The notes below the pieces were generated by a model, which saw only the letters and a program-made list of their open reading frames with translations, was not told where the DNA came from and did no database searches. A stretch of 64,000 nt of DNA from Corallococcus sp. EGB (lineage in GTDB: Bacteria > Myxococcota > Myxococcia > Myxococcales > Myxococcaceae). Each line of letters begins with the position of its first letter. The stretch's first letter is position 1. The translations under genes and the position numbers were made by a program. Below are positions 1 through 64,000 of this stretch, piece after piece. The stretch covers positions 4,092,001 to 4,156,000 of the forward strand of contig NZ_CP079946.1 of NCBI RefSeq assembly GCF_019968905.1, written 5' to 3'.

Positions 1-1197
1 CAGGAGCGCGTCGATGTACGAGCGCCGCGCGGCGGCGGCCACGCTGACGCCGTCCGTCACGGGGGCCTCCAGGAAGAAGCCCGCGTCCAGCAGGTCCACC
101 TTCGCCGCGCCATGGAACGTGTCGGCGGCGCCCTTGCGCGTGCCCACCTCCACGATGCCGCCCACCGCGCGGCCGTACTGGCTGCCGTAGCCGCCCGGGA
201 AGAAGTCGAGCTGGTCGATGAACTCGGCGTTCACCACCGAGGGGCCGCCGAGGAGGTGGAAGAGGAGGGGGATGCGGACCCCGTCCATCATCGTCGCCGT
301 CTGGCCGGGGTTGGAGCCGCGCACCAGCAGCTCGCCGGAGATGAACGGCGCGCGCGCCACGCCCGGCAGGGTCTGGATGACGCGGATGGGGTCTCCGAAG
401 GTGCCCGGCGTCCGCTGCGCCTCCTGGCGCGTGATGGTGCGGCGCACGACCTCCTTCTTCGGCCGCTCGGAGCGCACCACCGTCTCCAGCGCGCCGCCGG
501 ACGGGGCGAGGAAGAAGTTCACCTCCGTCGTCTCGTTCTCCTGGAGCAGCTCCTTGGTCTGGTAGAGCTGGTAGCCGGACGCCACCACGCGCACGGCGCA
601 CTCGCCCGGGGGCACCTCCAGGCTGAAGCGGCCGTCCGCGTCCGACACGGCCTCGGGGGCCTCCGGGTCGTCACCGCAGCGCACGGTGGCTCCGGCCACG
701 CGCGAGCGGCTGCCGCGGGAGATGAGCTGGCCCTTGAGCGTCGCCGTCCTCGCCTCCGGGGCCTGCTCCGTCGTGGGGGCCTGCTCGGGGGGAGCGTTGA
801 GGGTGAAGTGGTAGACGTACTCCACCTGCACGGGCGCGGGCACCCCGTCCACCTCCGCCGGAGAGAAGCGGAACTGGCGCACCGCCTCGATGGCCGCCTC
901 GTCGAAGCCGTGGCCCGCGGGCTCCGTGGGCAGCACGTCCGACACGGAGCCGTCCGCGGCGATGGTGATGATGAGGCGCACGGAGGCGGTGAGCCCTTCC
1001 GCGAGCGCTTCAGGCGGGTAGGGGGCCTCCACCTGCCGCAGCAGCTCCGGAGGCTTCGTCATCACCGGCTGGGCCTGCGCGGGCGGGGCCGCTTCCGCGG
1101 GCGGCGCGCCGGCCTGCGGCGCCTGCGCCAGCGCAGGAGTTCCCAGCAGGAGCGAGGCCGCGGCGAGCGCGCTTCGGGCGTTCAGGTTCAGGGACAT
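1..1197 (-). CDS. TonB-dependent receptor with N-terminal TonB domain, 5' part (runs off the left edge)
   Basis: The ATG at 1197 opens 399 codons with no stop before base 1, so the beta-barrel lies outside the window. Residues 1-24 are a signal peptide ending LALA-QA. Residues 56-132 match the TonB C-terminal fold (Y-P-P-E-A-L near 60, then an F-R-F-S-P-A stretch). Residues 151-225 look like a carboxypeptidase-regulatory (Ig-like) domain. From about 240 a TonB-receptor plug follows, with a GSNPGQTATMMDGVRI motif and a GGYGSQYGRAVGGIV motif. The family imports siderophores, vitamins or glycans through the outer membrane using ExbBD-TonB energy. Fusion of a TonB-like domain to the receptor is odd relative to the enterobacterial design but recurs in Myxococcota. 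The substrate cannot be told from the plug. Confidence 0.9.
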   Translation of the reverse strand, partial: MSLNLNARSALAAASLLLGTPALAQAPQAGAPPAEAAPPAQAQPVMTKPPELLRQVEAPYPPEALAEGLTASVRLIITIAADGSVSDVLPTEPAGHGFDEAAIEAVRQFRFSPAEVDGVPAPVQVEYVYHFTLNAPPEQAPTTEQAPEARTATLKGQLISRGSRSRVAGATVRCGDDPEAPEAVSDADGRFSLEVPPGECAVRVVASGYQLYQTKELLQENETTEVNFFLAPSGGALETVVRSERPKKEVVRRTITRQEAQRTPGTFGDPIRVIQTLPGVARAPFISGELLVRGSNPGQTATMMDGVRIPLLFHLLGGPSVVNAEFIDQLDFFPGGYGSQYGRAVGGIVEVGTRKGAADTFHGAAKVDLLDAGFFLEAPVTDGVSVAAAARRSYIDALL

Positions 1198-1242
1198 GGG
1201 GCGCGGAGCATACGGGATGCGGCCCGCGCCGCGCGCCGTTCC

Positions 1243-2964
1243 TCAGCTTCCGGTTTCGTGGGGGGACGCCCGCGTGTAGCGCCAGAAGGTGAAGCCTGAA
1301 GGCTGGGCGATGGGGGCAGGGTCCCGGACGAAGCGGAGGCCGTGCAGCTCCCGCTCCTGGGGCTCCCCTGCTTCGTCGTCATCCGGGGTACGCACCCAGA
1401 CGAGCGTCCGTGTCCGCGCCAGCTCCGCCATGTGGAAGGGCGAACGCTGGGCGTAGTTGGGCGCCGGCACCGGCTTCGCCTGGACCTCCAGCGGTTGCAC
1501 CGCCGCCAGCCGATAGACATTCCAGTAGCCCCCCACCAGCAGGGTTCCGGGCGCCATCCGGGCCAGCGTCTGAGCCGCGTCGAGCAGCTGCTCGTGCTGC
1601 TCCTGCACTCGCGGCGGATGGGCCCAGCTCCAGGCCAGGGCCACCCCCATCGCTGTCACGCCCGACGCGCCGGTGACTCGCAGCGCCCGGGCTGGCAGCC
1701 ATCGCGCCAGGTGGTGCAGGAGCAGTGAGCACAGGCCCACCAGGAGCATCAGGTGCGCCAGCGCGAAGTAGCGCGGTGCGAAGAGGTTGACGCGCACGTG
1801 CTCCACCGCGACCAGCAACGCCAGCTGCGCCAGCGCCGCGAGCCCGCATGCGAGCGCCATCCATGCCGGCTCGGACAGCTCCGCCCACGCGGCCCGTCCC
1901 CGCCGCGCGTGGCGCACGAGCCACGTACCCGCGAGCCCGAAGCCCACGAGCAGCAGGCCGCCTTGCGGCACCGGTCCCGACCACAACGAGGCCAGCACCT
2001 TGCCCGCGTTGTCCCAGAGGTGTCCCCAATCCAGCTCCACCTTGGTGCGGAACGTCGTGCCGTACGTCCGCGAGCCGTAGCGGTGATACAGCCGCCGCAG
2101 CTGCCGTTCGAAGACACCGCCCAGCAACACGGGGACCGCCGCCGTCACCCGCGGACGCCAGCCGGCGTGCCCCCGGACCCGGACGCGCAGCGACTCCACG
2201 CCCCACACCACCGCCAGGATGGGGATGCTCGACGTCGACACCCAGCACGCAAGCGAGGCGGCCAGCGTCGCCGCCACGCCCCAGCCCACGCGGGCCCGGC
2301 GCTCGTCCGCCTCCAGCAGCCGCCGCAGGCTCCACCACCCCCACGCGAGCATCGTGAACTGCCAGCCGTAGGGTTGCGCGAGCTCCAGGACGTGGTTGCG
2401 CACCTCCGCCGGGCCTGCCAGCGCCAGGGGCACCACCACGAGCATGCCCGCCGCCGCGGACGCCGAGGCGCGGACCAGGCGTGACAGGGGGAACGCCGCG
2501 GTCCAGGTCACGACGAGCAGCACCGCTTGAAGTCCCCCGGCGGACCAGTCCCGTCCGCCCACGAGCCGGGCGAGCAGGAAGGGCCACGCCCCGAAACGGT
2601 CCTGCCCCCAGTAGTACGCGTGGAACAGGTCCACCCGCTCCGCCTGCGCCATCAGCAGTGGAACGGCGGAGTCGGAGTTGAGCGGCGGGAGCCCCCCGAG
2701 CCCCGGCTGGAGGCAGAGCAGGGCGAGCGCCAGCGAGAGCGCCCAGCCCAGCAGCGCCAGGAGCTCCGCGAAGCTCCGCTTCAAGGCCTCACCCGGGCGG
2801 CTGCGAGGGGAGGGCGTTGAAGCGCGACGTGGGGGGCGGACCGGGGAGCCATTCGCGCGGGAGGATGCGCTAGGACTCGCCGTGACACCATCAGGATCCG
2901 ATGCGCCGCGCTCCTCGCCGGACCCTGGAGGTGGGTTCACTCTAGGTCCCAGCCTCCCGGCCAT
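1243..2964 (-). CDS. Polytopic membrane protein, GT-C/PMT-like glycosyltransferase candidate
   Basis: A 573-residue protein with about ten hydrophobic segments. The first ends in a loop with the acidic motif LNSDSAVPLLMAQ, as in GT-C glycosyltransferases, where an acidic residue in the first periplasmic loop is catalytic. The C-terminal ~130 residues are soluble. These are family-style features, and I do not see enough to name a substrate; a role in envelope glycan or lipid glycosylation is inferred. The ATG at 2964 is chosen because the open frame upstream is out-of-character Arg/Ser/Pro sequence overlapping the methyltransferase gene. That gene ends 55 bases upstream on the same strand, so the two may be co-transcribed. 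Confidence 0.7.
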   Translation of the reverse strand: MAGRLGPRVNPPPGSGEERGASDPDGVTASPSASSRANGSPVRPPRRASTPSPRSRPGEALKRSFAELLALLGWALSLALALLCLQPGLGGLPPLNSDSAVPLLMAQAERVDLFHAYYWGQDRFGAWPFLLARLVGGRDWSAGGLQAVLLVVTWTAAFPLSRLVRASASAAAGMLVVVPLALAGPAEVRNHVLELAQPYGWQFTMLAWGWWSLRRLLEADERRARVGWGVAATLAASLACWVSTSSIPILAVVWGVESLRVRVRGHAGWRPRVTAAVPVLLGGVFERQLRRLYHRYGSRTYGTTFRTKVELDWGHLWDNAGKVLASLWSGPVPQGGLLLVGFGLAGTWLVRHARRGRAAWAELSEPAWMALACGLAALAQLALLVAVEHVRVNLFAPRYFALAHLMLLVGLCSLLLHHLARWLPARALRVTGASGVTAMGVALAWSWAHPPRVQEQHEQLLDAAQTLARMAPGTLLVGGYWNVYRLAAVQPLEVQAKPVPAPNYAQRSPFHMAELARTRTLVWVRTPDDDEAGEPQERELHGLRFVRDPAPIAQPSGFTFWRYTRASPHETGS

Positions 2965-3019
2965 GAACCTCCGACCGGGCGGACTGGGGGCGGCCTCAAG
3001 CCGCCTCGGAGCACCGGGC

Positions 3020-3772
3020 CTACCGGGGGATGAGGATGACGTCTTCATCCTGCTCCAGCCGGTACGTTCCGTCCGGTTGCAGGCAACGCTCGGCGTGCAC
3101 GCGGATTCGCGCATCCAGCTGTCGTGCCTCTTCCGGGCTCATGGCCGCCAGCTGCGCGGCCGTGAAGCACCCTTCCAGCACGAGGAAGCGGCAGAGCGTG
3201 TGCATCTCCTCGAAGGTCTTCGCGGCGAACCCGCTCATCGTCGCGACCGCCTCGTGACGCAATTGCTTGCGTTGCAGCTCCGTGACGACGTGCTCGCTGA
3301 AGTACAGGGTGCTGGAGAACTCCCGGCACATCGCATGAGTCGGGCCGCGGGAGGCGGCCATCACGATGAGACAGGCTCCTCCCGGGCGCACGAAGCCCAG
3401 GAGTCTGTCAATGAAGCCGCCCCACTCCGAGACAGCCACGTGGTACAGGACGTGTGAGCAGACGACCAGGTCATACCGGTCCTGGGCGTCGTAGCGCTCC
3501 AGGGTGACCGGGAGGACCTTCGCCTTCTCATGATGGAAGCCGGCGCTCTGCTCGGGGTGGGGTTCGAGCAGGGTGAGTGAAGCGAAATGCGGCGCGAGCC
3601 GTTCCGCCACCTTGCCCGCTCCCGCGCCCACGTCCAGCAGGGTGGGGTGCGCGGAAAACCCTGGCAACAGCCGCTCCGTGACGAGCTGGTGGATGTTTCG
3701 CGGATGCCGCGCGGCCGCCGCGAGCAGGTGGAATGCCGTGGCGTACTCCCGCGGTGACAACGTGATTCCCAT
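3020..3772 (-). CDS. SAM-dependent class I methyltransferase
   Basis: About 250 residues with the Rossmann-type SAM motif I (LLDVGAGAGKVAERL), an acidic motif after the next strand (LLEPHPEQ), motif IV (YDLVVCSHVLYHV) and a G-G-rich post-II turn (RPGGACLIVMAAS). This is the Methyltransf_11/25 pattern of small-molecule methyltransferases; the acceptor is unknown. The open frame reaches back to an ATG at 3817, but that start would fall inside the hairpin at 3796-3834. The ATG at 3772 (MGITLSPREY) is therefore preferred. The membrane glycosyltransferase-like gene follows 55 bases downstream. Confidence 0.85.
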   Translation of the reverse strand: MGITLSPREYATAFHLLAAAARHPRNIHQLVTERLLPGFSAHPTLLDVGAGAGKVAERLAPHFASLTLLEPHPEQSAGFHHEKAKVLPVTLERYDAQDRYDLVVCSHVLYHVAVSEWGGFIDRLLGFVRPGGACLIVMAASRGPTHAMCREFSSTLYFSEHVVTELQRKQLRHEAVATMSGFAAKTFEEMHTLCRFLVLEGCFTAAQLAAMSPEEARQLDARIRVHAERCLQPDGTYRLEQDEDVILIPR

Positions 3773-3795
3773 GACTCCCCCGGCGTGACGGGATG

Positions 3796-3834
3796 ACTTC
3801 CCGGCGGACGCTATCACTGCGTCCGCCGGGAAGT
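3796..3834 (-). terminator. Strong 16-bp hairpin after the UvrA-like gene
   Basis: Two perfect 16-base arms (3796-3811 and 3819-3834) enclose a 7-base loop. It sits 14 bases after the stop of the UvrA-like gene and before the methyltransferase start. There is no U-run, so it is either a factor-assisted terminator or an RNA-stabilising stem. High-GC bacteria often have such I-shaped terminators. Confidence 0.6.
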
Positions 3835-3847
3835 TCGGGGCCTGGAA

Positions 3848-6294
<2,447 letters not shown>

Positions 6295-6298
<4 letters not shown>

Positions 6299-6624
6299 GG
6301 GTCCATCTTCTCCAGCAGTTGTTCAAGGCGGTCGACATGCTCCGACCAGAACGCACGGTGGTGCGCGATCCAGTCGATGAGCGGCTTCATTCCGCGGGGA
6401 TCCACCCGGTAGTAGGTGCAACGCCCTTCACGCCGGCCCTTCACCAGGCCGGCTTCCTTCAACGCGGCGAGGTGCTGGGAGACCGCGGGCTGCGAGATGT
6501 CGAATCGCGCCGTGAGGTCCTTCACCGCCGCTTCGCCACGCGTGAGTGACTCGAGGATCGCCCGGCGGTTCGGGTCCGCCAGCGCCTGGAAGATCCTGTT
6601 CTCGGCCACGGCCACGCGCTGCAT
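6295..6624 (-). CDS. ArsR-family winged-helix repressor
   Basis: 109 residues with the ArsR winged helix: ALADPNRRAILESL, then a recognition helix around DISQPAVSQHLAALKEAGLV and the wing REGRCTYYRVDP. The cysteine-rich metal site of classical ArsR is absent, and the C-terminus (WIAHHRAFWSEHVDRLEQLLEKM) is the type seen in ArsR proteins paired with SRPBCC or transporter genes. It is the first gene of a two-gene operon with the UvrA-like ATPase (4-base overlap). The inverted repeat just upstream of its start, set inside a promoter, argues for autorepression. Confidence 0.9.
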
Positions 6625-6659
6625 GTCCGACGCATAAGTTCGTGCTTATGTGTTGTCAA
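6625..6659 (-). promoter_or_regulatory. ArsR promoter with embedded operator dyad
   Basis: Read on the minus strand, TTGACA (6654-6659), a 17-base spacer and TATGCG (6631-6636) form a housekeeping-type promoter. A 9-base inverted repeat with one mismatch (arms 6645-6653 and 6630-6638, core CATAAG/CTTATG) covers the spacer and the -10. Only six bases separate the -10 from the ATG, so the mRNA is predicted to be leaderless or nearly so; no Shine-Dalgarno fits. The placement is typical of repression by steric exclusion. Confidence 0.65.
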
Positions 6660-6718
6660 GCGTGACCTACTCCTCCGAGGGATTCATCAAGGGAGGGAAG
6701 AGGCCTATTGGATCCGCC

Positions 6719-7477
6719 ATGTCCATGCGCTCCCTGGTCTTGGTTTCATGGTGTGTCTGCCTGTCTCTTGTCGCCGCGTGTCTGGGAGATGAGAGCCCCC
6801 CAGGCCTCGCGGTCCCCGAGGACGTCGCCGTGTTCACGGGCGCCCTGCCGCCGGCTGCTCCCCAGGAGGTCGGCGGCAACCCGGAACCGTTCATCTGCGT
6901 GCGTGGAAAGCCCTTCTGCGACGGCGAGAACCTCTCTTATTGCACTCGCTCCGGAACGGATGCGGTCACCTTCGGCGCCTGCGCTGGAGGCTCCGCGACC
7001 AATCCCGTGGGCTGTTTCACGACGGATTGCCGAGGTGGCGCCGCCGCCTGCTGCCGTCCCAGGAAGGCCACGTGTGAGTGGTCCTTCACGAGTCCCGCCA
7101 TCTCCGGACGGACCTACGACTACGACGGATCGCGAGACAAAGAGAACTACTGCGTGGCGCCTTCGACCTGCGCCCAGGACAGCCTGTCCTTCTACATCAA
7201 CCCGCCCAGGACGACGGGAACGTGCCCCGTGATGATCGGCCGCTCCGTCCATGTCATCGTCAGTCGCCCCCTTCCGCCGCCAGGCCAGCGGGTGACCCTG
7301 CCTGACTCACGCATTCACATCGAGTCGGGTGGCGTCACGACTCCCTGCTCGGCGTGGACGGGGTCACTCATCGTCCATTCGGATGTTCCCAGCTGGCGGG
7401 TCAGCCTTGATGTGACCTGCAGCAATCCGGGCTCGGGAGACATCCGCCTCGTGGGCTCCGCTGGCGGCGACGTCTGA
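6719..7477 (+). CDS. Cys-rich lipoprotein of unknown function
   Basis: 252 residues. The N-terminus is a lipoprotein signal with lipobox LVAAC, so it is predicted to be anchored in the outer or inner membrane. The mature part contains many cysteines (FCDGENLSYC, a GCFTTDC segment, AACCRP), suggesting disulfides and an extracytoplasmic site, followed by a beta-rich C-terminus. I recognise no family. The longer open frame from 6650 is rejected because the signal peptide begins at MSMRSL (6719, or ATG 6725), preceded by a purine-rich GGGAGGGAAGAGG stretch. It is divergent from the ArsR gene, so its promoter lies near the ArsR operator. Confidence 0.75.
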   Translation: MSMRSLVLVSWCVCLSLVAACLGDESPPGLAVPEDVAVFTGALPPAAPQEVGGNPEPFICVRGKPFCDGENLSYCTRSGTDAVTFGACAGGSATNPVGCFTTDCRGGAAACCRPRKATCEWSFTSPAISGRTYDYDGSRDKENYCVAPSTCAQDSLSFYINPPRTTGTCPVMIGRSVHVIVSRPLPPPGQRVTLPDSRIHIESGGVTTPCSAWTGSLIVHSDVPSWRVSLDVTCSNPGSGDIRLVGSAGGDV

Positions 7478-7552
7478 CGTGTCAGGCGCTCGACGACGGG
7501 GCGGAGCCATCAGAGAGCCCGGGAGAGGTGGGCATGGAGTAGTCTGCCCGGC

Positions 7553-8350
7553 ATGCCGCTGAAGGTGATGACGCTGAACATCCTGATGGGAGGCGAGGAG
7601 CGCATGCCGCTGCTCCTGGCCCTCATCGCCCGCGAGAACCCGGACGTGCTCGTGCTGCAGGAGTGCCTGGGCTGGGAAGAGGGGGAGCGTCTGTGTCAGG
7701 TCGCCGCCGCGCTGAACCTCCCCGCGACGGAGGCGCACGTGCGGCTGGGCATCGCCCGCCCGCGTCCCAGTGGCAGCCGCTACCATGTCGCCATCGCGAG
7801 CCGCCTGCCGCTGCGCTCGGTCCGCGCCCACGCCAACGCCCACTTCATCGGCCACTGCCTCCTCGAATGCGAGCTGGAGACGGGCGCGGCCCCGTTGACC
7901 GTCTTCGTGGCCCACTTCGACTCCCACCACGAGTCCCTGCGCTTCGTGGAGGCGCGCTATCTGCGCTCCCTGATCGACCCCGCGGCCTTCGGTGAGCGGG
8001 CCTTCGTGCTGGCCGGCGACCTCAACTCCCTGTCCCGCGCGGATCCCTATCCGGTGGACCTGGCCGACCGCGTCCGCCGCGCTCGGGTGGACAAGTACGG
8101 CCATCCTCCGCGCTTCGACGTCATCGACGACCTGGAGGGCTTTGGCTGGGTGGACACGCTGCGGCTCAAGCCGGCTTCGCCCCAGTGGGCGACCGCCCGG
8201 CGCCAACGCGATGGGGAGAGCATCGACTTCCGCACGGACTTCGTCTTCGCCTCGCCCGCGCTGGCCCGGCGGTTGCTCGCGGCCCAGGTGGTGGACGTGG
8301 GGACGGCCTCGGATCACCACGCGCTGACCGCGAGCTTCAGTGACGCGTGA
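7553..8350 (+). CDS. Endonuclease/exonuclease/phosphatase (EEP) fold hydrolase
   Basis: 265 residues with the DNase I-like EEP signature: an early Asn in TLNILMGG, the metal-binding Glu in VLVLQE, a His in VAHFDSHH, GDLNSL, and the terminal SDHHAL with its catalytic His. The family is divalent-metal dependent and cleaves phosphodiesters or phosphomonoesters (DNA, inositol phosphates, sphingomyelin). No signal peptide is seen, so a cytoplasmic role is likely. The substrate is not predictable. It is convergent with the small gene at 8360. Confidence 0.85.
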   Translation: MPLKVMTLNILMGGEERMPLLLALIARENPDVLVLQECLGWEEGERLCQVAAALNLPATEAHVRLGIARPRPSGSRYHVAIASRLPLRSVRAHANAHFIGHCLLECELETGAAPLTVFVAHFDSHHESLRFVEARYLRSLIDPAAFGERAFVLAGDLNSLSRADPYPVDLADRVRRARVDKYGHPPRFDVIDDLEGFGWVDTLRLKPASPQWATARRQRDGESIDFRTDFVFASPALARRLLAAQVVDVGTASDHHALTASFSDA

Positions 8351-8359
8351 GGCGCACCT

Positions 8360-8746
8360 TCACGTCAGCTCGTGACGCTGGAGGGACTCCGCCTCCGCCA
8401 CGATGGCCGCGCGGATCTTCCCCTTCAGGGTCGCTTCGTTCTTGAGCAGTTCCTTGAGGGCCGGCGTCTTCCCGTAGAACACCCACATGGAGGAGCGGCC
8501 GGCGCCGCTGGCGGTGAAGATCCGCACCTCGAAGTAGCGCTCCTGCTTGCCCTTGTCCCCGCTCAGCGGGGCCACGTGCAGTTCGACATCCCCCACGCCG
8601 TCCACGAGCGCGCCGCCCGCGAAGCGGCTGCTCAGCGCGGTGAACGTCCCCGTGTCGGGAAGGCTCGTGCGTGCGCGCTCCGACAGCTCGTGGAGCGCGG
8701 CGCCAATCGCCTGCTGCAGCTTCTGTTCGTTCAGGACGACCTGCAT
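8360..8746 (-). CDS. Small hypothetical protein, candidate immunity/antitoxin for the RelA/SpoT-domain toxin
   Basis: 128 residues starting MQVVLNEQKLQQAIGAAL, predicted alpha/beta, with no signal peptide and no family I recognise. It begins 8 bases after the stop of the large toxin-like gene on the same strand, which is the usual place for an immunity gene in polymorphic-toxin loci. The long open frame extending upstream in this phase is only the shadow of the toxin gene. The immunity role rests entirely on position and size. Confidence 0.7.
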   Translation of the reverse strand: MQVVLNEQKLQQAIGAALHELSERARTSLPDTGTFTALSSRFAGGALVDGVGDVELHVAPLSGDKGKQERYFEVRIFTASGAGRSSMWVFYGKTPALKELLKNEATLKGKIRAAIVAEAESLQRHELT

Positions 8747-8754
8747 GCGATTCC

Positions 8755-11115
8755 TCAGGGAGACTTGTATCGGGCCTTGATGGCCGCGATGGAGCGCTCG
8801 AGCGCCTGGATCCGCTCGACACTCAGGATGGGGTTCAGGCCCGGAGGCAGCGGGGGCGGGTGGGACGCGTGGCCGAGCTCCACCATGCGGGCATGGATGT
8901 ATGCCTGATTGAGGTACTGGAGGTATTGCGCCTTCTGCGCCTCGCTCAGCGCGTCCATGGCGGCCTCCATGGGCTTGACCAGGCTCTGGAGCTCCGCCTC
9001 CGCGGCCTTCGGCACATTGCGCACGAGCGGCTTGCGCAGCAATACGTCGTAGGGGATGTGCTCCGCGTTGGCGATGGTCAGCACCTCCTTGCCGATGATC
9101 TGCAACTCGCCCCGCACGCCATTGGCATGCTTGAGGTACGCGCACACCACCGTGTACCCGCTTTCCATCCGCTTGTTGTTGATGACCAGGGGCTTGCCGG
9201 CCTGGATGGCCGCGATGTTCAAGGTCTCCAGGTGTTCGGGGGAGAAGTAGGGCTTTCCGCCCGGCCCGTGGAGGTTGTTGAGCTCGACGACCTCCAGCTC
9301 GCCCAGACGGATGGCGTCCGCGAGCCGGTTCACCACCCGCGTCATCGCCGCCGGCGAGGTGTCCGACAGGACGAGCCGCGTGCCAATGGCATCCCAGAGG
9401 TTGGCGATGGCCTCCTCGACGGTGGTGACCTTCGCCTTGAATTGCTCGATCGCGCGCTGCAACCGGTTGGCCGCGGAGACGGGATCCTTCGCGCGCCATT
9501 GCACCTCGCCCATGCCCTTGAACACCTTCGCGATCAGGTTGCGCGCGGGCTCCAGCTCCCTGGCATAGCGGGACCAGGCCTTCTCTGCGAGCTCCAGGAG
9601 CGCCTGCGGGAGCGGCGTCTCGCGCTCGCGCAGGCGTTTGGCGGCCTCTCGGGGGCCGGGCATCGGAGACTTGCCCGCGGCGTGATTGGCGGCGCGCTCC
9701 TTGAGCCATGACGCGAGGCGGGTCGAGCCGAAGGACTTCTCCACGGCGGTGCCCTTGAGCAACCGGAGCGCGGTGCCCACGCCCTTGGCCGCGGCCCACA
9801 GCGCGAGGACCTCGACGAGGACGCCCGCGAGGACCCCGATGACCTCCGCCAGCTCGCGCGCCGCCTCGTCCAGCCGCTGCGCGTTCCCGCGCGCGTCCCA
9901 CACCTTGCCGAAGAACTTCGCGAACGCGGAGCTGATCTTCTTGAGCGCGTCGACGATCCACGTGGCGAGGAAGGCCAACCCCATCCAGTCCAGGAGCGCG
10001 AGCCCCACCTCGAGCCCCGCGGCGGCCCCCGGCGCGGCGCCCACGCCGCCCGCGAGCGCGCCCAGCGCGGCGCCCACCGCCGTGCAGATGGCGAGGAAGA
10101 GGATGGCGCCCACCGCCATCTCGAGGAGCGCGATGAGCACGGTGCGCAGGGCCTGCTCGACGTGCCTTTCGATGGCTTCGGGGATGTACTGGAGCGACAG
10201 CTTGATGGCCTCCCAGATGTCGCCCAGCAGCTCGGCCACCCGCTGGAAGCCGGACGCGATCGCGTCCACCGCGTTGAAGCTGTACGAGCCGGAGTTGACG
10301 GTGCCGCGCAGCCCCTGGGCGAACTCCTTGCTGGGAATCCAGATGAGCGTGTCGGCCTTGAACTCGAGCGACTTCCAGCCGGCCGTGGTGTTGGGAATGG
10401 CCCGCCGGTTGACCTGGGCGAGCACGGCCACGAAGAAGCGCAGGTCCGCGCCCCAGGCCCGCGCGATGTCGCCGTAGTAGGTCTCCGCGATGGCGATGGC
10501 GGTGCCATCAATGCCGCTGGCGACGCGGTGGAGCCGGGCGTTCGGTTCGGGCATCGGGTGGCGAGGCGCGGACCAGACGTAGTCGGCGGCGACGAAGCCC
10601 ACGCGCCCGTCGCGCGTGCTCACCGACAGCCAGCCGCCGGGCATCGGCGCGATGACCTGCACGGCGGTGTTGAACGCCAGGCTGCCGATGACGTTGTTGC
10701 CCTGTTCGGGGCTGGAGCGCAGTTGGAGGGGCGGCGCCTTGTTCCACACGACGATGCCCACGCCCTGCGCGGGGGACGCATCCGCGTCCGGTGGGCGCAC
10801 GGGCATGGGGGACACGGGCTTGATGGCCGACACGGTATGGGCGCGCGTCAGCCCCACGAGCTTGCCTGTCTTGAAGGCATCCGCCAGGCGCTGTTTCATC
10901 ACGGCATCGGCGGGCCACGTCGCGGAGCCCGCCGTCGCCGCGCAGGCGGTGTACATCTCCCGGACGGCCTGCCGGTGCGTGCGCATCCACCCGTCGAGGC
11001 ACATCTGCATCACGGCGGGAGCGACCCGGCGGCTCGTGTCCTTCGCCTCCGCGTCGTTCCACAGGACGACGACAAAGGAGGCCCCGCCGCCGGAGAGTAC
11101 CCACTGCTTCGACAT
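8755..11115 (-). CDS. Large modular toxin/effector with C-terminal RelA/SpoT-type (p)ppNpp synthetase domain
   Basis: 786 residues in modules: an unrecognised N-terminus (1-110); an SH3-like domain (about 118-182); a LysM/peptidoglycan-binding-like segment (about 205-270, ending with an iron-clad ADTLIWIPSKEFA strand); hydrophobic Gly/Ala-rich helices (325-450) resembling pore or translocation domains; and a C-terminal domain at 530-690. That domain has RelA/SpoT landmarks: R541-K543-P545-S547, the D575 of LWDAIGTR (metal-binding D of the D-x-x-G-x-R motif), Tyr654 of GYTVV, Glu670 of GELQI, and EH at 685-686. Known relatives make ppGpp or toxic (p)ppApp, as in the type VI effector Tas1. Export by a type VI or contractile system is inferred; no secretion genes are nearby. 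Confidence 0.75.
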   Translation of the reverse strand: MSKQWVLSGGGASFVVVLWNDAEAKDTSRRVAPAVMQMCLDGWMRTHRQAVREMYTACAATAGSATWPADAVMKQRLADAFKTGKLVGLTRAHTVSAIKPVSPMPVRPPDADASPAQGVGIVVWNKAPPLQLRSSPEQGNNVIGSLAFNTAVQVIAPMPGGWLSVSTRDGRVGFVAADYVWSAPRHPMPEPNARLHRVASGIDGTAIAIAETYYGDIARAWGADLRFFVAVLAQVNRRAIPNTTAGWKSLEFKADTLIWIPSKEFAQGLRGTVNSGSYSFNAVDAIASGFQRVAELLGDIWEAIKLSLQYIPEAIERHVEQALRTVLIALLEMAVGAILFLAICTAVGAALGALAGGVGAAPGAAAGLEVGLALLDWMGLAFLATWIVDALKKISSAFAKFFGKVWDARGNAQRLDEAARELAEVIGVLAGVLVEVLALWAAAKGVGTALRLLKGTAVEKSFGSTRLASWLKERAANHAAGKSPMPGPREAAKRLRERETPLPQALLELAEKAWSRYARELEPARNLIAKVFKGMGEVQWRAKDPVSAANRLQRAIEQFKAKVTTVEEAIANLWDAIGTRLVLSDTSPAAMTRVVNRLADAIRLGELEVVELNNLHGPGGKPYFSPEHLETLNIAAIQAGKPLVINNKRMESGYTVVCAYLKHANGVRGELQIIGKEVLTIANAEHIPYDVLLRKPLVRNVPKAAEAELQSLVKPMEAAMDALSEAQKAQYLQYLNQAYIHARMVELGHASHPPPLPPGLNPILSVERIQALERSIAAIKARYKSP

Positions 11116-11233
11116 GGCTTCCCTTCAGGTGACGGGAGCCATGGATGCTAGCCAGTTGGTGGAGGGTGGACCAGGGGCCCTTCGGGGGGCAGCTGTGGCG
11201 GACATGCCCTCCGGTACTCCTCGTCGCCGTGAC

Positions 11234-12145
11234 TCAGTGGCCCACGGACACGGTGATCTGCTGGATGCACGGGCCCGGCGGGAGATACACCGTTCCCACC
11301 ACGGTGATGGTGCCACCCGGCGCCAGCGCCCTGTCGAGCACCCCCCGGAACGGGAGCGTGCGGAAGATGATGGCGTAGGGGTTGCCCGGATCGTTCGGGC
11401 CCTTGTCATCCTCCGGGCTCCAGATGCCCCCCGCGGACGACGCGCTGGCGTGCCCCATGGCCACGGGAGTGCCTTCGCGCAGCGGGACGCTGCCCACGTT
11501 CTGGAGTGTGACGCTGACGCGGCGTGCCTCATACCCGGGGATCCGTGAGGGCGCGGGCTCCAGGGACGTCGCCACGGTGCGAAGCTGCGCATTCCGCTCG
11601 TCCGGCTGAAGGACTCGCAGCCAGAACCAGGGCGTCGGCTCGGGGGCCGACACGAGGCGCACCTGCTCGTGATCAAGGAAGGCGATCGTCAGGATGTGGT
11701 TCGCCCCCTCCCGGAAGGCGCTGGCCTCCGCCTCCGCGCGGATGGTGACGGACTGGCCGGGCCGCAGGGACGGGAGCCGGCCCTGGGTGAGCGTCTCCGT
11801 GCCCAGGATCGCGGTGGGATCATCAGGGAGGGTGAGCGACGAGGGATCCCGGTATCCGGCCGGGTCCACGGCCGCGTGGGACAACGTGAACACCGGCCCC
11901 GTGTCGATGATGCTGTCCGTGATGTTCACGGCGTCGAAGCTGATCTGGAACCCGCGGCCGACCTGCTGGATGTTCCAGTTGCGGATATCGACCTTCTGGA
12001 AGAGGCCGTTCTTGTTCCACCACCACCTCGGTGGAGTGCCGCACATCGGGGAGTCGAGCTCGTCGGCGTGGGCGGCGAGCGGGACGTGAATGAAGAACAA
12101 CGCTGCGAGCAATAGGAGGACTCGGGTTCTCAAGGGCAGCCTCAT
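11234..12145 (-). CDS. Secreted hypothetical protein
   Basis: 303 residues. The N-terminus MRLPLRTRVLLLLAALFF...AHA is a Sec signal peptide. The mature part is beta-rich, with two CARDB-like stretches (FQISFDAVNITDSIIDTGPV and RVSVTLQNVGSVPLREGTPV), the pattern of adhesion-like or immunoglobulin-like domains that use 'N-x-G' turns. The CARDB comparison is by eye and tentative. The upstream part of the open frame (to 12322) is discarded because it precedes the signal peptide. It is divergent from the rifampicin-phosphotransferase gene, and the dyad-repeat cluster lies in the shared upstream region. Confidence 0.7.
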   Translation of the reverse strand: MRLPLRTRVLLLLAALFFIHVPLAAHADELDSPMCGTPPRWWWNKNGLFQKVDIRNWNIQQVGRGFQISFDAVNITDSIIDTGPVFTLSHAAVDPAGYRDPSSLTLPDDPTAILGTETLTQGRLPSLRPGQSVTIRAEAEASAFREGANHILTIAFLDHEQVRLVSAPEPTPWFWLRVLQPDERNAQLRTVATSLEPAPSRIPGYEARRVSVTLQNVGSVPLREGTPVAMGHASASSAGGIWSPEDDKGPNDPGNPYAIIFRTLPFRGVLDRALAPGGTITVVGTVYLPPGPCIQQITVSVGH

Positions 12146-12257
12146 TGTCTGACCCGTCTTGAGGATGGGCGGGCACGCATTCCCTTGAGCAACCCGGGTG
12201 CCAACCCCGAAGCAGGGCGCTCGCCCTGTCACCGGGCTCCGTGGGCGTCCATGTCCC

Positions 12258-12320
12258 GCAAGGCTTGCATGTTGGCTCGCATCGACACGGCAAGGCTTGC
12301 GCATGCCCGGCAAACCTTGC
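12258..12320. repeat. Three GCAAG/CTTGC dyads upstream of rph
   Basis: GCAAGGCTTGC occurs at 12258-12268 and 12290-12300, and a variant GCAAACCTTGC at 12310-12320. The first two are perfect 5-base dyads around a single G, and copies one and three are followed directly by ATG. Centres are 32 and 20 bases apart, close to three and two helical turns, so the copies would lie on one face of the DNA. This is the arrangement of a cooperative operator. The cluster ends 81 bases before the chosen rph start, in the divergent region. Confidence 0.6.
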
Positions 12321-12401
12321 ATGGGTGGCGGGGCCTTCGCTGCGCTTCACTCCGGGGGGCAGGAGTGGAGTGCCGCCCTTGCCCGAGTGGGAGGTATGCG
12401 C

Positions 12402-15008
12402 ATGCGCTGCTACGTGTTGGGGTTCCACGAGATCGACCCGACGCAGGTCGCGGTCGTTGGCGGCAAGGGCGCGCATCTGGGGGCGCTTTCGAGGCTCGAA
12501 GGCATCCCCGTGCCGCCCGGCTTCTGCGTGACGACGGACGCCTTCCAGCGAATCCTGGCGGAAGCGCCGTCGATCGACGCGCTGCTCGATCCACTGTCGC
12601 GCCTGAAGCCAGCGGACCGGGAGCAGCTCCGCGCGCTCAGCGCCGAGGTCCGCCGCACCCTCGAAGAGACGGCCATCCCGGACGAGCTGGCGGCGGCGAT
12701 CACCGACGCGCTTGCTCAATCGGGTGCGCAGGCCGCCTACGCCGTGCGTTCGAGTGCGACGGCGGAGGACCTGCCGACGGCCTCCTTCGCGGGCCAGCAG
12801 GACACATACCTGAACGTCGTGGGGGCCGCGGCGATCCTCCAGCACGTCCGCCGGTGCTGGGCTTCGCTCTTCACCGAGCGGGCCGTGACCTATCGCCTGC
12901 GGAACGGCTTCGACCACCGGAAGGTCCGCATGGCGGTGGTCGTGCAGCGGATGGCCTTCCCGCAGGCGTCCGGCATCCTGTTCACGGCCGACCCTGTCAC
13001 CTCGAATCGGAAGATTGCCTCCGTGGAGGCCAGCTTCGGGCTCGGAGAGACACTGGTCTCCGGTCTGGTGAACGCGGACATCTACAAGGTGCGGGATGGC
13101 GAGCTCATCGACAGGACCATCGCCACCAAGCATCGGGCCATCCATGCCTTGCCGGGAGGGGGGACGCGCGAAGAGGCGATCGCGCCCGAGCGGCAGCAGC
13201 AGCCCGCGCTGACGGATGCGCAGGTCGTGCGGCTCGTGGAGCTGGGCCGGCGGATCGAAGCGCACTTCGGCCGGCCCCAGGACATCGAATGGTGTCTGAC
13301 CGACGACGGCTTCCAGTTCGTCCAGAGCCGGCCCATCACCACGCTGTTCCCCATTCCCGCGGCTGGCGACGGGGAGAACCACGTCTACCTCTCCGTGGGT
13401 CATCAGCAGATGATGACTGACGCCATGAAGCCCCTGGGACTCTCCCTGTTCCAGCTGACGGCCTTGCGGCCGATGTACGAGGCCGGCGGGAGGTTGTTCG
13501 TCGACGTCACCCAGGCCCTGGCTTCACCTGCGATCCGCGCGGGCCTGCTGGAGATGATGGAGAAATCCGATCCGCTGTTCCGGGACGCGCTTCAGATCCT
13601 GCTCAACCGTGGCGATTTCATCCGGCCGCTCCCGGACGCGAGCCCTGGCCGGCTCCCGGCGGGTGCCGGGTCTTCTCCAATCGAGGCCGATCCGGCCATC
13701 GTCGACGCACTGATCGCACGCACCCAGGCGTCCCTCGCCGCCTTGAAGCGCGACATCCAGACGAAGACCGGCTCGGCGCTGTTCGACTTCATCCAGGAGG
13801 ACATCCAGGAGCTGAAGCGGCTGTTGCTCGAACCGAAGAGCCATCAAGCGATCATGGCGGCGATCGATGCCACCTGGTGGCTCAACGAGAAGCTGCGCGC
13901 GTGGCTGGGCGAGAAGAACGCGGCCGACACGCTCACGCAGTCCGCTCCCAACAACGTCACATCGGAGATGGGGCTCGCGCTCCTGGATGTCGCGGACGTG
14001 GTCCGCCCGCATCCGGAGGTGGTGGCTTTCCTGCGGCAGGTCGATGCCGACGGCTTCGACGGAGACCTCCTGGACGCGTTGTCCCGGCTCCCGGGCGGGC
14101 AGGAAGCGCGAGACGCCTTCCAGGGCTACCTCGACAAGTACGGCATGCGCTGTGTGGGGGAGATTGACATCACGAAGACGCGTTGGAGCGAGCGTCCCGC
14201 CACGCTCGTGCCCATCCTCCTCGGCAACATCCAGGGCTTCGAGCCGGGCGCTGGCGCGCGGCGCTTCGAGCAGGGGCGTCAGGCGGCCTGGAAGAAGGAA
14301 CAGGAGGTGCTGGAGCGCCTTCGGGCCTTGCCGGAGGGCGGGGCGAAGGCCGAAGAGACGAAGCGGATGATCGACCGCGTCCGGACCTTCATCGGGTACC
14401 GGGAGTATCCGAAGTACGGAATCATCAACCGTTACTTCATCTACAAGCAGGCCCTGCTGGGAGAGGCCGAGCGGCTCGTGCAGGCCCACGTGCTGCGCGA
14501 GAAGGAGGACAGCTTCTTCCTCACGCTCCAGGAGCTCCACGAGGTCGTGCGCACGAACCGGGTGGATGACGCGCTCATCCGCCAGCGCAAGGACACGTTC
14601 CGGTCATACCAGGCGCTCACGCCGCCCCGGGTGCTCACGTCGGATGGAGAGGCCATCAACGGGGCCTACCGGCGCGACGACCTGCCGGCCGGCGCGCTGG
14701 TCGGTCTGGCGGTCTCCGGGGGGCTCATCGAGGGGCGGGCGCGCGTCATCCTGGACATGGCGGACGCGGACCTCGAAGCGGGCGACATCCTGGTCACCGC
14801 CTACACGGATCCCAGCTGGACGCCGCTGTTCGTCGCGATCAAGGGCCTGGTGACGGAGGTCGGTGGCCTCATGACCCACGGTGCGGTGATCGCGCGGGAG
14901 TACGGCCTGCCGGCCGTCGTGGGCGTGGAGCAGGCGACCCGGCGCATCCGCGACGGACAGCGGATCCGCGTTCATGGGACGGAGGGCTACATCGAGCTGC
15001 TGTCATAG
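12402..15008 (+). CDS. rph: Rifampicin phosphotransferase-like PEP-utilising enzyme
   Basis: 868 residues, the size of Listeria RPH (about 867). Domains are in the RPH order. First is an ATP-binding PPDK-N domain (VGGKGAHLGALSRL; AVRSSATAEDLPTASFAGQQ; FTADPVTSN; GLGETLVSGLVN; DIEWCLTDDGFQFVQSRPIT). A helical rifamycin-binding domain follows. Last is a swivelling His domain, MTHGAVIAREYGLPAVVGV, with predicted phospho-His826. RPH uses ATP to phosphorylate rifamycins (AMP and Pi released). ATG 12402 is preferred because GGAGG lies seven bases upstream; ATG 12396 is also possible. Related PEP-synthase-like enzymes of other function exist, so antibiotic inactivation is probable but unproven. The dyad cluster upstream may mediate induction. 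Confidence 0.85.
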   Translation: MRCYVLGFHEIDPTQVAVVGGKGAHLGALSRLEGIPVPPGFCVTTDAFQRILAEAPSIDALLDPLSRLKPADREQLRALSAEVRRTLEETAIPDELAAAITDALAQSGAQAAYAVRSSATAEDLPTASFAGQQDTYLNVVGAAAILQHVRRCWASLFTERAVTYRLRNGFDHRKVRMAVVVQRMAFPQASGILFTADPVTSNRKIASVEASFGLGETLVSGLVNADIYKVRDGELIDRTIATKHRAIHALPGGGTREEAIAPERQQQPALTDAQVVRLVELGRRIEAHFGRPQDIEWCLTDDGFQFVQSRPITTLFPIPAAGDGENHVYLSVGHQQMMTDAMKPLGLSLFQLTALRPMYEAGGRLFVDVTQALASPAIRAGLLEMMEKSDPLFRDALQILLNRGDFIRPLPDASPGRLPAGAGSSPIEADPAIVDALIARTQASLAALKRDIQTKTGSALFDFIQEDIQELKRLLLEPKSHQAIMAAIDATWWLNEKLRAWLGEKNAADTLTQSAPNNVTSEMGLALLDVADVVRPHPEVVAFLRQVDADGFDGDLLDALSRLPGGQEARDAFQGYLDKYGMRCVGEIDITKTRWSERPATLVPILLGNIQGFEPGAGARRFEQGRQAAWKKEQEVLERLRALPEGGAKAEETKRMIDRVRTFIGYREYPKYGIINRYFIYKQALLGEAERLVQAHVLREKEDSFFLTLQELHEVVRTNRVDDALIRQRKDTFRSYQALTPPRVLTSDGEAINGAYRRDDLPAGALVGLAVSGGLIEGRARVILDMADADLEAGDILVTAYTDPSWTPLFVAIKGLVTEVGGLMTHGAVIAREYGLPAVVGVEQATRRIRDGQRIRVHGTEGYIELLS

Positions 15009-15161
15009 CCACGAGGCTGCCCGCCGTGGTATTGGCGCCGCAGCCACCCGACACTCCCGATGGCGGCGCGACGTCTCGTCGTGACCGTAGGGGTGTCCTC
15101 GGGTGGCTTTGCTCAACCGTTGCCTCCCGAGCTTCAACCACGTTGTCGCCGGAGGCACCCC

Positions 15162-16184
15162 ATGAGCACGTCCGAGCTCCCCCTGCTCGAGTTCGTCCTG
15201 TCGAACTACAAGAACTTCAACGCCCGCGCCACGCGCGACGCGCTGCTGTCGTACTGGCAGCACGTCTCCAGCGGAGGCCGGATGTTCTGGAGCGTCGCGG
15301 GCGCGATGTCGTCCGCGCAGCTGGGCATCACCCTGGCCCCCGCCATCCGCGCGGGGCTCATCCACGGCCTGTCGGTGACGGGCGCGAACCTGGAGGAGTC
15401 GCTCTTCCGGCTCGTCGCGCATGACTCCTACAAGGACTTCCCGGAGTACCGCTACTTCACCAAGCAGGACGACACGCGCATCCTGGAGCAGCGGATGCGG
15501 CGGGTCACCGACACGAGCATCCCCGAGGACGAGGCGTTCCGCGCGGTGGAGAAGATCGTCGTCCCGATGTGGAAGGGCGCCTCCGAGCGGGGCGAGCGGC
15601 GCTTCTGGCACGAGTACTTCTACGACATCGTCCTGGCGCTGGAGCCGTCCGCGTACGAGGGCAACCCCGAGGACTGCTGGCTGCTGGAGGCGGCGAAGCG
15701 CCGGCTGCCCATCGTCGTCCCCGGCTACGAGGACTCGACGTTCGGCAACATCTTCGCGTCCTACGTGAAGACAGGCGAATGCAACGCGAGCATCGCCAAG
15801 TCCGGCATCGAATACATGGCTGACTTCTACGATCGCTACGCGGAGCTCTCCGCGGGGCAGGGCGTCGGCTTCTTCCAGATTGGCGGCGGCATCGCCGGCG
15901 ACTTCCCCATCTGCGTGGTCCCGTCCACGAAGTACGACCTGCAGAAGCCGGTGAAGCCGTGGGCCTACTTCTGCCAGATCAGCGATTCGACGACGTCCTA
16001 CGGCTCGTACTCGGGCGCCACGCCCAACGAGAAGATCACCTGGGACAAGCTGACCGAAACGACGCCGATGTTCGTCATCGAATCGGACGCCACCATCGTC
16101 GCTCCGCTCATCCTCCGCGCGCTGCTGGAGTGCCACGCCAGGCCGGAGGCGGCGAACGCGCTCATCGCGAAGCCCCGCCGCTAG
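15162..16184 (+). CDS. Deoxyhypusine synthase-like protein (bacterial clade)
   Basis: 340 residues with the DHS/homospermidine-synthase fold. It carries the NAD-site glycine run (QIGGGIAGDFPICVVPS) and the segment SYSGATPNEKITWDKL, which lines up with the DHS SGA-x-P-x-E...W-x-K motif and keeps the active-site lysine (Lys296 here). In eukaryotes and archaea DHS transfers an aminobutyl group from spermidine to eIF5A. Bacteria lack eIF5A, and bacterial homologues are thought to make other polyamine products. GGAGG sits seven bases before the ATG at 15162, so the longer frame is rejected. It follows rph by 153 bases on the same strand, without an obvious terminator. Confidence 0.88.
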   Translation: MSTSELPLLEFVLSNYKNFNARATRDALLSYWQHVSSGGRMFWSVAGAMSSAQLGITLAPAIRAGLIHGLSVTGANLEESLFRLVAHDSYKDFPEYRYFTKQDDTRILEQRMRRVTDTSIPEDEAFRAVEKIVVPMWKGASERGERRFWHEYFYDIVLALEPSAYEGNPEDCWLLEAAKRRLPIVVPGYEDSTFGNIFASYVKTGECNASIAKSGIEYMADFYDRYAELSAGQGVGFFQIGGGIAGDFPICVVPSTKYDLQKPVKPWAYFCQISDSTTSYGSYSGATPNEKITWDKLTETTPMFVIESDATIVAPLILRALLECHARPEAANALIAKPRR

Positions 16185-16496
16185 CCACCTCATGCACCCG
16201 ACGCGGATACGCCGGGCGACCGGAACCACTGGAGCCCGACGTATCCGGCGTGCTCGTGGGCGTGGCGGCGATGGGGCGCTCGGACATGAGCGCTGGTCCA
16301 ATCCCCTGGATGGCTCCCGCGTGCTGACACCGGCGCGGTGACGCGTCCATCACGCCGGGGGCCACGATTCCACCGGTGTGTCGTGTACTCGCCCCCGCGG
16401 CATGCCCGGCTGGACTTGGAGGAATGGAGCTCGCCCCGCCGACGGTATGCTGCCCCGTGGATTCTCATGGGGCATCGACCCCGAAGGAGCGCTGGC
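16185..16496. other. 312-base intergenic region
   Basis: No convincing gene. An imperfect inverted repeat at about 16204-16248 (GGATACG...CGTATCC with GCCCG/CGGGC extensions and one bulge) may terminate the DHS-like transcript. The rest should hold the promoter of the amylase lipoprotein gene. A GAAGGAG ribosome-binding site ends eight bases before the ATG at 16497. Confidence 0.4.
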
Positions 16497-18716
16497 ATGC
16501 ATTGGCGGAAGTCCCTGCTCACGCTGGCCATGGCGGGTGTCCTGGCCGCCTGCCAGGGCGAGGGCGGTGGAGGCGATGGAGGAACCCAGCCGCCGCCCCC
16601 GGCGGATGGGGGTGTGGATGCAGGCGTGGTGGATGCGGGTGTCGACGCTGGCACGGGCGATGGCGGCGTGGACGCGGGGATGGATGCAGGCGCGCCGTAC
16701 ACCGCGAGCGTCACCGTCGCCGCGACACGGACCGACAGCCGCCTGGCCTGCTTCAAGGGCAACGGCGAACCCGAGTGCAACCTCCGCCTCTACCAGGTGA
16801 TGGTCGAGGCCTTCGTCGACGGCGACAGCACCGCGGATTACAACACCGGCTACGGCACCAGCCATCACAAGGGCGACCTGCAAGGCATCATCAACAGCCT
16901 CGACGCCATCCAGTCGACGGGCGTCAACGCCCTCTGGCTGACCCCCATCTTCACGAGCGTGCCCGTGAGCGGCCAGGACGACTGGGCCAGCCGGCTCGAT
17001 GCCACGGGCTATTTCGCCTCGGACTACTTCAACGTCGATCCGAAGTTCGGCACCAACGCCAAGCTGAAGGAGCTGGTGGAGCGCGCCCATGCCCGCGGGA
17101 TGTATGTCTTCCTGGACGGCGTGTTCGGCCACTTCAAGGTCAATGCCAGTGATTACGCCTCGCCGCAGGGCCGCACGCTCTCCACCACGGGGCAGCAGGG
17201 CGGCACCGGGCGGGCGGCCGTGTATCCGGACGACCTCGACTTCTTCAAGGAGGTCGCCACGCACTGGGTGACCGAATACAAGATCGACGGCTGGCGCGTG
17301 GATCAGGCCGCTCAGGTTCCGGTCCAGTACTGGGACGACCTGCGGACCGCCGTCGCCGGTGCCGCGGCGGACGTGAGCTACACGAACGCGGCCGGGCAGA
17401 CGGTCCATCCGCTGGGATACATGGTGGCGGAGATCTGGAGCGGGCCGGCGGACATCGCCAGCCACGGCTTTGGCACCGCCGCGAGCCCCGCGCTGCTGTC
17501 CGCGTTCGACTTCCCGATGCGCTACAGCCTGGTGCAGACCCTGGCCGTCGAGGAGTCCGGCACGGGGAACCGCGCGGCGAGCAACCTCCAGGCCGGGTAT
17601 CAGAACCAGCTGGCGTATCCAGCCCACGCGATGCCCAACCTGATGCTGACGAACCACGACCTGGTCCGCTTCGGCGATCTCCTCCAGCGAGGAGGCCTGG
17701 CGGAGCCCCAGGACGGCGCCTGGTGGGCGCGGCACAAGGCCGCCTTCAGCTTCATGGCCGACTACAGCGGCCCCATCACCCTCTACTACGGCGACGAGGT
17801 CGGACAGGAACTGCCAGGCTTCGCGGCCAAGGAGGACAACGCGACCTGTGCCGTCCGGGGCGTCTGCGACGACCATGTGTCCCGGACCTCCGCTATCGTG
17901 GAAGGGATTCCGACCACGGTGGGGGCGCCCGCCACGGTGCTGACGCCCGCGCAGGCGGACCTGAAGCACTACGTCGCTTCCCTGATGGCGCTGCGCGATG
18001 CCCACCCGGCGCTGGCGAATGGCAGCCGGACGCACATCTACTCGGATGACAGCGTCTACGTCGACCGCAAGGACACGGGCACCGACCACGTCTTGTATGT
18101 GTTGAACGCGAAGGCGACTCCCGCGGTCATCACCGTGGCCGGGACGGCCATTGGCAGCGCGGGCGCCCTCGTCGCCCTGCTGGGAGGCACCGATGTGGCC
18201 CTCTCGGATGGCCAGTATGTGATTGCGCTGAGGCCGTACGAGGGCCGGTTCTTCGTCATCGCCTCGCCCACCGCCGACGGACCGCAGACCGGCCCGGGAG
18301 GCGGGCTCTCCGGCCAGGGACCGCTGGCCCGTTGCGACGCTCCGACGGTCGACGGGGCCGGTCCTCTCGGCAAGGAGCTCTTCATCCGGGGGAGCTATGT
18401 CGGTGGGGACAACTTCGGTGCGACGCCCGCCAGCCGCCGCTTCGCCTACAAGGGCGACAACATCTACCAGGTGGTGGTCAACGAGCCGGACGTCACCGCC
18501 TATACCTTCAAGTTCGCCAGCGCGGACTGGTCGACGGAGCTCGCGGTGTTGGACGCGGCCCCGGTGGTGATTGCCTCGGAGCAGCCGATGTCGCGCGCCG
18601 CGGGCCCCGGCAAGGAGTCCTCCATCGCCATCCCGGAGGCCGGCAATTACGTGTTCAGCTTCCGCATCAATGCCACGAACGATGGCGGGGAGCTGATGGT
18701 CAGCAAGTGCCCCTGA
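16497..18716 (+). CDS. GH13 alpha-amylase-family lipoprotein
   Basis: 739 residues. The lipoprotein signal ends in LAAC (Cys19), then a D-A-G-V repeat linker (VDAGVVDAGVDAG), then a GH13 barrel. Region I reads VFLDGVFGHF, region II GWRVDQA (nucleophile Asp), region III VAEIW (acid/base Glu) and region IV LTNHD. A beta-sandwich follows, plus a ~120-residue C-terminal module (VVVNEPDVTAYTFKFASADW) resembling starch-binding SusE/F-type or CBM domains. It should hydrolyse alpha-glucans at the cell surface. Region I has DGVFGH where most enzymes have D-x-V-x-N-H, so the conserved Asn is replaced. The neighbouring GH15 and dehydrogenase genes fit alpha-glucan or glucose use. Confidence 0.9.
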   Translation: MHWRKSLLTLAMAGVLAACQGEGGGGDGGTQPPPPADGGVDAGVVDAGVDAGTGDGGVDAGMDAGAPYTASVTVAATRTDSRLACFKGNGEPECNLRLYQVMVEAFVDGDSTADYNTGYGTSHHKGDLQGIINSLDAIQSTGVNALWLTPIFTSVPVSGQDDWASRLDATGYFASDYFNVDPKFGTNAKLKELVERAHARGMYVFLDGVFGHFKVNASDYASPQGRTLSTTGQQGGTGRAAVYPDDLDFFKEVATHWVTEYKIDGWRVDQAAQVPVQYWDDLRTAVAGAAADVSYTNAAGQTVHPLGYMVAEIWSGPADIASHGFGTAASPALLSAFDFPMRYSLVQTLAVEESGTGNRAASNLQAGYQNQLAYPAHAMPNLMLTNHDLVRFGDLLQRGGLAEPQDGAWWARHKAAFSFMADYSGPITLYYGDEVGQELPGFAAKEDNATCAVRGVCDDHVSRTSAIVEGIPTTVGAPATVLTPAQADLKHYVASLMALRDAHPALANGSRTHIYSDDSVYVDRKDTGTDHVLYVLNAKATPAVITVAGTAIGSAGALVALLGGTDVALSDGQYVIALRPYEGRFFVIASPTADGPQTGPGGGLSGQGPLARCDAPTVDGAGPLGKELFIRGSYVGGDNFGATPASRRFAYKGDNIYQVVVNEPDVTAYTFKFASADWSTELAVLDAAPVVIASEQPMSRAAGPGKESSIAIPEAGNYVFSFRINATNDGGELMVSKCP

Positions 18717-18735
18717 CGCGCTGACACGCCGAGGC

Positions 18736-18770
18736 GCGCGGGTGCGGTCCTGCCCGCGCACCGCTCTTTT
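18736..18770. terminator. Hairpin between convergent GH13 and GH15 genes
   Basis: Seven-base GC arms (18736-18742 and 18753-18759) with a 10-base loop, followed by ACCGCTCTTTT. On the plus strand this is a plausible intrinsic terminator for the amylase gene. Confidence 0.5.
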
Positions 18771-18776
18771 GCGCGC

Positions 18777-20621
18777 CTAATGCAGGCTCGCGGCGACCCT
18801 GGCGGCGAACGACACGTCGCGTCCTGCCCGCTTCGCCTCGAGCAGCACGGCGCTGTTGATGAGGCCGACGTGGGAGAACGCCTGCGGGAAGTTGCCGAGC
18901 TGGCGGCGCAGCCCGGGGTGGTACTCCTCGGCCAGCAGGCCCAGGTCGTTCCGGACGGAGATGAGGCGCTGGAACAGCGCCTCCGCCTCTTCGAGTCGGC
19001 CCGCCATGATGTAGTTGTCCACGAGCCAGAAGCTGCAGATGAGGAACGTGGCCTCGTTGCCCGCCAGCCCGTCCACGCCCGTCTCCGTCGAGTAGCGCTC
19101 CACGAACCCATCCCAGGTGAGGCCCATCTCGATGGCGGCGACGGTGCCCTGCATGCGCGGGTCATCCGCGGGCAGGAAGCCCATGTGAGGCATCAGGAGC
19201 ACGCTCGCGTCGAGCGCGTCCGAGCCGTAGGACTGCGTGAAGGCGTTCAGGCGTGGATTGAAGGCGCGCGACAGGATGTCGGCGCGGATCTCCTCGCGCA
19301 GCGCGCGCCAGCGGTTCAGGCGCTGCCTCAGCTTCTCCGGCGCGTTGGCGCCGAACTCCTCGATGAAGCGGACGCCTCGATCCACCGCCACCCACGCCAT
19401 CAGCTTCGAGTGCGTGAAGTGGAGGTGTTGCTTGCTGCGGATTTCCCAGATGCCCTCGTCCGGGCGCTGCCAGCGCGTCTCCATGAAGTCGACGAGCACC
19501 CTCAGCATGTCCCAGGGGAGCGAGCCCTCCTCCGGCATCCCGTACACGCGCGCCTCATACATGGCGTTCAGCGTCTCGCCGTAGATGTCGAGCTGGAACT
19601 GATCGTACGCGGCATTCCCGATGCGCACCGGCCTCGACTCCTCGTAGCCGGGGAGCCAGGGCAGCGCGACCTCGGTGAGGCGGTGCTCGCCGGCGACGCC
19701 GTACATGATCTGCGCCTGGGCCGGGGCGCCGGCCACGGCCCGCAGCAGCCAGTCGCGCCAGGCGCGCGCCTCGTCGAGGTAGCCTCCCCGCATCAGCGCT
19801 TCGATCGTGAGGGACGCATCGCGAAGCCAGCAGTAGCGGTAGTCCCAGTTGCGGACCCCGCCGAGCTCCTCGGGGAGCGACGTGGTGGGCGCCGCGACGA
19901 TGCCGCCGGTCGGCTCGTAGGTGAGCGCCTTCAGGGTGATGAGCGAGCGCACCACGGCGTCGCGATAGGGCCCCTCGTACCGGCAGCGGCTGGCCCATTC
20001 GCGCCAGTGCCGCTCGGTCCGCACCAGGTCCCGCTCCGCATCGATGGAGTGCCCCGGCGCGGGCCGGTGCGACTCATAGAACGTCAGGGAGAAGGGGAGC
20101 CGCTCGCCTGCGCGGATGACGAAGTCCGCTTCCAGGCGCGCCGCGTCCCAGTCCGGTGTGAAGGGGACCGAGCTGCTGTAGGAGAGCGCGTCCGGACCCG
20201 AGGTCAGGGTGGCGTGGCGGCCTTCGCATTGGATCCACGGCGTCAGCTTGCCGTAGGCGAAGCGCACGCGGAGGTCCGCATGCATCGGGACCTCCCCTTC
20301 GAGTCCCTCGACGATGCGGATGATGTCGTGCTCGACCTCTCCCGGAGGCATGAAGTCGATGACGCGCGCCTTGCCGGCATCGCAGGTGATCTCCCGCTCC
20401 AACACCAGCGTCTCCGGCCGGTAGCGCTGCTGGACGGACCGGACCGGCGCCGAGGGCCGGAGGCTCCAGTAGCCGTGCTCCTTGGTCCCGAGCAGCCTGG
20501 CGAAGCAGGCATCGGAGTCGATGCGCGGCAGGCACATCCAGTCGATGGACCCGCTGCGGGACACCAGTGCGATGGTCGTCTGGTCGCCGATGAGACCGTA
20601 GTGCTCGAGGGGGGAGGACAT
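18777..20621 (-). CDS. GH15 glucoamylase/trehalase-family hydrolase
   Basis: 614 residues with the GH15 two-part layout: an N-terminal beta-sandwich (HYGLIGDQTTIALVSRSGSIDWMCLPR) and an (alpha/alpha)6 barrel from about residue 215. Active-site blocks are GGVRNWDYRYCWLRDASLT, and near the C-terminus GLTWDGFVERYSTETGVDGL with GNEATFLICSFW (candidate catalytic base Glu). The family includes glucoamylases, glucodextranases and bacterial or archaeal trehalases; length and sequence style fit the last group as well as glucoamylase. No signal peptide is present, so it acts in the cytoplasm. The ATG is preceded by GGGGGAGG at good spacing in this strand. Confidence 0.92.
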   Translation of the reverse strand: MSSPLEHYGLIGDQTTIALVSRSGSIDWMCLPRIDSDACFARLLGTKEHGYWSLRPSAPVRSVQQRYRPETLVLEREITCDAGKARVIDFMPPGEVEHDIIRIVEGLEGEVPMHADLRVRFAYGKLTPWIQCEGRHATLTSGPDALSYSSSVPFTPDWDAARLEADFVIRAGERLPFSLTFYESHRPAPGHSIDAERDLVRTERHWREWASRCRYEGPYRDAVVRSLITLKALTYEPTGGIVAAPTTSLPEELGGVRNWDYRYCWLRDASLTIEALMRGGYLDEARAWRDWLLRAVAGAPAQAQIMYGVAGEHRLTEVALPWLPGYEESRPVRIGNAAYDQFQLDIYGETLNAMYEARVYGMPEEGSLPWDMLRVLVDFMETRWQRPDEGIWEIRSKQHLHFTHSKLMAWVAVDRGVRFIEEFGANAPEKLRQRLNRWRALREEIRADILSRAFNPRLNAFTQSYGSDALDASVLLMPHMGFLPADDPRMQGTVAAIEMGLTWDGFVERYSTETGVDGLAGNEATFLICSFWLVDNYIMAGRLEEAEALFQRLISVRNDLGLLAEEYHPGLRRQLGNFPQAFSHVGLINSAVLLEAKRAGRDVSFAARVAASLH

Positions 20622-20693
20622 GCCCGGAAGTTGGGATGTGCCACCGTCCCACGCAACGCCGCGCCGCAGACTGCCCGGCCGGAGGAGGGAGCC

Positions 20694-21791
20694 TCAGTCT
20701 CGCCGGCCCGACGTCAGCTGAACCACTTGCTTGATGCCGCTGTGTCGCGTGATCAGCGCGGGCGCCTCCTGGATGGGCGTCCGGTGGGTGATGAGGGAGC
20801 GCAGGCTCTGAGGGAACAGGAACATCCCCTGCTCGAGCTCCCGGAGCGCCAGCGCGTAGGCACTCCGGCTCGCGTTCACGGTCCCGAGGAGCAGCTGGTT
20901 CCGCAGCACGATGTTGCGCATGAGGGTGTCGGTATCGATGGGGTTCGGGCGGCCGTGAGCCGGGATGCCGGTGAAGATGAAGAGCCCGTTCGGGCCCAGC
21001 GCTTCAAGCGCCGCGAACGCGACCTTCGACACGCCCACCGCTTCATAGATGATGTCGAAGGTGCCGCGCTTCTGCCCCAGCTCCCCGAGCGGCACGTCCT
21101 TCCCGGAGACGTAGGTGGCACCGAGGGAGCGGACGAGGTCCGCGCGTTCGCTCGTCGCGGACTCCAGCGAGTAGACGAAGGTGTCGAAGTGGTTCACCAC
21201 CATGCTCATGGCGCCCAGGAGCCCCACCGGCCCCGCGCCGAGCGCCAGGGCGCGCACGCGTTGACGCTCCCAGGGAAGCCGCTGCTGAACGGCCTGTGCC
21301 TGCTCCGCGGCCTTGGCCGCGACGGTGAGCGGCTCCGTCAGGACCGCCACATCGGAGAGCTTGCGGGGCACCACGACCAGGTGCTCCTCGTCCTCCACCA
21401 CCCACTCCTGGAGGAAGCCGTGTGCCTCCTTGATGCCTCGCTCCCGGAAGTCCCCCGTGATGCAGAAGTCCTGACGTTCCGCGCGACAGGGATGACAGCG
21501 GGCATGGGGGCAGGGCCTGCGGACGGTGGGGACGACGAGGTCCCCCTTTCGGACCAGGGTGACGTCCGGGCCCGTCTCCGTCACCTCGGCCAGGGCCTCG
21601 TGCCCGATGACGAGGTGGTCGGAGCCTGGAGGCGGCGTCCCGTACTCGAAGGCGCCAATCTCCCGGTCCGTGCCGCAGATGCCCACCTCGAGGACCTTCA
21701 GGAGCACCTGGGAGCCCTTCACGGGCGGGGGCTCCGGCCGTTCGATGAGGCGGACCTCACGCGTCCCTGGAAAGACAGCCACCGCTCGCAT
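20694..21791 (-). CDS. Glucose 1-dehydrogenase-like zinc MDR dehydrogenase
   Basis: 365 residues of the medium-chain dehydrogenase/reductase family. The catalytic zinc ligands are in VGICGTDREI (Cys) and VIGHEALAEV (His-Glu). A cysteine-containing lobe PCPHARCHPCRAERQDFC corresponds to the structural-zinc loop. The nucleotide fold shows ALGAGPVGLLGAMS. The combination CGTD-REI-x-x-FEYG with GSDHLVIGHE and the C-terminal 'NQLLLGTVNASR' segment is typical of glucose dehydrogenases of the Entner-Doudoroff type. Start 21791 has GAGAGG upstream; the longer frame to 21965 is out of character. It lies downstream of a divergent aldo/keto reductase and next to GH15, consistent with sugar oxidation. 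Confidence 0.87.
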   Translation of the reverse strand: MRAVAVFPGTREVRLIERPEPPPVKGSQVLLKVLEVGICGTDREIGAFEYGTPPPGSDHLVIGHEALAEVTETGPDVTLVRKGDLVVPTVRRPCPHARCHPCRAERQDFCITGDFRERGIKEAHGFLQEWVVEDEEHLVVVPRKLSDVAVLTEPLTVAAKAAEQAQAVQQRLPWERQRVRALALGAGPVGLLGAMSMVVNHFDTFVYSLESATSERADLVRSLGATYVSGKDVPLGELGQKRGTFDIIYEAVGVSKVAFAALEALGPNGLFIFTGIPAHGRPNPIDTDTLMRNIVLRNQLLLGTVNASRSAYALALRELEQGMFLFPQSLRSLITHRTPIQEAPALITRHSGIKQVVQLTSGRRD

Positions 21792-21989
21792 GCCGCACCT
21801 CTCGCAATGACGGGTACGTCTTTCAGATGTGCACGCCCTCAAGGTGGAGCGCGGTGGCCGGCCAGCCACACCGTGCGGCCGTGCCACTCCTGCGCGCGCT
21901 GAAGAGGGGGAGGTGGCTCCCTGCCCATGCCGGACGACAGCTTGATTCGCGGGGAGGCGGTGCACACCGAAGTGTCACGGAGGTGAGCC

Positions 21990-23015
21990 ATGGAGTACGC
22001 ATCGATTCCCGGCGTTTCGACCCCTGTCAGCCGGGTGGGCCTGGGGACCTGGGCCATGGGCGGGACACAGTGGGGAGGCACCGACGACGATGAGTCGGTG
22101 CGGACCATCCACGCGGCGCTCGACATGGGCGTCACGCTCATCGACACCGCGCCGGCCTACGGCTTCGGACACTCGGAGGAGGTCGTGGGCCGGGCGATCG
22201 CCGAGCGGGGAGGGCGTGAGCGGGTCGTCGTGGCGACCAAGGTGGGCCTGGAGCAGCGCGGGGAGGGCGTCATCCGCAACTCGTCACGGCGGCGGCTCTT
22301 CGAGGAGATCGAGATCTCGCTCACGCGTCTGCGCACCGACTACATCGACCTCTACCAGGTCCACTGGCCGGACTTCGCCACGCCGTACGAGGAGACCGCG
22401 CAGGCGCTGCTCGACCTTCAGCGCGCTGGAAGGATCCGCGCGATTGGCGTCTCCAACTATTCCATCGAGGCGATGGAGCGGTTCCGCCGTGTGGCACCGC
22501 TCGCCGCCGCGCAGCCCCCGCTCAACCTCTTCGAGCGGCAGGCGCTGGCGGACATCATCCCCTGGTGTCGTGCGAATGGCCTGTCCACGCTGACCTACGG
22601 TGCGCTCTGCCGTGGGCTCCTGACCGGAGGCATGAACGAGAGCACCCGCTTCGAAGGAGACGACCTGCGAAAGACCGACCCGAAGTTCCAGCCTCCGCGC
22701 TACGCGCAGTACCTGCAGGCGGTCCAGCGGCTCACGCAGTTCGCGCGCGAGCGCTACGACAAGGGCATGCTCCCGCTCGCGATCCGCTGGGTGTTGGATC
22801 AGCCCGGCGTCACGGTCGCGCTGTGGGGCGCCCGTCACCCCGGCGAGCTGGCTCCGCTGCGGGACGTGATGGGCTGGAGTCTCGACGGCGAGGCCCTGAT
22901 GTACATGGACTCGGTGGTGAATGAGTCCGTGCGTGACCCCGTGGGCCCCGAGTTCATGGCCCCCCCGGAGCGGCATCAGGAAGAGTCGAGCGAACCGCAG
23001 GGGGCGCCCATCTGA
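21990..23015 (+). CDS. Aldo/keto reductase
   Basis: 341 residues, the normal size for the AKR TIM barrel. The catalytic tetrad is visible: Asp in LIDTAPAYGFG, Tyr in the same stretch, Lys in VVVATKVG and His in YQVHWPD. IRAIGVSNYS and the 'YGALCRGLLTGGM' strand complete the family pattern. It reduces aldehydes or sugars with NADPH. The ATG is preceded by GGAGGTGAGCC. It is divergent from the dehydrogenase gene with a 198-base shared upstream region, suggesting joint control of the two oxidoreductases. Confidence 0.92.
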   Translation: MEYASIPGVSTPVSRVGLGTWAMGGTQWGGTDDDESVRTIHAALDMGVTLIDTAPAYGFGHSEEVVGRAIAERGGRERVVVATKVGLEQRGEGVIRNSSRRRLFEEIEISLTRLRTDYIDLYQVHWPDFATPYEETAQALLDLQRAGRIRAIGVSNYSIEAMERFRRVAPLAAAQPPLNLFERQALADIIPWCRANGLSTLTYGALCRGLLTGGMNESTRFEGDDLRKTDPKFQPPRYAQYLQAVQRLTQFARERYDKGMLPLAIRWVLDQPGVTVALWGARHPGELAPLRDVMGWSLDGEALMYMDSVVNESVRDPVGPEFMAPPERHQEESSEPQGAPI

Positions 23016-23081
23016 CCCGCGTCGCGGAGCCCTTCCTGCCCTGACACGTCGAGGGGGCCGGGGCCGGTGTATGCTCGTGGG

Positions 23082-23528
23082 ATGTCTCCGTCATTCCTCG
23101 TGTTGTTGGTGATCGCGGTGGTCGTGGGAGCCCTCGTGGGCTCCTGGTGGCGCTCCTCCAGGCATGAGCAGCCCGCGGAGCCGCCCACCGCGCTGTCTCC
23201 GGAGAAGGGGCAGGAGCGCCTCGCGGAGTTGATCCAGGCCGGGCAGACGATTGACGCCATCAAGCTCTACCGCGCCCTCCACGGCGTAGGCCTGAAGGAG
23301 GCCAAGGACGCGGTGGACGCGATGCGGGATGGCCGGGCCTCCACGGCCCTTCCCAGTCGTCAGGCTCTGTCCGATGCAGAGGCGAACGCCGCCATCGAGC
23401 AGGCCATCTGGGACAACAACCTCATCCAGGCCATCAAGCTCTACCGCGACCTTCACGGCGTAGGCCTGAAGGAGGCCAAGGACGACGTGGAGGCGATGCG
23501 TGCCGACCTGCTCCGGCGGAGGGGATGA
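23082..23528 (+). CDS. Membrane-anchored protein with two L7/L12 C-terminal-like modules
   Basis: 148 residues: an N-terminal transmembrane helix (about 3-22, FLVLLVIAVVVGALVGSWW) followed by two copies of a ~50-residue module. Each ends in A-I-K-L-Y-R-x-L-H-G-V-G-L-K-E-A-K-D, the signature of the ribosomal protein bL12 C-terminal domain (IK-x-x-R-x-x-x-x-L-G-L-K-E-A-K). That ribosomal domain recruits translation factors; the free-standing membrane version has no assigned role. The near-identical DNA of the two modules shows a recent internal duplication. The frame also allows ATG 23067, but 23082 gives a cleaner membrane start. Confidence 0.85.
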   Translation: MSPSFLVLLVIAVVVGALVGSWWRSSRHEQPAEPPTALSPEKGQERLAELIQAGQTIDAIKLYRALHGVGLKEAKDAVDAMRDGRASTALPSRQALSDAEANAAIEQAIWDNNLIQAIKLYRDLHGVGLKEAKDDVEAMRADLLRRRG

Positions 23529-23551
23529 TGTCCGCCGGGACGGCGCGGACG

Positions 23552-24721
23552 TCACCCGTGCGCGGACACGCGTTCCCCCGCTGACGTGCCTGGGTGAACA
23601 GTCGCTGCGCCGCCCACCGTGAAGTCGATGATCCGATCCCACAGCGTCTGGAACTGCGGTTCCTGGAAGCGGGAGCCCGACTTCAGCCAGCTGATGTAAT
23701 CCGGGGGCTGGTCGAAGTGGCCGGTGACGTCCAGGTGGTCCGCGGCCGCGACGTGGACGACCTGTCCCCAGACCTGGGAGCGGCTGGGGACGATGCCGTC
23801 GCTCCGGGACTCGAAGTTCCTGCCGAGGACCGCCTGGAGGGCCTGGGACTGGACCCCCGTGGGCTCGGGCGTCTGGAGCTGTCGGGACAGGGGCGCGCTC
23901 TTCTCGTACAGGAAGGAGAAGATTCCGTAGAGGAGCGAGTCCGTGGTCGGCAGCAGGTGGAGGGCCGGCCTGGGCGGCGGCGCGCCGGTGACGACGCAGC
24001 CGTAGCGCACGCCTCCGCGGTCCGCGGTGAGCGCGTTGAAGGCCTGCACGCTGGCCGGCATCAGGTCATGGATCAGCGCCTGGCTCTCGCCCACCTGGCC
24101 GAAGAACCGGAGGAGCTCTTCGCGCTCGTTCTCGGAGAGGTCCGCCGTCAGCCGGAAGACCTGATTGAAGATGTTGGGCGGAAGCTTCGCTTGTTCGCTC
24201 CTCAGGACGAGCCAGTAGCACGCCTGGAGCACGGCGCTCCGCAAGGGCATGACCTTGCGGTGCAGGGTGAAGAAGGTGAGGAGCCACAGATAGCGCAGCA
24301 GCGTCTTCCCCACGTGGCCCTGGTGGAAGTAGGTGGCCAGCGGGGTGCCATAGTGGGGGGTGGCGATGCTCACGACGGAGCGCACGCGCCTGACGAAGTC
24401 CGGGGCCTCCTGGGCCATGCGCGGCGAGACGACACTCCGTGCATCCAGTCCGCCCGTGGAGTGCCCCACGAGGTGGAGCTGCGCATTGTCCTCGTTCGCG
24501 GTCCGAGCCATCTCGCGGAACACGTCGCGGGCCCGCACCGCCAGCCCGGCGGTGGGGGAGGAAGGCACGGCATGCACCTGCGCATCGATGCCGCGTTCCT
24601 TGAACCGCTGCTGGAGCAACTCGGGGACGTTCTGGAAGTAGGCGATGCGCTCCGTTTCCTTGTCACCCATCTGCGTAAAGCCAAAGAAGCCGGGGATTAG
24701 ATAGACGCGGTGGCTTGCCAT
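23552..24721 (-). CDS. Alpha/beta-hydrolase, lipase-like
   Basis: 389 residues. It shows the oxyanion-type start VYLIPGFFGF, the nucleophile elbow LVGHSTGGLDAR with Ser88, and the segment VSIATPHYGTPLA usual in bacterial triacylglycerol lipases and LCAT-like hydrolases. A C-terminal His is likely in HVAAADHLDVTGHFD. No signal peptide, so it is probably intracellular, acting on an ester or lipid. It is convergent with the L7/L12-like gene. Confidence 0.87.
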   Translation of the reverse strand: MASHRVYLIPGFFGFTQMGDKETERIAYFQNVPELLQQRFKERGIDAQVHAVPSSPTAGLAVRARDVFREMARTANEDNAQLHLVGHSTGGLDARSVVSPRMAQEAPDFVRRVRSVVSIATPHYGTPLATYFHQGHVGKTLLRYLWLLTFFTLHRKVMPLRSAVLQACYWLVLRSEQAKLPPNIFNQVFRLTADLSENEREELLRFFGQVGESQALIHDLMPASVQAFNALTADRGGVRYGCVVTGAPPPRPALHLLPTTDSLLYGIFSFLYEKSAPLSRQLQTPEPTGVQSQALQAVLGRNFESRSDGIVPSRSQVWGQVVHVAAADHLDVTGHFDQPPDYISWLKSGSRFQEPQFQTLWDRIIDFTVGGAATVHPGTSAGERVSAHG

Positions 24722-24772
24722 GAGGCAAGCCTAACGTGAGGGAAGCTTCTGGCGGCGGGGCGCGGCCTCAAC

Positions 24773-24940
24773 GTGAAGTCCCGAACCCTTGTCCCGGACG
24801 GCGGGACGCTTCACCCGAACCGCAAGTCCTTCTCGGTGAAGCGCCACGTTGGGGACCTTCACTGTACCCAGAAGGAACAGGCGCACGCCGTGGGCCCCAA
24901 GGCGCTCGCTCGAGCGCTCGTGGAGTTCCTGGGCGAATGA
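24773..24940 (+). CDS. Possible 55-residue ORF or gene remnant
   Basis: A GTG-initiated frame of 55 codons with GC-rich third positions, ending VGPKALARALVEFLGE. No Shine-Dalgarno, no family, and codon use that is only moderately convincing. It could be a small gene or the tail of a decayed one. It sits in the 279-base region between the divergent lipase-like gene and the gene at 25001, whose promoters must also be here. Confidence 0.2.
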   Translation: MKSRTLVPDGGTLHPNRKSFSVKRHVGDLHCTQKEQAHAVGPKALARALVEFLGE

Positions 24941-25000
24941 CCTCCGCTCCGGTTCGTGGAGGGGGACTTCGCGAGGGACCTGGGGGTAAGAGGCATCCCC

Positions 25001-25483
25001 ATGAGCAACGAGCACTCGCCCGCCGAACCCGAAGTGATGGAGCCCACGTTCTGGCGGAAGAACGGCTGGTCCGCCAGGGTCATCAAGAACGAGGAGGACG
25101 ATGGCTGGGCCGTGGAGATCCGCAAGCAGGGGCTCTCCGAGCCCGTCCTCGTCAGTCCGTGGGTGATGGGGCGCGACAAGAAGAATCCCAAGCCCTTCGA
25201 TGCGACGGCGTTCGCGACCTTCGTGAAGACGGCCTCGGAGGTCCTGGATCGCTCCGCGCGACAGCGCGAGCAGGCCATGACGCGGAAGCTGTCCATCGCC
25301 TGGGAGGGCCGGTGGTACGAGGTCCGGCTGGAGATGGTGGCCGATGAGTACGAACCCCACGCGCTGCTCTCGGCCGTCGACGACGCGGGCGCGACCGTCG
25401 CGAAGCATCGCGTGCCGGTGAACTTCAAGTTCACCCGGGACATCGCCAACGCGTGGGTGCGCGGCGGCTTCCGCGAGCCCTGA
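25001..25483 (+). CDS. Hypothetical protein
   Basis: 160 residues, soluble, with no signal peptide. The central part (EPTFWRKNGWSARVIKNEEDDGWAV; FATFVKTASEVLDRS) reads like a small alpha/beta protein. I recognise no family, though such proteins are common in myxobacterial genomes. ATG 25001 is chosen over 24956 because the extra residues look non-coding. The next gene on the same strand starts 69 bases after its stop, so the two may be co-transcribed. Confidence 0.65.
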   Translation: MSNEHSPAEPEVMEPTFWRKNGWSARVIKNEEDDGWAVEIRKQGLSEPVLVSPWVMGRDKKNPKPFDATAFATFVKTASEVLDRSARQREQAMTRKLSIAWEGRWYEVRLEMVADEYEPHALLSAVDDAGATVAKHRVPVNFKFTRDIANAWVRGGFREP

Positions 25484-25552
25484 GCTTCACTCGCGAGCGG
25501 CTCCACCGTCTTCTTCGTGGGAGATGACTCCCACATCCAAGGAGTGGTGACC

Positions 25553-26056
25553 GTGAACGGTGACGAAAAGCAGAAGCAGTACCCCTTCTTCTGGGGCCTC
25601 TACTACGGCCTCGCGAGCAAGCCTCCCCAGCTGGTTGTCGGTGGGCTCCGCACCCTCGGGCAGCTGGGCCTGCAGGGGCCCCAGCAGCAGCAGGTGATCC
25701 AGTACCACAACCTGCTCACGGCCCGGGCGCTGAGGGCCGGCTTCCAGTACGCCGCGGGGCTGAACGTCGATCCGTCGCTCGTCACGACCCTCTGGAACGC
25801 GCTGCCTCCCGAGGCTCAGCAGAACACCCTCGACTGGGGAAAGCAGCAGGTGGGGCAGCTGATCGGTGGCTCGGCCTTCAGCTGGGTCATCGGCAAGGAG
25901 CTCGTGAAGTACCTGCCCAAGAGGATCGTCACCCCCGCGCTGTTCTTCCTCAGCTGCCAGGGCGCGATGGGACTCTTCTGGAAGGATGGCTGGGACAAGG
26001 GGCCTCCGCCGCCTCCCCCTGGGGTGGGCGGGGGAGGCCGCGAAATCACGGTCTGA
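25553..26056 (+). CDS. Hypothetical protein with two weak hydrophobic segments
   Basis: About 167 residues. Helical, with moderately hydrophobic stretches (FFWGLYYGLASKPPQLVVGGL and IVTPALFFLSCQGAMGLFW) and a Pro/Gly-rich tail. No family recognised. The GTG at 25553 is preferred because AAGGAG precedes it by eight bases; an in-frame ATG at 25517 has no usable ribosome-binding site. A hairpin follows the stop. Confidence 0.6.
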   Translation: MNGDEKQKQYPFFWGLYYGLASKPPQLVVGGLRTLGQLGLQGPQQQQVIQYHNLLTARALRAGFQYAAGLNVDPSLVTTLWNALPPEAQQNTLDWGKQQVGQLIGGSAFSWVIGKELVKYLPKRIVTPALFFLSCQGAMGLFWKDGWDKGPPPPPPGVGGGGREITV

Positions 26057-26079
26057 GCTCCGGCGCGGCCGGAGAGACG

Positions 26080-26107
26080 CCCTGCCTCCGCGGACTGGGA
26101 GGCAGGG
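26080..26107. terminator. Perfect 10-bp hairpin between convergent genes
   Basis: Arms CCCTGCCTCC (26080-26089) and GGAGGCAGGG (26098-26107) around an 8-base loop, 23 bases after the plus-strand stop and 24 before the end of the minus-strand NmrA-like gene. It could serve both strands. There is no T-run. Confidence 0.6.
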
Positions 26108-26131
26108 CCCGCCGCTCGCCATGGAAGGGCG

Positions 26132-27091
26132 TCACGCCGTGCGCACGAAGCGGGCCTTGTTGCGTTCGAGCCAGCCGGCCAGCGACAGCACCTGGGGATT
26201 GAGCTCGCGGGTGAGCTCGGGGTCCCTGGCGGCGCAGTACTCCGGCGAGAAGTCCCGCATGAACTGGAACATGTTCGCGAACTCCGGCGCGCCGGGGAAG
26301 TTGAACGTCCGGTAGACCTCCGGCTCCATGGAGTGGAAGACCACCTCCTGTCCCAACACCAGCTTCAGCGTCCGGGCGATCTCCTGGCCCGTCAGGTGTT
26401 CACTGGCCAGCCCCACCGTCCGGCCCGCCCACGCCTCCGGCCCGCGCTGGAAGATGCCGTGGACGCAGCCGCCCACGTCCTCCGTGGCGATGCCAGGCAG
26501 CTTCCGGTCCTCCGTGGGCAGCACGAAGTCGAGCGCCCCGTCGGCGTTGCGCTTTCCTCCCAATCCGAACGACAGCAGGTTCTCCCACGAGAACGAGGTG
26601 CGCACGAACGTCACGGGCAGGTCCAGGCCGCTGAAGAACGCGTCGCTCGCGCCCTTCACGTCGAACTGCGGCACGCGGTAGTGCCCCTTGAGCATGGGCA
26701 TCCGCGTGTCTTCCGGAGGGATGAGGTGCCGGGTGTCCTCCTGGGTGGACCAGATGACGTGCGCCACCCCCGCCTCCTTCGCGGCGTGCGCCAGCGTCCG
26801 AGCCTGTGCCAGCTCGCGCTCCGGGTCGGGCCGCTCCCAGTAGCTGGTGACGCAGAAGGCGCCGTGCGCTCCGGTGAACGCGGCCTTCAGGCTCTTCGCG
26901 TCGCTCACGTCCGCCGCGACGACCTCCGCGCCCAGCTTCGCCAGCCGGCGCGCCAGCTCCGAGCCCGGCTGGCGCGTGAGCGCGCGCACCGTGAAGCCGC
27001 CCCGCGTGTCCGCGAGGATGGCGCGCACGAGGCTGCCTCCCTCGTCGCCTGTTGCTCCCACCACCGCGATGATCTTCTTGTCCATGGTCAT
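26132..27091 (-). CDS. NmrA/HSCARG-like NAD(P)-binding protein
   Basis: 319 residues with an N-terminal Rossmann motif VVGATGDEGGSLVRAIL and the NmrA-family flow (AEVVAADVSDAKSLKAAFTGAHGAFCVTSYW; VAHVIWSTQEDT). The family is atypical short-chain dehydrogenases in which the Tyr-Lys pair is often lost, acting as NADP(H) sensors or as oxidoreductases. Start 27091 (MTMDKK) or ATG 27085; AGGAC precedes both. The downstream SET-domain gene is upstream on this strand by about 35 bases, so the pair may be one transcript. Confidence 0.85.
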   Translation of the reverse strand: MTMDKKIIAVVGATGDEGGSLVRAILADTRGGFTVRALTRQPGSELARRLAKLGAEVVAADVSDAKSLKAAFTGAHGAFCVTSYWERPDPERELAQARTLAHAAKEAGVAHVIWSTQEDTRHLIPPEDTRMPMLKGHYRVPQFDVKGASDAFFSGLDLPVTFVRTSFSWENLLSFGLGGKRNADGALDFVLPTEDRKLPGIATEDVGGCVHGIFQRGPEAWAGRTVGLASEHLTGQEIARTLKLVLGQEVVFHSMEPEVYRTFNFPGAPEFANMFQFMRDFSPEYCAARDPELTRELNPQVLSLAGWLERNKARFVRTA

Positions 27092-27126
27092 GTCCTGTCG
27101 TCCTGAGGTCCGCGAATGAAGCCGGT

Positions 27127-28416
27127 TCATCCGCCCGCGGGCGGGGTGGGGCTCAGCGCGGAGAGGGAGGCGCGCGCGAGGCCCGCGTAGGCGTGCAGCA
27201 GCCGCTTCTCTCCGCGTCGCAAGAGCAGGCAGTTGCGCGCGTTGCGCGACAGGTCCGCCTCCCGAAGCAACCGCTCGTCCTCCTCCAGCGTGGTCCCGAA
27301 GCCCGCGAGCCGCGCCTCGCACGCGTCGTGGAGGGATCGGAAGACGCGCTCCTCCGTCTCCGCGCTCAGCGGTGCCACTTCGCCCAGGCCCTGCTCCTCG
27401 CGGGCCTCCTCGGTGAGCCGGGTCAGCTCCCGCGCGTTCGCGCACGCCACGCGCAGGAAGGAGAACATCGCCACGGTGGAGGAGTGCCCGGAGTGCAGCG
27501 GCACCTCGAAGCGGCGCCGCGACGCCGGAGTCGCCAGCGCGAGCAGCTCCCGCTTTCCCTCCGCCTCCACCGCGTCCTCGGGCACGCCCAGGTAGAGCAC
27601 CAGCGTGTCGTCCGGGTTGTCCTCCGGCACGAAGCCGTAGCTCAGGAGGAACCGGCAGCTCGGCTTGACGCCATAGCTGATGTGCAGCTCCTCGCCCGCG
27701 GCCACCGGCTCGCGCGCCACCAGCACGAAGGCGTCTCCCTCCTCCGTGTTGCCCCACGCCAGGCGCGGCGAGGCGCGGTGGTTGAGCATGTCCGCCACCG
27801 GCACGAAGCACCGCGTGAGCGTGCCCGCCACCGTCAGGCCGAAGGTGCGGCTGATCAACACGTGCTGTGCCCAGAGATACGCTTCGGGCGTGAAGCGCGC
27901 GAAGCCCGGCACCCGCTCCGCCAGCGCGACGTAGCGCGCGAGCAGCAGCTCCCTCCACCGCGCCACCTCGCGCAGCGCGGAGGAGCCCTGGAGCAGCGAC
28001 AGCTCCTGCGCGTCGAAGAACAGCGGCAGGTGCGGGAAGGACCGGGGCAGCACGTCCAGGTACGGCTTCCAGGCCGAGTCCTCCCGCTCCTGCTCCTGGA
28101 GCAGGAACGCCGCCAGGTAGCACTCCTCGCTCGTGCCGGGCGCGTGCGCGTCGATGAGCCGGCCGATGTCCGACGCTCTGGCGACCTCCAGCGTCACCAG
28201 GCACGCGCGCGGCACCCGCAGCACCTCCTCTCCTGGCGCGATGGGCACCTTGGCGAAGACGCCGCGCTCGTCGCCCTCCAGGTGCCCCACCCGCAACTTC
28301 GGGAAGCTCGCGCCCGCCTGCCTGCTCCACTGGAGTGCGAGGTGCTCCTTCAGCGGGCTCTCTTCCTCAAGGCTGTCCGGCTCTGCTTCCTGTCGCGCGC
28401 TCATTGGCTCCGCCAT
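27127..28416 (-). CDS. SET-domain protein-lysine methyltransferase, RuBisCO-LSMT/SETD3-like
   Basis: 429 residues. The split SET domain is visible: GDERGVFAKVPIAPGEEVLRVPR at the start, then after a long inserted helical part CFVPVADMLNHRASP, GEELHISYG and LLSYGFVPEDNPDD, the canonical D-x-x-N-H, G-E-E-x-x-x-x-Y-G and Y-G-F-V-x-x-x-N-P-D signatures. A ~130-residue helical C-terminal domain matches the LSMT substrate-binding region. In eukaryotes these enzymes methylate lysine or histidine on RuBisCO, aldolase, actin or elongation factors; the bacterial target is unknown. The ATG at 28416 is used because the frame upstream begins with TTG and is not protein-like; ATG 28404 is an alternative. 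Confidence 0.88.
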   Translation of the reverse strand: MAEPMSARQEAEPDSLEEESPLKEHLALQWSRQAGASFPKLRVGHLEGDERGVFAKVPIAPGEEVLRVPRACLVTLEVARASDIGRLIDAHAPGTSEECYLAAFLLQEQEREDSAWKPYLDVLPRSFPHLPLFFDAQELSLLQGSSALREVARWRELLLARYVALAERVPGFARFTPEAYLWAQHVLISRTFGLTVAGTLTRCFVPVADMLNHRASPRLAWGNTEEGDAFVLVAREPVAAGEELHISYGVKPSCRFLLSYGFVPEDNPDDTLVLYLGVPEDAVEAEGKRELLALATPASRRRFEVPLHSGHSSTVAMFSFLRVACANARELTRLTEEAREEQGLGEVAPLSAETEERVFRSLHDACEARLAGFGTTLEEDERLLREADLSRNARNCLLLRRGEKRLLHAYAGLARASLSALSPTPPAGG

Positions 28417-28567
28417 GCGTTCGGGGGGAACGCCGGGAAGACGCCGGACGCTACGGTTTGTGATTTCCAGCGGATTTTCCCGCAAGTCGTTTCGGGGATG
28501 GTTCAAGGCTTATTCACAGACATCTCGCTGCACCGTTTCCAGATGCACTTTTGGAGCACTGGAAACC

Positions 28568-29101
28568 GTGAAAGAAAACACCAATCCCTCTTTCTGGAAT
28601 GTGTGGGCGCAGTACAGGGAACCATTGTTCCAGCACGCGCTGCGGCTGATGGGAGGGAATGTGGCTGACGCGGAGGACGCGGTGGACACCGCGATGCTCC
28701 GGGCCCATCAGAAATACGTGTCGCCCGGGAAGATCCTCAACCCGAGGGCCTGGCTGGGACGCATCCTCCACAACGTATGTATGGACATCCACCGCGAGCG
28801 CCAGCGCTGGGGCGACGCCGAGGAGCGGATGGAAGGCCTGGAGTCCGCGGAGCCGCAGTCCCCGGAGCTGCTGCCCGACGCGGGCCTGCTCCAGAGCGAG
28901 AGCGCCGCGGCGGTCCACGAATGCATCCAGGCGCTGCCCGCCAATTTGAGGGGGCCCCTGGTGATGCGCTACCTCCAGGACATGTCCTATGCCGACATCG
29001 CGGAACAGCTCCGGTTGACCCACTGCAACGTGAGAAAGCGCATCCAGCTCGCGTACGGCATCCTTCGGACCACCCTGTCGCAAGAGCCGTGCCCCCGCTG
29101 A
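28568..29101 (+). CDS. RNA polymerase sigma factor, ECF-like sigma-70 family
   Basis: 177 residues. Region 2 is seen in ALRLMGGNVADAEDAVDTAM and PRAWLGRILHNVCMDIHRER; region 4 in LPANLRGPLVMRYLQDMSYADIAEQLRL followed by the helix CNVRKRIQLAYGIL. Regions 1 and 3 are absent, as in ECF factors. The GTG start at 28568 leaves GGAG eleven bases upstream; no in-frame ATG is better placed. It is divergent from the SET gene. No anti-sigma gene is adjacent, so regulation is not obvious. Confidence 0.88.
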   Translation: MKENTNPSFWNVWAQYREPLFQHALRLMGGNVADAEDAVDTAMLRAHQKYVSPGKILNPRAWLGRILHNVCMDIHRERQRWGDAEERMEGLESAEPQSPELLPDAGLLQSESAAAVHECIQALPANLRGPLVMRYLQDMSYADIAEQLRLTHCNVRKRIQLAYGILRTTLSQEPCPR

Positions 29102-29106
29102 GCGCA

Positions 29107-29145
29107 AGCCCGTGCTCCGTCCAGGCAGGCCGACGGAACACGGCT
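29107..29145. terminator. Imperfect hairpin between convergent sigma-factor and phaC genes
   Basis: Arms around CCGTG-TCCGTC and GACGGA-CACGG with one mismatch and one bulged base, in the 52-base gap between two convergent genes. Candidate bidirectional terminator. Confidence 0.4.
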
Positions 29146-29153
29146 CACGCTCC

Positions 29154-30971
29154 TCATTCCGGGAGGCTGCGCGAGCGCACGTAGCGCCCCGGCGCCGCTT
29201 CAATGATTCGCAGCCCTCTCTCGCCGGGGACGCGAGCCGGGACGCGTCCGCCCGAGCGCGCGGACTGCCAACCGTCCCAGTCCGTCCACCATGAGCCCGG
29301 GCGCTCCACCGCGTCCTGGAGCCACGCGTCCGCGTCCGGAAGCGATGCAATCCCATCCGCGTCCGCGAATGACGCTGGCGCGTCCGATCCCAACGCAAAC
29401 GCATTCGTTTTGTCATCAGGCGTAATCCCAATTGCGTTCCCGAGCGACGCGAGTGCGTTTCCCGATGACGCAATCCCAGTCGCGTTTTCGGAGGACGCGG
29501 TTGCGTTCCCGGATGACGCACCCCCATGGGGCCTCGGGATCCAATGACGATACCTGTTCGCGGACGGCGGGTTGATGACGCCGGCGACATGGCCCGAGCC
29601 CGCGAGCACGAACCGCACGGGTCCCCGGTAGTGCCTCGCTCCCCGATACACCGAGCGGAAGGGCGCGATGTGGTCCTCCCGGCAGGCTTGCACGTAGAGG
29701 GGCGTCTTCACGCGGCCCAGGTCCAGGGGGACGCCCGCGAGCGATAGCGCGCCTGGCTGGACCAGGCGGTTGTGCAGGTACAGCTCCCGCAGGTACGTCG
29801 CGTGCGCGCGCGCGGGCATGCGCGTGGGGTCGGTGCTCCACGCGAGGAAATCGCTCGGGGCCGGCTCCCGACCGAGCAGGTAGTTGTTCACCACGAAGGG
29901 CCAGACCAGGTCCCTCGCCCGGAGCAGGTTGAAGGTGGTCATCATCTCCAGCCCCTCCAGATAGCCGCGCTCGCGCATGTGGGCCTCCAGCCGCTCCAAC
30001 CGCGGCGCGTCGATGAAGGCCCCCAGATCCCCCGGTTCGCTGAAGTCCACCTGCGTGGTGAGCAGCGTCGCGCTGGCGACGCGTGCGTCAGCCCGGGCGG
30101 CGAGCCACGCGAGCCCCGACGCCAGCAGCGTCCCTCCAATGCAGTAGCCCAGCGCGGAGACCCGCTCCTCGCCGGTGGCGCGGGTGACGGCCTTGAGCGC
30201 GGCGAGCAGCCCGTGCACGAGGTAGTCCTCCCACTCCACGTCCGCGTGCGTCTCGTCGGGGTTCACCCAGGAGATGAGGAACACCGTGTACCCGCGCTCC
30301 ACCGCCCAGCGGACGAACGAGTTCTCCGGGCGCAGGTCCAGGATGTAGAACTTGTTGATCCACGGCGGTACCACCAGCAGCGGCTGGCGGTGGACGGTGG
30401 GCGTGGTGGGCCGGTACTGGATGAGCTGGAACAGGCGCTCTTCATGGACCACGTCGCCCGGCGTGGTGGCCAGGTTCTCCCCCAGCCGGAACGTCCGCCG
30501 GTCCGTCATGCGCGTCGCCAGTTGGCCCTGGCCCCGCGCCAGGTCCTCGCACAGCGCCTCCAGTCCCTTGAGCAGGCTCAGGCCGTGGGACTCGCGCGCG
30601 GCGCGGAGCACCTCCGGGTTGAGCGCGGGGAAGTTGGACGGAGACAGCGCGTCGGTGAGCTGGCGCGCGTAGAAGCGGGCCTGGTGCGCCGTGTGCCGGT
30701 CCACGCCCGGCGCCTGGGCCACCAGGTCCTCCAGCCAGCCCGCGCCGGTGAGGTACGCGCGGCGCAGGCCGTCGAAGAAGGGCTGCTCGCTCCACGCCGG
30801 GGCCCGGAAGCGGCGGTCCGGCGCGGGAGGGGGGGACTCCGGGGGGACGCCCCCGCGCAGGGAGCGTCCCCACAGGTCGACTCCCGCCGCGAGCATCCGC
30901 TGGGGATCCATCGCCAGCCGGAGGAGGACTTCCAGGAAGGCGCGCCGCATGGGCTCCAGGGATGCGTCCAT
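29154..30971 (-). CDS. phaC: Class I polyhydroxyalkanoate synthase with a repeat-derived insertion
   Basis: 605 residues. The PhaC catalytic triad is in place: Cys277 in the lipase-box-like GYCIGG, Asp433 in REDHIAPF and His461 in GSGHVAGVINPP. The C-terminal block PGSWWTDWDGW is also typical. It polymerises (R)-3-hydroxyacyl-CoA into storage polyester on granule surfaces. Between His461 and the terminal Trp block lies a ~65-residue Asn/Ala/Ser-rich insert (about 481-546) built from degenerate repeats, absent from ordinary PhaC. AAGGAG precedes the ATG. It follows phaB by 12 bases, forming a phaB-phaC operon. Confidence 0.93.
   Translation of the reverse strand: MDASLEPMRRAFLEVLLRLAMDPQRMLAAGVDLWGRSLRGGVPPESPPPAPDRRFRAPAWSEQPFFDGLRRAYLTGAGWLEDLVAQAPGVDRHTAHQARFYARQLTDALSPSNFPALNPEVLRAARESHGLSLLKGLEALCEDLARGQGQLATRMTDRRTFRLGENLATTPGDVVHEERLFQLIQYRPTTPTVHRQPLLVVPPWINKFYILDLRPENSFVRWAVERGYTVFLISWVNPDETHADVEWEDYLVHGLLAALKAVTRATGEERVSALGYCIGGTLLASGLAWLAARADARVASATLLTTQVDFSEPGDLGAFIDAPRLERLEAHMRERGYLEGLEMMTTFNLLRARDLVWPFVVNNYLLGREPAPSDFLAWSTDPTRMPARAHATYLRELYLHNRLVQPGALSLAGVPLDLGRVKTPLYVQACREDHIAPFRSVYRGARHYRGPVRFVLAGSGHVAGVINPPSANRYRHWIPRPHGGASSGNATASSENATGIASSGNALASLGNAIGITPDDKTNAFALGSDAPASFADADGIASLPDADAWLQDAVERPGSWWTDWDGWQSARSGGRVPARVPGERGLRIIEAAPGRYVRSRSLPE
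29334..29534. repeat. Degenerate minisatellite inside phaC
   Basis: On the plus strand, units such as GCGTTCCCGGATGACGCA and variants (GCGTTTCCCGATGACGCA, GCGTTTTCGGAGGACGCG) recur at intervals of roughly 18-27 bases, all multiples that keep the phaC frame. The stretch is noticeably less GC-rich at third positions than its surroundings. It encodes the Asn/Ala/Ser insert. Confidence 0.7.
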
Positions 30972-30983
30972 CCGCGGGCTCCT

Positions 30984-31709
30984 TCAGTACATGTGCTGCC
31001 CACCGTTGATGGTGAGCGTGGAGCCGGTGATGAAGCCGGCCTTGTCGGAGGCGAGGAACGTCACGGCGCGGGCGATCTCGTCGGAGTGCCCCAGGCGGCC
31101 CACGGGGATGCGCACGCGAATGCGCGCCAGCTCGTCCGGAGGCACCGTGCGCATCATGTCCGTGTCGATGTAGCCCGGCGCGATGAGGTTGGCGGTGACG
31201 CCGCGGGCGGCGCCCTCACGCGCCAGCGCCAGGGTGAAGCCGTGCATGCCGGCCTTGGCCGCCGCGTAGGCCGTCTGGCCCAGCTGGCCCGTCTGCCCGT
31301 TGATGGAGCCGATGTTGATGATGCGGCCGAAGCCCCGCTCGCGCATCGGGCCCACCACCACGTTGCACAGGTTGAAGCACGAGGTGAGGTTCGTCTGGAT
31401 GACCTCGTTCCACTGCTCGGGCGTCATCTTGTGCAGCATGGCGTCCCGGGTGATGCCGGCGTTGTTCACCAGCACCTCGATGGGGCCCAGCGTGTCGACG
31501 ATCTTCTTCACGCCCACGGCGCACTGCGCGGTGTTGGCGGCGTCGAAGCGGAACGCCGGGATGCCGGTGCGCCCCGTGAAGCTCTGCGCCGCCTGCTCAT
31601 TCGCATTGTAGGTGACCGCCACGCGGTATCCCTGCTGCCGCAGGGCGTCGGCGCTCGCGGCCCCAATGCCGCGCGTTCCTCCTGTCACCACTGCCACGCG
31701 TCCACTCAT
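30984..31709 (-). CDS. phaB: Acetoacetyl-CoA reductase
   Basis: 241 residues of the classical short-chain dehydrogenase family: cofactor motif VTGGTRGIG, NNAG in VLVNNAGITRD, and the active site Ser in GSINGQTGQLGQTAY with the Y-x-x-x-K pair (YAAAK). The segment INGQTGQLGQTAYAAAKAG is characteristic of PhaB rather than FabG. It reduces acetoacetyl-CoA to (R)-3-hydroxybutyryl-CoA with NADPH, the direct precursor for PhaC encoded 12 bases downstream. No thiolase (phaA) is in the window. Confidence 0.93.
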   Translation of the reverse strand: MSGRVAVVTGGTRGIGAASADALRQQGYRVAVTYNANEQAAQSFTGRTGIPAFRFDAANTAQCAVGVKKIVDTLGPIEVLVNNAGITRDAMLHKMTPEQWNEVIQTNLTSCFNLCNVVVGPMRERGFGRIINIGSINGQTGQLGQTAYAAAKAGMHGFTLALAREGAARGVTANLIAPGYIDTDMMRTVPPDELARIRVRIPVGRLGHSDEIARAVTFLASDKAGFITGSTLTINGGQHMY

Positions 31710-31932
31710 GTCTGTCTCCGGGGTTGAGAGCTGCGCCAGAAGGACGCGGACGCCCGCCGGGTGTGAATGGCGCGACCCGAGCGGCCTGGCGTGGATTCAC
31801 AAGCGCGCGGGCGCGGACGTCCCTGGAGCGCTGCCTCGGGGGAGCGGGGGATCTGGGAAGGGTGGATTGGGATCCATCAGCTCCCGCGCCTCCGGGGCGG
31901 CACTCCACCGCAGCACCCGCGAGAGGACAGCC

Positions 31933-33075
31933 ATGACACAGCCGCAAGCACCCCAGGAGCGCCCGCAGGTCATCGTCGTCTTTCAAGGCGGCGGGGCGCT
32001 GGGCGCCTATCACGTGGGGGCCTATCAGGCCCTGGAGGAGGCCGGCCTGCGTCCGGACTGGGTCTCCGGCATCTCCATTGGCGCCTTCACCGCCGCGCTG
32101 GTCGCGGGCAACCGCCCGGAGCAGCGGCTCGAGCGGCTGGAGGCGTTCTGGCGCGAGGTGTCCTGGCCGGGCAGTGAGTGGGGCTCGCTCCTCAAGGGGC
32201 GCCTGCGCCAGCTCTTCAACCTGGGCAGCCACCTGACCAGCCTGCTCTTCGGTCAGCCCGGCTTCTACGCGCCCCGCGCGCTGTCCCCGCTGTTCGCGCC
32301 GCCGGGCTCGCCGGAGGCGCTGAGCTTCTACACCACCCGGCCCATGCGCTCGACGCTGCGGCGGCTGGTGGACTTCGACTACATCAACTCTCGCGCGACG
32401 CGGCTGAGCCTGGGCGCCACCCGCGTGAGCGACGGCCACCTGGTGTTCTTCGACAACACGCGCTGCGCCCTGGGGCCGGAGCACGTGCTCGCCAGCGGCG
32501 CGCTGCCGCCCGCCTTCCCGCCCAGCGTCATCGACGGGGAGCTGTACTGGGACGGCGGCTGCGTCACCAATACGCCGCTCAACGCCATCCTGGATGACCC
32601 GCCCCAGCGGCACTCGCTCGTCTTCATGATCGACCTGTTCGAGGCGCGCGCCCCGCTGCCGCAGAACCTGGACGAGGCGAGCTGGCGCATGAAGTCCATC
32701 CAGTTCGCGGGCCGCGCGTCGCAGCAGGTGGACCAGTTCGCGACCGTGTGGAACCTGCGCCGGACCTCGACCCAGGTGACGCGACACATGTCCGCGTCCT
32801 CGCCGCTCGCGTTCAGCGACGAGCCCCTGGCGAAGCCCGCGCCCAGGCTGGACATCATCCACCTGACGTACCAGCGCGGCGCGCACCAGATCTCCAGCAG
32901 CGACGCGGAGTTCTCCCGCGCCTCCATCGCGGAGCGCCGCGCGGACGGCTACCGCGACATGGCGCGCGCCCTGGCGAGCTCACCGTGGACGCAGTCCGTG
33001 GCGAGCGGCCCCCAGGCGTTCAGTGACGAGGCCCAGGCGCCGGCCGAAGGGGGCGCCGTCGTCCACCGCCTCTAG
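31933..33075 (+). CDS. Patatin-like phospholipase/hydrolase
   Basis: 380 residues. The patatin motifs are complete: oxyanion loop FQGGGALGAYHVG, nucleophile elbow ISIGAF (G-x-S-x-G) and the dyad Asp in YWDGGCVTNTPL. A ~100-residue C-terminal tail follows. Bacterial patatins hydrolyse phospholipids or other acyl esters. This type (with the PHA neighbours) is often annotated as DUF3734-containing and found beside phaB/phaC, so a link to PHA granule turnover is plausible but inferred. GAGAGG precedes ATG 31933. The divergent region with phaB (223 bases) holds both promoters. Confidence 0.9.
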   Translation: MTQPQAPQERPQVIVVFQGGGALGAYHVGAYQALEEAGLRPDWVSGISIGAFTAALVAGNRPEQRLERLEAFWREVSWPGSEWGSLLKGRLRQLFNLGSHLTSLLFGQPGFYAPRALSPLFAPPGSPEALSFYTTRPMRSTLRRLVDFDYINSRATRLSLGATRVSDGHLVFFDNTRCALGPEHVLASGALPPAFPPSVIDGELYWDGGCVTNTPLNAILDDPPQRHSLVFMIDLFEARAPLPQNLDEASWRMKSIQFAGRASQQVDQFATVWNLRRTSTQVTRHMSASSPLAFSDEPLAKPAPRLDIIHLTYQRGAHQISSSDAEFSRASIAERRADGYRDMARALASSPWTQSVASGPQAFSDEAQAPAEGGAVVHRL

Positions 33076-33111
33076 CAGCGTCCACCTGTCGCAACCCGAA
33101 GGAGCCATGCC

Positions 33112-33438
33112 ATGACCGAAGCGAAGAGAGTCGATCCGTATGCCCACTTGATGGACCTGGGGCGGGGCCTGCTGCACCAGGCCGTCGCCGTCCAGCGCTC
33201 CGCGCTCGAATACTCCCGGCAGTTCGTGGAGGGGGATGCCGCCGTGAGGCCGCTGCGCTCGCAGCACGAGGAGTGGGGGCGCAAGGCGCTGGAGACCCTG
33301 GCGCCGTTCTACGCGCTGGAGCAGCTGGCTCGCGAGCAGCTGCTCAAGGCGCAGGCCCACCTGTTCGAGCTGGCCGACGACACCCTGCGCAACCTCACGC
33401 TGCAGGGGGTGGAGCGCGGCGGGCACCGCTCCGCCTGA
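33112..33438 (+). CDS. Small helical protein, phasin-like candidate
   Basis: 108 residues, almost wholly alpha-helical and amphipathic (LLHQAVAVQRSALEYSRQFVEG; ALEQLAREQLLKAQAHLFELADD), with no Cys and no membrane helix. Size, composition and place in a PHA locus fit a phasin, a granule-surface protein, although I do not see a diagnostic phasin motif. AAGGAG lies just upstream, 36 bases after the patatin stop, so the two are likely co-transcribed. Confidence 0.7.
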   Translation: MTEAKRVDPYAHLMDLGRGLLHQAVAVQRSALEYSRQFVEGDAAVRPLRSQHEEWGRKALETLAPFYALEQLAREQLLKAQAHLFELADDTLRNLTLQGVERGGHRSA

Positions 33439-33461
33439 GCCTCTGGCGTCGTCAGACTCGA

Positions 33462-33500
33462 ACCCCGGGTGGCCCTGGCGCCGCCCGGGGTCTTGTTGTT
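33462..33500 (+). terminator. Terminator after the patatin/phasin-like genes
   Basis: Eight-base arms ACCCCGGG (33462-33469) and CCCGGGGT (33484-33491) with a 14-base loop, followed by CTTGTTGTT. It lies between convergent genes. Confidence 0.65.
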
Positions 33501-33508
33501 CCCGACCG

Positions 33509-34960
33509 TCAGCGCGAGGCCAATGGCAGACGCACGGCGGGGTCGCCCAGGAGCACGTAGCCGCCCAGGTCCTGGCGGAGCATCCACAGGTGCGAGCGCC
33601 GCAGCGGATCCACGGAGGAGGCCTTCCCGGCGCTCCGGGCCGCCTCCTCCTGGTCATACAGCGTGGTCAGCTCCAGGTTGGCCTGGTGGCCCCCGCGCAG
33701 CAGCCAGCTCAGTCCCAGGCCCACACGCCGCCCCCGCGCCAGTTGCTGGAGCGGCTCCAGGAAGCGGGACACCTTGCCCTGGCGGTGGTCGCGGTCCTGG
33801 AAGCCATACGTCCACGCCAGGTCCACGTGGCCGATGACCGCCAATGGCCCCTGGGGGTTGGCCAGCGCGGACTGCGGCAGCGCGGCGACGAAGGGGCGCT
33901 CCCCGGGCCGGGGCAGCGCCGCGGTGAGCGAGTCCAGCCTCCCGCTGAACTGGCCTCCCGCCTGCAACTGCTTCAACCAATGATGGAAGGCGCTGCGCGA
34001 CGGCGTGCCCGCGCCGAAGCACGCGAAGAGGAACCAGATGCCGCCGGGCAGGAACGGCCGTTGGGCCAGCGCCGCGCCATCCAGGTGCTGGCCCTCGCCC
34101 AGGTTGAGCGCTCCCTGGAGCGCGAGCTTCGCGTCGGTGCTCCGCCAGCCCGCGCGGGGGCTGCCCAGGCCATGGCTCATGGAGAAGAGCAGGGTGGGTT
34201 CCTGGAGCGCGGCCTGCTCCAGGAGCGCGTTGGCGCCGGGTTCTCCCGGCGCGCCCAGCTCCAGCACGTCCCGCGCGGGAAAGCGGCCCAGCTCCCGCGC
34301 CTGCCGCGCTGACGCGATGGCCGGGGCCACCAGCGACTGATAGCCCGTCCGCGTCGCGGCGGTGCCGTCGTGGACGGTGAAGAAGAGCGAGCGGGGCTGA
34401 CGCTGCGCGGACGGCGCGTTCTCCCAGCGCAGCACCTTGTCCACGTAGGCCGCGTAGTCCTCGTCGCGCCGGAAGGCCAGCCGCCCCACGTAGGCGTCGT
34501 GGGCCGCGGCCTGCTGCAGCTCGAAGGGCACCTGGTGGAAGTCCCCCAGGAAGAGCAGGTAGCGGGGCCGGTCCTCCACGGGCACCGCTTCGTCGTCCAG
34601 CACGACGCGCACCCAGCGGGTGAAGTCCTCCAGGTTCCGCCCCTCCGCGGCCAGCTCCGGGCCCACCCGGTACACGCGCACCGGGTGGCCATCCTGCTGT
34701 CCCTGCCGGTGGCGGCGCAGGGGGTCGATCAGCGCGAGCAGCCGGTCACCTTCCGGCCCCTCCGGCGCCACCAGCCCCCAGCGCTGCGCGGGCAGGGAGT
34801 TGGGGTCCTCGCCATCGTCCCACAGGTGGCTCTCCTCGCGCCCCCGCGCGTCGTCGTCGAGCGGGGCCCGTGTCGCGGCGTCGGCGGGCAGACCCTCGGG
34901 GGCCACCGGCTCGTGTGAATCGGCGTGGGACAACAACAGTTCTACGTTCTGCGTGCTCAT
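33509..34960 (-). CDS. CHAT/C25 gingipain-like caspase-fold peptidase
   Basis: 483 residues. The N-terminal ~55 are acidic and low in complexity. The rest resembles the peptidase C25/CHAT branch of the caspase-like clan: VGRLAFRRDEDYAAYVDKVLRWE (the gingipain-type V-G-R...D-K-x-L-x-W/Y-E strand-helix), candidate catalytic His263 in LLFSMSHGLGS and Cys314 in GIWFLFACFGAGT. It should be a cysteine endopeptidase; specificity is unknown. No signal peptide. Start 34960 has CAGGAG eleven bases upstream. It is divergent from two small genes that could encode partners or substrates, and a CHAT-STAND-WD40 gene follows 2 kb away. Confidence 0.75.
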   Translation of the reverse strand: MSTQNVELLLSHADSHEPVAPEGLPADAATRAPLDDDARGREESHLWDDGEDPNSLPAQRWGLVAPEGPEGDRLLALIDPLRRHRQGQQDGHPVRVYRVGPELAAEGRNLEDFTRWVRVVLDDEAVPVEDRPRYLLFLGDFHQVPFELQQAAAHDAYVGRLAFRRDEDYAAYVDKVLRWENAPSAQRQPRSLFFTVHDGTAATRTGYQSLVAPAIASARQARELGRFPARDVLELGAPGEPGANALLEQAALQEPTLLFSMSHGLGSPRAGWRSTDAKLALQGALNLGEGQHLDGAALAQRPFLPGGIWFLFACFGAGTPSRSAFHHWLKQLQAGGQFSGRLDSLTAALPRPGERPFVAALPQSALANPQGPLAVIGHVDLAWTYGFQDRDHRQGKVSRFLEPLQQLARGRRVGLGLSWLLRGGHQANLELTTLYDQEEAARSAGKASSVDPLRRSHLWMLRQDLGGYVLLGDPAVRLPLASR

Positions 34961-35142
34961 CTTGGGGATGGCTCCTGGCGCCACGCGCCCGGGAAGTCGG
35001 GCGTGTGAGGGCAGGACGCGGCGGAGGACGGCCGTGTGAGCCATGGATGTCTGGCGTTGGCATTCACACACAAACGGCGCGTGACGTCCTGTGGACGCAG
35101 TGCCCGGCATGTCGCCGTCAACCCAACCCCAGGAGCACGCCC

Positions 35143-35448
35143 ATGCAGTCAGCCGCACAGCTGTCCACGTACATCATCGCGTTCGCGGGTGCCGCCCGCA
35201 CCGCGCAGCGCCTCATGTCCTCGGGCATGGACCCGATGACGATCGCCGAGTACTACTTCGAGGTGAACCTCACGAGCGACTTCGAGATCAAGAGCGAGAC
35301 GGACGTTTCCCTCAACATCTGGCGCATGAGCATCAAGGAGAAGCTCACGCTCGACTACAAGGAGCACATGGGGCTCACCGTGAAGTGCACCATCAAGCCC
35401 GCGGCGGTGCTCGCGGCCCAGGGTGGCGCCACCGGCGGCGGTGCCTGA
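35143..35448 (+). CDS. Small beta-rich protein A of a tandem pair
   Basis: 101 residues: an N-terminal helix (LSTYIIAFAGAARTAQRLM), then beta segments with alternating charge (YYFEVNLTSDFEIKSETDVS) and a final strand LTVKCTIKP with a Gly/Ala tail. No family recognised. AGGAG stands seven bases before the ATG. The layout (helix, long beta-hairpin, L-T-V-K/R-x-x-x-K/R-P strand) is shared with the next gene, so the two look like diverged paralogues. Divergent from the CHAT/C25-like peptidase. Confidence 0.75.
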   Translation: MQSAAQLSTYIIAFAGAARTAQRLMSSGMDPMTIAEYYFEVNLTSDFEIKSETDVSLNIWRMSIKEKLTLDYKEHMGLTVKCTIKPAAVLAAQGGATGGGA

Positions 35449-35498
35449 AGCCAGTCGTCGGTCTGACTGGAACACGCTGAAGCAAGACACCCCCGTCG

Positions 35499-35529
35499 CC
35501 GCCGGTGCTTCGTTGTGGAGCACCGGCGG
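35499..35529 (+). terminator. Hairpin between the two small genes
   Basis: Perfect 11-base arms (35499-35509 and 35519-35529) with a 9-base loop and no T-run, 50 bases after the first stop and 41 before the next ATG. It may attenuate read-through or stabilise the upstream mRNA. Confidence 0.5.
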
Positions 35530-35570
35530 TGGCGGTCCGCCATCCACCCTTCTTCCTCCCATCCCATCCC

Positions 35571-36008
35571 ATGGCAAAGCCCAACCCCACGCCTGACCAC
35601 GCGCAAGTCCTCATCCACGACCTCATCCTGGCCGTCCAGTCCTCGCTGGACATCGCGGAGGAGACGGCCCGCAAGCACTATTCCTTCTCCGTGGTGGAGC
35701 TGGAGGTCTCCGCGAGCTTCGAGTTCGAGATGACGGAGCAGGACAGCGACATTCCCGAGGACAAGCCGCAGCCCAAGCGCTGGTTCTCCCTCTTCGGCGG
35801 CGGAGCCAGGAAGGACCACTCGCGCCTGCATGATCTCAACGAGAAGGACTCCAGCAAGCTCACGGTGCGCATGCTGTTCCGCCCTGGAGGCAAGCACCTG
35901 GCGGGCGGCGCCGCCGAGGCCACCGAGGCCACCGAGTCCGCCGACAACAGCGCCCCCGCGGAGGAGGCGCCGGCCGAGCCCGCGCCGCGTCCGTCCAAGC
36001 GCAAGTAG
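35571..36008 (+). CDS. Small beta-rich protein B of a tandem pair
   Basis: 145 residues. A helix (AQVLIHDLILAVQSSLDIAEE) leads into YSFSVVELEVSASFEFEMTEQD, an inserted loop with FSLFGGGA, and the closing strand LTVRMLFRP, then an Ala/Glu/Pro-rich tail. This parallels the preceding small protein. No family recognised. The ATG at 35571 is preceded by a pyrimidine-rich stretch without a clear Shine-Dalgarno. Confidence 0.72.
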   Translation: MAKPNPTPDHAQVLIHDLILAVQSSLDIAEETARKHYSFSVVELEVSASFEFEMTEQDSDIPEDKPQPKRWFSLFGGGARKDHSRLHDLNEKDSSKLTVRMLFRPGGKHLAGGAAEATEATESADNSAPAEEAPAEPAPRPSKRK

Positions 36009-36026
36009 ATGCCCGGACGACCCCGG

Positions 36027-36065
36027 AGCCCGCGGCCTTGTGCAGGCCGCGGGCTCTTCGTGTTT
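36027..36065 (+). terminator. Strong terminator after the small gene pair
   Basis: Perfect 11-base arms AGCCCGCGGCC (36027-36037) and its complement (36045-36055), 7-base loop, followed by CTTCGTGTTT. Lies between convergent genes. Confidence 0.75.
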
Positions 36066-36097
36066 CAGGGGCGGCATGGAGCCCGCCGGGGGGCGCG

Positions 36098-36736
36098 TCA
36101 CTTCTTGTCCAGCAGCCGCAGCGCGCGCTGGTAGTAGGTGTCGCGCGAGGCCTTGCCGTTGTAGCCGCCGTTGATGCGCCGGGTGATGGCGTCGAACTCG
36201 CCCTTGTCGGCGTGCTTGTTGAGGTCGCGGCTGTTCCAGAACCAGGCGGCGGTGCGGAAGCCCACGTCCAGGTCGGCCGCGCGCGCGGGGTTCTCCTCCA
36301 GGTCCAGCTCCAGTGCCTTGCCCGCGGCGCGGTAGTTGGCGCGGCCGGTGATCTGGATGGGCCCCCGGCCCTTGTAGCGCATGCCGTCGCCCGGCTTGAC
36401 GTTGCCCAGGTCCTTGCGCCGCTCGTAGGCGCGGCCGGACGCCAGCTCCTCGAAGTAGCGGAACTCGGCGCTCTCGTGCGCCAGCTGCGCCAGGAACGCG
36501 GCCTGGCGGCGCGGGGTGTTGATGCCCGCCTCGGACATGGCGTCGTTCAGGTGCGGCAGCACCTCTTGCGCGCGCGCCCTGGGCAGCCGGGGGAGGAGCG
36601 AACGCAGCTGCTCCAGCGTCAGAGCCTGGAAGCTCTCGCCTTTCGGCTCGGCGGGCCCGGCGGGCTCGGAGGAGGCGTCGGACTGCGAGGGTTTGGAGGA
36701 CTTGGGGGACTTGGAACCAAAGCCGAAGAATGCCAT
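36098..36736 (-). CDS. GH19 chitinase/endolysin-like glycosidase
   Basis: 212 residues: a Ser/Pro-rich N-terminal ~38 residues without a signal peptide, then a GH19 catalytic domain of phage-endolysin size. It shows FLAQLAHESAEFRYFEE (catalytic Glu in H-E-S), YKGRGPIQITGRANY (second conserved block) and a C-terminal NGGYNG. GH19 lysins cut peptidoglycan or chitin. The absence of a signal peptide and of phage genes suggests delivery by another route, self-lysis or a defence effector. GGGAG precedes the ATG. It lies downstream of the CHAT-STAND-WD40 gene on another start. Confidence 0.88.
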   Translation of the reverse strand: MAFFGFGSKSPKSSKPSQSDASSEPAGPAEPKGESFQALTLEQLRSLLPRLPRARAQEVLPHLNDAMSEAGINTPRRQAAFLAQLAHESAEFRYFEELASGRAYERRKDLGNVKPGDGMRYKGRGPIQITGRANYRAAGKALELDLEENPARAADLDVGFRTAAWFWNSRDLNKHADKGEFDAITRRINGGYNGKASRDTYYQRALRLLDKK

Positions 36737-36832
36737 CGGGCGGACTCCCGGGGTGTTGGCGCCGGCGGCGGCCGGGCCGTGGGTGTCTGGAAGACGCCGG
36801 GTGTCCGGGCGTTGTGAGGCCGGCTGTGGGGT

Positions 36833-41565
<4,733 letters not shown>

Positions 41566-41569
<4 letters not shown>

Positions 41570-42771
41570 GGCGGGGCCGCCGGGGTGGACACGGCGGGCT
41601 GTCCATCCTGGCGCACCAGCCGGCCATCCAGGTCGTAGAGGGAGCCGGCCTGCTCCAGGAAGTGGAAGGGCAGCTTGATGTCCAGCTGCCGCGCCCGCCG
41701 CAGGTGGATGGCCAGGTCCGGCGGGGAGATGACCCCCATGGGCAGCCGCGACGCCGGGCGGCGCGAGCCCAACACCTCCAGCACGTACCGTGCGCCCAGC
41801 TGGCCGGCGCTCTTGAAGGGCACGCCAATGGACATGACCGCGCTGGCGTTCCCCCCGCGCACGGCCTCACGCACGGAGCCCAGCACCGGGATGCCCTCGG
41901 AGGACCGGTCGATGCGCTCCAGTTCGTCGTACACCGCGGAGGACGTGGTGACCCAGAAGAGGCTGTGCCGGCCACCGGGGTCTATCTGCCGCATCGCGCG
42001 CGCCATGCGGGGCAGCTGTTCGGTGAGCGTCTCCTCCGCGCCGCGCTTGCCGTCCACCGCCAGCTCCAGCAGTTGGAAGCCGTCCCGCGCGGACATCCGC
42101 CGCATGGCCTCCGCCTCCACCTCCACGGTGCTCTGGTTGCGGCGGTCGTACACCACCGTCAGCACCTTCAGCGGCCCCAGCAGCTCCTGGAGGTAGTGCA
42201 GCTGCACGTCGGGAGAGAGCGACAGCGAGACGAAGGCCATGTTGTCGGGCTTGGCCTGCTGGGACGCGCCCTCCTCGAAGCCCAGCCACAGCTCCGGCGC
42301 CTTGCACAGCGCCACCACCGGCGTGGGCTGGTTGCCGAAGCGGTTGTAGAGAAAGCGCGTCGCGTCCGAGCCCATGGCGACAATCAGGTCGAACTGGCCG
42401 GAGTCCGCCAGCGCCAGCATCCGCTCCTGCTCCTCGCGGCCCGTGCCCAGCTTGTAGAGCGTGAGCTCCACCCGCACGCGCGGGTTGCGCAGCACCGGCA
42501 GCATTCCCTCGAGGATCCAGTTGAGGCTGCTCTGGGCCACGGTGAGCAGCACCAGCACCTCGCGCGTCTGGAGTTCGGGCGTCGGGGGCTGTTCGTGGGA
42601 GATGCGGATCCGCTGCGACGTCGCCTCCACCCGCCAGCCGCGAAGCGTCTCTGGGGGCAGGGCCACCCAGGTGGAGAGGTCCTCCGGCTGGGCCTCGCCC
42701 GTCCGGGGAATACACAGGAGCAGCAGCAGGCCCAGCAGCCACCCGCGCGGGTGGAGGAGGCAGTCATGCAT
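41566..42771 (-). CDS. Periplasmic ABC-type substrate-binding protein (ABC_sub_bind/TrpX-like)
   Basis: 401 residues. Signal peptide (WLLGLLLLLCIPRTGEAQ), then a type-1 periplasmic fold: VLVLLTVAQSSLNWILEGML, LIVAMGSDATRFLYNRF, PVVALCKAPE, VLTVVYDRRNQ, GIPVLGSVREAV, and the tail IKLPFHFLEQAGSLYDLDGR. These features match the ABC_sub_bind family, usually partnered with ABC permeases. No ABC permease or ATPase is here; instead the partners are a sensor-MFS protein (8-base overlap upstream) and a CHAT-STAND-WD40 protein (4-base overlap downstream). The ligand is unknown. Confidence 0.85.
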
Positions 42772-45079
42772 GGCGCACCTCGCGGCCGGGCCGGGCCCGG
42801 GTCATCCAGGAATGAAGGGCCCCCAGCAGCAGCACCCCGACGCTCCACCCTCCGAGCACCGGGAGCGGATCCTCCGGGGGCCTCCAGAAGGTGCTGACGA
42901 GGAGCGGCCCGACGCACTGCCCGAGCGCGCCGAGCAGCTGCGCAACGGAGGCCCAGGAGCGCTTCCGCGCGCCCTCCGGCGGCGGGCTCTCGAGGTGGTG
43001 GTCGAGCGGGCCATGGATGAGCCCGAGGGACACTCCCAGCAGGCAGAGCGCCAGTGCGCGGACGGGCTCCATCGCGCCGAGCTTCGCGAGCGCGAGCAGT
43101 GACACTCCGGTGCCCAGCACGCCTGCCTGAAGCAGCCTCCGGCTCCCGTCGAGGCGCGCCGGCAGGGCATGGGGAAGCAGCGCGCCCAGGGCGACGAGGG
43201 CGAGCAGCTGACCGACGCGGTCCGTGTCCTGGCCCTCGCCCACGAGCCACAGGGGCAACACGAGGCCGAGCACGCCCCCGCGTGAGAGCCATGACGGCAG
43301 CCCGATGCACAGCAGCGCCAGGCGGTGCTCGCGCGGGCTCCACGCGCCCGGAGGTGGCGGCGGAGGCGCGAGGGAGGCCCGGAAGGTGCGAGGCCCGGCG
43401 GATCGGTCTCGCGCCTCCAGCGGGGGCAGCCAGCGCCGCGAATACGCGAGCGCCCCCAGGCCACAGAGGGCCGCGAACAGGAACACCGGGGACGGGCCCA
43501 GGTGGGCCGCCGCGAGCGCGCCCAGCACCGTGCCGGCGAGCAGGCCGCCCCCCCGGGCCAGGGTGAGCCGCGCGAGGCGCCGGGGCGGTGGTCCCGGGGG
43601 AAGCGCGGCGAGCAGATACGCCCGCGTCCCGGCGGCCAGCGCCCCCAATCCGAACCCACAGAGCCCGCGCAGCACCAGCCACGCGCGCAGGTCCGAGGTG
43701 AACGCCATCAAGGCGAAGGCCGCGGTGGACACCCCCAGCGCCACCGTGAGCCAGCGCCCGAGGTGGCCCCGCCTTGCGTAACGCTCGGAGGGGACGAGCG
43801 CGAGCGCGCACGCGCCCTGGAAGGCGACGGCGAGCAGCGCGGCGCCACCGCCCGGGGAGAAGGCCTCCGCGGCCACGGGGAGGAAGGAGAACGGGAGCCC
43901 CTCCAGCAAGCCCCCGAGGAAGGCGAGGGGCTGGAGCCGGCCCGCTGTCCGCTGCTCGAAGGCGCGCGAGCCCGAGCCACGCCGGGGCAGGGGCACCAGG
44001 GCACCGAGCACCAGCAGACCCAACAATCCTGAGGCGGCGAAGAGGAAGAGGAAGCCGGGCGCCGCGCGCCAGAGTCGTGCCTGGAGCGCGCCCTTCGCGG
44101 CGCCCACCTCCAGGCGCACGGGGAGGTTCCACGGGCCCTCCGTGAGCTCCAGGTCGATGGTGTACTCGAAGCGCCCGTCCCCCGTGCGCCCCGCGCCCGC
44201 GTCCACCTGGATGAGCACCCGTTCATCCGCGATGAGCGCCAGCGAGCCCAGGTCCGCGTTGGTGCGCTGGTACTCCTCCAGCAGGGTGTCCAGGCCGCGC
44301 AGGTGGGAGAGCGTCAGGCCCAGCCGCGCCGCCTCGTTTAGCCGCCGCGCCAGCGAATGCGCCAGGCTGCTGGTGCGCTGGTGCAGCCCGTCGGAATAGA
44401 GGTCCGCCAGCGCCAGCAACGAGGCCAGCGTCAGGCCCACGAAGCCCAGGCTGAACGCCGCGCCCAGCCAGCGCCGGGGCCGCCGCATCCACAGCCGTTG
44501 CGCGCCCGCCACGAACGCCCCCAGGAACAGCAGGCAGCCCCCCAGCAGCGTGAAGAGGGGCTGGAAGCGCTGGAGCACCCGCTGCGACACCGCCTCCCGC
44601 GGCATCACCAGCTCCAGGCGGCCCACCTCCCCGAAGCGGTCCGACAGCGGCAGCGACACGTGGAAGGCGTGCGCATCCTCCGTCACCGCGAAGCGCTCGT
44701 GGGGCAGGGGGGGCACGCGGCGGGCCGCGGGGGGTGGAGCCTCGGAGCCGGGGGGCTCGGAGAAGAGGAGGCGGCCCTGGTCATCCAGGACGCGGACCGC
44801 CTCCAGCGTGGGGTCCGACTCGCGCAGCGCGCGCGCCAGCTGGGTGAACCCGGTGAACTGCTCCAGCGCCACGCCCACGCGCAGGAACATCTCCACCGGC
44901 CCCTGGATGATCGCCCCCTGCGCCGCGAGCCGCTCGAACTGGAGGCGGGCATCCCCGCGCCACGCCTCGCCCAGCCCCAGGGCGACGACCCCGCCGAGCG
45001 AAGCGGCCAGCACCAGGAGGAGGGCGCCAAGCCGGGCCCGGCGCAGCCCGCGCCCGTGCCGGAGGGAATGGACAGACAT
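42764..45079 (-). CDS. Cache-like sensor fused to an MFS transporter
   Basis: 771 residues. A first membrane helix (about 17-36), an extracytoplasmic Cache/PAS-like domain (37-170: VRVLDDQGRLLFSEP; FHVSLPLSDRFGEVGRLEL), further helices, a second sensor-like segment (about 215-335: LIADERVLIQVDAGAG), and from about 345 an MFS barrel with ~12 helices (LAWLVLRGLCGFGLGAL; GTRAYLLAALPP). MFS proteins move small solutes by proton gradient; joining one to a two-part extracellular sensor is rare. First gene of a minus-strand operon with the binding protein and the CHAT-STAND-WD40 gene. Divergent from the porin operon across 109 bases. Confidence 0.85.
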   Translation of the reverse strand: MSVHSLRHGRGLRRARLGALLLVLAASLGGVVALGLGEAWRGDARLQFERLAAQGAIIQGPVEMFLRVGVALEQFTGFTQLARALRESDPTLEAVRVLDDQGRLLFSEPPGSEAPPPAARRVPPLPHERFAVTEDAHAFHVSLPLSDRFGEVGRLELVMPREAVSQRVLQRFQPLFTLLGGCLLFLGAFVAGAQRLWMRRPRRWLGAAFSLGFVGLTLASLLALADLYSDGLHQRTSSLAHSLARRLNEAARLGLTLSHLRGLDTLLEEYQRTNADLGSLALIADERVLIQVDAGAGRTGDGRFEYTIDLELTEGPWNLPVRLEVGAAKGALQARLWRAAPGFLFLFAASGLLGLLVLGALVPLPRRGSGSRAFEQRTAGRLQPLAFLGGLLEGLPFSFLPVAAEAFSPGGGAALLAVAFQGACALALVPSERYARRGHLGRWLTVALGVSTAAFALMAFTSDLRAWLVLRGLCGFGLGALAAGTRAYLLAALPPGPPPRRLARLTLARGGGLLAGTVLGALAAAHLGPSPVFLFAALCGLGALAYSRRWLPPLEARDRSAGPRTFRASLAPPPPPPGAWSPREHRLALLCIGLPSWLSRGGVLGLVLPLWLVGEGQDTDRVGQLLALVALGALLPHALPARLDGSRRLLQAGVLGTGVSLLALAKLGAMEPVRALALCLLGVSLGLIHGPLDHHLESPPPEGARKRSWASVAQLLGALGQCVGPLLVSTFWRPPEDPLPVLGGWSVGVLLLGALHSWMTRARPGREVRHA

Positions 45080-45188
45080 GGTTCACTCGTGAAGAAGCGG
45101 CATGCGCGCCGCGCCCTGTCTCCCAGGACGGCCCGTTGCCTCCGGTGTGAAGGGTTCACAAAGACATTCATGCCGCCGTCCTGTGGGC
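45080..45188. promoter_or_regulatory. Divergent promoter region of the two sensor-MFS operons
   Basis: 109 bases separate the start codons of the divergent operons. It must hold both promoters. I see only a pyrimidine-rich AAAGACATTCATG stretch and no clear dyad, so coordinated regulation is inferred from geometry alone. Confidence 0.4.
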
Positions 45189-46442
45189 ATGCCCACGCCC
45201 TCATCGCATGTCTCGTTTTGGATGTCTGTTTTGGTCCCGGTGCTCCTGCTGGCGCCCCTGGCGCGCGCGGAACCCCCGCCGCCCACGGGCGCCACCGTGC
45301 TCCAGAGCCGCGACGGCCGGTCCACGCTGCGCGTCGGCATGGGCCTCCAGACGGACCTGCGGCTGACGCCCACCGACGACGGGCTCGCGAGCACCTTCCT
45401 CGTCCGCCGCGCGCGCCTGAACCTCTCCGGCACGCTGGCGCCCTTCGCGGACGTCCGGCTCATCACCGACGTGGGCCTGCGTGACACGCCCCTCTACCAG
45501 GACGCATGGTTGGAGTTGCGTGCCGCGCCCTGGCTGCGGCTGCGCACGGGCCGGCTCAAGGTCCCCTTCGGTTACGAGTGGCTGGAGACCTCCTCCACCT
45601 TCCTGGACTTCGTCGAACAATCCCTCCTCTTCACCCTGGTGCTGCCCCGGTACGACCAGGGCCTGGCGCTCCACGGAGAGGGGGGCGGCAAGCGCGTGGA
45701 GTACTGGCTGGGCCTCTTCAACGAGGCGAGCAGCAAGGCGCGCGACGAGGATCGCGGGAAGATGCTGGCGGGCCGCGTCGCCGTGGTTCCGGCGGAGGGC
45801 GTCTCCGTCGCGGTGAGCGCCACCCACGCGCTGGGCGACAACCTGCCGGAGGAGGCGCGCGGCAAGCTGGCCACGGGCTTCTCCTTCCTGACGGCGCCCC
45901 AGTACAAGCTGACGTACTCCACGGGCGCCACGGGCCTGTTCGTCGTGCCGCCTGAATGGCGCCTGGGCGCGGACTTCGTGTCCTTCCAGGGGCCCACGTC
46001 GCTGAAGGTGGAGTACGCCCGCGCCTTCTCCCCTTCGCGCGAGGGCTGGCTCACCGCCGCGGACCTGGGCCGGGAGGACCGGCGCGTGCACCTGGCGGGC
46101 CTGCGCTCCCAGGCCTTCTACGCGTCCGGCACGTGGGTGCTCACGGGCGAGGAGAAGCAGGAGCGGGGGGTGGACCCGGAGCGGCCCTTCGATCCGGGCG
46201 CGGACCGGTACGGCGCGGGCGCGTGGGAGCTGGCGCTGCGCTACGGCTTCGCGCGGCTGCGCTTCGAGGGCCTGCCCGACCACGACGGACCTTCCGAGGA
46301 GCGCCTCCAGGAGATGACCGCCGGCCTCAACTGGTACCTCAACTCCACCACCCGCTGGATGTTCAACGCCAGCCGGTACGTCTTCGCCGGGGGGCGGCCC
46401 CACTACGACGAGCTCCTCATGCGCATCCAGTGGTTCTTCTGA
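45189..46442 (+). CDS. Outer-membrane porin (phosphate-selective porin O/P family-like)
   Basis: 417 residues. Signal peptide (MSVLVPVLLLAPLARAEP) then an all-beta protein with alternating aromatic strands: FLVRRARLNLSGTLAPFADV, AWLELRAAPWLRLRTGRLKVPFG, VEYARAFSPSREGW, AWELALRYGFARL, and a C-terminal strand ending IQWFF with the Phe typical of BamA-recognised barrels. The RTGRLKVPFGYEW and ATRWMFNASRYVF-type segments recall OprO/OprP porins. It would admit a small solute to the periplasm. Start 45189 or the in-frame ATG at 45222; neither has a strong Shine-Dalgarno. First gene of a five-gene coupled operon. Confidence 0.85.
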   Translation: MPTPSSHVSFWMSVLVPVLLLAPLARAEPPPPTGATVLQSRDGRSTLRVGMGLQTDLRLTPTDDGLASTFLVRRARLNLSGTLAPFADVRLITDVGLRDTPLYQDAWLELRAAPWLRLRTGRLKVPFGYEWLETSSTFLDFVEQSLLFTLVLPRYDQGLALHGEGGGKRVEYWLGLFNEASSKARDEDRGKMLAGRVAVVPAEGVSVAVSATHALGDNLPEEARGKLATGFSFLTAPQYKLTYSTGATGLFVVPPEWRLGADFVSFQGPTSLKVEYARAFSPSREGWLTAADLGREDRRVHLAGLRSQAFYASGTWVLTGEEKQERGVDPERPFDPGADRYGAGAWELALRYGFARLRFEGLPDHDGPSEERLQEMTAGLNWYLNSTTRWMFNASRYVFAGGRPHYDELLMRIQWFF

Positions 46443-46458
46443 AGGGGAGCGCGGGGCC

Positions 46459-47217
46459 ATGAGTCTGTTCTTCAAGCTGGGGACCGCGACAGCGGCCATC
46501 CTGTGCTTCTCCATCGCGCTGATCGTCCTGCTCAACTTCGCCAAGTTCGAGGCGACGCTCGGGGAGCTCCAGCAGTCCCGGCTGCGCGTGCTGGCCCTGG
46601 ACGCGAAGGCCTCCACCGAGGCGGCCATCGACCTGGGGCTGGCCCTGCCCGCCGTCCGCGACGCGCAGCAGATCCTCACCCGCGTGTCCGGAATGGACCC
46701 GGACATCCGGGGCGTCGCCATCCTCGACCGCCGGGGCACGGTGCTGTTCCAGAGCGGGCTGCACGCCACCACCCACCTGCCCGGCTCCGCCCGTGAGCGG
46801 GCCGCCTGGTTCGAGGCCGCCGCCGCCGCGCACGGTGGCACCTGGAGCCATGCGGACCGCGAAGCCCTGCTGGTGGGCGCGCCCATCCTCAACCCGTTCA
46901 GCCAGCCCGTGGGATTGGTGCTCATCGCCTATGACCGCAAGGCGCTGGATGCGCGCGCGAGCGCCTTCCTCCACACCTTCGCCCGCCAGGCGCTGGGGCC
47001 GCTGGCCGTCGGCTTCGCGCTCGTCTGCGCCCTGATGTGGAGGTTGCTCAGGCCGCTGGGGCAGCGCTTCGAGGCGATGGAGCACGCCTTCCGGAACATG
47101 GATGGCCCGGTGCACGAGCCCCCGGCCGACGAGGCGCTGCAGGCCTTCGACGCGCGCTACCAGGAGGCCTCCCTGGCCCTCGCCCGCGCGGAGCGCTTGC
47201 TGGAGGGCCCGGCATGA
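46459..47217 (+). CDS. Membrane sensor protein, Cache-like with HAMP-like tail
   Basis: 252 residues: membrane helix 8-26, an extracytoplasmic domain (27-165; GVAILDRRGTVLFQSG is a Cache/PAS-like hairpin), a second helix (172-195) and a short HAMP-like coiled C-terminus with no kinase or effector. GGGGAG precedes the ATG. Its stop overlaps the next start (ATGA). It matches the sensor half of the next protein, so it looks like a stand-alone sensory subunit that may pair with the sensor-MFS protein. Confidence 0.8.
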   Translation: MSLFFKLGTATAAILCFSIALIVLLNFAKFEATLGELQQSRLRVLALDAKASTEAAIDLGLALPAVRDAQQILTRVSGMDPDIRGVAILDRRGTVLFQSGLHATTHLPGSARERAAWFEAAAAAHGGTWSHADREALLVGAPILNPFSQPVGLVLIAYDRKALDARASAFLHTFARQALGPLAVGFALVCALMWRLLRPLGQRFEAMEHAFRNMDGPVHEPPADEALQAFDARYQEASLALARAERLLEGPA

Positions 47218-49316
47218 GCCCCGCGAACGACGGAAGCCTGTCCCGGGGCCGCACCTGGAAGGTGAGCCTGCTGTCCACGCTGATCATCGTGGCGACGCTG
47301 GTGGCCGCGTCGCTCCAGGCCTCGCGTCTCTTCGAGCAGTCCTTCCGGCCGGACCTGCGCGCGAAGGCGGAGACGCTGGCCCAGACCGTGGCGCTCCAGT
47401 TCCACCGCGCCGCGGACCTGGGCATCCCGGTGAACCGGCTGGGCGCGGCGGATGCCTACCTGGACGACGCCGCCCTGGGCCACGAGGAGCTCCGCTACAT
47501 CGGCTTCGCCTCGCCCGACGGCCACCTGCTGTACGCGTCCAGGGACCTGAAGGCGAGGCCCGCCTCCTTCTTCGACAAGGTGCTCAAGGCCCACGCGCTC
47601 GAGGAGTCGCGCGGCCTGGCGCGCCTGGACGGGGACCTGGACCTGGTCCACCCCGTGGAGTCGAGGGGGCGTGTCATCGGCGAGCTGCACCTGGGCATCG
47701 ACGCGACGTACGTCGAACAGCGGCTCCAGGAGATCCACACCGACATCCTCATCACCCTGTTCGTGACGGCGCTGGTCACCGTGGAGGTGCTCATGGCGCT
47801 GATGGGCCTGCTGGTCATCCGGCCGCTGCGGCTGTTGCAGCGCCTGCTGGAGCTGGGCGTCGCGGGGGACTTCACGCGGCAGGCCCGGGTGCGGCTGCAC
47901 GACGAGGCCACGCGGGCGCTGGCCGCCGCGGGCAGGCTGGTGCGCGGCCTCAACCGCCGCCACGCGACGCTGGACGAGCGCGCGGCCCGGACGCTCCAGG
48001 CCGGCAGGCTGAGCGAACCCGCGGCGCGGGCGCTGGCGGCGCTGGGCGAGCGCTTCCGCTTCGGCGACCCGAAGGCCCCCGCGCCGCTGGAGGAGCCCGG
48101 GACGAGCGACCTGCGGCTGCCGCTGTTCGTCTTCCTCTTCGGGTCGGAGCTGTCGCGCTCGTTCTGGCCGCTCTTCGTCAAGCGCCTGTACCAGCCCGGC
48201 TCCTCCTTCCCCGAGAGCTTCATGGTGGCGCTGCCCATGTCGCTGTGGGTCACCGCGATGGTGGTGTGCACGCCGCTGGCGGGGCGCCTGCTCAACGCCC
48301 GGGGCAGCCGCGTGGCGCTGCTGGTGGGCATGGTGCCCGCCGGCCTGGGCCTGCTCCTGACGGGCCTTTCGTCCAGCCTCACGGAGCTCTTCCTGTGGCG
48401 CGTCGTCACCGCGGGCGGCTACGGCGTCGTGACCACCGCGGCGCTCCTGCACGTGGCGCGCACGTCGAAGCAGAGCCACGGCGCGCGGGGCATGGGCGTG
48501 TTCGTGGGCGCGTCCACGGCCGCCAGCGTCTGCGGCACCGCCATCGGCGGCATCCTCGCGGATCGCATCGGCTACGCGGCGACGTTCGGGGTGGCCGCGG
48601 CGCTGGTGGGCCTGTCCATGGTGCTGGTGCTCCTGCTGGCGCCGGACCTGGGGCCCTCCGGGGCGCGGGAGGAGGGCGCGGCCCGCCCGATGGCGGCCTA
48701 CCTGGGCATCCTCAAGCGCGGCCGCGTGCTGCTCTTCATCCTGCTGGCGGCCATGCCGGCGCGCCTGGTGCTGACGGGCTTCCTCTTCTACCTGACGCCC
48801 CTGCGCCTGCATGCGATGGGCTTCACCGAAGCCGCCATCGGCCGCCTGATGATGGGCTACTTCATCGTCACGGTGTTCGCCACGCCGGTGGTGTCGCTGC
48901 TGGCGGACCGCCATGGCTGGCACCGGGGGATGATGCTCGCGGGCGGTGGGCTCTCCGGGCTGGGCGTGCTGCTGTTCGCGTCGGCGGCTGGCATGTGGCC
49001 GCTCCTGGCCGCGGTGCTGCTGGTGGGCCTGGGTCAGGCGCTGGCCGCCACGCCGCTGCTCGCCAGCATCCCGCCGCTCTTCGCCGAGGAGTGCGCCGGG
49101 TTCGGCCTCGACTCGCTCCTGTCCGTCTTCCGGATGATCGAACGCGTGGGCAGCCTCGTCGGCCCGCTGCTCGCCGCCGCGCTGCTGGGCGCCAGCGGCT
49201 TCGTGCGCAGCACCCACGTCATCGGCGTCGGGATGCTCGCGCTCACCGCGGGCCTCGCCGCCTACCTCTTCCTCCACTCCCATCCCCCCCTCACTCCCTC
49301 AAGGAAGGCCCCATGA
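47214..49316 (+). CDS. Cache-HAMP-like sensor fused to an MFS transporter
   Basis: 700 residues. Membrane helix ~17-37, Cache-like domain 38-170 (YIGFASPDGHLLYASRD; DLVHPVESRGRVIGELHLGID), helix ~172-195, HAMP-like linker (IRPLRLLQRLLELGVAGDF), then an MFS barrel from ~295 (PLFVFLFGSELSRSFWPLF; a VALLVGMVPAGLGLLLTG helix; RVVTAGGYGVVTTAALL). It begins by a 4-base overlap with the sensor gene and ends by a 4-base overlap with the ATP-grasp gene. It is a second, independently diverged sensor-MFS protein, facing the one on the opposite strand. Substrate unknown. Confidence 0.88.
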   Translation: MSPANDGSLSRGRTWKVSLLSTLIIVATLVAASLQASRLFEQSFRPDLRAKAETLAQTVALQFHRAADLGIPVNRLGAADAYLDDAALGHEELRYIGFASPDGHLLYASRDLKARPASFFDKVLKAHALEESRGLARLDGDLDLVHPVESRGRVIGELHLGIDATYVEQRLQEIHTDILITLFVTALVTVEVLMALMGLLVIRPLRLLQRLLELGVAGDFTRQARVRLHDEATRALAAAGRLVRGLNRRHATLDERAARTLQAGRLSEPAARALAALGERFRFGDPKAPAPLEEPGTSDLRLPLFVFLFGSELSRSFWPLFVKRLYQPGSSFPESFMVALPMSLWVTAMVVCTPLAGRLLNARGSRVALLVGMVPAGLGLLLTGLSSSLTELFLWRVVTAGGYGVVTTAALLHVARTSKQSHGARGMGVFVGASTAASVCGTAIGGILADRIGYAATFGVAAALVGLSMVLVLLLAPDLGPSGAREEGAARPMAAYLGILKRGRVLLFILLAAMPARLVLTGFLFYLTPLRLHAMGFTEAAIGRLMMGYFIVTVFATPVVSLLADRHGWHRGMMLAGGGLSGLGVLLFASAAGMWPLLAAVLLVGLGQALAATPLLASIPPLFAEECAGFGLDSLLSVFRMIERVGSLVGPLLAAALLGASGFVRSTHVIGVGMLALTAGLAAYLFLHSHPPLTPSRKAP

Positions 49317-50365
49317 CCGCCGCCGTCGGAAGCCTGTTGAAGCTCACGCCCACGCAGCGCGAGCAGCTGGACGTGTTGTTCCTCGCGCAGTACGCGCCGG
49401 ACCCCGGAGCCCCGACGCCCGAGCCGCACCCGGAGCACGGCGTGCTCCCGCGCTACAACCACGAGCTGTTCCACACGCTCACCGGACTGGGGCTGCGGTG
49501 CTCGCCGTGCCGTTCGCTGGAGGACCTGGTCCACATCCGCAGCGAACCCAACTACGTCTTCACGCTCCTCAACCGCGCGCCGGTCCGCAACTCGGAGGTC
49601 TTCACGTCGGCGTTCTGCGAATGGTTGCAGGTCCCCTACCTGGGCGCGCCGCCCAACATCCGAGCGCTGGCGGAGGACAAGCACCTCACCAAGCTGATGG
49701 CGCGCTCGCTGGGCATCCCGACGGCGCCCTGGGTGACGTGCCCTGCGGAGGGGAGGCTGCCGCCCGCGCCGGACTTCCGGGGGCCGTGGATCATCAAGCC
49801 GCGCTTCGGCGCCGCGTCCGTGGGCATCTCCGAGGACAGCATCCAGGAGACGGAGGCCGGACTGCACGAGCGCCTGCGCCTGTTCCAGGACCTGGGCCAG
49901 GCCTGCCTGGTGGAGGCGCTGGTGCCCGGCGTGGACCTGACGGTGCCGGTGCTGGGCGGTGAGGAGCCCCTCGTGCTGGGCGTCGCGGAGGAGACCTCCA
50001 CGCAGCCGCACGGCATCGTCACCCACCGGCAGAAGCGGCTGCTGGATGGCGGGCGCGAACGCCGCATGCTGCCGGATGGGCCGCTGTCGGAGCGCCTGCG
50101 GGCGTACACGCTCCGGTTGTGCGGCGCGGTGAGGGACTTCGACTACCTGCGCGTCGACTTCCGCCAGCACCGCGACACCGGGGAGGTGTTCCTCCTGGAG
50201 TTCAACATCGGCTGCAACCTGGGCAGCCACGCGGCGGTGATGTTCACGGCGCGCGACGCGGGCCTCCAGCAGGCGGACGTCATCGAACACATCCTGCGGC
50301 ACAGCCTGGACCGGCAGGGCCGCATGTGGCGGACCGCCTCCGCCCGGACGGAGGCGGGGCGATGA
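49313..50365 (+). CDS. ATP-grasp ligase, D-alanine-D-alanine-ligase-like
   Basis: 350 residues. ATP-grasp features: NIRALAEDKHLTKLMARSLGIPTAPW (preatp-grasp/lid entry as in Ddl), GPWIIKPRFGAASVGISEDS (ATP-binding Lys and Gly loop), CLVEALVPGVDLTVPVLGG, and the metal site FDYLRVDFRQ...FLLEFNIGCNLG (E-x-N). It joins a carboxylate to an amine through an acyl phosphate; the D-Ala-D-Ala ligase similarity suggests amino acids or a peptide. Sandwiched between sensor-MFS and binding-protein genes with ATGA overlaps on both sides, so it probably builds or modifies what the system transports. Confidence 0.88.
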   Translation: MTAAVGSLLKLTPTQREQLDVLFLAQYAPDPGAPTPEPHPEHGVLPRYNHELFHTLTGLGLRCSPCRSLEDLVHIRSEPNYVFTLLNRAPVRNSEVFTSAFCEWLQVPYLGAPPNIRALAEDKHLTKLMARSLGIPTAPWVTCPAEGRLPPAPDFRGPWIIKPRFGAASVGISEDSIQETEAGLHERLRLFQDLGQACLVEALVPGVDLTVPVLGGEEPLVLGVAEETSTQPHGIVTHRQKRLLDGGRERRMLPDGPLSERLRAYTLRLCGAVRDFDYLRVDFRQHRDTGEVFLLEFNIGCNLGSHAAVMFTARDAGLQQADVIEHILRHSLDRQGRMWRTASARTEAGR

Positions 50366-51342
50366 CGGCCCGGACGTTCCTCTCCGCCCTGCTGCTGCTC
50401 TGGGCGGTCAACGCCTCCGCCGCGCCGTACCGCGTCTTCATGGTCATCCACCGCACCGGCGCGGAGGCGGACCAGGGCTTCCGGGACTACCTGAGCAGCG
50501 CGGGGCTGGACGTGGAGTTCACCGTCCGCAACATCGAAGGCGACGCGAACCGGCTGCCGGCGGTCATCCAGGAGATTCGCGCGCGGCGCCCGGACCTCAT
50601 CTACGCGCAGAGCACGCTGGTGACGGAGGGGCTCGTGGGCCGGCTGGGCGAGGTGGACCCCGCGCGGCACATCACCGACATCCCCGTGGTCTTCGCCATG
50701 GTGTCGGACCCCATCGCCTCGGGGCTGGTGGCGCGGCTGGAGGGCTCCGGGCGCAACCTCACCGGCGCCATCCACGTGGCCTCGCTGCCCGTGCAGCTCA
50801 AGGCCATGCAGTCCTTCATGCCGCTCAAGCGGCTGGGCGTCGCCTACAACCCCTCCGAGCCGTCCCAGCGCAACATGTTCGACAAGCTCACGCAGCTCAC
50901 CGCGCAGGCCGGCATCGAGCTGGTGGCGGTGCACCCGCTCGGCAAGGACGGGAAGCCGGACGCGGCGCGCCTGCCGGCGATGATGCAGGCGCTGGCGGCC
51001 CGGAGGCCGGACCTGGTGTACCTGCCTCCGGTGAACTTCTTCGCGCCGCACAGCCAGCTGCTGATGGACGAAGCGATCCGCCTGGGCCTGCCCACCTTCT
51101 GCGCCATCGAGGTGCAGTTGGAGGCGGGAGGCATGATGGGCCTGGTGGCGCCCTTCTACAACGTCGGCGGACTCGCGGGCTTCAAGGCCACGCAGATCCT
51201 GCGTGAGCACCGCTCGCCGGCGGAGCTGCCCGTGGAGACGCTGTCCCGCTTCTCCTTCGAGGTGAACATGCCAGCCGCGCACGCGCTGGGGCTGTACCCG
51301 CCCATGCACATCCTCAGGTACGCGCGGATTCGCGAGCGGTAG
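50362..51342 (+). CDS. Periplasmic ABC-type substrate-binding protein (ABC_sub_bind/TrpX-like)
   Basis: 326 residues. Signal peptide (FLSALLLLWAVNASAAP) and the ABC_sub_bind flow: YRVFMVIHRTGAEADQGFRDYL, DLIYAQSTLVTEGLVG, PVVFAMVSDPIASGLV, GRNLTGAIHVAS, RLGVAYNPSEPSQ, LPTFCAIEVQLEAGGMMGLVAPFYNVG. This is a more typical member than the one at 41566, related in fold. Ends the plus-strand operon (4-base overlap with the ATP-grasp gene). Again no ABC permease or ATPase is nearby. The last 29 bases overlap the convergent gene ending at 51314. Confidence 0.9.
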   Translation: MTARTFLSALLLLWAVNASAAPYRVFMVIHRTGAEADQGFRDYLSSAGLDVEFTVRNIEGDANRLPAVIQEIRARRPDLIYAQSTLVTEGLVGRLGEVDPARHITDIPVVFAMVSDPIASGLVARLEGSGRNLTGAIHVASLPVQLKAMQSFMPLKRLGVAYNPSEPSQRNMFDKLTQLTAQAGIELVAVHPLGKDGKPDAARLPAMMQALAARRPDLVYLPPVNFFAPHSQLLMDEAIRLGLPTFCAIEVQLEAGGMMGLVAPFYNVGGLAGFKATQILREHRSPAELPVETLSRFSFEVNMPAAHALGLYPPMHILRYARIRER

Positions 51343-52147
51343 CGCGGGCCGCGGCCACGGCCCCCAGGGGCAGCAGCTCCTGCAGCAGGTCGAGCAGGAG
51401 CTGCTGTCCCAGGTCGTGGCCCACCGCGTGTGAGAAGCAGGACGCCAGCCGCAGGGTGTCCCAGCGCTGCGCGAGGGTCGCGGGCGCGAGCGCGAGGTCC
51501 GTCAGCTGCCGGCACAGCGCATCCAGCGGCGAGGCCACCTGCGAGCCGAAGGCGATGCGGCGCAGCAACTGGCCGGACAGCTCCTGGAGGAGGGGCGCGT
51601 CCTCCCGTGACGCGTCCAGCGCCAGCGTCTCCGCCTCCGTCAGGTGGGCCTCCAGCCCCGCCGCCAGCAGCACCGCCTCCAGCACGCGGGCACGCCGCGG
51701 GTGCGCGGGCTCCGCCGCCAGCGCGACGGGGGACACGCCATCCAGGATGCCCAGGCGCATGTCGCGCGCCTGGGCCGGCGTCAGCCCCAGTTCGCGGGAC
51801 AGCAGGGCCAGCGACAGCTGCACCGGTCCCGGATGTCCGCCGTGCGCGGTCGCGGCCTTCAGCGCCAGGCCGTAGGCCAGCAGCCGGTTGGGGGTGTCCG
51901 GCAGTCGCACGCGCAGCGACGCGAAGAGGGTGTCGCCCTCCACCGGAGCGGCGGCCCGGCGCGCCAGGCGGGCCGCGAGCAGCTCGCGCCGCGGGTCGCG
52001 GACCTCCGGGTCTCCCAGCACGCGGTGCCAGGCCTCCAGTTGTCTCGCCGGGGTGGGGGGCTCCTTCGCCTGGATGACGAAGAGCACCGCGTCCAACAGC
52101 GCCAGGTCCCTGGCGTCACACGCCTCTGAGATGTGCGTTCGGATCAT
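51314..52147 (-). CDS. Helical hypothetical protein
   Basis: 277 residues, helical, Leu/Ala/Arg-rich, no signal or membrane segment. It seems to contain two similar halves (DLALLDAVLFVIQAKE and LEAVLLAAGLEAHLTEAE type helices), faintly like TerB or TPR bundles, but I recognise no family. Its 3' end overlaps the last 29 bases of the convergent binding-protein gene. ATG 52147 is preferred over the upstream frame beginning at 52207, which covers the terminator. Confidence 0.62.
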   Translation of the reverse strand: MIRTHISEACDARDLALLDAVLFVIQAKEPPTPARQLEAWHRVLGDPEVRDPRRELLAARLARRAAAPVEGDTLFASLRVRLPDTPNRLLAYGLALKAATAHGGHPGPVQLSLALLSRELGLTPAQARDMRLGILDGVSPVALAAEPAHPRRARVLEAVLLAAGLEAHLTEAETLALDASREDAPLLQELSGQLLRRIAFGSQVASPLDALCRQLTDLALAPATLAQRWDTLRLASCFSHAVGHDLGQQLLLDLLQELLPLGAVAAARATARESART

Positions 52148-52189
52148 GCCGCCAGGACGGCACCGGCGGCGAGGTTGTGATTCCCCTCG

Positions 52190-52228
52190 GAATAAAAGAA
52201 GCCCCACGGGGCGGCTGCCCCGTGAGGC
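52190..52228 (-). terminator. Rho-independent terminator of the gene at 52277
   Basis: Read on the minus strand: 12-base arms (52217-52228 and 52201-52212, one mismatch) around the loop AGCC, followed at once by TTCTTTTATT. A textbook stem plus U-run, located 49 bases after the stop of the minus-strand gene at 52277-53524. Confidence 0.85.
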
Positions 52229-52276
52229 CTGTCGGAAGTCACCGGCCTGCCGCCGGGAACCGCCGCATGTGCGTGC

Positions 52277-53524
52277 CTACTTGAGGGTCCGGTCGATGCG
52301 CTTCACCTCGCTGTCGTGGACCGTCACGGCGTCGAGGATGAGGTTGGCGTAGGCCTGGGCCGCGGTGGCCGGCGACTTGTTCACCCCGTTCGGCCCGTTG
52401 AGGAAGGCGTCGAGCGCGTTCACGCTGGCGCTCCAGTCCGCGTTCACCTGGGCGGCGCCCTTCTTCAGGCACTGGAGCCCGGCATCGAGGAGGGTCTTGC
52501 AGTAGGCCTGCCACTGCGCGTTGCACGCCTGCCAGGCCTTGTGCTGCGTGGTGGTGGGATTGGGGGGAGGGTAGAGGGGGCTCCAGGACTCGCCGCGGCC
52601 CAGGTGCGTGGACGAGGCCGCGTGCCCGGTGGCCTCCATGAAGATGCTGCACGGGAAGCAGGAGGCGAGCTTCGTGGTCTGCTTGCCCACGGCGATTTCA
52701 TACGGCGTGCCGGGGTTGTAGGGCGTCTTCTTGTTCGGGCTGGTGTCGTTGACCAGCTTGTGGAAGTGCACGTCGTAGATGGCCTGGATCATCCCGTGCG
52801 TGTACGCGCAGATGTCATGGCCGCGCTGGGGCGCCGGGCCCTCGAAGTGCATGCCCTGCTGCTTGAGCCCCTGCTTCGCCGGGTCGTGGTCCTCGTGGTC
52901 CTGCTGGGCCTCGGAGAGGATCATCCCCCAGGGCCGGTCCGCCGGCGCCTCGAGGGGATGCCACCGCCGCCCGTAGGCGACGTCGAACGGCACGTTGTGC
53001 CGGAAGGTGCTCATCAGGCCGGTCTGCCCATCCGTCCGGCCATCGACGAACCCCGTGTAGGCGCCGCGGCCCTGGTAGCCCAGCCGGTCCGCGGTGGCCG
53101 GGTTGGTGGCCATCAGGAACAGCTTGGCGGCATAGCCGTCCGGCAGCGGCGGGTTGTAGCGGTAGGGGTCGTTGGGGCTCTTGTCGCCGCTGCCGCCGGT
53201 GATGCGGCCACCGGTCGTCCAGATGGGCGTCGCGCCCAGCTCCACCTTCTGCTCGGGCTTGAGCCCCGACGCATGCAGCACCTGGTTGAGCTTCTGGATG
53301 GCGGACGTGTGGGTGGGGTCCACCGGCTTCTCCCGCAGCTCCTGTTCGGTCAGCTTGTGGCCATCCTCCACCTCGAAGTCGACCCGGACGTGCCGCTTGT
53401 TCACGTCCGCGTTCGTGAGACGGCTCCACGCCCACCCGAGGACCGCCGCCGTCATGATGACGTCCGCGTCCTTGTCGTAGTGCGTACCCGGGCTCAGGAT
53501 GCCCTGCTGTTTCACCAGGCTCAT
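52277..53524 (-). CDS. Hypothetical protein of 415 residues with a CxxC motif
   Basis: No signal peptide. Features: a soluble N-terminal part (HYDKDADVIMTAAVLGWAW), a central region with ICAYTHGMIQAIYDVHFHKL, a SCFPCSIFMEATGHAAS stretch (Cys-x-Pro-Cys with nearby His), and a helical C-terminus. The CxPC could bind a metal, and a deaminase-like reading is possible, but the usual H/C-A-E helix is not apparent, so no function is given. AAGGAGAGG lies six bases before ATG 53524. Single gene with a strong terminator; it is divergent from a lipoprotein gene. Confidence 0.72.
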   Translation of the reverse strand: MSLVKQQGILSPGTHYDKDADVIMTAAVLGWAWSRLTNADVNKRHVRVDFEVEDGHKLTEQELREKPVDPTHTSAIQKLNQVLHASGLKPEQKVELGATPIWTTGGRITGGSGDKSPNDPYRYNPPLPDGYAAKLFLMATNPATADRLGYQGRGAYTGFVDGRTDGQTGLMSTFRHNVPFDVAYGRRWHPLEAPADRPWGMILSEAQQDHEDHDPAKQGLKQQGMHFEGPAPQRGHDICAYTHGMIQAIYDVHFHKLVNDTSPNKKTPYNPGTPYEIAVGKQTTKLASCFPCSIFMEATGHAASSTHLGRGESWSPLYPPPNPTTTQHKAWQACNAQWQAYCKTLLDAGLQCLKKGAAQVNADWSASVNALDAFLNGPNGVNKSPATAAQAYANLILDAVTVHDSEVKRIDRTLK

Positions 53525-53695
53525 CGAAGACCTCTCCTTCTGGAGCTTTGAGCGCCCGCTCCGATAGGCGTTGGAGCCAGGACGCGGAGCTGGAGCCCCT
53601 TGTGAAGGGGGCGGGCGTGACGAGACCGCCACAATCCCCGCCGTGGGCATGTCACCGGCATGTGTTACATGGAATTCCTCACCTGGAGGCCTTCC

Positions 53696-54595
53696 ATGCA
53701 TCTACGTGCTCTTGCCTTGACCTGTTTCACCGCGCTCGCGGCCTGTGACAACGCCCCTGTCGACAACACCCTCCCTGCGTCCACGGAGGAGGTGGGTGTC
53801 AACACCGCCGCGGCGACGGCGACCCGCATCTCCGCCGCCATCGGCGACAACGACCTGAGCTTCGAGACGCTCGGGACCTTCGAGCAGCGCGACGGCGTGC
53901 GCGCCCTCATCCTCCGCGCGACCGCGAACCGCTACCTCGCGGATGTGCTCAGCTTCGTCCCGGATGACGCCTTCGGGGATGCGCACATCATCAGCGAGCG
54001 CCGGTTCGAGATCGTCCTCCACGAGGGCTACGAGCTCAACACGGTGCTCTCCGGGCTGCCGCTCTTCATCCGCGTCACCACCAACACGGGCACGCCGCGG
54101 GCGTACACCGCGCGCATCGTGGTGGCCCCGCGCTTCTATGACTTCCGCGGCGACTCCGGAATCTGGATCGACGAGGAGGTCACCCCCCGCTACGTCATCC
54201 AGGGCAACGACAACCTCATCTACCGGGGCCACGCCACGGCCGCCGGGCGCGTCGACTGGCTCTCCGTCACGGCGCCGGACGGCATCCCGTCCGTCTACGG
54301 CCGGCCCAACTTCAAGCTCGACTGGACGTACACGAAGCTGCACGAGGCCATTGATCCGCACACGGTCCCGCTCGCCTTCAGCGCTGGCGGCGACGACGGC
54401 CCGACGATGCAGAAGACCGCCCGGCTCGTGGCGCGCGTGACGGAGCTGGCGCTCACCGACGGCGACGCCTACGACGTCTGGCCCAGCCCGCCCTGCGACC
54501 CGGTCGTCTCCGCCTGCTACCACTCGCAGCCGGCGGGCACGACGGACTTCGGCCAGTGCGGCACCTACCGCCAGGTCCTGAGCTGCACGTACTGA
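53696..54595 (+). CDS. Lipoprotein of unknown function
   Basis: 299 residues with lipobox LAAC (ALTCFTALAACDN). The mature part is beta-rich with a basic central segment (IVVAPRFYDFRGDSGIWIDEEV) and a Cys-containing end (PCDPVVSACYHS...QVLSCTY), suggesting disulfides. CTGGAGG precedes ATG 53696. I recognise no family. Only 4 bases separate its stop from the end of the convergent lipoprotein gene. Confidence 0.75.
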   Translation: MHLRALALTCFTALAACDNAPVDNTLPASTEEVGVNTAAATATRISAAIGDNDLSFETLGTFEQRDGVRALILRATANRYLADVLSFVPDDAFGDAHIISERRFEIVLHEGYELNTVLSGLPLFIRVTTNTGTPRAYTARIVVAPRFYDFRGDSGIWIDEEVTPRYVIQGNDNLIYRGHATAAGRVDWLSVTAPDGIPSVYGRPNFKLDWTYTKLHEAIDPHTVPLAFSAGGDDGPTMQKTARLVARVTELALTDGDAYDVWPSPPCDPVVSACYHSQPAGTTDFGQCGTYRQVLSCTY

Positions 54596-54599
54596 TCCC

Positions 54600-55358
54600 T
54601 CAGTGGGGGACAGCGGGCCGGGCGGGGGGCACGCACGTGCCGAGGGAGTAGGGGCGGCTGCGTGCGCACCAGTCCGGCCGGCCCGCGCCGGTCCAGGAGA
54701 GGACGAGGTCGGAGGCACTTCCCCCCTGGACGTCTCCGGGCCAGGTCTCCACGGTTTGGAGACCCTGGTCCGCGCTCCAACGGAGCAAGTCGATGGGCGG
54801 CCCCTCGTGGAGGGTCGAGAGGACGAGCGCCACCGTGTGCTCGGGGCCGCAGAGGACCCGGGGCACGTGGCGCGGCCCCCGGTAGACGGTGGCGCGGTGG
54901 ACCTCCGTGCCGTGTTCCAGCCACAGGTGCTCCAGGTGGGAGTCCCCGCTCTCACCGGTAGGGCCGGGGTGCGAGGAGAGGACGAGCTCCGCGTCTCCGC
55001 ACCACTCCTTGACGCTGCTCTGGGCAGGCAGCGTCGCGCGGACCGCTCCCGAGCGCGTATCGATGAGCAGGCTGTCCCCATGCAGCAGGTTCACGTGGAC
55101 CAGCTCCCCGTGAGGACTCGCCGAAGTGGAATAGACGCCCTCGATGCGCCGGGAGCCCGCCGTCATCACGGAGTCCACCCGGCAGGAGGTGTTCTCCCAG
55201 TCCAGCCACTGGCAGGTCCTCACGTGCCTGACGCTGGCGGAGCCCACGGCTTCGGTCGAATCGGACTCCACGCGCCGGCCGCACGCCGCCGCGAGCAGCA
55301 GGCAGGCGAGGAGGGCGGCGCGGCGGGGGACGGCCCAGGGACGCGGAGGCGCAAGCAT
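54600..55358 (-). CDS. Lipoprotein of unknown function
   Basis: 252 residues. Basic N-region, hydrophobic core and lipobox LAAAC (ALLACLLLAAACGRR). The mature protein is beta-propeller-like in rhythm (GELVHVNLLHGDSLLIDTRSG; DLVLSWTGAGRPDW) with several Trp and Cys. No family recognised. Ends 4 bases from a convergent lipoprotein gene, so the two transcripts overlap at the 3' ends. Confidence 0.72.
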   Translation of the reverse strand: MLAPPRPWAVPRRAALLACLLLAAACGRRVESDSTEAVGSASVRHVRTCQWLDWENTSCRVDSVMTAGSRRIEGVYSTSASPHGELVHVNLLHGDSLLIDTRSGAVRATLPAQSSVKEWCGDAELVLSSHPGPTGESGDSHLEHLWLEHGTEVHRATVYRGPRHVPRVLCGPEHTVALVLSTLHEGPPIDLLRWSADQGLQTVETWPGDVQGGSASDLVLSWTGAGRPDWCARSRPYSLGTCVPPARPAVPH

Positions 55359-55457
55359 CCGGAGAGTCTATGGCAGGGGCCGGGGCGAACGCCCCGGTCT
55401 GATGGAGATCGTCTTCCTTCTCTTCGTTGGCTCCGCTCGAGCGCAACCCCCTCTGCC

Positions 55458-55497
55458 GCACTGCGGCCGAGGGCAGGACGGCCCCCGGCCGCAGTGC
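55458..55497 (-). terminator. Hairpin downstream of the small secreted protein gene
   Basis: Perfect 11-base arms (55487-55497 and 55458-55468) with an 18-base loop, 25 bases after the stop at 55523 on the minus strand. No clear U-run. Confidence 0.4.
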
Positions 55498-55522
55498 CTC
55501 TTCCCTCGTTCAGGGATGCCTC

Positions 55523-55828
55523 CTAGCGGACCTCGGGGCAGTCCCAAACGCGCTTGGTGCCGGTGGGGTACACCGAGTACGAGCGGCAGGTGCAGACGTA
55601 GTCCGTCCAGATGCCGTCCGTGCAGTTCTGGGTGGAGCCCACGCTGGTGCACGCGGTCTGGTCCAGGTCCCAGCAGTTCGACAGCAGCGGCGGGATGCGC
55701 TGAGCGTTGTCAGACTCCTCCTCGCTGACGAGCTGCTCATGGCTCGCCTCGGCGGAAGAGGACTGCCCGGTGGCGCCCGCGAGGAAGGGAATGGCCAGCG
55801 CGGCGACGAGAAGGAAGTGCTTCTTCAT
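55523..55828 (-). CDS. Small secreted Cys-containing protein
   Basis: 101 residues: signal peptide MKKHFLLVAALAIPFLAGATG, an acidic propeptide-like stretch (EQLVSEEESDNAQRIPP) and a C-terminal domain with six Cys (NCWDLDQTACTSVGSTQNC; YVCTCRSYSV; VWDCPEVR). It resembles small secreted proteins of myxobacteria of unknown role. AGGAG precedes the ATG eight bases away, so the longer frame to 55930 is discarded. Confidence 0.78.
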   Translation of the reverse strand: MKKHFLLVAALAIPFLAGATGQSSSAEASHEQLVSEEESDNAQRIPPLLSNCWDLDQTACTSVGSTQNCTDGIWTDYVCTCRSYSVYPTGTKRVWDCPEVR

Positions 55829-56061
55829 GGTGTTGGCTCCTGTGGTGAATCTCCCGGCCCGGGGCGCCGCCCCAAGAAGTGTGGGCAGCGCGGCCACGCT
55901 AAACCTCTCCTCTGACACTCGCCGGGGCACACGCTATCGTCACTCTTCCGCGGCGCGGCCCAGGAGGCCCGGCCCGCGAAAGCTGGCGAAATCGTCCGAG
56001 GGGCGAAAGAATGCGAGGCGTTGCTCTCGTATTGCGCCGATGGATTGCCTAGGCTGGCTTG

Positions 56062-57720
56062 ATGATTCCAGGTGGGCTGATTGTCTTCCTCGTGGTGGCG
56101 GCGACCGAGCCGGAGCCGGCGGTGTTGGAGCAGCGGGCTGCTCGATTCTTGCAGACGCAGGCCGCGGCAGCAGGGCAACCCGAGCTGGTGTTGGATGAGA
56201 TGCTTGTCCGGGCCTCAAGACGTCTGGCGGAACGGGTGCTGGGCGCCGAAATGGCCCGGGCCCCCGACGCGCTGACGGCAACGGATGCCATCAGCGAGGA
56301 AGGCGGCGCCGACGTCGTGGTCTCCACGGTGGGGGTGCTGGCGGGAGTTCCCTCCCACGCGCTCGAGCTCATTCAAGAGAACCCGGAGCTGCGCAAGGCT
56401 GGAGGCACGCACCTGGGCGTGGGGGTGGCCCAGGCGGGTTCGCAGATCGCGCTCGTCGTGATGAAGACCCACCGTTGGGTCCAGCTTGAACCCTTTCCCC
56501 GGACCCTTCCCGCGACCGACAAGGGCGTGCGGCTGTGTGGTGCGTTGCTTCCTCCGCTGAGCGCACCGAACGTCGACATCTCCCGTCCGGATGGAACGGT
56601 GTCGCGGATGAAGCTGCTGCAGGTCCGGGCGGCGCCCTCTGGCCGAGAGGTCCAGGGGGTCGGCTTCGTGCGGCAGCGCGACGCCCCGACCCCCACCGAA
56701 ACGCGGTCCTTCTGCGTGGAGCCGACGTTCTCCCAACCGGGCATCCACACGGTGACGGTGACGGCAGGCCACGGCCCGCACCTCAACGTCGGCGGGGTCT
56801 TTCGGGTCCAGGTGGGCGGGCCGGCGCCGGCCCCCGAGGAACCCGCGGGGGTGGCAGAGGCCCGCCTCGTGATGCTGGCCCGCATCAATGCGTTGCGCGC
56901 CGCGGAAGGGCTGGTGCCGGTGAAGCGCGACGTGCTCGTGGAGCGAGTGGCCCAGGCCTACGCGGAGCGGATGGTGCGGGAGGGGTTCTTCGGCCTCGAG
57001 GCCCCGGATGGCACCACAGCGCGAGACCGTCTGCCTGACGACAACCCCACGTGCGATTACCTTCCACCCGACGCCAGCGTGATGCAGCGCCGCAGCGTCG
57101 ACCTGTCCGCGACGTGCGACGTCCTCGAGGCGGATCCTCTGTGGGGCGCACAGAACGTGGGCTGGGGCGCTGGTGCGCTCGCGGCGCACTTCGGCCTCGA
57201 GACCACCGCTGAGGCCCGGCGCAACCTCCTGGAGCCCGTGATGCGCTTCGCGGGACTGGGGCTCGCGTGGCGGGAGGTCGAGGGGCGGCGCGAAGCACTC
57301 GTGGTGGAGGTGCTGACGCGGCGTCCGCTGGACTCCACGAAGAAGGGCGCGGCGACGCCCGAAGCCCTCTCCTACCGGCTGCTGGCAAGGCTGCGGCCCG
57401 CCACCCTTCGCGCGCTGAAGCCCAACGCCGTCCTGGCGAAGCTCGCGGCGGAGGTGGCTCGGGGCAGTCTGCCTCCCGGTGAAGTCACCGACCCGGTGCT
57501 GTACGAGCGGGCCCTGAAGGCACTCCCCGGCGCCGACTCGGTGGTCATCGAAGTGCACGCGGTCGATGATCCGTTGGGGCTGCCGCGCTCGCCCTGGTTG
57601 ATGGATGCGCGCCTGACGCACGTCGGTGTGGGCACCCAGCCCGCGGATGACCCCGGCGGCGGACCCAACGCCACCCGCGTGGCCATCATCTACGCCCGGG
57701 TCCCCGCGGCGCAGCGGTAG
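56062..57720 (+). CDS. CAP/SCP-related secreted protein, possibly two CAP-like halves
   Basis: 552 residues. A hydrophobic start (MIPGGLIVFLVVAAT) suggests a signal peptide. The second half (from ~265) is CAP-like: MLARINALRAAEGLVPVKRDVLVERVAQAYAERM, then REGFFGLEAPDG in the place of the CAP F-x-H-x-x-x-D-G turn, with the conserved His missing. The first ~150 residues show a similar but weaker rhythm (AARFLQTQAAAAGQPELVLDEML). A beta-sandwich linker sits between. CAP proteins bind lipids or act as proteases or adhesins; the missing His argues against catalysis. The ATG at 56062 is used because the frame's first codon is TTG. Confidence 0.72.
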   Translation: MIPGGLIVFLVVAATEPEPAVLEQRAARFLQTQAAAAGQPELVLDEMLVRASRRLAERVLGAEMARAPDALTATDAISEEGGADVVVSTVGVLAGVPSHALELIQENPELRKAGGTHLGVGVAQAGSQIALVVMKTHRWVQLEPFPRTLPATDKGVRLCGALLPPLSAPNVDISRPDGTVSRMKLLQVRAAPSGREVQGVGFVRQRDAPTPTETRSFCVEPTFSQPGIHTVTVTAGHGPHLNVGGVFRVQVGGPAPAPEEPAGVAEARLVMLARINALRAAEGLVPVKRDVLVERVAQAYAERMVREGFFGLEAPDGTTARDRLPDDNPTCDYLPPDASVMQRRSVDLSATCDVLEADPLWGAQNVGWGAGALAAHFGLETTAEARRNLLEPVMRFAGLGLAWREVEGRREALVVEVLTRRPLDSTKKGAATPEALSYRLLARLRPATLRALKPNAVLAKLAAEVARGSLPPGEVTDPVLYERALKALPGADSVVIEVHAVDDPLGLPRSPWLMDARLTHVGVGTQPADDPGGGPNATRVAIIYARVPAAQR

Positions 57721-57752
57721 TCATCCTCCCGCGTCCCCGTGCTGGCCGCTCG

Positions 57753-57787
57753 CCCCTGCCGCGCCCCTGATGGGAGGGCGGCAGGGG
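57753..57787 (+). terminator. Hairpin after the CAP-related gene
   Basis: Nine-base arms CCCCTGCCG (57753-57761) and CGGCAGGGG (57779-57787) with a 17-base partly paired loop, 32 bases after the stop. Confidence 0.4.
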
Positions 57788-57871
57788 CCGGCGTGTGTCT
57801 GCTGGAGATGGGCCGCAAGGGCGAGGGTCAGCGGTGGGACAGCCGCGCTCCAGGCCCTCGTGTATCAGGGC

Positions 57872-58087
57872 TCAGCAGCTTTGCTTGCAGCGGAGATAGG
57901 CTTTGTCGCAGTTCAGCTGGCAGATGTCGTTCCCATTACACCCACCCAGACAGTAACCATAGTTGTAGGAACAGGTCTCTCCGCACGTCATCGTGGCGGC
58001 GAGGTCGCCGGATGACGTCGCGGCGCCTGCCACGGCACCCATGCCCACGCCCAATACGAGCGAGATTCCCACGAACAGTCTTTTCAT
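57872..58087 (-). CDS. Small secreted Cys-rich peptide
   Basis: 71 residues: signal peptide (LFVGISLVLGVGMGAVAGAAT) and a mature ~47 residues with eight Cys in the order C-E-T-C...C-L-G-G-C...C-Q-L-N-C...C-K-Q-S-C, a likely disulfide knot. AGGAG lies six bases before the ATG. No family recognised. Together with the small secreted gene at 55523 it frames the CAP-related gene. Confidence 0.75.
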   Translation of the reverse strand: MKRLFVGISLVLGVGMGAVAGAATSSGDLAATMTCGETCSYNYGYCLGGCNGNDICQLNCDKAYLRCKQSC

Positions 58088-58492
58088 TTGTCGCTCCTCG
58101 TGACGCGCCCATTCGCGCGCCAGAATGGTGGGAGATGGGTGAAAACAGGCGAAGCGAGTAAGTCATGACCCTGTTGGATGGTTGACGCTGGCATCGGACG
58201 GGAGTGCCATTGGCTCGGCAGCGCCGGCGATGGATTCGCAGACATTGAGGCAGGGGCGACGCTCGTCCATGAGCAGGTGGCGCTCCGACCCAGACATGAG
58301 CGCCCCCGGCGCTTCGGCTGGGGCCCCCACCTGGGCCGCGGGCGACGCCCCCGTCAGCCCCGCGACCGGGCCCCAGCCGAGGCGGGCCATGGTCACGTGG
58401 CTCCGGACAGGCAGCCCGTCATGCGTGCAGCGCGCGCCGTTCGCTTCATGATGGACCTTGACGTCGAGACATCATGATGTCGTGATGTCGTC
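58088..58492. other. 405-base intergenic region
   Basis: No convincing gene: the open frames here have non-coding composition. It must hold the promoter of the Cys-rich peptide (minus) and the GntR promoter/operator at its right end. Confidence 0.5.
58458..58486 (+). promoter_or_regulatory. Putative GntR promoter and operator
   Basis: TTGACG (58458-58463), 17 bases, CGTGAT (58481-58486) is a weak promoter reading. Between them lies the perfect 14-base palindrome GACATCATGATGTC (58468-58481), with a further GTGATGTC directly after. The ATG at 58493 follows within seven bases, so the message may be leaderless. The dyad is a good candidate for autoregulation by the GntR protein. Confidence 0.55.
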
Positions 58493-59236
58493 ATGGGCAC
58501 TGTACGTGAAACCAACCCGCTTTACGCGAAAATCGAGTCGACGCTTGCCTCGGAAATCGCGGCTGGCGTCCTCCCTCCTCACAGCCAGCTCCCCACGGAA
58601 GACCGCTTGATCGAGCGGTTCGGCGCCAGCCGAACGACCGTCCGGAAAGCGATCGAGAACCTCGTCGCTCGTGGCCTGGTGGAGATCCGCCGCGGCATCG
58701 GCACCTTCGTCGCGCAGCCCAAGATCGTCCAAGAGCTGACCGAGCTGACTGGCTTCGTCGAGGACATGCGGGCCCTCGGCCGCACCCCGACCGCCCGGCT
58801 CTTGGAGAGTCAGATTGTCCCAGCCGATGCGGACGTTGCACGGCAGCTCGCAGTGCCGACCGGCTGCCTCGTCATGCGCATCCAACGCGTGCGGCTCGCC
58901 GATGGCGTGGCCATGTCCTTCGATGAGACCTACCTGCCGCGCGAGATAGGGGAGAAGGTCGTCACCCACGATCTCGAAACCGAGCCAATCTTCTCCCTGC
59001 TCGAAGAGCGATACCACCTGCCACTGATTGAGGCCGAGTACCGGCTGGAAGCCATCACGGCCACACCGGCCGTTGCGCAGGCCCTCGGCGTGGAGCCCGG
59101 CAACCCGATCTTCCTGATCGAGCGCACGTCGTATAGCGACGGTTCTCGCCCCATCGACTACGAAAGGCTTCACTATCGCGGCGACCTCATCAGGTTCAAC
59201 ACGCGCTTGTCCCGGCGCCCTCGCGCACGGTCGTGA
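58493..59236 (+). CDS. GntR-family (HutC-type) transcriptional regulator
   Basis: 247 residues. N-terminal winged helix with the GntR signature LPTEDRLIERFGASRTTVRKAIENLVARGLVEIRRGIGTFV, and a C-terminal UTRA effector domain (VMRIQRVRLADGVAMSFDETYLP; PIFLIERTSYSDGSRPIDYERLHYRGD) that binds a small ligand. It most likely regulates the transporter genes directly downstream (9-base gap). Codon use is less GC-biased than the flanks. Confidence 0.93.
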   Translation: MGTVRETNPLYAKIESTLASEIAAGVLPPHSQLPTEDRLIERFGASRTTVRKAIENLVARGLVEIRRGIGTFVAQPKIVQELTELTGFVEDMRALGRTPTARLLESQIVPADADVARQLAVPTGCLVMRIQRVRLADGVAMSFDETYLPREIGEKVVTHDLETEPIFSLLEERYHLPLIEAEYRLEAITATPAVAQALGVEPGNPIFLIERTSYSDGSRPIDYERLHYRGDLIRFNTRLSRRPRARS

Positions 59237-59245
59237 GCTGGATAC

Positions 59246-60118
59246 ATGTCAATGGATTCCACGACGGTCCTATGGCTGTTCGCGGCCGCCTTTGGCGCGA
59301 GTGCCCTCGGCGGTGTGCTTGGCATGGCCAGCGGCATCTTCATCGTGCCAATCCTCACGCTGTTCTTCCGCATCGATATTCACGTGGCGATCGGCGCGAG
59401 CATCGTCTCGGTGATTGCCTGTTCGTGCGGCAGCGCCGCTCCGCTCCTGAAGAGGCGCTTGACCAATATCCGCCTTGCGATCGTCCTTGAGACGGCCACC
59501 ACACTCGGAGCGCTGACGGGCGTGTTCCTGATCGGCGTCGTCTCAAATGCGTTTCTGTACGGCCTGTTTTCATTGATCCTGGCGCTGTCCGTCAAACAGA
59601 TGCTGGCGCGACGGCGCGAGGTGGAAGGGGGCGAACCCCGCGGGCCAGACGTGAAGAGTCTGGCCACGGTCCTACGCTTGCATTCGAGCTTTCCCGACCA
59701 TGCATCGGGCCGCGACGTGCCGTATCAGGTTGGCCGCGTGCCGTTCAGTCTGGCTTTGATGTACGGGGCGGGCGTGATCTCGGCACTGCTCGGCATCGGC
59801 TCTGGCGTGCTCAAGATCCCTGCCATGGATACCGCCTTGCGGCTGCCCATCAAGGTCTCGTCTGCCACATCGAACTTCATGATCGGCGTGACGGCCGCGG
59901 CGAGCGCCGGCGCATACTTCGTGAGAGGCGATATCGACATCGGCATCGCGGGGCCTGTCGCGCTTGGATCGGTCGTCGGAGCGCTTGTCGGGGCGCGCCT
60001 GCTGTTCGGGCTACCCGCCGAGAAGATTCGCATCGCCTTCGTGGTGATCCTCGCCCTGCTTGCGGTTGAAATGCTCCTGAGCGCCCTGGGTGTTCAGTTC
60101 CCTGGACGGTCGACATGA
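59246..60118 (+). CDS. TauE/SafE-family membrane permease
   Basis: 290 residues, about eight membrane helices: two repeats of the TauE type (GVLGMASGIFIVPILTLFFRIDIHVAIGASIVSVIACSCGSAA and the second GIGSGVLKIPAMDTALRLPIKVSSATSNFMIGVTAAASAG). The family exports or imports sulfite, sulfoacetate, sulfonates or other small anions. It is between the GntR gene and a DUF1634 gene, which starts 4 bases before its stop. Lower third-position GC than neighbours. Confidence 0.92.
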   Translation: MSMDSTTVLWLFAAAFGASALGGVLGMASGIFIVPILTLFFRIDIHVAIGASIVSVIACSCGSAAPLLKRRLTNIRLAIVLETATTLGALTGVFLIGVVSNAFLYGLFSLILALSVKQMLARRREVEGGEPRGPDVKSLATVLRLHSSFPDHASGRDVPYQVGRVPFSLALMYGAGVISALLGIGSGVLKIPAMDTALRLPIKVSSATSNFMIGVTAAASAGAYFVRGDIDIGIAGPVALGSVVGALVGARLLFGLPAEKIRIAFVVILALLAVEMLLSALGVQFPGRST

Positions 60119-60432
60119 AGGGCAAAGCCCATCGCCTTGAGCGGTGCGAGCAGGGTATCGCCGGACTGCTTTGGGGCGGCACCTGGCTTGCTTCAGCGCT
60201 CATTGCCGCCGGGTTGGCCCTGGGCGCGACACATGACTTCTGGAGTTCTCTCGCACCGGGCCTCAGCGGCTACGACGTGATGAAAGCCGGTGTGGCCCTG
60301 TTCATCATCTTGCCCGTCGCGCGTGTGGCGCTGATGCTGGTCATGTCCCTGCGCGAGCGCGACTACATCTATACCGCGATTTCGGTGTTCGTCCTGGCTG
60401 TCATCACGGCCGCGGTCATGGTCGGGCTGTGA
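60115..60432 (+). CDS. DUF1634-like small membrane protein
   Basis: 105 residues with three membrane helices (LLWGGTWLASALIAAGLALG; MKAGVALFIILPVARVALMLV; IYTAISVFVLAVITAAVMVG). This size and its place directly after a TauE/SafE gene (ATGA overlap) are typical of DUF1634 proteins, presumed partners of the permease. Function unproved. Confidence 0.85.
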   Translation: MKGKAHRLERCEQGIAGLLWGGTWLASALIAAGLALGATHDFWSSLAPGLSGYDVMKAGVALFIILPVARVALMLVMSLRERDYIYTAISVFVLAVITAAVMVGL

Positions 60433-60570
60433 GTCTGTGACATGCTCCTGCGCCGGCCTGGAGTGCGGCTCCTGGGCCACTCCTCGACGTGGGGCTACCA
60501 TCGCGAGCAACTTACGCGTTGGCCTTGGTGACGTGAGGGGGCGGCGGTTGCCATGTGGTAGCGTCCGGCC

Positions 60571-60918
60571 ATGACGGAGCTCATCGTTGTGGGCGTGATT
60601 GCCGTCGCGCTCGTCGTCGGACTGGTGGCCCTGCTTCGGTGGACAGTGGGGGCCGAGGTACGGCGCGCGAAGGTGCTCGCTCAGGGGGAGGGCGGGACGG
60701 CGCGCATCCTCGGCTGGGAGCCGACCGGGGTTGTCCATGGGGGCAACGACATCCTCCGCTTCGCGCTCACCGTTCGCCTCCATTCCGAGGACCGTGAGTT
60801 CCATGCCACGGCGGACCGCCTCGTACGGCCCATGGAGGCGCCGCTCTTTCAAGCTGGGATGCAGCGGCCGGTGCGCGTTCTTCGGGATGGAGAGCGCCTG
60901 GTGGTGGAGCTCGAGTAG
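60571..60918 (+). CDS. Small membrane-anchored hypothetical protein
   Basis: 115 residues: one N-terminal helix (LIVVGVIAVALVVGLVALLRW) and a small beta-domain (ILRFALTVRLHSEDREFHATADRLV), with the pattern G-x-x-x-N-x-x-L-x-F-x-L-x-V-x-L seen in DUF3592-like proteins. Unknown role. Returns to the high-GC style of the flanks. Ends 37 bases from the convergent hrpA. Confidence 0.7.
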   Translation: MTELIVVGVIAVALVVGLVALLRWTVGAEVRRAKVLAQGEGGTARILGWEPTGVVHGGNDILRFALTVRLHSEDREFHATADRLVRPMEAPLFQAGMQRPVRVLRDGERLVVELE

Positions 60919-60955
60919 CGCGGGGCTCTCGTCGCGGCCGCACCGCCACTCGCTT

Positions 60956-63900
60956 CTAGCGCAGCGCCGCGAGGGCCGCGCCGACCTTCGCCACCGTCAC
61001 CGACACGGGCGTCGTCACCTCCGGAGCGAAGATGGCCACGCGGAGCTCCTCGAAGGCCCACCGCAGCTCCTGCGCCGCCTCCTGGTCACGCACGGTGGCG
61101 CTCCTGGCGAGGAAGGTCTCCCACAGGGGGGTGAAGGGCGCGGCCTTCCCTGCGTCCTTGGCCGGGTTCGCCACCGCACGCGACAGCCGTGCCTGGGCCG
61201 CGCGGAGATATCGCGAGTAGTTCAGCAGGCGCGAGAGGGGAATCCACTCGATGAGCTTCGCGGGGAACAGCTGCCCGAGCTGCGAGCGGATGTCCCGCAC
61301 GGCCGCCGCGCCGCTCGGCCCCTTGGATGCGGCCTTGAGTGCGGCGAGCGTCTCCGCGAGCTCCGCGGAGGTGGCAATGACGACGTTCGCCCAGTCGCGA
61401 GCCGCCTGCTCGATGCGCGGTGAGCCCTCTTGGACCAGCTTCTCGAAGGCCGCCTTCGTGCGCGGCAGCGGCGCCCCCGGTGTGAGCTTGAACGCATCGT
61501 CGACGCTGCGTGCGAGGACGAGCGCCCGGAAGGCGTCGGCCTGGCCGCGCGCGGGCGGTGCGCCGTCCAGGGACGGGAAGGGCGGAGGCATGCGCGCGGC
61601 GCTGACGGCCACGTGTCCGCGTGCGGCGAGCATCAGGAGCCGGCGGACCCCCGCGCGCGTGGCCGCTTCGGCGGCGGCAGCGGTTTCGAGCAGCACCAGG
61701 TCCACGGCAGCGCCCCGGTCGACGAGCGCGGGATAGCTGCGGACCTCGAGCCCGCCGACCCGTCGGGTGACGAAGGGGGGCAGCTCCCCGAAGGTCCAGG
61801 CGGTCAGCCCCTTGCGCTCCCAGTCCGAGGCCGGTGCCGCGCTGCGCAGCGCCGCCCGTGCATGTCCCCCGTGCTGCTCGAGCAGCGCGTCGGCGTCGCG
61901 GCTCCGCGCGATCTCCTTTCCCCGCTCGTCGAGCACCCGGAGTGTGACGCGCAGGTACGGCACCACTGCATCCGCCCGGAAGGACTCCTCGGGCACGTCC
62001 ACGCCACACAGCCGGGACACCGCACGCGCGAGCGCTGGAATCAGCGGTCCGCGGAAGGGCACCAGCTCCTTCTCCAGGCGGTCGACCAGGTCCGGCACCG
62101 GCCCCAGCTGCTTGCGCTGGGCGCGGGGGAGCTGCTCGAGCAGGGCGGTGAGCTTCTCCCGCTGCCACCCGGGGATGGTCCAGTCGAGCTCCCCCGGGAC
62201 CAACTGGGCGAGCAGCAGCAGCGGCACGCTCAGGGTGATGCCGTCGTCCTCGGCCGAGGGATCGAAGGTGTACGTCACCGGCACGGACGCGCCGTGCAGG
62301 GTGATGGCATCCGGGTAGTGCGCCGGGGACAGGCCCGGGTCGTGTGAGAGTGCATCCTCCATCGAGAGGACGAGCACGTCGGGGTCGGCCGCCTCGGCCT
62401 TTCGGCGCCAGGCCTCGAAGCCCGCTCCGTCCGTCACGTCCTCCGGGACGCGCTGGTCGAAGAACGTCAGCAGCGCCTCGCTGTCGAGCAGCTCGCTGCG
62501 CCGGGCCTTGTCCCGCAGGCGCGCCACGCGCTCGAGCACCCGGCGGTTCTTCTCCTGGAACGCCCCCCGGGTGCGGTACTCGCCGCGCACCAGTGCATGA
62601 TCGAGGAACATCAGCCGTGCCCGGGCGGGGTCCATGTGGGCCAGGGCCACGGGGCGCTCCTTGAAGACCTGAAGCCCGAAGAGGGTCGCGTTCTCCTTCA
62701 CGATGGCGCGCGCGGACTTCTCCGACCAGTGCGGCTCGGAGTAGCTGCGCTTGAGCAGGTGGGGCGCCGCCGCCGCGAGCCACTCCGGGTCGAGCTTCGC
62801 CACGGTGCGCGCGAACAGCTGGGACGTCTCCACGAGCTCGAACGCCATCACCCATGCCGGGGGCTTCTTCGCGAGCGCCGACGAGGGGTGGACCATGAAG
62901 CGCGTCTGCTTCGCGCCCGTGAAGTAGCGCTGCTCCGGATTCCACTGGCCGATGCGGGACAAGAGCCCGGTGAGGAGCGCCTGGTGCAGCACGTCCCCGC
63001 GCGCCGGGGGGCCCCGGCCCTTGCGAGGCAGGCGCAGCTCGCGGACGGTCTCCTCGAGCTGGCGCTGGACGTCTCGCCACTCGCGCACCCGCAGGAACGA
63101 CAGGAAGTTGTCACGGCACACGCGCCGCAGATGGGACGTCCCGCGCTCCTCGGCCTCGCGCACGAACGCCCACAGCTTGAGGAGCCCCGTGAAGTCCGAA
63201 TGCTCGTCACGGAAGCGCGAGTGCAGCTGATCCGCCTTCTGCGCGAGCTCCCGGGGCCGCTCGCGCGGGTCCTGCAGGTTGAGCGCCGCGGCGATGATGA
63301 GCACCTCGTCCAGGCACCCGTACTCGGCGCCGGCGAGGATCATCCGCGCGATGCGTGGGTCCACCGGGAAGCGCGCGAGCTGGTGCCCGAGCGGCGTCAG
63401 GGTGCGCTCCTTGCCCTCGATGGCCCCGAGCTCCTCGAGCACCCGCCAGCCCTCGGCGATGGCCTTCGGCTGGGGCGGGTCGAGGAAGGGGAAGTCCTCG
63501 ACGTCACCGAGGCCGAGGGACTTCATCCGCAGGATGACCCCCGCGAGCCCGGTGCGCTTGATCTCCGGGTCGGTGAAGGGCGACCGCGAGGTGAAGCTCA
63601 CCTCGTCGTAGAGGCGCACGCAGATGCCTTCGCGCACGCGGCCGCAGCGCCCCTTGCGCTGGTCGGCGCTGGCCTGGGAGACCGGCTCGATGTGCAGGCG
63701 CGTGGTGCCCGAGCGTGGGTCGTAGCGCGACAGGCGCGCCACCCCCGTGTCCACGACGTACACGATCCCCGGGATGGTGACCGACGTCTCCGCGACGTTG
63801 GTCGCGAGGATGACGCGGCGCTGGGGGATGGTGGCGAAGACGCGCGACTGCTCGGCGGCCGACAGGCGCGCATACAGGGGCTGCACCACCGTGCCGCGAA

Positions 63901-64000
63901 GCTCGCGCGCGTTCAGGGCGTTCTCGGCCTCGCGGATCTCCCGCTCGCCGGGGAGGAACACGAGGACGTCCCCGTCCGGGTCGAGTGAGATCACGTTCGC
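60956..64000 (-). CDS. hrpA: ATP-dependent RNA helicase HrpA, C-terminal part (5' end beyond the right edge)
   Basis: 1014 or more codons. The open frame continues through base 64000, so the N-terminal DEAH (motifs I-III) domain lies outside. Visible: helicase-C motif IV (DVLVFLPGEREIREAE), motif V (VILATNVAETSVTIPGIVYVVDTG), motif VI (DQRKGRCGRVREGICVRLY), HA2/ratchet (GCLDEVLIIAAALNLQDPRERP), OB-fold, and the long DUF3418 C-terminus specific to HrpA. HrpA resolves stalled ribosomes and processes mRNA in E. coli. The full protein would be about 1250-1300 residues. Confidence 0.95.
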   Translation of the reverse strand, partial: ANVISLDPDGDVLVFLPGEREIREAENALNARELRGTVVQPLYARLSAAEQSRVFATIPQRRVILATNVAETSVTIPGIVYVVDTGVARLSRYDPRSGTTRLHIEPVSQASADQRKGRCGRVREGICVRLYDEVSFTSRSPFTDPEIKRTGLAGVILRMKSLGLGDVEDFPFLDPPQPKAIAEGWRVLEELGAIEGKERTLTPLGHQLARFPVDPRIARMILAGAEYGCLDEVLIIAAALNLQDPRERPRELAQKADQLHSRFRDEHSDFTGLLKLWAFVREAEERGTSHLRRVCRDNFLSFLRVREWRDVQRQLEETVRELRLPRKGRGPPARGDVLHQALLTGLLSRIGQWNPEQRYFTGAKQTRFMVHPSSALAKKPPAWVMAFELVETSQLFARTVAKLDPEWLAAAAPHLLKRSYSEPHWSEKSARAIVKENATLFGLQVFKERPVALAHMDPARARLMFLDHALVRGEYRTRGAFQEKNRRVLERVARLRDKARRSELLDSEALLTFFDQRVPEDVTDGAGFEAWRRKAEAADPDVLVLSMEDALSHDPGLSPAHYPDAITLHGASVPVTYTFDPSAEDDGITLSVPLLLLAQLVPGELDWTIPGWQREKLTALLEQLPRAQRKQLGPVPDLVDRLEKELVPFRGPLIPALARAVSRLCGVDVPEESFRADAVVPYLRVTLRVLDERGKEIARSRDADALLEQHGGHARAALRSAAPASDWERKGLTAWTFGELPPFVTRRVGGLEVRSYPALVDRGAAVDLVLLETAAAAEAATRAGVRRLLMLAARGHVAVSAARMPPPFPSLDGAPPARGQADAFRALVLARSVDDAFKLTPGAPLPRTKAAFEKLVQEGSPRIEQAARDWANVVIATSAELAETLAALKAASKGPSGAAAVRDIRSQLGQLFPAKLIEWIPLSRLLNYSRYLRAAQARLSRAVANPAKDAGKAAPFTPLWETFLARSATVRDQEAAQELRWAFEELRVAIFAPEVTTPVSVTVAKVGAALAALR

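Follow-up and report, generated by a model that had tools for sequence, protein, structure and literature searches.

A SET/LSMT-type gene of Corallococcus sp. EGB and its probable product, a protein lysine N-methyltransferase of the LSMT/SETD3/SETD6 class

To our knowledge all LSMT, SETD3 and SETD6 enzymes studied so far are eukaryotic. The occurrence of a gene of this type in the genome of Corallococcus sp. EGB raises the questions of what kind of enzyme it encodes, which residue of which protein this enzyme would methylate, and in which direction the gene passed between eukaryotes and bacteria. In this article we analysed a 64,000-nucleotide stretch of this genome (contig NZ_CP079946.1, positions 4,092,001 to 4,156,000; called the window, with positions counted from its first letter) together with the related loci of other bacteria. 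As a whole the results are best explained, with a probability of roughly 0.8, by a lysine N-methyltransferase of the LSMT/SETD3/SETD6 class which has a presumed docking domain, was probably acquired long ago and stands in a gene context characteristic of the genus. The protein adds one more member, from an unusual host, to an enzyme class already known; a homologue from Cystobacter is already in print, given as an example in PMC6289574.

The gene, its domains and its predicted fold

The SET gene extends from 27127 to 28404 on the minus strand, as judged from the open reading frame, the Pfam domains, the conservation of the start codon and the dN/dS values, and it is closed by the stop codon TGA at 27127-27129. 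Translation from the ATG at 28404 gives 425 amino acids, and from the ATG at 28416 it gives 429. The reading frame of 27127-28416 given in an earlier note on this DNA is real, but the start is more likely the ATG at 28404 (MSAR...), since one of the six copies known in the genus has Thr in place of the upstream Met, while all six conserve the Met of MSA. Residue numbers of the window protein (F192, A208, I246, Y248 and the domain borders) follow the 429 amino acid form. Five further genomes of the genus carry orthologues that are 81-90% identical, and because the dN/dS values of the window copy against these five are 0.25-0.57, the sequence comparison indicates a working gene under purifying selection.

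Both Pfam domains of the protein exceed their curated cut-offs. The SET domain, interrupted by a long insert, covers residues 51-249 (27670..28266, minus strand, E=9.9e-10) and contains F192, A208, N212-H213, I246 and Y248; the C-terminal helical Rubis-subs-bind domain (PF09273) covers residues 285-407 (27196..27564, minus strand) with E=6.6e-22 and scores 79 bits (cut-off 21.6). In NCBIfam the protein matched nothing, even at E values as high as 1. The bipartite SET domain, the LSMT-like C-terminal domain and the motifs which the earlier note had read from the letters (N212-H213, Y248-G249 and Y260-G-F-V-x-x-x-N-P-D) are all present. PF09273 occurs at a single place in the host genome (9.43 Mb, one contig). 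Three short proteins of the same genome (L001-L003) also carry a SET domain, but in these the match to SET is about 303-309 bases long, compared with 597 in the SET gene, and the PF09273 match is absent from them.

An AlphaFold2 model of the window protein, built from 20 window and locus proteins (pLDDT 83.8, pTM 0.79), shares its fold with the solved LSMT, SETD3 and SETD6 over almost the entire length. Comparison by VIA-align gave Z 33.0 over 382 residues with pea LSMT (1mlv), 31.1 over 413 residues with SETD3, 27.6 over 371 residues with SETD6 and 19-22 with the plastid pTAC14, and the next group in the fold listing, SMYD, begins from Z 11.1 with just 209 residues. Foldseek ranked SETD3 first, with E down to 3.5e-25. 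In the sequence search of the PDB the best-scoring chain was the N255F/W273A mutant of SETD3 (4e-36), a double mutant described in PMC10819646, followed by other SETD3 chains (3e-34 to 5e-34), pea LSMT (3e-26) and SETD6 (3e-11). The identity of the window protein is 26% to LSMT, 27% to SETD3 and 25% to SETD6, and these three are 22-27% identical to each other. The class proposed in the earlier note is thus upheld by the Pfam domains, by the predicted fold and by the motifs.

Each of the three solved relatives resembles the window protein in its own way. Pea LSMT shares its two-domain architecture, its fold and the Phe/Ala/Ile/Tyr set of its pocket, and differs from it in sequence and in the residue following the catalytic Tyr (Y-D in LSMT, Y-G in the window protein); moreover pea LSMT is linked to the chloroplast and to RuBisCO, and the window protein shows no such link. 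SETD3, the methyltransferase of actin His73, is the best sequence match in the PDB and agrees in fold along the full length, but its His-specific N255 and W273 are replaced by Phe and Ala in the window protein. We know of no actin substrate in the host. SETD6, the lysine methyltransferase of RelA, has the same fold and the same Phe and Ala in the pocket, although it scores lowest of the three and carries Asn where the window protein has I246.

The target pocket and the proposed reaction

According to the structural description in PMC6684798, the target pocket of SETD3 is lined by Asn255, Trp273, Ile310 and Tyr312; SETD6 and LSMT have Phe for Asn255 and Ala for Trp273, and at the place of Ile310 LSMT keeps Ile, whereas SETD6 has Asn. 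In the alignment the window protein has F192, A208, I246 and Y248 at these places, which is the LSMT set. The codons lie on the minus strand at 27841..27843 (F192, equivalent to SETD3 N255), 27793..27795 (A208, equivalent to W273) and 27673..27675 (Y248, the catalytic Tyr, equivalent to Y312), the roles of the first two being taken from the same paper. Since the equivalents of N255 and W273 are Phe and Ala, as in LSMT and SETD6, the likely target residue of the window enzyme is lysine, and histidine finds no support in the sequence. From the lysine-or-histidine methylation suggested earlier we therefore retain the lysine.

The pocket was followed through an alignment of 20 bacterial rows, taken from the 23 known places by omitting the near-identical copies L022 and L033 and the C-terminal fragment L036. 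Position 192 is Phe and position 248 is Tyr in all 20 rows; position 208 is Ala in 13, Val in three, Ser in two, Gly in one and Leu in one. The SETD3-type Asn or Trp was found in the pocket of none of the 20. Position 246 is Ile in seven rows, Asp in seven and Thr in six, and this wall of the pocket differs among the genera. The His of the N-H motif is absent from six of the 20 rows, all belonging to genus g16 (L013, L017, L021, L030, L031 and L035), where N-D-G or N-A-S stands in place of N-H in each and the catalytic Tyr is retained. These multi-copy paralogues of g16 have possibly altered or lost their activity.

On this basis we propose that the window protein would act as a SAM-dependent protein lysine N-methyltransferase, probably in the cytosol; inspection of its N-terminus by eye revealed no evident signal peptide. 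The SET domain would bind SAM and admit one substrate lysine to a pocket lined by F192, A208, I246 and the catalytic Y248. The C-terminal helical domain, by homology, might hold a folded substrate protein at a site distant from the lysine to be methylated, in the manner of LSMT with RuBisCO. The substrate would probably be one specific protein.

Other functions have to be weighed against this proposal. A SETD3-like protein histidine methyltransferase, acting for example on an actin-like protein, is suggested by the rank of SETD3, which is the top match among the solved structures by sequence and by Foldseek alike; we nevertheless regard it as very improbable, because the specificity residues are of the lysine type (N255 to F, W273 to A), because Asn or Trp is missing at these places throughout the bacterial alignment, and because VIA-align places the lysine enzyme LSMT slightly ahead of SETD3 (Z 33.0 vs 31.1). 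The protein might also be a degenerate, non-catalytic relative retained for binding alone. The plastid PAP7/pTAC14 proteins have been suggested to be such binding-only relatives, pTAC14 belongs to the same fold group, and the loss of the N-H His in all six rows of g16 indicates that one bacterial clade may have moved in this direction; against it the window protein retains N-H, the catalytic Tyr and the LSMT-type pocket and evolves under purifying selection, which makes this reading unlikely for the Corallococcus enzyme.

Very little weight can be given to a secreted effector which would methylate proteins of eukaryotic prey or hosts, even though the bacterial SET proteins NUE and RomA are described as targeting host chromatin. 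The window protein shows no secretion signal by eye, and among 16 neighbouring window genes scanned with Pfam none is an ankyrin or secretion gene. We know of no SET effector that carries an LSMT domain, and this too speaks against a role outside the cell.

Distribution and origin of the bacterial clade

The PF09273 family was detected in 16 of 96 genomes and in four of 26 genera of the host family: in six of 16 genomes of the host genus, three of six of g8, all four of g12 and three of seven of g16, and in none of the 27 genomes of genus g41. In a sample of the phylum 17 of 195 genomes were matched, namely the same 16 and G177, and the same 17 were matched in a sample of 384 genomes of relatives. 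The match in G177 (L029), the sole one outside the host family, was rejected as spurious, with 18.7 bits against the cut-off of 21.6 and a protein that gives no SET match. No match was obtained in a sample built around another phylum and comprising 386 genomes from 326 genera (the 20 listed are all labelled 'same domain'), nor in sets of 82, 4 and 17 genomes from three other phyla, nor in 14 control genomes; these samples overlap and cover the large bacterial phyla and the archaea thinly, so that zero matches there do not prove absence.

A tblastn search of plasmid and phage collections gave no match, and scans of viral contigs with A1 and with pea LSMT yielded 28 and 4 pattern stretches, respectively, none of them confirmed. 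A single-protein scan of genome contigs yielded 33 pattern stretches and one confirmed locus, in Corallococcus carmarthensis; such a scan reaches close relatives alone, missed all the copies of other genera found by PF09273, and has little bearing on other phyla. Within the bacterial clade divergence is deep, and up to four copies occur in one genome. The genome G121 has four places, one of which (L036:1444-2034) holds the C-terminal LSMT half alone, near a contig end; by eye, a helix-turn-helix-like stretch precedes this half.

In a tree of the 20 bacterial rows with LSMT, SETD3 and a partial SETD6 the bacterial rows form one clade (99/99), which lies neither inside nor beside any single one of the three paralogues. 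The order of LSMT, SETD3 and SETD6 around this clade received a support of 71/36 only, and the alternative orders are not rejected, with p-AU values of 0.40 and 0.33. In this tree long branches come together, the composition of SETD3 and of LSMT is deviant, and SETD6 is incomplete. The identities are likewise star-like, the bacterial clade being equidistant from the three eukaryotic paralogues. The SET gene has a GC content of 72.2% and a GC3 of 94% (window GC 70.4%), and the foreign composition expected of a recent transfer is not seen. Since GC and GC3 match those of the neighbouring genes, any transfer of the SET gene would be old, not recent.

The direction of such a transfer has been raised in print. 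PMC6289574 (eLife 2018) reports SETD3 orthologues in almost all eukaryotes and, with the Cystobacter fuscus homologue as its example, proposes that eukaryotes may have acquired SETD3 from a prokaryote. This homologue (WP_095987699.1), with about 30% identity to SETD3 by the description given there, presumably belongs to the same bacterial clade as the window protein. The main text of a 2014 review of bacterial SET proteins (PMC3980110) does not contain the terms 'rubisco', 'lsmt', 'setd' or 'myxo'.

If the family were anciently bacterial, residing in the Myxococcota, and eukaryotes had received their SETD3/LSMT-type enzymes from such a bacterium, the deep divergence of the clade and its copy number of up to four per genome would be readily understood, and the identities (25-27% between the window protein and each paralogue, 22-27% among the paralogues) would be consistent with a clade that may branch outside all three. 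We hold this origin, the one suggested for SETD3 in PMC6289574, to be possible but doubtful: the family is restricted to four of the 26 genera of one family, with no true match elsewhere in the genomes searched, whereas SETD3 orthologues are reported from almost all eukaryotes. It is this narrow and patchy occurrence in the sampled prokaryotes, set against the wide occurrence of SETD3 in eukaryotes described in that paper, which favours transfer from a eukaryote; the tree gives no direction. The transfer from a eukaryote proposed in the earlier note thus gains from the narrow distribution and is neither supported nor refuted by the three-paralogue tree, which groups the bacterial clade with no single one of them, and for the deep vertical bacterial ancestry which that note had set against transfer, no true match was found beyond one family in the genomes searched.

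The pattern of occurrence fits an old and narrow acquisition. As judged from the distribution, the SET gene would have arisen in, or entered, an ancestor of some Myxococcaceae long ago, passage from eukaryote to bacterium being more likely than the reverse, and loss, duplication and relocation would have followed.

Gene context in the genus and its meaning

In the host genus the SET gene has constant neighbours. An NmrA-like NAD(P)-binding protein (26132..27091, minus strand, Pfam) is encoded 35 bases downstream on the same strand and adjoins the SET gene in all five other loci of the genus; judging from this gene order the two genes are probably co-transcribed. On the other side, and likewise in all five other loci, stands a divergent ECF sigma factor gene with the start GTG (28568..29101, plus strand; Sigma70_r2 and Sigma70_r4_2, sigma70-ECF above cut-off). 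The intergenic region between them (28405..28567) contains the TGGAAAC-containing block TGGAAACGGTGCAGCG, which is conserved across six genomes of the genus, apart from a single substitution in one. The TGGAAAC-type block resembles a -35 element of ECF type, and no clear -10 spacing was seen for it in this region; that the ECF sigma factor drives the SET gene is a guess.

Beyond the sigma factor lies a PHA cassette (29154..33438), which co-occurs with the SET gene in the genus and encodes a class I PhaC (29154-30971, minus strand) and an acetoacetyl-CoA reductase (30984-31709, minus strand), both assigned by NCBIfam, a patatin (31921-33075, plus strand) and a small protein (33112-33438, plus strand). 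It is followed by a caspase-like/peptidase C25-type protein (33509-35047, minus strand), assigned by a short match to PF01364 of 25.7 bits. The order NmrA-like, SET, divergent ECF sigma, PhaC, acetoacetyl-CoA reductase, patatin, small protein and C25/caspase-like is kept in all five other SET-bearing genomes of the genus. Two further features of the window were recorded: towards its C-terminus the PhaC contains a repetitive insert rich in Ala, Ser, Asn and Gly, and the stretch over which PhaC matches varies from copy to copy in the genus; and a small protein at 23067-23528 (plus strand) carries two ribosomal L7/L12 C-terminal-like repeats after a hydrophobic N-terminus.

Long matches to the ECF-PhaC-reductase DNA were obtained in exactly the same six of the 16 genomes of the genus which have the SET gene. 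In the ten others the matching pieces are shorter than 540 bases and belong mostly to the reductase, among the best 18 of about 540-690 candidates per genome; three of these ten (G010, G014 and G008) show no piece over window 25.5-33.8 kb at E 1e-30 among the best 40 of about 1,000 candidates per genome, and with such candidate limits weaker matches may be missed. Because no such piece was reported in these three genomes, window 25.5-33.8 kb behaves as an accessory block. Rearrangements are also seen in the flanking genes, so that no clean insertion site can be named.

Outside the genus the context is different. At 12 of the 17 loci outside the host genus, examined with wide flanks, none of the other window genes among the 15 used lies nearby at E 1e-10. 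By crude gene calling, neighbours recur within one genus only (L043 and L049 in g12, L047 and L048 in g8), with the exception of one neighbour family common to L039 and L052. Since no other window gene was found near these 12 outside loci, the association with PHA is a trait of the genus and gives no clue to the substrate.

A more far-reaching idea is that these bacteria have a dedicated 'dock and methylate' system for lysine, in which an LSMT-type enzyme under the divergent ECF sigma factor would mark a single lysine on a bacterial target; in Corallococcus this target might be tied to the neighbouring PHA granule cassette. We put it forward as a speculation whose odds are low. If it were true, this would be the first bacterial substrate of an LSMT-class enzyme, as far as our searches of the open-licence PMC literature reach, and the bacterial clade would help to decide which way the class travelled between bacteria and eukaryotes.

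As a family-restricted clade with a lysine-type pocket, these proteins offer small bacterial enzymes for probing the substrate choice of the class. The clade also bears on the idea printed in 2018 that eukaryotes took SETD3 from a prokaryote (PMC6289574): judging by the distribution described above, this direction now looks less probable.
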